Shown one piece after another: positions 1 to 34,601 of a DNA stretch of 34,601 nt. This DNA comes from Fimbriimonas sp. (lineage in GTDB: Bacteria > Armatimonadota > Fimbriimonadia > Fimbriimonadales > Fimbriimonadaceae), in contig JARLGV010000029.1 in NCBI GenBank assembly GCA_031292555.1, positions 1 through 34,601 on the forward strand, in the 5' to 3' direction. How positions within the stretch are numbered: the stretch's first letter is position 1; each line of letters begins with the position of its first letter. Both the position numbers and the translations under genes were made by a program. The notes below the pieces were generated by a model that saw nothing but the letters and a program-made list of their open reading frames with translations, was not told where the DNA came from and searched no databases.

Positions 1-113
1 CAGTGAAGTACGGCGTGAAGAACATCAAGCGAATTGGCTCGATCACATATACCGACCACCAACCCAACGACTTCTGGGCCGAACAAGGCTACGACTGGTT
101 CGCCGGCCTGTAG
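1..113 (+). CDS. Molybdopterin-dependent oxidoreductase, 3' end only (partial)
   Basis: Only the last 36 codons are in the window and the gene begins to the left. The visible C-terminus (VKYGVKNIKRIGSI, then NDFWAEQGYDWFAGL) resembles the end of the sulfite-oxidase/MsrP-type Mo-cofactor domain. In that family a 'GxPhRLxxPxxYGxKxxKxI' block is followed by an aromatic-rich tail. These enzymes oxidise or reduce sulfur- or nitrogen-containing substrates in the periplasm. A nearly identical copy of this tail lies at 9250-9362, with four base differences over the 113 bases. I infer that this left copy is the end of the intact gene and the right one a fragment, but the 5' part cannot be seen. Confidence 0.6.
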   Translation, partial: VKYGVKNIKRIGSITYTDHQPNDFWAEQGYDWFAGL

Positions 114-130
114 CTGACAAGACTCGCGGT

Positions 131-153
131 CGGCAGGACAGAAGGAACTGCCG
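131..153. other. Weak inverted repeat after the oxidoreductase stop
   Basis: CGGCAG at 131-136 pairs with CTGCCG at 148-153 across an 11-base loop, just downstream of the stop at 111-113. No clear T-run follows. In the second copy (near 9380-9405) the stem is less complete. It may be a weak terminator or chance. Confidence 0.2.
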
Positions 154-213
154 GGAGGCTTTATCGCTTTCTCGGCTCTTCGCGTTCTCGCTTCATCGCT
201 TGGCACGGGGCGC

Positions 214-265
214 CTATCGGAGGACCAGTTGCGTGGTCCAGGTCTCCCCGCCGCCCTCCGCGTGC
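214..265 (-). pseudogene. Remnant 3' end of a WD40/Ig-like protein gene
   Basis: On the minus strand the last codons before the TAG at 214-216 read AEGGGETWTTQLVLR. This aligns with the end of the large WD40 protein (TAVAGGVTRTVQLIVR, stop 9464-9466). A stop appears in frame about 20 codons upstream, and clear homology fades between 265 and 285. It is therefore a broken tail, not a gene. It keeps the same convergent position relative to the oxidoreductase end as the second copy does, which shows that the whole gene junction is duplicated. Confidence 0.6.
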
Positions 266-317
266 GGCAAGCGCTACGCAATCCACGCAAAGGTCGCACA
301 AATCATGCCGAAGGCGA

Positions 318-356
318 CGGAGACCAAGGTGCATGATCCAATGCGCTAGGTCTCCG
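318..356 (-). terminator. Possible terminator/hairpin at the end of the peptide operon
   Basis: An 8-base inverted repeat, CGGAGACC at 318-325 and GGTCTCCG at 349-356, spans the stop codon of the sulfotransferase gene. An inner GCAT/ATGC pair could extend the stem. There is no U-tract on the minus strand, so an intrinsic terminator is only a suggestion. Confidence 0.25.
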
Positions 357-2400
357 ATAGGCTAGCGAGTTCCCCAATCCAAGGCTCAAACCGCTGCCAG
401 CGCCCGATCGATGTTTGATACATAGGCTGCCTAACCTGCCATAGGCTCGGCGTAGTTACGCCGCGTTGGTTGTCTTCGGGCCGTAGGCAAGACGCCTTCC
501 ACGAAAGACCGCAATACTCAAGGATTGTACGAATCACCGGCTCTGGCGTCGTCACTAGATTCTCGTACTGAACCTCCAAGATTGAGCCCGACGGCTCACT
601 TTGTCGCCAGTGTTCCATATGCGACAGATATCTCTGGTAATTAAGCACAATGTGCGCCTTCTTGTGAGCCCAGCGAATACGAACCGGGTTTTGGGTTGCA
701 TAGATAGAGACACAGGTATCGATAGGATGTCGCCTTACATGAATGATACGTGCTTGTGGTAAAGCCGCGCGAATCAACCCAATGTACATGTAGTTGTTTG
801 GCATCTTATCAACCACGAACCGTTTGCCCTCGGAGAATGAACTGAGGCGGTTAATGTAACCTTCTGCGAGTTCCTTGACGCGGCTAAAGTCGACTCTGCC
901 CGTCTCCGGATCACACGCCCTGCGAAAGTTCTGGGGCCAGTATCGCTGCTCCCCGGCGCCCGAGACCTCGAGATGGCTTGAAAGGATCTGTTCCATCAAG
1001 GAGGTTCCCGAACGCATCATACCAACAACGAAGATTGGGGTCAGGCTATCCTCAAATGCAGGTTCGCGCTGGCAAGATATGGCTGAGAATTTTGAGCGGA
1101 TGAAATCGTAGTTTTCGCGGTGCTTCGCTGGGTCAAATGGAAGGTCCCCGAACTTGCTCGTGTACGCAGCCTCGTTCGCCAAGTCGTAGTGGCGAAAGGC
1201 CTCTTTGAAGTCGCCAAGGTCTTCTAGGCTCTTGCCAAGGGCATAGTGAAGCAACTCCAGCTCACTGGGATCGAGGGTCTGATCGGCAGCTAGATCCACC
1301 ATTGTCCCAAGAAGGTCCTGATCTTGGACGCTCATCCGCCGGCACCTCGATCTCACAAAGTAAGCGAGCCCTTGACGTGGTTCCATGTCCGCAGATTGCT
1401 TGCACCTCGTTTCGGCTGCTTCCATTTGGCCAAGTGCCTGGAGCACAGCACCATGAATAGCGACTGCACAACTATCGCTTCGATCAATTTCAGTTGCAGA
1501 CAAAGCTTCCAGCTCCGCTTCGTGCGTGCGACCGTCAAGGATTAGGGCCTGAGCCAACAACCTGCGTCCGACACTATTGTGCGCATCAAGAGAGATAGCT
1601 ATCTGAGCCTGTTCCGCGGCCTGGTCTGGTTTGGCGTCAAGCAAGTACGCGGAGGCCAGATACTCGCGGAAGCTAAGGTCTTTTGGCTTAAGCTCGACGG
1701 CTCGGACCAATGCGGCAATTGCGAGATGCAGTCTGCCACTACCCTGTAAGGCCAAACCCAGCGAAGCGTGAAAATCTGCATTATCGTTGTCTAGTTCAGC
1801 GGCCTTTTGGAGAACGGATACCGCACCGGTAAATAGGCGGGCCTCTAGGAGGCAGGTGCCGTATGTGTATTGCGCCAATCCATCACTTGGTAATTGCGCG
1901 GCGACCTTCGCTGCGGCATTCGCTGCATCGATCGCTTTTCCTTGTCTTCGAAGGGCGACGGAGAGCAGGCGGTACAACTCGGCTGAGTCAGGCTTCTGGC
2001 GAAGAACAATCTCAAGTTGCCTTGCAGCAGCGCTGACCGTGACGCGATCGAATCCGATTAGCAGATGCAGTAACTGCGCACGCACCGACCATGGTCGAGA
2101 CCTTCGTAGCCGTGCGCTCAGGCGCGTCGCCTCGTCAAGTCTGCCGATAACTCTAGCCCGATAAACTCGGCGAACCCTGTGCTGCCATTCGGATCCCATG
2201 AATGCCAATACCTGTGTGCTGGTGATTAATTCCCTAAGCATGCTTGCGGTGTACATCCGATACCGCTCAGCTTCCCGTTCACGATGTGAAGTTATGCCAC
2301 TCCATAAGAGAGACGCCAACGTTTGGCTCGTCCGCGACGAAGCCACCAAACCCCTCGAAACGTACCGCTCAATAGATCGGCGAGCATACGGAGAACGCAA
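346..2400 (-). CDS. TPR-repeat sulfotransferase (tyrosylprotein-sulfotransferase-like)
   Basis: A 684-residue protein. The N-terminal 60% (about residues 100-410) is tandem TPR helices (for example PDSAELYRLLSVALRRQGK and NADFHASLGLALQGSGR). The C-terminal 230 residues form a PAPS-dependent sulfotransferase domain. The 5'-phosphosulfate loop is FVVGMMRSGTSLMEQ (456-470), the TPST-like acidic residue lies in GAGEQRYW (481-488), and the 3'-phosphate site is HVRRHPIDTCVS (554-565). The family transfers sulfate to tyrosines or glycans, and TPRs typically grip a protein or peptide partner. It is the last gene of the peptide operon, 91 bases after the nine-cysteine peptide gene. The first codon of the open frame is TTG (2400) with a poor ribosome site. 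A GTG at 2346 behind GAGGGG is an equally good start. The substrate is unknown; the adjacent tyrosine-containing peptide is an inferred candidate. Confidence 0.85.
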   Translation of the reverse strand: MRSPYARRSIERYVSRGLVASSRTSQTLASLLWSGITSHREREAERYRMYTASMLRELITSTQVLAFMGSEWQHRVRRVYRARVIGRLDEATRLSARLRRSRPWSVRAQLLHLLIGFDRVTVSAAARQLEIVLRQKPDSAELYRLLSVALRRQGKAIDAANAAAKVAAQLPSDGLAQYTYGTCLLEARLFTGAVSVLQKAAELDNDNADFHASLGLALQGSGRLHLAIAALVRAVELKPKDLSFREYLASAYLLDAKPDQAAEQAQIAISLDAHNSVGRRLLAQALILDGRTHEAELEALSATEIDRSDSCAVAIHGAVLQALGQMEAAETRCKQSADMEPRQGLAYFVRSRCRRMSVQDQDLLGTMVDLAADQTLDPSELELLHYALGKSLEDLGDFKEAFRHYDLANEAAYTSKFGDLPFDPAKHRENYDFIRSKFSAISCQREPAFEDSLTPIFVVGMMRSGTSLMEQILSSHLEVSGAGEQRYWPQNFRRACDPETGRVDFSRVKELAEGYINRLSSFSEGKRFVVDKMPNNYMYIGLIRAALPQARIIHVRRHPIDTCVSIYATQNPVRIRWAHKKAHIVLNYQRYLSHMEHWRQSEPSGSILEVQYENLVTTPEPVIRTILEYCGLSWKASCLRPEDNQRGVTTPSLWQVRQPMYQTSIGRWQRFEPWIGELASLSET

Positions 2401-2491
2401 CGGATCCTACGAGGCATCCAAATACGCCTTTTATCCGTATGCTCGACAATAGCAAAGGCAACCCTATCGAAACGAGAGATTGCGCGGCCGG

Positions 2492-2866
2492 CTAGTTGCA
2501 GACCTCCGTGCTTGAGGGGAAGTAAGTTGGAGATAAGTTGCAGAGCGAGTTGTCCGCGTAGGTCGTGGTACAGGTGATGGTGTTTGTGTTTGTGCAGCCT
2601 GTGCCCAACGCCACACATCTTTTCTTGGTCGTCGACGTGCGAATGACGTATTGGCCGTTCTTAGGGACCGTGATGCACGTTGGTGTTCCGCAGACGTTGT
2701 TTGCGCTGCAGTGCTGGTAGAAGTCGCAAGCGGCTTGGCCAGCGATGTTACCGGCCTCGTCCTCAGCAAGGACTACTTTGGGAGCCGCAAATCCACTGGC
2801 TCCAACTACCAAGGCCGCCATGCCGATCGGCACAGCGGCCATTCCGACTATTGTCTTTTTGTTCAT
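2492..2866 (-). CDS. Secreted nine-cysteine small protein (candidate peptide precursor)
   Basis: A 124-residue protein that I do not recognise. A basic start (MNKK) leads into a hydrophobic segment (residues 5-28) that looks like a Sec signal or leader, followed by an acidic linker (LAEDEAG, 33-39). The rest is rich in Cys, Thr and Asn. Nine cysteines lie at 47, 53, 59, 64, 84, 91, 99, 109 and 123, and there are tyrosines at 50, 73, 103 and 115. The start is secure: GGAGGAGC sits just before the ATG at 2866, and the ATG overlaps the stop of the upstream VKOR-DsbA gene (ATGA). Such tight coupling to a disulfide oxidase, with a sulfotransferase gene downstream, suggests that this is a substrate of the operon's enzymes. 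That is inference. An odd Cys number allows four disulfides plus one free or intermolecular thiol. Confidence 0.8.
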   Translation of the reverse strand: MNKKTIVGMAAVPIGMAALVVGASGFAAPKVVLAEDEAGNIAGQAACDFYQHCSANNVCGTPTCITVPKNGQYVIRTSTTKKRCVALGTGCTNTNTITCTTTYADNSLCNLSPTYFPSSTEVCN

Positions 2867-3804
2867 TGCTCCTCCGATGTTGATCCCCGCGATGAAGCAT
2901 CGCGAAGGATATCTGACTGACTACTTGCCGCAAGCTTAGGCTGACGCCGGCCTCCGACGATGTGAAAAACGGCTGGTACACCTCGAATGCTTAGCGATTG
3001 CGCTAGCATTCCGTCGTCTGCTACTACTGCATCCGCCCATTCGGGAATCGTTCGTATCGCGTCCTTTACGCAGGAGGTCACTCCCGTTTCCTGGGCGAGT
3101 TTCAATAGCTCCGCATCGCTGAATTTCGAATGGCTCATCACACGTTCTGTAAAAAGCCGACCCTGCCGTGGTGAATAGGCGTCTACGCACTCACAAATGG
3201 CGGCGATTCGCTCGCTTTCTTCGGACGTCTCCGAGAGGAGACGCCACCGAATCGTGACTAGGCGTCTCGCAGGCTGGCTCAAGCCGGCCCAAAGATCGTG
3301 GCAGTGAGGACACAGCGGATCTGCGAAGAGAACATACGAAGTGCTTGTTGGGTCACCGGACCGCGCATGGAACTGGTAACTGCCCAGATCCACGCCGACT
3401 GCGCGAGCGGCGGCGAAACAGGCTAAGCAGCAATATGCGGCGCCGACCAGACACGTCGTCATTGCCCTTCTGAACCAGGAAGCCAAGAACAATCCTACAT
3501 AGCAAGTTTGTAACGCCACACAATAGGGGCACCATTCTCGCATGACTATGAGCGCTAGAACGGCTCCGACCACGACGGCAAACGAGAGGGCTGTTAAGGA
3601 CCTGAATGCCCACGGTCTGCCGGAGAAGTAAGCCACCGGCAATGCAATCAGATTGATCAGTGACAGAACCGCCGGTATGCCGTGGGACGACTCTGAAATA
3701 ACTGAGCAGCCAGCGGCGCACCCCATGTGCGTAAAGCTGCCTACAACCAGCCCAATGCTGAGAAGAAGCGCGACAAGCCAAAGTGCGGCTAAAACGTACT
3801 TCAT
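2863..3804 (-). CDS. VKOR-DsbA fusion (disulfide oxidase), second copy
   Basis: A 313-residue membrane protein. Residues 1-135 form a vitamin-K-epoxide-reductase domain with several transmembrane helices, a loop Cys pair (C29, C33) and the quinone-site pair in WCPYC (C92, C95). After the last membrane helix, residues 140-313 form a thioredoxin-fold domain facing the periplasm. It has a CPHC active site (165-168, the same four residues as E. coli DsbA) and a cis-Pro loop (RGVPAVF). In this family the thioredoxin domain oxidises exported proteins and the VKOR domain passes the electrons to quinone. The gene starts five bases after the DUF1573-like gene and overlaps the nine-Cys peptide gene by four bases. 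It is only distantly similar to the other VKOR fusion in the operon, so it is not a recent duplicate. Confidence 0.88.
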   Translation of the reverse strand: MKYVLAALWLVALLLSIGLVVGSFTHMGCAAGCSVISESSHGIPAVLSLINLIALPVAYFSGRPWAFRSLTALSFAVVVGAVLALIVMREWCPYCVALQTCYVGLFLASWFRRAMTTCLVGAAYCCLACFAAARAVGVDLGSYQFHARSGDPTSTSYVLFADPLCPHCHDLWAGLSQPARRLVTIRWRLLSETSEESERIAAICECVDAYSPRQGRLFTERVMSHSKFSDAELLKLAQETGVTSCVKDAIRTIPEWADAVVADDGMLAQSLSIRGVPAVFHIVGGRRQPKLAASSQSDILRDASSRGSTSEEQ

Positions 3805-3809
3805 GGCAC

Positions 3810-4715
3810 TTAGAAGAGGACGTCGGCCTCCGTTGGCTTGCTATTGGGCTCGGCGACACTTATCCGAACCAGACCGGCATTTAGTCCTTGTGGAGATGAA
3901 AGCGTGAGTTCCTCGCCGGATCGGCTTATTGAGACGCTTGGGTTGCTACAAGAGACGATGACTTTGGAAAGATCGTGTGCGTTGATGATCTTAAGCGTTG
4001 CAGTCAGTCGACCTCCAGTCTCGGTCGCAACCGTCGAAGCCGGGTACGTTCGCAGCGTACTCTGTGTTACTTCAGCAAAGACAGGTAGGGAGAAGGGCAC
4101 CATTTTACCGTTCTCGTCGGTCACCTGAAGTTTCACCTCACCAAGCGGCCCCTCAGGGCCGACCTTGTCAAGCCGAACCATGACCGATTGGACATTTCCT
4201 TCGGCCGTAACTCCAGACGGCGCGGATACGACCTTCACGGGGGAAGTCATGCTCGAAAAGGGCACTTTTATCTCGGTTGTCTCGCCTCGTTTTGAGCGAC
4301 ACTCCAGCATATCGAGGTACGGCGACGGGAGGACGTTGTAATCGATCTCGTAGTCCTCGTCGCCCGAAATGCCGCCAACCGTCTTCTTTAGCACGAACCG
4401 CTGTGCGCAGGGTCCCCGCTGCCCGACGGCGAAGGTTCTCAGCGTCATCGTCTCAACGGCTCCCGGGGGAAGAATGTTATTTCCGGCGAGGTGGACACTC
4501 ACCCCACAAGCCTGATCAAAGCCGGACAGCTTCAGAAGCTTTCGGGAGTCATTCCGGACCGGTACATTCCACACGATGTCTTGGTAAGGATGAACATCAC
4601 CGGCATTGTACTTATGCAAGTGACTTGTCGTGCCTCCCGATGCTTTGCCTGCGAAAAGCATGGCGGCCGAGGCCAAGAGGATGATCCCAAAGGCGGTCCA
4701 CAAGAGCCACTTCAT
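3810..4715 (-). CDS. DUF1573-like membrane-anchored Ig-fold protein
   Basis: A 301-residue protein. An N-terminal hydrophobic stretch (residues 3-22) is a signal or anchor. Residues about 45-125 resemble DUF1573/ASH-type Ig domains: 'VPVRNDSRKLLKLSGF', then a lone ACGV and 'ILPPGAVETMTLRTF'. Later residues look like further beta-sandwich modules. Cysteines occur at CGV, in GPCAQR, in MLECRS and in VSCSNPS. Its biochemical role is unknown. DUF1573 domains are thought to be extracytoplasmic binding modules. The ATG (4713-4715) directly follows the C39 gene's TAG, and that gene's 3' end supplies GGAGG seven bases upstream, so translation is almost certainly coupled. Confidence 0.7.
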   Translation of the reverse strand: MKWLLWTAFGIILLASAAMLFAGKASGGTTSHLHKYNAGDVHPYQDIVWNVPVRNDSRKLLKLSGFDQACGVSVHLAGNNILPPGAVETMTLRTFAVGQRGPCAQRFVLKKTVGGISGDEDYEIDYNVLPSPYLDMLECRSKRGETTEIKVPFSSMTSPVKVVSAPSGVTAEGNVQSVMVRLDKVGPEGPLGEVKLQVTDENGKMVPFSLPVFAEVTQSTLRTYPASTVATETGGRLTATLKIINAHDLSKVIVSCSNPSVSISRSGEELTLSSPQGLNAGLVRISVAEPNSKPTEADVLF

Positions 4716-6011
4716 CTATTCGCCTCCTATCAGGGCGTAGCCAGTCCACTTCTGCGCTAAATCAGTTGCAGCGCCGGTGGTCACAACGAACGGAGGGTCG
4801 ACAACAGTCGCGACTCGACCTTTTAGCGAAACCAGAACCACGAAGTGGCTGTCCCGCACCGAAAGTATTGCCGGCGTCGAAATATCCCGCAGCCTGGTCG
4901 CCTTCACCGCACGCATCCGGTGCCCGTATTTCGCCGCTACTGTTTCGATTTGCTTCATCGTCACTCCGTATTCAATGGTTGGGAAGCTTTTGCGAACGGT
5001 CGAGTCATTCACGTTTGCGCCGGCCAGGCGTAAGTAGTAGAACAGCGAATCCGGCCCGCAGGAGGTCGAAAAGAAGTGACCTTTCGGGTCGAGGGCCTTG
5101 GACGATTTGGCTGACGCCAAGACCTTTGCCGCAGTGTCTTCGTTGATGGGACTTTCCTTGCCAACGTACGTCTCAACCCCGAGCGCTTCGTCTACAAATG
5201 GAGTGCCCTGCGCCAGCGCAAATCGCTGTGGACGACGGGTTAAGGGCGTGAGCGAAATCAGGGTATAGCGGCCCGATCTATCCCCTAGGTTGCTTACGTC
5301 AACGTAGCCTTTCAGCCGCTGCGCATCGAGGTGGCTTAGATCAATCTGAACCCACGCGTGATACTTGCCGTTCTTGTTGTCATGGGTCTTGATAAGCAGT
5401 GGGGCGTGATGTGCCTCGTCCCAAGTGAGACTGACATACACAGGGATGCCATCTTGGTTCAGAGCAAAATCGGATGCGACCAGCGTAGTGCCGCTACGCC
5501 GTACGGTCAGGTGTGGGTCACGGGCCGCCGCTTCAGCTAGACTGTAACCGCCGATTGCGACACCCATAGGCAGCAGGCTCGTATCTTCTATCGAAGCCTT
5601 GTCTCCGAGGATCCTTGTCCTCCACTCCGACCCCCTTGATCGGAGCCACTCGTCGCCGTTGCCGTTAGCCTCGACCCGCCTCCAAGACTCACCATCTTGG
5701 TACACCACTTTAGTCTCGATCCCAGTTGGAGTGAGTTGATCTACCCGAGAAAGGTCCGGCGCCAGGGTCACTCTATAGCGACCGCCTTGAGATCCGAGAA
5801 CCATCTGGATGTTCTCGAACCTCGAGGGCCAGATCCTCATCTCGGCAAGCAAACGTTCCCGCAAGGCCGATGAAGCCTGCCCCGTGCCGCTCTGGCGACC
5901 TGCCGCACCGGCGACCGCTACCGCCAAGCTTAGAATAAGCCAGAAGCGCGCCAGCCTAAGGGTTGGACGAGATATTGCGCGCGAACCAATCAATCTCAGG
6001 AATTCAGTCAT
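4716..6011 (-). CDS. Secreted or anchored C39-like cysteine peptidase
   Basis: A 431-residue protein. A basic N-terminus and hydrophobic segment (about 21-38) form a signal or membrane anchor. Residues 45-270 are beta-rich and unrecognised. The C-terminal 120 residues match a peptidase C39 domain, with nucleophile Cys318 (STSCGPDSL), His389 (DSHFVVL) and Asp405 (VVDPPFV). The Gln that usually sits six residues before the Cys and forms the oxyanion hole is His312 here, so activity is likely but not certain. C39 domains normally cut leader peptides inside ABC exporters. This one has no transporter domain and would act outside the cytoplasm. The gene overlaps the glycosyltransferase gene by four bases (ATGA) and touches the DUF1573-like gene. 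Confidence 0.8.
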   Translation of the reverse strand: MTEFLRLIGSRAISRPTLRLARFWLILSLAVAVAGAAGRQSGTGQASSALRERLLAEMRIWPSRFENIQMVLGSQGGRYRVTLAPDLSRVDQLTPTGIETKVVYQDGESWRRVEANGNGDEWLRSRGSEWRTRILGDKASIEDTSLLPMGVAIGGYSLAEAAARDPHLTVRRSGTTLVASDFALNQDGIPVYVSLTWDEAHHAPLLIKTHDNKNGKYHAWVQIDLSHLDAQRLKGYVDVSNLGDRSGRYTLISLTPLTRRPQRFALAQGTPFVDEALGVETYVGKESPINEDTAAKVLASAKSSKALDPKGHFFSTSCGPDSLFYYLRLAGANVNDSTVRKSFPTIEYGVTMKQIETVAAKYGHRMRAVKATRLRDISTPAILSVRDSHFVVLVSLKGRVATVVDPPFVVTTGAATDLAQKWTGYALIGGE

Positions 6012-7294
6012 ACCGTTGCTTCCTCTCGTTTCCGCTCCGTACTTGCCCCGAATCGTGCCAAGAGACGTTCTCGTATTGCCTGGATCGGGATTGTTCTGTC
6101 GCCCTCAGGACAACGAAATACTTCGATCGAGTCGTACCACGGGCTGCGATTGCCGTCTTTACCCCAGCGCCAATCTCCGTATCGGGGCGTAATGAGCCAA
6201 CACTCCTTGCCGATAGCGCCTGCCAGGTGTGCGATACAGGTATCGACACTAACGACCAAGTCCACTCTTTCGAGTATCGCGGCAGTTACGGCAAGATCCG
6301 TTCCTCGCAGCCGCGGACATTCAAATGGGGCCTCTCCCGACACTTGAATCAGGACAAATGGCGCTGCGCCTTCGAACCGCCGAGCTTCCTCAATTGTTAA
6401 GGAGCGGTCTTCATCTTCCGAGTAGTCCGGATTGCCCTGCCAGCAAAATGCAACCCTCGCCCCGTCCAACTCTAAATCAAGGGCGGGCGGCCTAAGATAG
6501 GGAGATCCTTCGACTTCCGTGACACCGAGAACATGCGGAAGACTTAGCAGGGATATGTAAGCATCGAATGGCACGGGAACAGATCGATCCGAAGTTGGAG
6601 CCCAGATTTTGTCGGCCATGTTCTCGAAAACGCCGAGCAACTGTGGCGACACCTCCAACAAAACTGTTCCGCCGGCGCGTTTGGCAGCTTCAGAAATGTA
6701 GCGAGCGAACTGAATCTGATCGCCAAGCCCTTGTTCGCCATGGATTAGGAGTGAACCGACCCTTTCGCCTCTCCACATTCGTCCGGGCGCAGATCGGAGA
6801 GAGCGGCGGCTCGCAAGGTAGCCGTACTCATAGTCTTCAAAGCCCTGCTTGAAATTGAAAAGCGTTAAGTTGGCAAAAGCCCGCATCCACCGCTCGCGTA
6901 TGGAGTCCGGAGCCCGCCAGAGAACTTCATCCAAGGCTGCCTTGGCCTCCTCAATTCTTCCTGCCTTCATCAGTCCCTGAGAAAGAACATTTTGGGCATC
7001 AAGATCGTACGGGTCGAGTGCTAGCGCGCGGCGGGCGTGCAAGAGACTTTCTTCGTACCGCCGAACGGCAAGGAGGGCATTGGCCATCGCACCGTGGTTC
7101 TCCGAAGAATACGGATCATGCATTACGAGTGCAGTGGCGAGTTGAAGGGCTTCGTCCTTTTTCCCGGTTTGGATCGCGCTAACAACGTCACGAAATGTGG
7201 CGTCCCGTGCCGGCTCTGCAACTGGCTCCACGAGGATCGGGGCCTCGCCTCCGGCATCTTCACAGCCGTTGGTGTCGCGGAAGCTACCCTTCAT
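6008..7294 (-). CDS. TPR-repeat glycosyltransferase (GT-B / GT9-like)
   Basis: A 428-residue cytosolic protein. TPR helices (about residues 33-165, for example NHGAMANALLAVRRYEES) precede a GT-B glycosyltransferase region. That region has the conserved HGEQGLGDQIQFARY (185-199), VAFCWQGNPDYSEDEDRS (281-298) and the nucleotide-sugar-binding SVDTCIAHLAGA (349-360) with a downstream DWRW...SPWY motif. This matches the widespread 'TPR-containing glycosyltransferase family' proteins, in which TPRs present a protein acceptor. No signal peptide is visible. The start at 7294 follows GGGAG and overlaps the end of the first VKOR-DsbA gene by 11 bases. The acceptor is unknown; the Ser/Thr-rich small peptides of the same operon are an inferred candidate. 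Transfer to a polysaccharide is the main alternative. Confidence 0.85.
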   Translation of the reverse strand: MKGSFRDTNGCEDAGGEAPILVEPVAEPARDATFRDVVSAIQTGKKDEALQLATALVMHDPYSSENHGAMANALLAVRRYEESLLHARRALALDPYDLDAQNVLSQGLMKAGRIEEAKAALDEVLWRAPDSIRERWMRAFANLTLFNFKQGFEDYEYGYLASRRSLRSAPGRMWRGERVGSLLIHGEQGLGDQIQFARYISEAAKRAGGTVLLEVSPQLLGVFENMADKIWAPTSDRSVPVPFDAYISLLSLPHVLGVTEVEGSPYLRPPALDLELDGARVAFCWQGNPDYSEDEDRSLTIEEARRFEGAAPFVLIQVSGEAPFECPRLRGTDLAVTAAILERVDLVVSVDTCIAHLAGAIGKECWLITPRYGDWRWGKDGNRSPWYDSIEVFRCPEGDRTIPIQAIRERLLARFGASTERKREEATV

Positions 7295-8387
7295 CGAGTT
7301 GCACTCCCAGCAGACGCTGTAGATCTGCGACTGAGATAACCGTCGGGCTATGCGGCCCGGAGAGCAACAATAGAGTCGGCGTCCGGTTCACGCCGAGTTG
7401 GTGGGCGAGAGATAAGTCACGTCTCACGATAGCCTCCGCAGAGGCTTCCGCCGCAGGCGTCAGCTCTTCAGTCCGTAGGTCCCGAGCAAGGTTGTCGATA
7501 CCTTCGAGACCGCTGTCGCCTAAGTCGCAACCCGCCGTCAAGAACTCAAGCCCTCGCCCAGCAACCGTAGCTTTCGCCAATGCTAAGGACGCCTCAAAGG
7601 CTCCTGCATGGGACGGCATGGGGTACATCCGCACCACCAACCGAAACGCGCCGCTTTTCGCTGATCGCACGAGAAATGGCAGTACGCCACGGCATGCTGC
7701 GCACTCCAAATCCGTGAATGCGACGACTACTTTGTCGCTCGATTTAGCGCCAACCGTCAGACTGTCAGCAGGCGCAAGGTCCGTTAACGTAAGCCTGGCG
7801 AGGACTTCAGCCTTCAGGCCATGCACTACTGAACTGCTGCGCAGTCCTACGGCGCCTACCGCTATCGACGTACCAAGCAGGCACGCCATCACACTGAGAG
7901 GCCAGCGACGCATCTTCCCAATCTCTGGCACGGCCCAAGTACGACCGTCCGTAAGTAGAAAAATCAGGGCCAACGCGATGGACACCACGTTCGACGAAAT
8001 GCACCAGACACAGTGCGCATGCAATCGAATGGCAGCAAGTATCGTCAACACGCTTGATGCCGCCGCAACCCCCACGCAGAGCCACGTAATGGGAGCAATC
8101 CCGAATACCTTTCGCTTAATGATCCAAGCGACAGACGCGGCGCATACACTGAGGTAAAAGCCAAAGCCACAGAAGGCCACGGGAATGCCCATTGGGGCCG
8201 CAAGCTTGCTGGCAGCAACAAGCCCGCAATCATCCGATGCGCCGCAGTAAAGCGATGCACCGTAGACGTGGGCAACCGAAAGCATCGCCGTTAAGAACAG
8301 CCCCAGGCAACTACACAAGAGGACCAACCACACTACCACTGGCCCGCCTCCGCCGAAGCGGGAAACTAGCTGACTCTTCGCTACCAT
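7284..8387 (-). CDS. VKOR-DsbA fusion (disulfide oxidase), first copy
   Basis: A 367-residue integral membrane protein. The VKOR domain (about residues 15-150) has the loop pair C48/C54 (YCGASDDC) and the CVWC redox motif (126-129) at the top of a helix. A further membrane span (about 162-182) leads to a periplasmic DsbA-like thioredoxin domain with CAAC at 229-232 (FTDLECAAC) and cis-Pro in NRTPTLLLL. The domain pair makes a self-contained disulfide-forming enzyme recycled by quinone. The CAAC centre differs from the CPHC centre of the second fusion, so the two may differ in redox potential or substrate. The gene lies 39 bases downstream of the 43-residue peptide gene. Its own ribosome site is weak, which suggests expression as part of the operon. 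Confidence 0.88.
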   Translation of the reverse strand: MVAKSQLVSRFGGGGPVVVWLVLLCSCLGLFLTAMLSVAHVYGASLYCGASDDCGLVAASKLAAPMGIPVAFCGFGFYLSVCAASVAWIIKRKVFGIAPITWLCVGVAAASSVLTILAAIRLHAHCVWCISSNVVSIALALIFLLTDGRTWAVPEIGKMRRWPLSVMACLLGTSIAVGAVGLRSSSVVHGLKAEVLARLTLTDLAPADSLTVGAKSSDKVVVAFTDLECAACRGVLPFLVRSAKSGAFRLVVRMYPMPSHAGAFEASLALAKATVAGRGLEFLTAGCDLGDSGLEGIDNLARDLRTEELTPAAEASAEAIVRRDLSLAHQLGVNRTPTLLLLSGPHSPTVISVADLQRLLGVQLDEG

Positions 8388-8400
8388 TGGTCTTCTGGCT

Positions 8401-8423
8401 GGTCAAGTAGTACCGGTCAAGTA
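8401..8423. repeat. Short direct repeat between peptide gene and VKOR gene
   Basis: GGTCAAGTA occurs at 8401-8409 and again at 8415-8423, in the 39-base gap after the small peptide gene. It could affect transcript stability or be chance. No function is assigned. Confidence 0.3.
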
Positions 8424-8426
8424 CCG

Positions 8427-8558
8427 CTAGCCTACGGCCGTTGTGGCCGTACAGCTAGTGACAGTGTTAGGATTCACAGCCTGTGCTCGACCGGCAAGTA
8501 GAGCTCCGGCACCCAACGATAGTAGCAAGGTCGCAATCAGGACTCGAAGTTTTTGCAT
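8427..8558 (-). CDS. 43-residue secreted Thr-rich, single-Cys peptide precursor
   Basis: A very short gene at the head of the operon, unlike any family I know. The ATG (8556-8558) is preceded by AGGAGAATTGGAT, a good ribosome site. Translation gives a textbook Sec signal: basic start MQKLR, a hydrophobic core to residue 22, and a polar AGRAQA end with a predicted signal-peptidase site after Ala27. The predicted mature peptide is only 16 residues, VNPNTVTSCTATTAVG, with six Ser/Thr and one Cys (C36). It is the first gene after the best promoter in the region. Two disulfide oxidases, a glycosyltransferase, a C39-like peptidase and a sulfotransferase follow, so it is a strong candidate substrate. 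A chance ORF is possible, but signal, ribosome site and position together argue against it. Confidence 0.7.
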   Translation of the reverse strand: MQKLRVLIATLLLSLGAGALLAGRAQAVNPNTVTSCTATTAVG

Positions 8559-8608
8559 ATCCAATTCTCCTAGATAGTCTCTTTAAGGCATCTCTAGCCC
8601 AGTACTAA

Positions 8609-8650
8609 ATCGTACCATAGGAAGTGCGGCAGTGCCAACAAGTTTTTTTT
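8609..8650 (-). promoter_or_regulatory. Probable promoter of the peptide operon with A-tract
   Basis: Read on the minus strand, TTGGCA (8633-8638, 5/6 to the -35 consensus) is followed after 18 bases by TACGAT (8609-8614, 4/6 to -10). Eight A residues (8643-8650) sit just upstream of the -35, like an UP element. Transcription would start about 45 bases before the 43-residue peptide's ATG. Confidence 0.5.
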
Positions 8651-9149
8651 GTCCTCCTCAGGCTGCTTGGAAGACTCAGTTTATTGGTGCAGAGCGTTGG
8701 CTCCTCTTGGTTCCCAAAGTCGCCATAACCAAGGAGCAAAAGACTGTGATGCAAGCCCTAGGATATGTTCCACAGCCCTCTGCTCGACGGATTTCCGGCC
8801 GACGCCATCGTCAGCATGAAGTCAGAACCGGAAGCCGTGCTCTACACGAGCGACGCCAACCGGAGGAGGCAACTGAACGGCTGCGCACCAACCGAACTTG
8901 GGAAAGCGATGTTCGAGCTGCGGCAGGGCGGGAAGGACCGCGGCCAGATATTCCAACACTACCGGGCGGTTAACCGGCCGACGGTGCGGATCAACTTCTC
9001 GTTCACGAGGTGTTGCTGGACCGAGCGGACGCTCAGCGCTGCCGACGAACCTGAGGGCGAAACCAAGTTCGCCGGGCTGCCGACGTCGATGCGTCAGGCC
9101 ATCGAGCGCGAGATGGTCTCGCTCCAGCACGTGACCGCGAGTTCGAGGG
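8651..9149. other. About 500 bases without a recognisable gene
   Basis: This lies between the operon promoter and the second oxidoreductase fragment. An open frame at 8765-9193 on the plus strand (142 codons, containing TSMRQAIEREMVSLQ) has no family I recognise and runs out of frame into the oxidoreductase fragment. Open frames exist on both strands, as expected at this GC. It may be decayed coding sequence brought in with, or left by, the rearrangement that duplicated the flanking junction. Confidence 0.35.
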
Positions 9150-9362
9150 ATGGCATGCAAGCGGCTCCGCCCCCAGACGCTCTTGTGCTATGACGTGAAC
9201 GGCGAACCGTTTGCGATTGAGCACGGCGCCCCCATTCGCCTCGTCATCCCAGTGAAGTACGGCGTGAAGAACATCGAGCGAATTGGCTCGATTACCTATA
9301 CCGACCACCAACCCAACGACTTCTGGGCCGAACAAGGCTACGACTGGTTCGCCGGCCTATAG
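9150..9362 (+). pseudogene. Molybdopterin oxidoreductase 3' fragment (duplicate)
   Basis: The 70 codons include LRPQTLLCYDVNGEPF and IEHGAPIRLVIPVKYGVK, which are characteristic of the sulfite-oxidase/MsrP-type Mo-cofactor domain (family pattern HPQTLLAYEMNGEPLPxxHGAPxRL). Nothing of the N-terminal half of the enzyme, with its cofactor cysteine, is found upstream in any frame. The gene is therefore a truncated duplicate of the one ending at position 113. The last 113 bases match that copy except at four positions. The non-coding sequence just after the stop is visibly more diverged. Confidence 0.65.
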
Positions 9363-9463
9363 CTGAACGGGACTCTCGGTCGACAGGACAGAAGGAGCTG
9401 CCCGTAGGCTCTTTCGATTCCTCGACTTGTTGCCTTCTCACTTCAGCGCTTGGCGCGAAGCAC

Positions 9464-12463
9464 CTATCGAACGATCAGTTGCACCGTCCTGGTCACCCCG
9501 CCGGCCACCGCGGTAAGAGTTGCATTGACAGTTCCCGAGACCGGTTGCGTCGTAATCGAGATGGTCGCCGAGGAACTGCCGGGCGGGATTGTGACGGTCG
9601 ACGTAACGACCACCGCAGGTCGATTGCTATTTAGCCTAACCACCACTCCATTGGGACCGGCTGGCCCATTGAGCGTGACGGTCGCTGTCGAAGCGCCGCC
9701 GCCTGTGACCGTGGAGGGATTCACGGTGATCGACATCAATGCTGCCGGCAAAACGGTTACGGTCACGCTACGAGATGTCTTGCCGCTTGAGGCAGTCATC
9801 GTCACCTTTTGCTTCGTATCGACGGCTGCTGTCCGAATGACGACGGTTGCCGTGTTGTGACCGGACAACACCAGTGCGCCTCCCGGTACGACAACACCAG
9901 GCTGACTGGAGTTGAGGAGGACGTAATCGCCAAGCATTCCGGCCGGGCTGGAGATGCGAACCGTTCCCGAAAGCGGACTTCCACCGGTCGTCGACGACGG
10001 TTGCACTCCAAATGCCTGCAGGTCAGGCGCAAACACGGTCAGGTTCGTTGACAAGGAATAGGGCCCACTCGATGCCGTGATCGGAATCGTCACATTGGCG
10101 CCCGTCCAGCCGCTGCTCACCGTGAATGTGGCGGACCGCAACCCGGCCGGGACGGTGACAGTGGTGGAAACGGTTATGTCGGTTCCTGCCTGCAACCCAA
10201 TCGATACGCCGCCCTTGGGCGCCGGATGGGATAGGGTCACCGTGCCCTTTGTCGTTCCAATTTCGCGAATCGCAGATGGGCTCAGGCTCAGGCTTTGTAT
10301 CGACGCCGACGTTGGCGATTGGATCGTGCTGACACCCAATCCTCCGGCTGCGATCCCGTACGCGATGGCGGCGCCGTCCGGAGAAAGCGCGAATTCCCCC
10401 GCGAATCCCACATCGAAATAGCCAAGTGGTTTCGACTTAATCGCGTCGAACAGAACCAGCACGGGAGAACCGGCAGTCGCCGTCGCAAAGAGCGTCTTGC
10501 CGTCCGGCGCATAGCCGACGTCCAAGACGTTCGTTGTCTCACTGGGCATAGGAAGCGTCGTGATCAGATTACGGGTCGGAACGTTCCATAGCTCGACGAT
10601 TCCCACTTGCGGATACCCGAGCGTGAAGACATATCCGCCGGCTGCCAGAGTCTTACCATCAGGCGAGAAAGAGATGCCTTGGACCCCGCTCTCACTTGTC
10701 TTCAATGTTGTTTTGAGTTCGCCGGTCGAAACGTTCCAAAGCTCCAGCAAGCCGTTATAGGGTGCGTTAGCCGATGCGACGTACAAGCTTCCGCTGTCCG
10801 CCAGAGTCGTACCATCCGGGGAGAAGGAAAGCCCCGTAAATCCGAATGTAGCGGATGAGTGGAGAGTCTCCCGAAGACTCCCGGTTCCAAGGTCCCAGAC
10901 TTCAATCAGGGCGTTACCGTTGGCGTCCAGGCCGCCGTCAGCGATGAGCTTCCCGTCAGGCGAGAATGCGACCCGCCCGTTGTTTTCCACGTCGGTAACC
11001 AGGGAGACGATCAATGACCGGGCTCCAACACTCCAGACTTCGAGCACTCCGGAGAATGTCGCCGTGCTGAGGCTGTGGTATGTTCCCGCGATCGCAAGGC
11101 TCTTTCCATCGGGTGAGAAGGCGTTTGAGGATCGAGAGGTCGCATGGGTAGGCATCGTGAACCGCAGTAAGCCGGTGGCGGCGTCCCAGAGGTTAAACGC
11201 CTGTTCTGAACCGGCAGTGTAGTCGAGTACTCCGCCGGCGACCAGTTTGCCGTCGGGCGAAAATACCGGTGCGCCGATTCCGGTGGAAGGCCCTTGGTTG
11301 GTTTGGCCGGTGATCGTCGTCGTGCTGGAATTCGATGCCAGGTCCAAAGCCGTAATGAACCCTGCGTCGGGCTCGTATGCGCCTCCTTGACCAGTGCCAA
11401 CCCAAGAGTAGTCGACCCCGCCGCTTACCAGCTTGCTGCCATCGGGCGAGAATGCAACGCCATCAAGAGCCCACCCGTCGTCGTTTTGGGGTGCGCCGGG
11501 AATGTAGTTTGGAAGCTCCCATATCTCCTTGCGCCCCTTGCCGATGTAGGTGTTCTGGAAGGGCGTGTAGTCGGCGCCAACATCCGCCAGCGTCTTGCCG
11601 TCTGGGGAGATGGCTACCGTGTTGATCACGCTACCAATGCCTGACGCGAGTGCCTTGACGAGAACTCCTGTAGTCCCGTCGACTATCTGAAGCAACGGCC
11701 CGGTTTTCCCTAGTCCTCCAAGGGCGATCGTCTTACCGTCCGGCGCCAGCGCAAGCGACGCAACATAGTTGGAGTTGGCCGGAACTACCTTCTTCTGAAG
11801 GACGCCGGAGGACATGTTCCACCATTCCAGAGTTCCATTCGTTCCGTCGCCCCCGCCCGCGATTAGGAGTTTTCCGTCACCCGTGAAGGCAACCGAATTC
11901 ACAGACACGGCTGTGGTTCCCAGCGTCATCAGGCGCTTCGAAGAAGCGATTTGCCACACTTCCAACACGCCAGCGCTCTTGAGCGTGATCTTGCTGAACG
12001 TCGAACCGCCGATGGCAAGGGCGGTTCCGTCGGGAGTGAATGCGACAGTGCCGACGGACGTGCCGTCAGCAGCAAAGGTCTGGACCAATGCTCCGGTGGT
12101 GACATTCCACACCTCCAAGACGGCGGAGGTGGATGAATTGCCACCGACCGCGAGCCACTTGCCATCCGGAGAAAAGGCCACCGAACCGATGCCCACCGCG
12201 GAAGTCGCAAACCCTCGGTAAGGCAATCCGGTCGAGGCCGAATACACGCACACTCCGCCTGCGCCTCCTACCGCCAAGAGCGAGCCATCCTTGGAAAACG
12301 CAACCGACTCAACGGTGAAGACCGGTTCGAACGCCCATTTCACAGGAAGTGGAGACTGGGCGAAAGCGATCTGCAGGAGACCAAACAGGAACATACAGGC
12401 GACGGTCACGACACGGGCTCCTGAGATTGAGCTAAAAGTGTTTGGATTCTTCAAATGGAACAT
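9464..12463 (-). CDS. Secreted WD40 double-propeller protein with Ig-like repeats
   Basis: A protein of about 1,000 residues. A signal peptide (core VVTVACMFLFGLLQIAFAQ) precedes 14 WD40-type blades, each marked by an 'F-SPDGK-LA-GG' motif and usually followed by a 'WN-TG' end. Fourteen blades would make two seven-bladed propellers. The last 300 residues hold three Ig-like repeats with alternating Thr/Val/Ser strands (for example NPSTVTGGGASTATVTL). It is probably an extracellular binding or scaffold protein; its ligand is unknown. The open frame begins at an ATG at 12499, but the ATG at 12463 gives a more normal signal-peptide length and neither has a strong ribosome site. Its 3' end is duplicated as a remnant at 214-265. 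Confidence 0.8.
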   Translation of the reverse strand: MFHLKNPNTFSSISGARVVTVACMFLFGLLQIAFAQSPLPVKWAFEPVFTVESVAFSKDGSLLAVGGAGGVCVYSASTGLPYRGFATSAVGIGSVAFSPDGKWLAVGGNSSTSAVLEVWNVTTGALVQTFAADGTSVGTVAFTPDGTALAIGGSTFSKITLKSAGVLEVWQIASSKRLMTLGTTAVSVNSVAFTGDGKLLIAGGGDGTNGTLEWWNMSSGVLQKKVVPANSNYVASLALAPDGKTIALGGLGKTGPLLQIVDGTTGVLVKALASGIGSVINTVAISPDGKTLADVGADYTPFQNTYIGKGRKEIWELPNYIPGAPQNDDGWALDGVAFSPDGSKLVSGGVDYSWVGTGQGGAYEPDAGFITALDLASNSSTTTITGQTNQGPSTGIGAPVFSPDGKLVAGGVLDYTAGSEQAFNLWDAATGLLRFTMPTHATSRSSNAFSPDGKSLAIAGTYHSLSTATFSGVLEVWSVGARSLIVSLVTDVENNGRVAFSPDGKLIADGGLDANGNALIEVWDLGTGSLRETLHSSATFGFTGLSFSPDGTTLADSGSLYVASANAPYNGLLELWNVSTGELKTTLKTSESGVQGISFSPDGKTLAAGGYVFTLGYPQVGIVELWNVPTRNLITTLPMPSETTNVLDVGYAPDGKTLFATATAGSPVLVLFDAIKSKPLGYFDVGFAGEFALSPDGAAIAYGIAAGGLGVSTIQSPTSASIQSLSLSPSAIREIGTTKGTVTLSHPAPKGGVSIGLQAGTDITVSTTVTVPAGLRSATFTVSSGWTGANVTIPITASSGPYSLSTNLTVFAPDLQAFGVQPSSTTGGSPLSGTVRISSPAGMLGDYVLLNSSQPGVVVPGGALVLSGHNTATVVIRTAAVDTKQKVTMTASSGKTSRSVTVTVLPAALMSITVNPSTVTGGGASTATVTLNGPAGPNGVVVRLNSNRPAVVVTSTVTIPPGSSSATISITTQPVSGTVNATLTAVAGGVTRTVQLIVR

Positions 12464-12497
12464 TCGGTGATTTCTCAGACGGGATTTCCAGCTTAAC

Positions 12498-13508
12498 ATG
12501 TTCGCCCGTCAGAATCCCGATTTCGATCCCTCGACCATTCTATGCGTTCGGCCAAACGACGAAGTCGATCTCGACGGCTTGGTTGCCGGACGTCCGGAGG
12601 CATTTCTCCGCCACCGGGCGCTCTCTTTCGAGAGCGCCTTCGAATCCAACTCCGCTGCAATCGTCAAGCGGATTGCCGTCGATCAAGTTCGACCAGCGAT
12701 AGGCCGCGCCACCGGCGGCGCGGAAAGTATCGTCAGCGTCCCTGGCCAAGTACGCCAACCATGGGAAGAAGGCGACGTCCCTCATGGCGTGCTGCATCGG
12801 CACGCCTACCGGTCGGAGATCGTCGGTGAAACGCGACGATTCTTGGTCTACACTCCGCCCGGCTACTAATCCTCTCGGGGCGGCTACCCGGTTCTCTATC
12901 TGCTACACGGAGTGACGGAGACGTGCGAATCATGGGTCCGTGCCGGCAGGGCCGATACGATCCTCGATAATCTGATCATCCAAGGACTCGCGAAGAGAAT
13001 GCTTGTGGTTATGCCCGAGGGTTACGGTTTCCCCGACGTCGCCGACCGGATGGCCGACCAATTCGATCTCGCCAAGCAGCGGTCGATCATGGACTCAATG
13101 GGGCAGATCCTCATCAATGAAATCGTCCCCCAAGTCGAGCGCTCGTATCGAGTGATCCGAAGCCTGAAGGCTCGGGCCATCGCCGGATGCTCGATGGGCG
13201 GCGCCCAATCCCTCTACTTCGGGCTCCATCACCCGGAAATCTTCGGAACGGTTGCGTCCTTCAGCGGAGCCTTCATCATGTATAGCGGCGGCACCGCCAA
13301 GTGGTTTCCCGAGGTCCTGCACATCCCGAATCAGAAACTACTGCTCGCGTGCGGCACGGAGGATTTCCTTCTCGGAAGTAACCGAGTCACAACCAAGTGG
13401 CTGGAGACCCATGGCGCCAAGCCGGAAGTCAGAGAGACGCCCGGCGGTCACACCTGGCAAGTTTGGCGTCGAGAACTGGCGCATCTTGCTCCGAGCCTGT
13501 TTCGTTAG
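12498..13508 (+). pseudogene. Esterase (alpha/beta hydrolase, esterase D family) split by a stop codon
   Basis: One continuous frame encodes an enterochelin/feruloyl-esterase-like enzyme, but a TAA at 12867-12869 interrupts it between 'TRRFLVYTPPGY' and '[14 protein letters not shown]', two halves of one conserved block. After the stop the domain is complete: LLHG oxyanion loop, nucleophile in GCSMGGAQS, acid in [10 protein letters not shown] and His in [12 protein letters not shown]. Upstream, VSVPGQVRQPWEEGDVPHG is also typical of the family, but the earlier residues (12498-12700) are not, so the N-terminal domain may be degraded as well. A single base change in a Glu, Gln or Lys codon would explain the stop. 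Restart at GTG 12912 would lack the oxyanion loop. Sequencing error is the alternative. Confidence 0.75.
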
Positions 13509-13553
13509 GTGCTCGCCTTGCGAAGTGCGCTCAATGATGGGCCGCCAGTGAGA

Positions 13554-15089
13554 CTATTTGTTGCCATCAGACATTGGCGGACGGCTCGAGTGCCCGCCAA
13601 TTGCCAAATCAATCAGACGCTGCTCCGTCATGTCGACCCCAGATGCCTCGCCGACGATGCGGCCCTCGTGCATCACGAGGATGCGGTCGCACAGTCCAAT
13701 GAGTTCGGGCATTTCGGACGACACCACGATCACTCCCCGGCCTTGATCGGCGAACTCCCTAAGGATTCGGTGAATTTCGCTCTTTGCCCCTACATCGACG
13801 CCGCGCGTCGGTTCGTCGACGATCAAAACCTTGGGTTCCGTCGCGAGCCAACGGGCGAGCAGCGTCTTCTGCTGATTCCCTCCCGACAGGCTCGAAACGA
13901 CCTGGTCGACGCTTTGTGAGCGAATGCCCAAGCGCCGGCATGCCTTGGATGCCAGATCGTGGGTTCGTTCGCTGACAACCACGCCAGAACGGCTGCAGCG
14001 GTCCAGATTCGCGCTCGCCAGGTTGTCCTCGATCGACCGATCGAGGAAAAGACCGAGCGTCTTGCGATCCTCCGGCACGTAAGCCAGGCCCGATGCGATC
14101 GCGCGCGATACGGACCACCTTCCCGAGGATGAGTCTGCTATAGTCGTACCCTCCAGTTGCAGCCGCCCCGAATCCATCCGGTCAACGCCGAAAATGAGGC
14201 GCATCGCCTCGGTCCGCCCCGATCCGATCAGCCCGGCAAGCCCGAGAATCTCGTTACGATGGAGCGTGAACGAGATCTTGTGTTCGGCGCCGGGACGGCC
14301 GACGCTATCCACTTTCAACAGAGGATCGCCCACCGACACCGGCTTGGCCGGAAACAGGTCGCTCAGATCCCGCCCGACCATCGCGTCGATGACCGCCTTT
14401 GGCGAGATATCGCCGATTCTCCACGTACCGACATGCCCCCCGTCCCGAAGCACCGATACGCGGTCCGCGATCGCAAAGACCTCTGCCATGCGGTGTGAGG
14501 TGTACACGACCGAGATCCCTCGCTCTGCGAGACGACGCACCGTATTCAAGACCAATTCGGTTTCGTGCGCTTCCAGACTGGAGGTCGGCTCGTCGAACAG
14601 GACGACCTTTGGGCTGGCGGCCAGTGCTTTGAGAACTTCGACCACCTGCCGATGCCCCGCTCCAAGCTCAGAGACCGGCGTGTCCGGCCCCATATTCAGG
14701 TCGAACTCCTTCATCGACGCGGAAACGGTGTCGAACAGCTGCTTCCACCGAACGAATCCGGCGGTCACCGGCTCGCGCCCCGCAAGCACATTTTCGGCGA
14801 TCGAAAGGTCGCGGGCCAAGCTCAATTCCTGATGGACCATGGCGACCCCGGCGTTAAGTGCGGCGGTCGGATTCCTTGGATGGAACGGCTGACCGAATAG
14901 CCGCATCGCTCCGTCGTCCGGTTGATGGACGCCGGCCGCAATCTTCATCAGCGTGCTCTTTCCCGCCCCGTTCTCGCCGACCAGCGCGTGGATTTCGCCT
15001 GGGAGAAGCTCAAAATCCACGCCATGAAGCACGTCGACGCCGTCGAATCGCTTTCCGATGCCGGACATTTGGAGCGTGGGTTCCGCCAT
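13554..15089 (-). CDS. Sugar ABC importer, double ATP-binding protein (RbsA/MglA family)
   Basis: A 511-residue protein with two ABC domains in tandem, the usual length for carbohydrate-uptake-2 importers. The first has Walker A GENGAGKST (38-46) and Walker B VVLFDEPTSSL, with a degenerate signature (ELGAGHRQV). The second has the family's degenerate Walker A (GLIGSGRTEAM) but a good signature LSGGNQQK and Walker B VLIVDEPTRGVDVG. It powers uptake through the permease encoded 10 bases upstream. The substrate is likely a pentose or hexose such as ribose, galactose or inositol and cannot be told from sequence. It is the last gene of a three-gene operon. Confidence 0.92.
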   Translation of the reverse strand: MAEPTLQMSGIGKRFDGVDVLHGVDFELLPGEIHALVGENGAGKSTLMKIAAGVHQPDDGAMRLFGQPFHPRNPTAALNAGVAMVHQELSLARDLSIAENVLAGREPVTAGFVRWKQLFDTVSASMKEFDLNMGPDTPVSELGAGHRQVVEVLKALAASPKVVLFDEPTSSLEAHETELVLNTVRRLAERGISVVYTSHRMAEVFAIADRVSVLRDGGHVGTWRIGDISPKAVIDAMVGRDLSDLFPAKPVSVGDPLLKVDSVGRPGAEHKISFTLHRNEILGLAGLIGSGRTEAMRLIFGVDRMDSGRLQLEGTTIADSSSGRWSVSRAIASGLAYVPEDRKTLGLFLDRSIEDNLASANLDRCSRSGVVVSERTHDLASKACRRLGIRSQSVDQVVSSLSGGNQQKTLLARWLATEPKVLIVDEPTRGVDVGAKSEIHRILREFADQGRGVIVVSSEMPELIGLCDRILVMHEGRIVGEASGVDMTEQRLIDLAIGGHSSRPPMSDGNK

Positions 15090-15099
15090 CGTCGAACAC

Positions 15100-17109
15100 C
15101 TACCGTGCGAAGTAGCTCACGGTGTCCTTTGTGATCGTGAAACAACCGGTATCCACGTTGGGAGGCAACGGGTTGACGCCGACCTTCTTCCAGTCGTTGA
15201 TAAGGTGGATGTCGTTGTTCCGGAGGTTGTACAGCAGTTGGAGCGCGATGTAGGTCATGGAATATGTCCGCTGTGCGATCGATGCTTGGATAAGTCCCTC
15301 CTTGATGAAGTTGAGGGTTGCTTCGTCTCGATCCATCGCCACGATCTTCACCTGCCCTGCCCTCTTGGCCTCCTTGACGGCGACCGCCGCCCCTTGTCCC
15401 CCGATCGCCGCCACGCAGCCGAAGCCGACGAGGTTCGGATGGGCTTGGAGAATCGCGCGGCATTGCTGCTGGGCGATCGTCGAGGAACCTTGGTCGTTTC
15501 CAACTGCAACGACTTTAATGTCCGGATAGCTCTCAAACGCCTTTCGATATCCGGCGACCCGCTGATTTAGATTGTCGGCGCCCGGAATCGTGACAAGCGC
15601 CACCTCTCCCTTTCCGCCGATGAGCTTCGCTAGCTGCTTGCCCCCTTCGACTCCCGCGTTGAAGTTGCCGGTGCCGATGAAAGAGTAGCGGCGGCTGGAA
15701 GGGGCGTCCGCATCTGCGCACACAACTGGAATTCCGGCGTCGATCGCCTCGTTGATGGCCGGCGTCAGTGAATCCGCCATCGGCACGGCAATGATCCCGT
15801 CGACCTTGCGCGCGATCGCCTTTCGGATGTAGTCCATCTGGGCGTTCACGTCGACGGTAGACGGACCCTCGAAATCGCAGTCGACGCCAAGTTCCCGGGC
15901 CTTGTCGTTCAGACCGTTCTTGGAGTCGATCCAATACGGCCCCCACGTCGCGGCCGCGATCATCACGTAGGTTTGCCTCCTACCGGAGTGGGCCATGGAG
16001 GTACTCGCCGAGCTTGCCCCGCTTGGGGCGAACCGGATGAGCAGAAGCACGACAACGGCCACTGCCAAGACGACGTTGAATAGGCGTTCCATCTTTTTGT
16101 TCTTTGTGCGTGTCAGTGCAGGGAGAAGCCCGCGCCCCCAGTTCGAACCGGCGCGATCCACGATCGCAGCGAGGATCAACACCGCGCCGACCGCGATCTG
16201 CTGCGCTTCGGGCGGCACTCGCTCGAACACAAGTCCGGTCGCGATCACTTGCATCAGCATCAGGCCCAGGAACGAACCGAGAATCGTGCCGCGACCGCCC
16301 GACAAGCTTGCTCCGCCAACGATTACCGCCGCGATCACGCGCAGTTCGGCGCCGATCCCTTCGTTCGGGTCCAGGGCATTCCCCTTTGCCGTCACCAAGA
16401 TTCCGGCCATGGCCGCCAACACTCCGATCAGCACGAAGGAGAACAGCTTGACGTTGTCAACCTTGATGCCGGTCAGGACGGCCGCCTCTTCGTTGCTGCC
16501 GATGAAGTAGACCTGCCGCAGGTAGCGTAGCTTCCGAAGAAGAAAGTCGGCCAGGACGGTCGCGACGACCAAGTACAGAATCGGCAAGGGTATTCCAAAC
16601 AGCTTGCCCCAAGCGATCTGCATGTAGGTGTCCGGAAAGCCGGTCGGATAGCTGCTCTTGGTGGAGACCAGTACGATGCCCCGCAGCATGCTCATCGTGC
16701 CAAGCGTCGTGATGAACGGGTTGATCTTGAGCTTGGTCACGAGCACGCCGTTGACGAAGCCCACTACCGCTCCGGTCGCCAGACCGGCCAAAACCGCAAC
16801 CGGCACCGGCGCCTTACCCACCAACAGCATCCCGGTGACGAGACCGGAGAGTGCCATGGTCGAGCCGACCGAGAGGTCGAAGCAGCCGGCAACGATCACG
16901 ATCGTCATGCCGATGACGATCAGTCCGTCGACCGATGCCCCGAGCAAGATCGTCATCGCGGTCTCGCCGGTTCGAAAGTCGGCATTCAGGTAGCTGAAGA
17001 CGCCATAGCAGATCAGAACCGACACGAGAATCGTCAGTTCACGCAGTCTCAGCCGTCTGCGCCCCGGCCGGGCGCCATCGCCCCCCGAATCCAAGATTGG
17101 CACCTTCAC
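15100..17109 (-). CDS. Sugar ABC importer: permease fused to substrate-binding protein (RbsC-RbsB)
   Basis: A single 669-residue frame carries two proteins that are normally separate. Residues 20-330 are an RbsC-type permease with many membrane helices and the family's GGASLSGGRGTILGSFLG loop. A further hydrophobic segment (about 342-362, FNVVLAVAVVVLLLIRF) would cross the membrane and place residues 380-669 in the periplasm. That part is an RbsB-like sugar-binding domain (KVDGIIAVPMADSLTPAINEAIDAGIPVV, GGKGEVALVTIPGADNLNQRV). It has no separate signal peptide or start codon. The start is a GTG at 17109 behind AAGGGG. The gene lies 53 bases after the URO-D-family gene and 10 before the ATPase gene. 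Fusion of binding protein and permease is known in other importer classes but looks unusual here. Confidence 0.9.
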   Translation of the reverse strand: MKVPILDSGGDGARPGRRRLRLRELTILVSVLICYGVFSYLNADFRTGETAMTILLGASVDGLIVIGMTIVIVAGCFDLSVGSTMALSGLVTGMLLVGKAPVPVAVLAGLATGAVVGFVNGVLVTKLKINPFITTLGTMSMLRGIVLVSTKSSYPTGFPDTYMQIAWGKLFGIPLPILYLVVATVLADFLLRKLRYLRQVYFIGSNEEAAVLTGIKVDNVKLFSFVLIGVLAAMAGILVTAKGNALDPNEGIGAELRVIAAVIVGGASLSGGRGTILGSFLGLMLMQVIATGLVFERVPPEAQQIAVGAVLILAAIVDRAGSNWGRGLLPALTRTKNKKMERLFNVVLAVAVVVLLLIRFAPSGASSASTSMAHSGRRQTYVMIAAATWGPYWIDSKNGLNDKARELGVDCDFEGPSTVDVNAQMDYIRKAIARKVDGIIAVPMADSLTPAINEAIDAGIPVVCADADAPSSRRYSFIGTGNFNAGVEGGKQLAKLIGGKGEVALVTIPGADNLNQRVAGYRKAFESYPDIKVVAVGNDQGSSTIAQQQCRAILQAHPNLVGFGCVAAIGGQGAAVAVKEAKRAGQVKIVAMDRDEATLNFIKEGLIQASIAQRTYSMTYIALQLLYNLRNNDIHLINDWKKVGVNPLPPNVDTGCFTITKDTVSYFAR

Positions 17110-17162
17110 TATCGAGATACCCCTTCGTTCCCGATCACAAAATCAACGGAGACTACGGATTT

Positions 17163-18254
17163 CTATCCGGTCGCCGAATATTCCTCCACCGCGCGCAACA
17201 ACGCTTCGATGTTCTCCCATGGCACTTCCGGCTCCAAAACGTGGGTGGGGCTTGGGAAATAGCCGGTCGGGCCGAGGATGTCGATGGTCCGATGGACGGT
17301 CTCAACCACTTTGGCAGGCGACGCGAACGGCATCGTCGTCTGGGTTCCGATCCCGCCCCAAAACATCAGGTGCTTCCCGAACTCGCGCTTGACCGCCGCG
17401 AGGTCCAGGCATTCCGGCTGCACCGGGTTCAAGATGTCGATTCCGGCTGCGATCAGATCCGGGATGACGTCCCAGCAGTCGCCATCGGTGTGGTAGGAGA
17501 CCAAGATGTCGGGCCGCACCTTGCGTGCCGCCGCCACAACTGCCGCGTGCCCCGGCCAGAACCACTCCTTATACATCGATCGGCTCATCAGAAGTCCACG
17601 CTGCGTGCCCAGGTCGTCGCCGATCTTGATTAGGTCCACGCCCGCTTCTGCATACCTTTCCGCCTGGAAGCATCGGGTCTCCACGATCCGATCGAGCAAG
17701 TAACGGGCAAACGGCTGGTTGAACATCACGTCCATGAACAGGTTGTCCATTCCGCGCATGTGCCAGGCGATCTCAAATACCGTCCACTCCATGAACCCGA
17801 CCACAAACAGCCCACGTTCATGATAGGCGGCGACCTCGCCCTTGAGGTGCTCCCAACGTGCCGGAGGCGAGTAGTCGGGGAACGGATAGCGCTTCAGATC
17901 GTCGACCGATTCCAGCCCCAGCATCGGGTGCTCGATGTGGATGAAATGGAACGCGTTCCCGGGTGTCGAACCGACTCCCCACTCGCCGACTTCCCAGCCC
18001 GCTGGATTCCATAGCGGCGGGACGCCGTCCGGGTAGAAGACGCTGAAATCGGGAATTGAACTGGGCTGTGCGATGTAGACTTCGCGCACATCGAGACCGA
18101 AATACTCATAGGGATCTTCGCTACCCGTGCGTCGTTTCAACTCCTCGAGAAGCGGGGGCGTAAGCTTGACCTCCTTGGGCAGACGATCCGGCATTCGGCG
18201 TTGAAAAACCGCCTGAGTCCGTTCTCGAGGCGTCATGAGTTCGGTCACGTTCAC
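17163..18254 (-). CDS. Uroporphyrinogen decarboxylase (URO-D) family protein
   Basis: A 363-residue TIM-barrel protein of the URO-D superfamily: PRERTQAVFQRRMPDRLP at the start, then DLIKIGDDLGTQRG, SYHTDGDCWDVIPDLIAAGIDILNPVQPE and MFWGGIGTQTTMPF. The sequence is well away from HemE, and the operon contains only sugar-transport genes. I therefore infer that it is one of the many uncharacterised URO-D/methyltransferase-like proteins found beside carbohydrate genes, and not a heme enzyme. The open frame begins with GTG (18254); an ATG lies six codons later and neither has a clear ribosome site. It is the first gene of the operon with the fused permease and the ATPase. Confidence 0.85.
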   Translation of the reverse strand: MNVTELMTPRERTQAVFQRRMPDRLPKEVKLTPPLLEELKRRTGSEDPYEYFGLDVREVYIAQPSSIPDFSVFYPDGVPPLWNPAGWEVGEWGVGSTPGNAFHFIHIEHPMLGLESVDDLKRYPFPDYSPPARWEHLKGEVAAYHERGLFVVGFMEWTVFEIAWHMRGMDNLFMDVMFNQPFARYLLDRIVETRCFQAERYAEAGVDLIKIGDDLGTQRGLLMSRSMYKEWFWPGHAAVVAAARKVRPDILVSYHTDGDCWDVIPDLIAAGIDILNPVQPECLDLAAVKREFGKHLMFWGGIGTQTTMPFASPAKVVETVHRTIDILGPTGYFPSPTHVLEPEVPWENIEALLRAVEEYSATG

Positions 18255-18366
18255 TTACCGCGAAGCCTATCACGGTCGCGGTTGAACCGGAAGGGGCGAC
18301 TGGTCGACAAGTTGGATAACACCTGACCAAGATCGTCGGGCTAGCTTCTTACGGCTGAGCGAGGGG

Positions 18367-18831
18367 CTATTCCTCATGGGTTTCGCGGCTGTCCAGTCGA
18401 TGTTCGAGGACCGCAACGTCGGCGAGATCGACATCACGGCCCGCCGCACGCTTTGTCGCAATAAGGTCGTTCAAGCCGATGACCTCGATAGGGGTCCCGC
18501 AATAGGTTAGGGTTTCCCTGTTCTTCCATGCATGCTCGAAGTCTGCACCGGGAGTGCTCGTTTGCACATCGATTCGCAGCCGATCTCGGAATATCGTTTT
18601 TTCCTGCGAGATCACTTCCTCCGGCGTTGTGAGGAGAGCTGTTCCTAGATTTGCTTCTTCAAAGGCGGCGAGCAGGTCCTTAGCATTCACGACAGTTGCG
18701 TCGATGAGCATGTCTAGGTCGAAGGTGGCTCGAGGGACGCCATGAATGACCGCGGCAATGCCACCGATCACAACGTACCTAACCCCGTGGGAGTTCAAGC
18801 ACCCGAACACGTCCTGGTATCGGTTTAGCAT
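18367..18831 (-). CDS. Nucleotidyltransferase-fold protein (MNT/DUF6036-like), possible TA component
   Basis: A 154-residue protein. Residues 18-42 carry the minimal nucleotidyltransferase motif (VIGGIAAVIHGVPRATFDLD) with the Gly-Gly and the metal-binding Asp38/Asp40. Later residues include a third acidic strand (DRLRIDVQT) and 'GLNDLIATKRAAGRDVDLADV', common in small chromosomal MNT proteins of toxin-antitoxin and phage-defence loci. Its start lies inside the preceding 55-residue gene (53-base overlap), so the two are probably coupled. Function is inferred from fold only. It sits alone between two sugar-related operons. Confidence 0.7.
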   Translation of the reverse strand: MLNRYQDVFGCLNSHGVRYVVIGGIAAVIHGVPRATFDLDMLIDATVVNAKDLLAAFEEANLGTALLTTPEEVISQEKTIFRDRLRIDVQTSTPGADFEHAWKNRETLTYCGTPIEVIGLNDLIATKRAAGRDVDLADVAVLEHRLDSRETHEE

Positions 18832-18946
18832 CTTTCGACTCCAGAATCGAAGGGTTAAGCCCGACGATGAGGTCGGTCATGTCGACGAATACATCCATCC
18901 GGTCCGCAAACGAAAGCGACTGGAACCACTCCGACTTGGCCGCCAT
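18779..18946 (-). CDS. Small 55-residue protein coupled to the nucleotidyltransferase gene
   Basis: The ATG at 18944-18946 has an excellent ribosome site (AAGGAGGA, four bases before it), so this start is preferred over an ATG 13 codons upstream. The product (MAAKSEWFQSLSFADRMDVF at the N-terminus) is mostly helical and unrecognised. Its 3' end overlaps the nucleotidyltransferase gene by 53 bases in another frame. Size, order and overlap fit an antitoxin-like partner, but no domain proves it. Confidence 0.55.
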   Translation of the reverse strand: MAAKSEWFQSLSFADRMDVFVDMTDLIVGLNPSILESKDAKPIPGRVRVLELPRG

Positions 18947-19390
18947 CGATTCCTCCTTCCGGTCATGACTAATCGATGGTTTCATAGATATCTGTCGGAA
19001 CTTGGAGAGTCGGGCTTGGCCAAATCAAACCTAAGTGCACCGTTGCGTGGTCACTCAACACGCCACGCGACGTTCCCAATGCTTCATCTGAACTTGGCTT
19101 GTGGTAGGGCCCATTCGAACCTGGTTTATATGGAACGGCTTCGCCACCTGACATTGAGACGACGGGTCGCGCCCATCCATGATCGCTGGACATCTGGGCC
19201 TCCGCATGAAATTGGCGACGGTCGGTGGACGCCTGCAACGAGCTTGATAATAGCCGGCTGCGCCTGAGTTTGGTGCAGTCAAACCAACGGGCAACTTCTT
19301 ACGGCAAAGTTGCTAAACTCACCTTGGATCAGGGGCTCAGTGTCAATAACCTACTGCGCCGGAGGCCGCTGTTTGTCGATAGTGAATATC
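18947..19390. other. About 440 bases with no gene I can support
   Basis: No open frame here has recognisable motifs or a good ribosome site. A minus-strand frame (18969-19238) and a plus-strand frame (18746-19267) have biased, unconvincing translations. A GCAACTT/AAGTTGC inverted repeat with a nine-base loop lies at 19291-19313. No tRNA or ncRNA was recognised. Confidence 0.4.
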
Positions 19391-19800
19391 ATGTTGGACC
19401 CCAATGGAGAGATCAGTACCGCTCAAATGGCCGCTTACGTTCTAACCCCCGGGCTCTCTCTTGCCGTGTACGCGGCATCTCAAGTCGGGCATGAACTGCG
19501 AACGATCAGCATCGCAATCTTCTGTCTTCTCGCAATCGCCGCCGCCGTTTCTGTGCGCAGACTCGCGTCGCTCCGGAACCTGCAACTGGCCTACGTCACG
19601 ATTGCCTTTTTGCGTCGGTGTGCCTTCTGGGTTCACTATCGGATCGAATCGCTGGGCCGATCGAGGTTCCTCTCATGATCCTGTTACTCGCTGAGCAAAC
19701 CGCAGCCGTGTTTGCCGTCCTGTTTAAACCAAAGACCAGGTCAGTCGCCGTCCCCATGCTGTTGCTCGTGGGCATGTCAGTGGGCATGACTCGATCTTCC
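19391..19800 (+). pseudogene. Possible frameshifted small membrane protein gene
   Basis: From the ATG at 19391 the frame encodes a hydrophobic protein (LTPGLSLAVYAASQVG, ISIAIFCLLAIAAAVSVRR, LAYVTIAFLRR) that turns polar and stops at 19678. The next frame, from about 19618, continues with membrane-like sequence (VPLMILLLAEQTAAVFAVLF, VAVPMLLLVGMSVGMT). Joining the two near 19615 would give one protein of about 130 residues with four membrane helices. No ribosome site or family supports it, so it may equally be two chance frames. Confidence 0.25.
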
Positions 19801-19931
19801 CTATATGGTCATTTCGGCAGAAACCACTTGGGTCGAAATGGCGTCACCCATGCCGCGCCTTTCCATCCGCCCACAGAAGCCCATGGTCGATAGGAGAAAT
19901 GCAACGGTTCTGGCGTGGTGAGGCCCCGGGG

Positions 19932-20720
19932 CTACTCGCCGAAACGCACCGGCGTGAACTTGTCGGGCATGTGGGTGTCGTAGACGCCGTGCGGGGTAGC
20001 GCACCAGGCGGCTTGGACCTCCTCGCTGCCGATCGCGAGTTTCTGGAATCGGCCAAGAAAGAGCTTCCAGACGTCTCCCGGCTTCGGCGGGAGGCTTCGG
20101 CCGTCGGCGAGGGGCTTCATGCCGGACCACGGAAAGACCAACATCGTGGACCAGCCCTTGCTCGGGGCTGAACGATCGTTCAACGTCCCGTCGATATGGA
20201 CCGCCGTTTGTAAACCGGGTAGATCCCAATCCAGGAAGGCCCAACGAATTCCGCGCGGATGAGTGCCCTTCCAGAAATGATCCTCGGTGCGATCGAAGTT
20301 GCCTCCGAACGTGTATGCCGCGCGCTCGTGCAGGTCGAACTCCGGCAGGTCGAAGCGACTATCCTTCTTGTAGGCGTCACGCCAGATGAAGAACACCTCG
20401 TACACGGTGTTCAGAGCGTTGATCTCAAACTCGTAGTAGCAGTCTCCGCCGTCAATGAACACTTCGACGTCGTTCTCTCGGAAGATCAGGGAGTCCCGCT
20501 CGGTTTGGTGCGCGGCCGGATACGGCTCCTCGACCCAGAAGCCGATGTACAGATTCTCGTCGTCGTACAGCAGCGCGCACCGCGTGTCGAAGATCGCTGG
20601 CTCGCCCGTCGCCATATCCACAAACCGGTTCGACTTGGCGACCGTCTGCCAGACCCGATCGGAAAGGGATCCGTCGAGTGACGGCTTCGTATGGACGCGA
20701 TGGGCAGTGAGTTCTGACAT
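19932..20720 (-). CDS. CBM9-like carbohydrate-binding protein
   Basis: A 262-residue protein without signal peptide. Residues 10-120 match a CBM9-type beta-sandwich: 'SLDGSLSDRVWQTVAKSNRFVD' (domain start), 'ALLYDDENLYIGFWVEEP', then 'ENDVEVFIDGG-CYYEFEINALNTVYEVFF'. The second half (GWSTMLVFPWSGMKPL and GDVWKLFLGRFQ) completes the fold. Such domains bind sugar chain ends or occur as stand-alone proteins in carbohydrate loci. The ATG at 20720 has GGAAGGAA upstream and is preferred to the longer open frame, which only mirrors the neighbouring galactosidase gene. The gene starts 20 bases after the galactosidase gene, so they form an operon. Confidence 0.8.
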   Translation of the reverse strand: MSELTAHRVHTKPSLDGSLSDRVWQTVAKSNRFVDMATGEPAIFDTRCALLYDDENLYIGFWVEEPYPAAHQTERDSLIFRENDVEVFIDGGDCYYEFEINALNTVYEVFFIWRDAYKKDSRFDLPEFDLHERAAYTFGGNFDRTEDHFWKGTHPRGIRWAFLDWDLPGLQTAVHIDGTLNDRSAPSKGWSTMLVFPWSGMKPLADGRSLPPKPGDVWKLFLGRFQKLAIGSEEVQAAWCATPHGVYDTHMPDKFTPVRFGE

Positions 20721-20740
20721 AGTCTGTTCCTTCCTTGGGG

Positions 20741-22675
20741 CTAATGCGAACGGGTCAATTTGATCATTACCACGCCATGGCGCGGCACGGTAGCCGTAAA
20801 CGAATGCTTGAACCGGCCCAGCTCCTTCTGCCGCCATAGATCCCGCACGCTGAAGCGCCCTTGAATGCCAAGGTCCTTCCACGTAACGGTCACCGGCCCT
20901 TCGTCCTCGGCGCGGTTGAAGAGACCGACCGCGATGCCGCCATCTTCCAGCGGTCGAGCCCAGGCTTCGGTTTCGCCGCTCTTCACCACACGACGTGCCG
21001 CCTTGACGAGCGCATCCTGATCGACCGCGATCACCTCGTCGTTTGTCAGCAGGTTCAGCGTGAATGCATCGAGCGTAATGATGTCCCCGCCCAGGATCAG
21101 CGGCGCGGCCACCAGGCTCCAGAACGACACCTGGGAGTACTGCTCGTTTGGCGTCATCAGGGTGCGACGCGCCTTGCCTCCCGGTCCGGCCAGATTGCCA
21201 AAGATCAAATAGTCCGGATCGTTGTAGGCGCCAGGATGGGCGAAACGCTCCAGATGCTTGGTGGCGTACAGATCGAATCCGTCCTGATACATCGTCGCGC
21301 CAGTTCCAAGGTCGCCGGCGGTACGCCAACTGTGTCCGCCGACCTGCTTGCCCCACTTCCACACGTCATCCATTCCGTATTGGCAAAGGTTCAACACGAT
21401 GTCCCGCTTCTGCATCTTAAGCAGCGAACCCATGAGCCAGTACGGTTTCTGGTAGCCGGCATCTCCCGGCGCGGTGGCCTGATAGCTGCACCAGTCGTAC
21501 TTCAGGAGATCGAAACCCCAGTCGGCAAACGTTTCGGCGTCGATCGGCTCGTGCCCGAACGCGCCCTCATATCCGGCGCAAGTCGTTTTGCCGGGCGAAG
21601 TGTAGATCCCTGCCCGCAAGCCCTTCGAGTGGATGTAGGCGGTCAACGCCTTCATCTCCGGGAATTTCGCGCTGGGCAGCATCCGCCCGTTATTGTCTCG
21701 GGTCGGACCACCGACGACCGGATCTTTGCTCCCCGGAACGCGCGCCCAACAGTCGTCGATGTCGACGTATTGGTAGCCATGCTGGATCATCCCGTTCCGA
21801 ACCATCGCATCGGCGGAACTCCGCATGATCTTGTCGTCGACCTTGTCGAGCCAGATATACCAACTGTTCCAGCCCATTTGCGGAGTTAGCGCGATCTCAT
21901 CGCCACTCACGATTCGAATCGTGCGGTTTGCCGAACCCTTCCGGTTCTTCGCTGTGAACCGAACGGAATAGGTTCCCCGTTTGGGCGCGGTTCCTTCCAC
22001 AATGCCAGTCAATGGATCGATGTTCAAGCCGGAAGGCAAGCCATGGGCGGTTACCTTCATCGGCCGAAGGCCGGTCACGGGCACGGTATAGAGAAAAGGA
22101 TGACCGGGCCGGACGCCGACAACGCTGGGGCTGTTGATTCGCGGCTTGGGCGACGGTGGCGGGGTCAGGATCACCGCCCTTTCGACGGGCGGTACGACGG
22201 ACAGCGGAGCCTTGCCCGTGAATTCGATCTTTGCATCGGCCCAGTCGGCGTGGTCGTAGTCGACGCCATCGCCTGCATCGTCGACGTACAAGTTAACGGT
22301 CTTGACGCCGGCCAGCGGCACATCGGCCTCGACCGCATCCTGCTTCCAAGACAGGCGTGGGCTCTTCCACAGTTCCTTGCCGTCGCCGATCACATGGAAC
22401 ACGATGCTTGCCCGCTCGGACTTCGCGTTATCGTCGACGCCGCAAAAGGCGTGGAACCGCGTGCTTTGTCCGAAGAGCCGGATGCGGAACGTGCTGATCG
22501 CATGGGTTCCGAGTCCATGTTCGAATGAACGTCCATTAATGGCTAGCGGGGTATCGGTGACCGACCGGTCCCTCATTGCATGGCCCCAGCCCTGATGGAT
22601 ATAGGAAAGGTTCAAATCCGCAATCGATGCAGAAGTGGATTGAGTGGCGAGCAGCAGGAGACTCAGGATGTTCAC
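20741..22675 (-). CDS. GH27 alpha-galactosidase with NPCBM domain
   Basis: A 644-residue secreted enzyme. A signal peptide (1-17) is followed by an NPCBM sugar-binding domain (about 20-152, with INGRSFEHGLGTHAIS), a putative Ig-like domain (about 190-258, SGLNIDPLTGIVEGTAPKRGTYSV) and a GH27 catalytic barrel from 264 (LTPQMGWNSWYIW). The nucleophile is Asp394 in LKYDWCS and the acid/base is Asp455 in HSWRTAGDLG; YVDIDDCW is also intact. GH27 enzymes release terminal alpha-galactose (rarely N-acetylgalactosamine) with retention. The start is a GTG at 22675. It lies between the beta-helix gene (15-base gap) and the CBM9-like gene, so it fits a plant-polysaccharide or oligogalactoside utilisation cluster. 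Confidence 0.92.
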   Translation of the reverse strand: MNILSLLLLATQSTSASIADLNLSYIHQGWGHAMRDRSVTDTPLAINGRSFEHGLGTHAISTFRIRLFGQSTRFHAFCGVDDNAKSERASIVFHVIGDGKELWKSPRLSWKQDAVEADVPLAGVKTVNLYVDDAGDGVDYDHADWADAKIEFTGKAPLSVVPPVERAVILTPPPSPKPRINSPSVVGVRPGHPFLYTVPVTGLRPMKVTAHGLPSGLNIDPLTGIVEGTAPKRGTYSVRFTAKNRKGSANRTIRIVSGDEIALTPQMGWNSWYIWLDKVDDKIMRSSADAMVRNGMIQHGYQYVDIDDCWARVPGSKDPVVGGPTRDNNGRMLPSAKFPEMKALTAYIHSKGLRAGIYTSPGKTTCAGYEGAFGHEPIDAETFADWGFDLLKYDWCSYQATAPGDAGYQKPYWLMGSLLKMQKRDIVLNLCQYGMDDVWKWGKQVGGHSWRTAGDLGTGATMYQDGFDLYATKHLERFAHPGAYNDPDYLIFGNLAGPGGKARRTLMTPNEQYSQVSFWSLVAAPLILGGDIITLDAFTLNLLTNDEVIAVDQDALVKAARRVVKSGETEAWARPLEDGGIAVGLFNRAEDEGPVTVTWKDLGIQGRFSVRDLWRQKELGRFKHSFTATVPRHGVVMIKLTRSH

Positions 22676-22690
22676 GGTATCTGCGCCAGG

Positions 22691-23911
22691 TTACCCAGCG
22701 CCGATGAATGTATCAGAGGTTGGGACCCACCCCTTGTCTTGAGTCGCGCGATACGCGGGCTTAACGGGATGTCGAATGCCCTTGCCGTCCAGGAAGGACG
22801 CGTTCCCCGGGCGATAGGTCAGAGTCGGCCGAGGCCGGCCTGGCTGGCGTTCGGTCGGATGCGAATCGGTATAAAGCGTCTGCCGATCGATCCCCGTTCC
22901 CGAGACGTCGTAATTGGCCGAGAGCGCATTCGAACGCCCCAACACCGTCGTCAGATCCGCGCCGCCCTCGGCGCCTACCAAGATCGGGTGCGCCTGGCCC
23001 GGGTTATCGATGACATTGTTGAAGAGCCGAGCCGAAGACGTCGGCGAGGTCAACAGAACGATGGGCGACATGAAGTCGGTCGTGATCTCATTGTTGATGA
23101 GGAAGATCGTTCCGTCGCGACGGCCGCGTTCCTGTCCAAAATGAATCACGGTTCGATTTCCGGTTGAATCCGGGCTCTTGCGGATGATGTTCCCGAGCAG
23201 CAGCACATTCGAGTTGGATCGCTCCGTGTCCCACGCCTCGACAAAATCCAACTCGCGGTTCGACGAGCCATAGATCGAGCAGTACTGCACGACGCAGTAG
23301 TGAGCCCGGCACTTCAGGTTATGCCCGGTCAACGAGTCATGAATACGGCAGAACTGAACCGTCGCGTTCGTCCCGCCGAGATATAGGTTGTGGTTGTAAC
23401 CCGGGTCGGCGAAGCTGCCGTTCTTGAAGATGTCGCAGTTGTCGATCAGTTGGTTCGCCCCGGCCGTCGCATCGCCCGGAACCCCGTTCGACATGATCCC
23501 CATATCATTGTCGTGGATCGCGCAGTTTCGAATCGTGCAATCTTGGGCGGCGTTGATGCGGACCCCTGCTCCGTTGTGCGATCCGTTGTGGGCGCCGGAT
23601 AGGTCGAAGTTCTCGATCGTCACATGATCGGCTCCGCCGTTGACCTGGAAGATCGCCCGTGGAGTGCGACCCTCGCCGCTGTAAACGAAGCCGTCCCCCT
23701 CCAGCTTGATTCGAGATTCGCCTACGATATGGAGTCCTTGGAGCGTCACATAGACGGCGACCTTCTTGTAGCCGCCGGACTTGGGATAGACGCGAATCGT
23801 GTCCCCATTGTGTGCAGCGCGGACCGCATCCTCGATGGTCGCGAACGGCTTGCCATCGCCGACCGTAAGCGTTTGAACCTGAGCGGCAAGAAATAGGGCG
23901 ACCAAGACCAT
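22691..23911 (-). CDS. Secreted right-handed parallel beta-helix protein
   Basis: A 406-residue protein. After a short signal (MVLVALFLAAQVQT) come 'GDGKPFATIEDAVRAAHNGDTIRVYP', the usual opening of pectate-lyase-like beta-helices, and at least six coils with Asn/Ile ladders (HVTIENFDLSGAHNGSHNGAG, CTIRNCAIHDNDMGIMSNG, QLIDNCDIFKNGSF, ATVQFCRIHDSLTGHNLKC). This fold is shared by polysaccharide lyases, hydrolases and epimerases. I see no diagnostic catalytic set, so the reaction is left open. It is the first gene of the operon with the galactosidase and CBM9-like genes. Confidence 0.82.
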   Translation of the reverse strand: MVLVALFLAAQVQTLTVGDGKPFATIEDAVRAAHNGDTIRVYPKSGGYKKVAVYVTLQGLHIVGESRIKLEGDGFVYSGEGRTPRAIFQVNGGADHVTIENFDLSGAHNGSHNGAGVRINAAQDCTIRNCAIHDNDMGIMSNGVPGDATAGANQLIDNCDIFKNGSFADPGYNHNLYLGGTNATVQFCRIHDSLTGHNLKCRAHYCVVQYCSIYGSSNRELDFVEAWDTERSNSNVLLLGNIIRKSPDSTGNRTVIHFGQERGRRDGTIFLINNEITTDFMSPIVLLTSPTSSARLFNNVIDNPGQAHPILVGAEGGADLTTVLGRSNALSANYDVSGTGIDRQTLYTDSHPTERQPGRPRPTLTYRPGNASFLDGKGIRHPVKPAYRATQDKGWVPTSDTFIGAG

Positions 23912-24020
23912 CGTTCAACCGGCGAATGCGCTGGGTGCACTCTACCCTTTCACACCGGGCGCACGAAAAGACCGGCAGACGGGCAAATCCTGTCGGCCGG
24001 CCCCGTGATGGTACGCGTGC

Positions 24021-24755
24021 CTAGCTGAGGCCCTTGGACGCGAAATAGTTGAAGCTCTCGCGGACGGCTTCAATAGGGTCGCCGGGCGATTCGTCGAGTT
24101 CGATCGATCCGAACTCCACGCCGATTTCCGCGCACTTGGCGAGGATCGGATCCCAATCGAGGATTCCTTGGCCGGCCGGACGCCACTGCGGCGTCTTCGT
24201 CGGATCGTAGTCCTTCAAGTGAACCTGCGTCGTACGGTCCGAGAACCGCTGGATGTAATCCACCGGGTCGGCTCCGCCGATATGCACCCACGCCAAGTCG
24301 AGCTGAGCCTTGAGGATATCGGGGCTCGTAGCGCCGTAAAGGCCGTTCAATCCGTCGGATTTGAACTCGAAAGCATGGTTGTGATAGGCCAATTGAAGGC
24401 CGTGATTCTTGAGCATCAGGCCGATCGGCTGGAGAACGCGTCCAAAGGCGTCCCAACCGTCCTTGTAATGCTCCTCCGAAATCCAGGGCACGACGACGGT
24501 TTGAACACCCATTGTCTTGCACTTTTCGACAACGTCGTCGAAGTCGTCTCGGATCTGATCGAACCCGATGTGAGCGGCACTGAACGTTAGACCGCGATCC
24601 TCGAGCAACTTCTTCCAATCGCTTGCCGACACTCCATAGTCGCCGGCGAACTCAACATATTTCAGTCCGATGTCGCGCACCTTATCGAGCGTGCCGTGAA
24701 GGTCTTTGGCGAGAGCGTCTCGCACGGTGTAGAGCTGTAAGGAGATACGCATCAT
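24021..24755 (-). CDS. Sugar phosphate isomerase/epimerase (xylose-isomerase-like TIM barrel)
   Basis: A 244-residue protein of the AP-endonuclease-2/xylose-isomerase-like superfamily: MRISLQLYTVRDAL start, FSAAHIGFDQI, LAYHNHAFEF, LDLAWVHIGGADPVDYI, TQVHLKDYD and FGSIELDESPGDP, which supply the usual Glu/His/Asp metal ligands. Members isomerise or epimerise free or phosphorylated sugars and inositols in the cytoplasm. The substrate is not determinable. Either of two adjacent ATG codons could be the start. It follows the galactoside genes on the same strand after a gap of about 110 bases. Confidence 0.88.
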   Translation of the reverse strand: MMRISLQLYTVRDALAKDLHGTLDKVRDIGLKYVEFAGDYGVSASDWKKLLEDRGLTFSAAHIGFDQIRDDFDDVVEKCKTMGVQTVVVPWISEEHYKDGWDAFGRVLQPIGLMLKNHGLQLAYHNHAFEFKSDGLNGLYGATSPDILKAQLDLAWVHIGGADPVDYIQRFSDRTTQVHLKDYDPTKTPQWRPAGQGILDWDPILAKCAEIGVEFGSIELDESPGDPIEAVRESFNYFASKGLS

Positions 24756-24805
24756 CCTCGATTATGGAAGAACCGCCTAGTTGATCGGCCCGGTAATTGC
24801 CGTTT

Positions 24806-26038
24806 TTAGCCCTTCCCCTTTTGGCTCGTCCGTTCGGTGGCCCAATGGTCGTCCGGTACATCGGGGAAAGAATCGGCGGCTTGGTTCCCGGTTCCCGCTT
24901 CTTGCGATCCGGACGAGGTCACCGGGGCAGTCGATGTATCCCGACCGCTGCTCACCGGGGCTGAATCTTGGCCCGCCTTCGCCGGCCACTCGTTAGTCAA
25001 CACATAGTCGATCCATTCGTCAGTCGAGCCGGCCCTGGACTGCCATTCGGCCGACAGGGTTTCCGCGAGACGTGCCCGAGGCACATCGGCCATGAAGGTC
25101 ACTCGGTCGTTCTTCGTGGATCGGATCGTGACGGTGGTCGCATCGGGCGACTGCTCGAGCGCGGTCTTTGCTAAAATCGCGCCGACCTTGCGTTCGTCCT
25201 CGTCTGCCGCACAGCTATAGGTCAGAGTGGCGTTTTTGGTGCGGGGATCGACCAATACGCTGATCAGGTGCGAACCCATCGGGCTCTTTTGGGACACGCT
25301 TTGGAAAAGCGATCTGTCCTCCGATGCGGCGCCCGGAGGCGAAGGTGATTCAGTCGAATTCGGGGGCGACGAAGTCGTGGCAACCGATGGCGACGTCGAG
25401 GCAATCACGTTGGAAGCCGCTTGGCCGGCGATCATATCCTGAGTAGCTCGAATTGGAGTCGTGATCACCGACTTAGGTCCGCCCCCTAAACGCCCGTGGC
25501 GCGCGGCATACACGAACCCAAGTAAGACCACAACCAGGGCGCCTCCCACCATCACCCATCGAGTCAGTCCGGATCGCTCTCGCTCCGGCAGGCCCAAGTG
25601 CTCGATCGACGATATGTGATCGCGCTCCTTGATCTGCTCGCGCACGTCGTCAAGCTTCTGCTTGCATGCCGTGGACGAAGGATCCAAATCCAGCGCCAGT
25701 TCGTACCACTGGGCGGATTGCTCCAACTGCCCTTGGTCCGAATAGATATCGCCCAAGAGCATGTGTGCGGCGATGCTGTTCGGAAAACGCTTGAGCACGC
25801 TTAGGCAAAGATCCTCAGCCTGTTTGTAGTCAGCCCGCATCCGAAACAGGTTTGCTCGCGCCAACTCGGCGTCAAATGCCGTGCTCATCGGTTCAACCTC
25901 TCGGACGCCGGCGAGTTGAGCGCTGGGCAGGGATGCCCCGCACGCTGGACATGTCGAAAGATCACGATCGACGTCCGCCCAACACAGTCCGCATACACGT
26001 GTCTTTCGCTCACTTGCCGGTGCTCCCGAATCCGCCAT
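24806..26038 (-). CDS. Zinc-ribbon, TPR, single-pass membrane protein
   Basis: About 410 residues. A zinc-ribbon ([19 protein letters not shown], two CxxC pairs) is followed by two to three TPR units ([53 protein letters not shown]) on the cytoplasmic side. Then come a membrane helix ([20 protein letters not shown]), a Ser/Thr/Pro-rich linker and an extracytoplasmic alpha/beta domain ([20 protein letters not shown]). Its role is unknown; the architecture suggests a sensory or scaffold protein. The open frame begins at 26068 inside the dUTPase gene. The ATG at 26038 is preferred because the zinc-ribbon follows it closely, but it still overlaps the dUTPase stop by 29 bases. Confidence 0.65.
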
Positions 26039-26453
26039 GTCCACGCTGAGTTTCATCAAGCTCATCAACCACCTTTAGCATTGCGTGAGCGACCGGACAA
26101 AGCACAAGTTGTCCGATGCGCTCACCATGGTTGAATTGGACTGTCTTGTCGCCGAGATTGATCAAAATGACCCGGATTTCCCCCCGATAGTCTGAGTCGA
26201 TAGTCCCGGGCGAGTTCACCATAGAAATACCGTGGCGATGGGCGAGGCCGGAACGGGGCCGAACCTGGGCTTCGTAGCCAGGAGGAACTGCGATCCGCAC
26301 GCCTGTACTGACCATCCGTCGCTCCAATGGCTGCAATTCGAAACTCTCTGAGCAGCACAGGTCCATGCCCGCCGCTCCGGCAGTCTGATATTTGGGAAGG
26401 GTGGCGCCTTCGCCTAGGGTCACCGGGACTTCGATCTTGTCGGACACATCCAT
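26010..26453 (-). CDS. dut: dUTP diphosphatase
   Basis: A 147-residue protein that hydrolyses dUTP to dUMP and pyrophosphate, keeping uracil out of DNA and supplying dTMP synthesis. All five motifs of trimeric dUTPases are visible: [42 protein letters not shown] with the catalytic Asp86, [12 protein letters not shown], and [11 protein letters not shown] at the C-terminus, which closes over the neighbouring active site. It overlaps the following zinc-ribbon/TPR gene by about 29 bases, so the two are probably co-transcribed. Confidence 0.95.
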
Positions 26454-26592
26454 AACTTACACCGATTCGACGGCGTTACGAGGCACTGACGACCGACTCA
26501 ATAACCTTTGCCGCGTAGATGTCATCCGTTCCGCCCTTATCTGTCCCCGATAAACGCCTAAAATGGATTGCATTCGCGAAAAGGTCATACGC

Positions 26593-27225
26593 ATGAGGTT
26601 CGAACCGCTTGGCGATTCCGCTTGGATACTGCGTGACCTTTCTGCGCCGGCTTACCGGGTGGCAGAGGCGATTCGATCGCGCAACTTCCCAGGAGTGATC
26701 GAAGCGGTCGCAAGTTACGAGACGGTAGGTATCTACTGCGAACCCGAGCAGTTCGACGTCAGTTGGCTGGGACAGCTCGACCTCGAGCACGAACCGGTGG
26801 AATTACGGTCACACACGATTCCCGTCTGCTATGAGATGGGCGAAGACCTGGAATTCGTTGCCCAAACGCTCAACCACTCCACCCAGACCATTATTGACCT
26901 TCACGGATCGAAACTCTATCAGTGCTTCGCCGTCGGTTTTTGCCCTGGATTTCCGTATCTTGGCTACCTGCCCGATGCTCTATGCGGCATCCAAAGACGA
27001 TCCTCCCCGCGGGTTCGCGTTCCACCCGGTTCGGTCGCTCTGACGGGCCGGCAAACCGGCATCTACCCGCTTGAGCGGCCCGGCGGGTGGGCAATAGTGG
27101 GAAGAACACCCCTTTGCCTCGTGGACGTCGAAAGCGCATACTTTCCGATTAAGGCGGGCGATGAGATCCGCTTTGTGCCGATATCGGTCGGCGAATTCGA
27201 AGCGTTGCTAGGAAGCCGACTATGA
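26593..27225 (+). CDS. pxpB: 5-oxoprolinase subunit B
   Basis: About 210 residues of the KipI/allophanate-hydrolase-subunit-1 family: MRFEPLGDSAWILRD start, 'VASYETVGIYCEPEQFD', the hallmark 'FAVGFCPGFPYLGYLP' and 'RVPPGSVALTGRQTGIYPLERPGGWAIVGRTP'. With PxpA and PxpC it makes the ATP-dependent enzyme that opens 5-oxoproline (pyroglutamate) to glutamate. The open frame starts at 26563, but the family's first residues begin at the ATG at 26593, which has AAAGG upstream. It overlaps pxpA by four bases (ATGA). Confidence 0.9.
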   Translation: MRFEPLGDSAWILRDLSAPAYRVAEAIRSRNFPGVIEAVASYETVGIYCEPEQFDVSWLGQLDLEHEPVELRSHTIPVCYEMGEDLEFVAQTLNHSTQTIIDLHGSKLYQCFAVGFCPGFPYLGYLPDALCGIQRRSSPRVRVPPGSVALTGRQTGIYPLERPGGWAIVGRTPLCLVDVESAYFPIKAGDEIRFVPISVGEFEALLGSRL

Positions 27226-28007
27226 AGGTGTCGCAGATCGTTGGGAAGAAGACGATTGATCTGAACGTCGATATCGGCGAGGGCTTTCCATTCGATCGCG
27301 ATCTTCTGTCCTTCGCCAGTTCGGCGAATATCTGTTGCGGCGCCCATGCCGGATCGTCGGAATTGACCCTTCAAACGGTCGAGCTATGCCGCCAGCAGCG
27401 CGTACGCATCGGTGTTCACCCTGGCTATCCCGATCGGGGATCGATGGGCCGGTCTCCCATGCAGTCAGGCCAGGAACGCGAGTATTTGAAGAGCATCTTC
27501 GACCAAGTCAAGCGCTTCCTCGAGATCGTCCGCCCCGAGTACCTGAAGCCGCACGGCGCCTTCTACGGCGACACCGCGATCCTGCTGCCCGACAATTGGC
27601 GAACCGCTGTAAAGCAGACCCCGCCGCCTGCATCTGCCTACGAAGCGAGCGGGCTCTATTTAGCCCAATTCTCCGGCGTGCAGTCGCTCGTGCTGCTCCT
27701 TCGCATCCACCGTTTGCCGTTAATGGGTCTCCACGCAACCGCGCACCGGGAGATTGCGGCACGCGCCGGTACCCAAATGGTCAAGGAAGGATTCGGAGAT
27801 CGGGGCTACCTTTCGAACGGCACTCTGATTCCCCGCGGACACCCCGGCGCGATGCTCTCCGACCGAGACGCCATTCGAGAGCAAGTACTCCGCCTCGCTC
27901 CGCACGTCGATTCCATCTGCCTTCATGGCGACACGCCGAATTGCGTCGAATATGCGGAGATGGTGTTTCAGACGCTCGTCGATGCCGGATACGGTGTCGG
28001 CGCTTGA
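27222..28007 (+). CDS. pxpA: 5-oxoprolinase subunit A (LamB/YcsF family)
   Basis: A 261-residue protein. Family signatures are visible: IDLNVDIGEG, NICCGAHAG, VRIGVHPGYPDRGSMGR, EYLKPHGAFYGD, EGFGDRGYLSNGTLIPRGHPGAM and DSICLHGDTPN. The usual HAGDP is HAGSS here, and the segment around NWRTAVKQTPPPAS is divergent, so it is a distant member. It works with PxpB and PxpC in the cytoplasm. The ATG overlaps pxpB and the stop overlaps the next gene, so the three are translationally coupled. Confidence 0.88.
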   Translation: MKVSQIVGKKTIDLNVDIGEGFPFDRDLLSFASSANICCGAHAGSSELTLQTVELCRQQRVRIGVHPGYPDRGSMGRSPMQSGQEREYLKSIFDQVKRFLEIVRPEYLKPHGAFYGDTAILLPDNWRTAVKQTPPPASAYEASGLYLAQFSGVQSLVLLLRIHRLPLMGLHATAHREIAARAGTQMVKEGFGDRGYLSNGTLIPRGHPGAMLSDRDAIREQVLRLAPHVDSICLHGDTPNCVEYAEMVFQTLVDAGYGVGA

Positions 28008-28821
28008 GCCTGGAACTCACACGCCGGTTCGGAATTGCTGAGCGCAAGGGGGCTCCAACTCCTGGTCATCGCCAGTTTGGCGTTCCGACGGGTGGCGCAT
28101 TCGATCGCGAGTCACTGGCCACCGCCAATGCGCTTGTTGGAAACGATCCGAACCAAGAGGCATGGGAGTTGGGAATGGCCCAAGCCCGATTCCGTGCAAC
28201 TGAGACCGGAGTCGTTTCGATCGTGGGAGCAACTGCGATCGTAATGACCGACCTTGAGTCTTTCGAATGCGGCGTCGCCTTCTCTATTCGTGGTGGACAG
28301 GAATTCACAGTAGAAGCTCCGTCCATAGGCGCCCGTGTGTACATCGCATGGAGTCGGATCGAGAAACCGCCCACCTGGCGGGTTCGACTGCACGATTCGC
28401 CGACCAGCGTGACAAACCGTGGCTCGCTTCGGGTCGTAGCGGGGCCCCAGTCAGACCGATTCCCCGCAGATGCCCTAGTCACCTCGTTCGGCGTGAGCCA
28501 AACCGCCGATCGAGTCGGCATCAGGCTCGATCGATCGATCGGCGCCCATTCGGTCGAGCTGCCGAGTGAGCCGCAGTGTGTCGGAACGATCCAAATCTCT
28601 CGGGACGGCATTCCAATCCTGATCGGGCCCGATGGACCGACGATCGGCGGTTATCCGAAGATCGGCGTGGTCATCTCGTCCGACATCGACCGAGTCGGAC
28701 AGCTTCGGCCGACCGACGTCGTCCGATTCCAACCTTGCACGCTGACCGAAGCAGCCGAAATCAACCGTAATGCTCGTGAAGGGGCCGAAAGGGCACTTGG
28801 ACTACTGCGACTTGCCTTAAC

Positions 28822-28825
<4 letters not shown>
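28004..28825 (+). CDS. pxpC: 5-oxoprolinase subunit C (carboxyltransferase-like)
   Basis: About 273 residues of the allophanate-hydrolase-subunit-2 family: 'GHRQFGVPTGGAFDRESLATANALVGNDPNQEAWELGM', then 'RVVAGPQSDRFP' and 'GTIQISRDGIPILIGPDGPTIGGYPKIGVVISSDIDRVGQLRPTDVVRF'. The in-frame sequence extends far upstream but only mirrors pxpA. Homology begins right after the TTG at 28004, which overlaps the pxpA stop (TTGA), so I take that rare start. The 3' end overlaps the convergent uvrA stop by four bases. Confidence 0.88.
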
Positions 28826-31872
<3,047 letters not shown>

Positions 31873-32081
31873 GGCTAGGTTTTAGGGCGAAACTTAGTAG
31901 ACAGAGCTTTACTTATTGTGCACCGACAAATCATCGCCACTCAATACGCGTACGAGATTTTTGCGAATTTGTTCTCCTGCTTCGTGGGAGGATCGGCATG
32001 GAGGAGGCACACAAAGTCGCATTGAAACGAACCATTCGTCTTACCCTCCTGTCGTATAATATATGCCTATTGGGAGGTATC
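31873..32081. promoter_or_regulatory. Divergent intergenic region between uvrA and the PadR gene
   Basis: The 209 bases hold both promoters. On the plus strand a perfect TATAAT lies at 32055-32060, about 20 bases before the GTG start, with no convincing -35 at normal spacing. GGGAGG (32072-32077) is the ribosome site of the PadR gene. A short leaderless-like distance suggests transcription starts just before the ribosome site. No clear operator palindrome was seen. Confidence 0.45.
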
Positions 32082-32411
32082 GTGCGATACAAAGGTGAGT
32101 TGGATGGAATCGTGTTGGGCGTGTTGCAGGCAGGACCGGCGCACGGCTACGAAATCGTCAAGCGTGTCCACCTGATCAGCGAAGGTGCGCTCTCCGTCGG
32201 GGAGGCGAAGCTTTACCCGTGCCTGCACAAACTGGAGGACGAGGGGTGCGTTTCGGCGGAGTGGTTTCCGCAGGAAGGCAAACCATCGCGAAAAGTCTAT
32301 TCCCTGACGTCGAAAGGCGCCGGTCTGCTTGCGGAGAAGCGCAAGGCATGGGAAAGGTTCGCCGACGGAGTTGGTTCGGTCCTGAACGCCGGCGAGGTGT
32401 TCCATGGCTGA
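32082..32411 (+). CDS. PadR-family transcriptional regulator
   Basis: A 109-residue winged-helix repressor-type protein: 'GELDGIVLGVLQAGPAHGYEIVKRVHLISEGALSVGEAKLYPCLHKLEDEGCVSAEW' is the standard PadR domain, followed by the wing (RKVYSLTSKGAGLLAEKRKAWERF). The longer open frame begins at 31998, but the GTG at 32082 has GGGAGG four bases upstream and begins exactly where the family does. It overlaps the next gene by eight bases. PadR proteins encoded directly before a membrane protein with an N-terminal helical prefix usually regulate that pair. Confidence 0.9.
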   Translation: MRYKGELDGIVLGVLQAGPAHGYEIVKRVHLISEGALSVGEAKLYPCLHKLEDEGCVSAEWFPQEGKPSRKVYSLTSKGAGLLAEKRKAWERFADGVGSVLNAGEVFHG

Positions 32412-33468
32412 ACGGATGGACCGCTATCTTGATGAGCTTCGTTCGGGATTGGAGAGGGACTGCGGAAAGAGAGCTGCCCGGCCTATCCTTGTCGAAGTGC
32501 GATCCCACTTGAGCGACGGTGTCGAAGAACTGCTGAGCCAGGGCCTCTCCCGAGAAGACGCGGAAGAAAGGGCGTTGACCCGATTCGGACATGTGGACGC
32601 CGTGCGTAAATGGTACGCCGAACAGCACGGGCGTCCCTCGATCTGGCGAGCCTCGCTTTGGCCCTTGACGACGCTTGCCGCCATCCTCCTCCTCGAATTG
32701 TTCCGCACTCCAATCGTGCTGCGGACGTTCCTGATTCCCCACAGCATTTTTGTGCTGGCCGGAATAGTCATCGCGGTTCCCACGATCGCCTGCTACTGCT
32801 CACGCCGGTTTACGTCCGGCGTGATCCTGCTGGCATCCGGCGCACTTTTCACGCTCCTGCTTGGTTCTTTTTGCCTGTTCTCGATCCCCATCAGTGAGGA
32901 AGTCGATGGGGGACTCATCGCTCGTTGGTCGATTCGCGACCACATACAGGACGCCAAGAAGGACATCGCGTACCAAAAGTGGGAATTGGCTAGATTGGAC
33001 GAGGGCAGACGGCTGTTCGCCAACCCTCGCGAGCCCAAGGGGGGATTGGGAACGTTCAAGGACAGCAGGGGATATGTCACCTGGATCTACTTGCAGACCC
33101 AAGATCCGCGCTTCCGAGAAACCGAGAGCGTCTTGGGAACGAGAGGGATCTTCGCGACCTACCAGGAGGCACGAAGCGTCTGGCTTAGTGAGTCACTGGT
33201 GACCGACAGGGTGACCGGTGCACGAGAGCCGTTCTACGTTTGGGATGTGCGTGAGCCGATCTACCGGGAACAGCGCTTTCTGCGCGATGTGGGTCTTGCC
33301 GCAGCGCTTCCTCTCGGGGCAAAGATCCGCTATTTCGCAGTCGACGCCCAATACCTACCCACATTCGTGGCCCAGTTGGGCGTCACCGCCGACCTGTTTG
33401 GCGGCCTCATACGGATCGTTGTCCTGGCATGGCGAAGGCGTCGGAGGCCCGAACCTTTGGTCCGGTAG
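32404..33468 (+). CDS. Membrane protein with HAAS/permease-prefix-like N-terminus
   Basis: A 354-residue protein. Residues 1-75 are a charged helical domain (MAERMDRYLDELRSGLERD, LSQGLSREDAEERALTRFGHVDAVRKWY) like the 'permease prefix'/HAAS domain that accompanies PadR regulators. Three hydrophobic helices follow (about 85-155), then an extracytoplasmic region of roughly 170 residues with no known domain and a final membrane segment (TADLFGGLIRIVVLAW) ending in a run of Arg. It is translationally coupled to the PadR gene, so it is likely its regulated partner. Function is unknown. Confidence 0.7.
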   Translation: MAERMDRYLDELRSGLERDCGKRAARPILVEVRSHLSDGVEELLSQGLSREDAEERALTRFGHVDAVRKWYAEQHGRPSIWRASLWPLTTLAAILLLELFRTPIVLRTFLIPHSIFVLAGIVIAVPTIACYCSRRFTSGVILLASGALFTLLLGSFCLFSIPISEEVDGGLIARWSIRDHIQDAKKDIAYQKWELARLDEGRRLFANPREPKGGLGTFKDSRGYVTWIYLQTQDPRFRETESVLGTRGIFATYQEARSVWLSESLVTDRVTGAREPFYVWDVREPIYREQRFLRDVGLAAALPLGAKIRYFAVDAQYLPTFVAQLGVTADLFGGLIRIVVLAWRRRRRPEPLVR

Positions 33469-33614
33469 CATTTGCCTAAAAACCTCCAAGGATTGTTTTC
33501 GGTATTCGCGGGATCAAATAAAGTGAAGCGGCGGTCAATAGAGAACCGCACTGAAGATTAATGGTGGCTGCAGACTACTGGGCCGGCCATCAAGTGGGAA
33601 GGAGTCCCAAGAGA

Positions 33615-34229
33615 ATGAATAACTTTTTGCGTGCAAGCACAACTCGAATCCTGTACGGCGTGTCGGCGATCGTTGGCGCAAGCCTGCTGGGAACCGGATC
33701 AGCCTTGGCCGCCGACAACTCTGTCCCGCTGACGCCGTCGCTGGTTGCTCCGGTTCAGCGGACGCATTCCAATACGGACCAAGACGCCGACGCTCGAAAG
33801 CGTCTCCCGTGGTTCGCCACCGCGAGCATTTACTTCCCGACTTTCAACGTCGGCGGCATTAGTTCCGACACCGGCTTCGAAGGCGCGATCGGCTACATCT
33901 TCCCGGTGGATTCCGGCGATGTGCGGGTTAGCGCGCGAGGACAGTCGTACGGCGTGAGCGGAGGCGGCGCAAGTGCGACGGTCTCGATCAGCGCGATCAC
34001 GTTCGAATACCTGTTCCGCTTCGAAGGCTTCTCCGTCGGCCCCGGCATCAGCTTCGGCTCTGCCCAAGTCTCGAACGACTTTGGAACGGTCAACACCGAT
34101 ACCCAAGCGATCTTCTCAGTCGCCGCCGACTACGACATCAACCGCCGCTGGTTCGCCGAAGCCCGCTGGCAAACCGCCAGCGAAGACGGCTACCGAGCAT
34201 TCTCAGTGGGCCTCGGCTATCGGTTCTAG
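33615..34229 (+). CDS. Outer-membrane beta-barrel-like protein
   Basis: About 204 residues. A signal peptide (LYGVSAIVGASLLGTGSALA, cut before ADN) leads to a domain of alternating amphipathic strands (FATASIYFPTFNV, FEGAIGYIF, ATVSISAITFEYLFRF, AIFSVAADYDINRRWFAEARWQTAS) ending AFSVGLGYRF. The C-terminal aromatic Phe is the usual signal for outer-membrane insertion. Eight strands would be typical for this size (OmpA/OmpW-like). The ATG at 33615, behind AAGGAG, is preferred to an ATG 18 codons upstream because the signal peptide begins there. No specific ligand or function can be named. Confidence 0.7.
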   Translation: MNNFLRASTTRILYGVSAIVGASLLGTGSALAADNSVPLTPSLVAPVQRTHSNTDQDADARKRLPWFATASIYFPTFNVGGISSDTGFEGAIGYIFPVDSGDVRVSARGQSYGVSGGGASATVSISAITFEYLFRFEGFSVGPGISFGSAQVSNDFGTVNTDTQAIFSVAADYDINRRWFAEARWQTASEDGYRAFSVGLGYRF

Positions 34230-34249
34230 GGCAAACCAGTGAGGTCCGA

Positions 34250-34277
34250 TTCCCCTTTGGCCGCGGCCAAAGGGGAA
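34250..34277. terminator. Perfect 28-bp palindrome, bidirectional terminator
   Basis: TTCCCCTTTGGCCG at 34250-34263 is followed directly by its exact reverse complement (34264-34277). It lies between the stops of two convergent genes, 20 bases after one and 7 before the other. Such a strong GC-rich hairpin at this spot is best read as a terminator for both, although only short T/A tracts flank it. Confidence 0.7.
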
Positions 34278-34284
34278 CCTCCAG

Positions 34285-34601
34285 CTAGAACGTAGCCTTG
34301 ACGCCGAAGTTCAGGGTGGTAGCGTGGACGTAGCCGTCGGACGGAACCGCGCCGGTGCCGAAGGCGACCGTTAGGCGCATGGGGATCGGGATTCGCTTCT
34401 GCAGCCGCAGCTTTACAAGCGGAATTTGCAATTCGATGTCGGCTCGGCTGTCGAACCGCCTCGTCTCCACGCCCGGGGCCGATCCGCGGTCGGGGAAGTA
34501 CCACAAGTTCCCGCCTAAGTGAAGGGAGTAGTCCGAGTTGATGTCCGGCACATCCTTCGAAGAACCGAGGAAGATTGGCTCCCACAGGATATTGGCTGAA
34601 C
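34285..34601 (-). CDS. Outer-membrane beta-barrel-like protein, 3' part (partial)
   Basis: The frame is open to the right window edge, so the start lies outside. The visible 105 residues alternate in beta-strand fashion (YSLHLGGNLWYFPDRG, ADIELQIPLVKLRLQKRIPI, MRLTVAFGTGAVPSDG) and end TTLNFGVKATF, with the C-terminal Phe of outer-membrane barrels. It converges on the similar-looking barrel gene at 33615-34229 across the palindrome. No family was recognised. Confidence 0.6.
   Translation of the reverse strand, partial: SANILWEPIFLGSSKDVPDINSDYSLHLGGNLWYFPDRGSAPGVETRRFDSRADIELQIPLVKLRLQKRIPIPMRLTVAFGTGAVPSDGYVHATTLNFGVKATF

Follow-up and report, generated by a model that had tools for sequence, protein, structure and literature searches.

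The window analysed here, the whole contig G000:C84 of 34,601 bases from a source genome of 6.46 Mb, carries six minus-strand genes lying head to tail between positions 8387 and 2492, with overlaps or near-zero gaps at all junctions. Read 5' to 3', these encode a first VKOR-DsbA fusion (7284..8387; Pfam VKOR 4e-13, Thioredoxin_4 6e-6), a TPR protein with a GT9/GT-B-like glycosyltransferase domain (6008..7294; Pfam TPR_2 7e-9, and Glyco_transf_9 4e-4, below the cut-off), a stand-alone C39 peptidase (4716..6011; Pfam C39 E=1.3e-11), a DUF1573-like (HYDIN/Ig-like) protein with an N-terminal membrane segment (3810..4715; assigned by profile comparison, with homologs in genomes G037 and G005), a second VKOR-DsbA fusion, which is a membrane thiol oxidase (2863..3804; Pfam DSBA E=1e-4 and alignment), and a Cys-rich precursor of 124 aa with a Sec-type signal (2492..2866; taken from the ORF list and aligned to homologs at loci L017 and L018). 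The frames of the first VKOR-DsbA fusion and the TPR-glycosyltransferase overlap by 11 nt and those of the TPR-glycosyltransferase and the C39 peptidase by 4 nt; the C39 and DUF1573-like genes abut with 0 nt between them, a gap of 5 nt precedes the second VKOR-DsbA gene, and the latter overlaps the start of the Cys-protein gene by 4 nt. An earlier sequence-only reading of this DNA had placed the genes at these positions on the minus strand as overlapping or nearly touching frames, and had recognized two VKOR-DsbA oxidases, a TPR-glycosyltransferase, a C39-like peptidase and a DUF1573-like protein without any ABC exporter, all of which agrees with the present analysis.

That reading also listed two small secreted Cys-containing peptides and a TPR-sulfotransferase as parts of the same operon, and here it stands only in part. 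The Cys-protein at 2492-2866 is well founded, but the other proposed peptide, a minus-strand ORF of 43 aa whose N-terminus resembles a signal peptide (8427..8558), the first ORF of the presumed transcript, was rejected as an established second peptide: it has a single Cys and no counterpart in L017 or L018, its role is doubtful, and it is probably either a shortened precursor or an untranslated frame. Likewise, the sulfotransferase domain itself is clear (346..2400, minus strand; Pfam Sulfotransfer_3 4e-39 plus TPR), but the gene is set apart from the operon by at least 91 nt. Upstream of the operon there is a candidate sigma-70-like promoter (8609..8638, minus strand; 9/12 matches), although scans of the region for promoters and intrinsic terminators gave results at chance level, the number of sigma-70-like sites included. 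Anti-phage defence models revealed nothing convincing.

The C39 protein (431 aa) has no ABC or transmembrane exporter domains. It consists of an N-terminal signal or anchor, a middle region of about 270 aa and a C39 domain at residues 313-431, in which Cys318 and the conserved His and Asp are present. While the structure model of the whole protein has a mean pLDDT of 47, the C39 domain alone was well modelled, and residues 313-431 superimpose with Z=17.3 and an rmsd of 2.2 over 119 residues on 6mpz, the structure of a double-glycine protease together with its leader peptide, which is the best solved structural relative of this domain. In 72 C39 domains the catalytic Cys and His were conserved in 99% and the Asp in 83%; the window protein combines the fold with the full set of catalytic residues. 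Hydrophobic N-termini were present in the window protein as well as in 16/16 C39-DUF1573 and 4/4 LolA-C39 fusions of other genomes, and the window C39 is predicted to be secreted or membrane-anchored, with an extracytoplasmic domain. As it is the sole C39 of its genome, no C39-type ABC exporter is encoded there. A LolA-like identity for its N-terminal part received no support from sequence (hhalign probability 3.5), and the structure model of this part is of too low confidence for a comparison of folds.

According to profile comparison, the neighbouring DUF1573-like protein, which starts with a hydrophobic segment, matches DUF1573 with an hhalign probability of 96.9% (E=2e-10). A direct Pfam search did not detect DUF1573 in the window protein, and its G037 homolog reached Pfam DUF1573 at E=0.0043, below the cut-off. 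As for the oxidases, a VKOR domain with a Cys pair and CxxC is fused to a thioredoxin domain with its own CxxC, and all of these residues are conserved in the alignment of the second fusion.

In the Cys-protein, all nine Cys residues lie after a putative cleavage site. The signal peptide is followed by EDEAGNIAGQ^AACDF, which aligns with EAGKVKGG^ and ELDLVVGG^ of the sister-locus proteins (L018:11496-11906 in G005 and L017:10367-10762 in G037, respectively); these also follow a signal peptide and have the form of double-glycine leaders. Identity between the window protein and its sister proteins is 18-27% in this alignment, by which the GQ cleavage site can be placed tentatively. Taken by itself the window motif scores 4/7 with GQ at P2-P1, which is not above chance (shuffle p=0.55). 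Sec-type export was deduced from N-terminal hydrophobicity, and none of the Cys-rich proteins tested matched a named family above the cut-off.

The sister loci came from a search of 150 relatives with the window C39 and DUF1573-like proteins. The order C39 – DUF1573-like – VKOR-DsbA – Cys-protein is shared by the window, G037 (L017) and G005 (L018); both genomes belong to the same family as the window genome, G037 being CP054189.1, a Chthonomonadaceae (Armatimonadota) MAG. This core is rare (3/291 Armatimonadota genomes), and its genes touch or overlap in all three loci, except for a 197-nt gap in G005 after the C39 frame. The latter contains an in-frame TAA between the codons of the catalytic Cys and His, and this C39 copy is therefore interrupted or mis-sequenced. 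Pilin-like genes follow the Cys-protein in both sister loci, and in G005 an unrelated glycosyltransferase lies upstream of the C39. Neither the TPR-glycosyltransferase nor the sulfotransferase adjoins the core in G037 or G005. The search with the DUF1573-like protein also matched G216, G226 and G234, of which G234 alone was informative: consecutive genes there encode a Cys-rich protein, a LolA-like protein and a fusion of C39 with DUF1573.

The C39-DUF1573 fusions turned out to be a wider class. Among 291 Armatimonadota genomes searched with PF03412, 115 had matches above the cut-off, mostly in short frames too small for ABC domains, and the comparison of 60 neighbourhoods by local profiles yielded 16 C39-DUF1573 and four LolA-C39 fusions. 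In 14/16 stand-alone C39-DUF1573 loci a small Cys-rich protein is encoded on the same strand, with a hydrophobic N-terminus followed by a double-glycine motif of the form L[ST]xx[EDQ][ML]xx[VIL]xG[GAST] after the Sec-type signal. The order Cys-protein – LolA-like – C39-DUF1573 is highly regular and recurs in at least ten loci. Together with the core loci, a motif-bearing Cys-protein is present at 17/19 DUF1573-linked loci (14/16 plus 3/3), the window's own copy of the motif being weak. The small ORFs that passed the filter were concentrated on the strand of the C39 gene (19/797, versus 2/1182 on the opposite strand). The motif scored 5-7 of 7 in 22/22 relatives, most of them with p<0.05 in within-sequence shuffles, and sub-threshold matches to the NCBIfam double-glycine leader models TIGR04149 and TIGR03949 coincide with it. 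The linked leader is clear in the relatives, whereas in the window the GQ is placed by alignment.

Paralog pairs allowed leaders and cores to be compared. The leader was clearly more conserved than the core in L117 (56/66 vs 9/20 aligned residues) and L093 (78% vs 42%), with a similar contrast in L133 (48% vs 27%), while L121/L123 showed the reverse pattern (56% in the leader vs 68% in the core). These contrasts are suggestive of diversifying cores. From divergent cores under conserved leaders one might guess at a bacteriocin-like or cell-surface role for the mature protein.

Taking these data together, we propose, with a probability of about 0.7, that the product of the operon is a secreted Cys-rich protein, which is matured by means of Sec export, disulfide formation and extracytoplasmic double-glycine cleavage by the C39 peptidase. 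The precursor would cross the inner membrane by Sec and lose its signal peptide; the VKOR-DsbA oxidases of the same operon would, judging from their family, form its disulfides; and, as the motif and its linkage suggest, the stand-alone C39 would cut off a short propeptide of the double-glycine type, situated after the signal peptide and ahead of the Cys-rich core. The DUF1573-like protein, or a LolA-like protein in other lineages, probably acts as a scaffold or carrier. The propeptide that follows the Sec signal in the relatives would explain why a C39 is present, and was overlooked in the sequence-only reading. The central claim of the latter, a hitherto undescribed operon that matures a secreted and disulfide-bonded peptide and relies on Sec rather than an ABC exporter, draws support from the 3/3 core and 14/16 C39-DUF1573 loci: homologous loci with no gene for a small peptide had been named as evidence that would count against it, and a small Cys-protein is encoded at these loci.

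As optional, lineage-specific tailoring added to this core system, the TPR-glycosyltransferase might attach sugar to the precursor while it is still in the cytoplasm, ahead of its export by Sec. Its frame overlaps those of the first VKOR-DsbA fusion and the C39, with which it is probably translated together, which makes a lineage-specific glycosylation step conceivable; its layout resembles, at low model confidence, that of the TPR protein-glycosyltransferase OGT, and the unrelated glycosyltransferase upstream of the G005 C39 points the same way. However, the enzyme is accessory and confined to the version of the locus in the window, its catalytic family match remains below the Pfam cut-off and its structure model has a mean pLDDT of 57, for which reasons we regard such tailoring as possible but rather doubtful.

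It is less likely that the C39 acts elsewhere, on surface or Rhs-like proteins, and that the Cys-protein is a structural or pilus-associated component. The pilin-like genes of G037 and G005 and the weak window motif would fit this proposal, as would the pairing of C39 proteins with giant Rhs-like proteins in related genomes. In these, TPR-C39 proteins are encoded directly upstream of proteins of roughly 850-1500 aa; both of the two giant proteins tested matched DUF6531, and one also RHS_repeat. Counting only genes downstream of a stand-alone C39, 20/24 large proteins contain, 60-120 residues in, a motif resembling L[ST]xxE[ML]xxLxG in which P1 is R, K, A or T, and in 13/24 it exceeded shuffled sequences at p<0.01. 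The Rhs-like pairing is a related but distinct, independent second class, and as such it also speaks for the double-glycine reading proposed above. Against an unrelated target in the window stand the frame overlap between the second VKOR-DsbA gene and the Cys-protein gene, and the motif-bearing Cys-proteins at nearly all DUF1573-linked loci.

The sequence-only reading had likened the locus to glycocin and RaxX systems, in which case the peptide would be glycosylated by the TPR-glycosyltransferase and sulfated by the TPR-sulfotransferase. We consider this improbable. Glycocin loci (sublancin, glycocin F) do share with the window a glycosyltransferase, thiol oxidases and C39 activity beside a Cys peptide, and the TPR-glycosyltransferase is embedded in the operon by its overlapping frames. 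Glycocin S-glycosyltransferases, however, are GT2 enzymes; a glycocin locus would be expected to keep one of the SunS type beside its precursor and to have its C39 fused to an ABC exporter, whereas the window has a TPR enzyme of GT9/GT-B-like layout that the sister loci lack, a Sec signal and a single exporter-free C39. Close homologs of this enzyme in relatives are limited to G133 (38%) and G098 (31%), both outside a C39 context, and one of them adjoins terminase-like genes. In the case of RaxX/RaxST the likeness lies in the sulfotransferase domain, which among solved structures resembles tyrosylprotein sulfotransferases (E about 1e-4). Yet this gene lies outside the conserved core, without a RaxB-type exporter, and is not dedicated to the peptide gene: the genome has 39 Sulfotransfer_3 matches and four sister species have 14-27, mostly in dispersed frames of about 550-690 aa. 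The chance of such a gene as an immediate neighbour is about 1%, so its position still carries some evidential weight, though little. With dozens of dispersed TPR paralogs and sister loci devoid of it, we rejected the sulfotransferase as a member of the system and regard it as probably a neighbour. Furthermore, both enzymes lack export signals while the cleavage would be extracytoplasmic. That the small ORFs are untranslated, in an operon with general roles in the redox chemistry of the envelope or in the cell wall, is very improbable, given the Cys-rich ORF and conserved layout of the 3/3 core loci and the restriction of the motif enrichment to the coding strand, even if VKOR is near-universal in the relatives (60/61 genomes).

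C39 domains are normally cytoplasmic and fused to ABC exporters, and C39 peptidases and double-glycine leaders count as signatures of export through ABC transporters. The window C39 shares the fold and catalytic residues of the PCAT/AMS enzymes (ComA, PCAT1, LahT), and the substrates of its relatives share a double-glycine-type leader, but it lacks their ABC and transmembrane exporter domains, is predicted to lie outside the membrane, and its leader would follow a Sec signal. A published precedent is FapD from the Fap amyloid system of Pseudomonas, a stand-alone, Sec-exported C39 protease that acts in the periplasm and is required for Fap secretion (PMC5557850). Its authors described the periplasmic C39 class as yet uncharacterised and the target of FapD as unclear (PMC5557850). 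Unlike the relatives' substrates, which carry canonical motifs, the Fap proteins lack canonical C39 sites. No Fap-like genes are present in the operon, and the FapD model NF058616 did not match the window C39 and matched two relatives far below the cut-off; the PA2778 C39-TPR family model NF033920 matched neither the window C39 nor ten relatives.

On a broader scale, we lean towards a phylum-wide Armatimonadota export route of two steps in which a Sec signal and a double-glycine leader are combined with an extracytoplasmic stand-alone C39 that would serve at least two substrate classes: (i) small proteins rich in Cys, whose partners are DUF1573/LolA-like or VKOR-DsbA proteins, with mostly GG, GA or GT at P2-P1; and (ii) giant Rhs/YD-repeat proteins, with TPR-C39 partners and mostly GR or GK. 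The window would represent a divergent case in which the route has its own oxidases and, in addition, a glycosyltransferase, and its GQ is less odd since Gly occupies P2 throughout while the P1 residue differs between the classes. In the open-access literature, the coverage of which was incomplete, we found neither a description of a Sec signal and double-glycine propeptide processed by a free C39 with Cys-rich cores, nor anything relevant on C39 with DUF1573, NVEALA or Armatimonadota bacteriocins; each part is known singly, and the combination appears to be undescribed. If consistent, this route would uncouple the cleavage of leaders from ABC transport, account for the many C39 genes that stand alone and bring to light hidden Cys-rich secreted families that are likely missed by genome mining keyed to ABC exporters. 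The poorly characterised periplasmic C39 class exemplified by FapD would gain relatives with readable substrates, whose specificity is directly testable.

Beyond these genomes, poorly conserved patterns run against 84,980 species genomes recovered G037 alone. A tblastn search of plasmids returned mainly ordinary C39 ABC exporters, along with a DUF1573 gene from Bacteroides and a few scattered C39s that carry no annotation.

Giant Rhs/YD-repeat-type proteins adjoin the TPR-C39 proteins found in relatives within Armatimonadota, and carry, 60-120 residues from their start, a motif like L[ST]xxE[ML]xxLxG[RK]. These motif-bearing proteins, present in neighbourhoods L021, L100, L101, L110, L132 and about 15 more, apparently represent a second substrate class for extracytoplasmic C39.

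In the sister locus of genome G005 the C39 frame is interrupted by a TAA codon between the catalytic Cys and His (L018:9388-9390), although the remainder of the cassette is intact. Genome G126 harbors a tandem of three C39 frames on a single strand (L130:6004-8563). In one C39-DUF1573 fusion (L077:5114-6532), the DUF1573 portion matched NCBIfam model NF041425, annotated as OS_HP2 (seleno)protein, with an E-value of 1.6e-16, under the model's cut-off. In both sister loci, L017 and L018, the Cys protein is immediately followed by a pilin-like gene with a prepilin-type N-terminus (L017:10711-11484 and L018:11913-12623, respectively), unlike in the window, where no pilin-like gene follows the Cys protein.

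The operon is flanked on both sides by 3'-end copies of a molybdopterin-oxidoreductase-like gene (window 1-262 and 9250-9512). A further, apparently fuller copy is located on contig C64 of the same genome (G000:C64:67-413), the end of which matches window 1-328 at 97%; window 8640-9366 looks like a decayed copy. Near such repeated oxidoreductase ends lie two WD40-repeat-like secreted proteins (window 9464-12499 and L137:3377-7198), both closed by PSTVTGG/PSQVTGG-type repeats.

TPR-sulfotransferases are greatly expanded in G000 and its genus, with 39 matches in the whole genome and 14-27 in four sister species, some copies being in tandem. Finally, the window glycosyltransferase has a homolog, likewise TPR-GT9-like, on a short contig (L136, G098:C94), which also carries terminase-like genes, possibly of phage.
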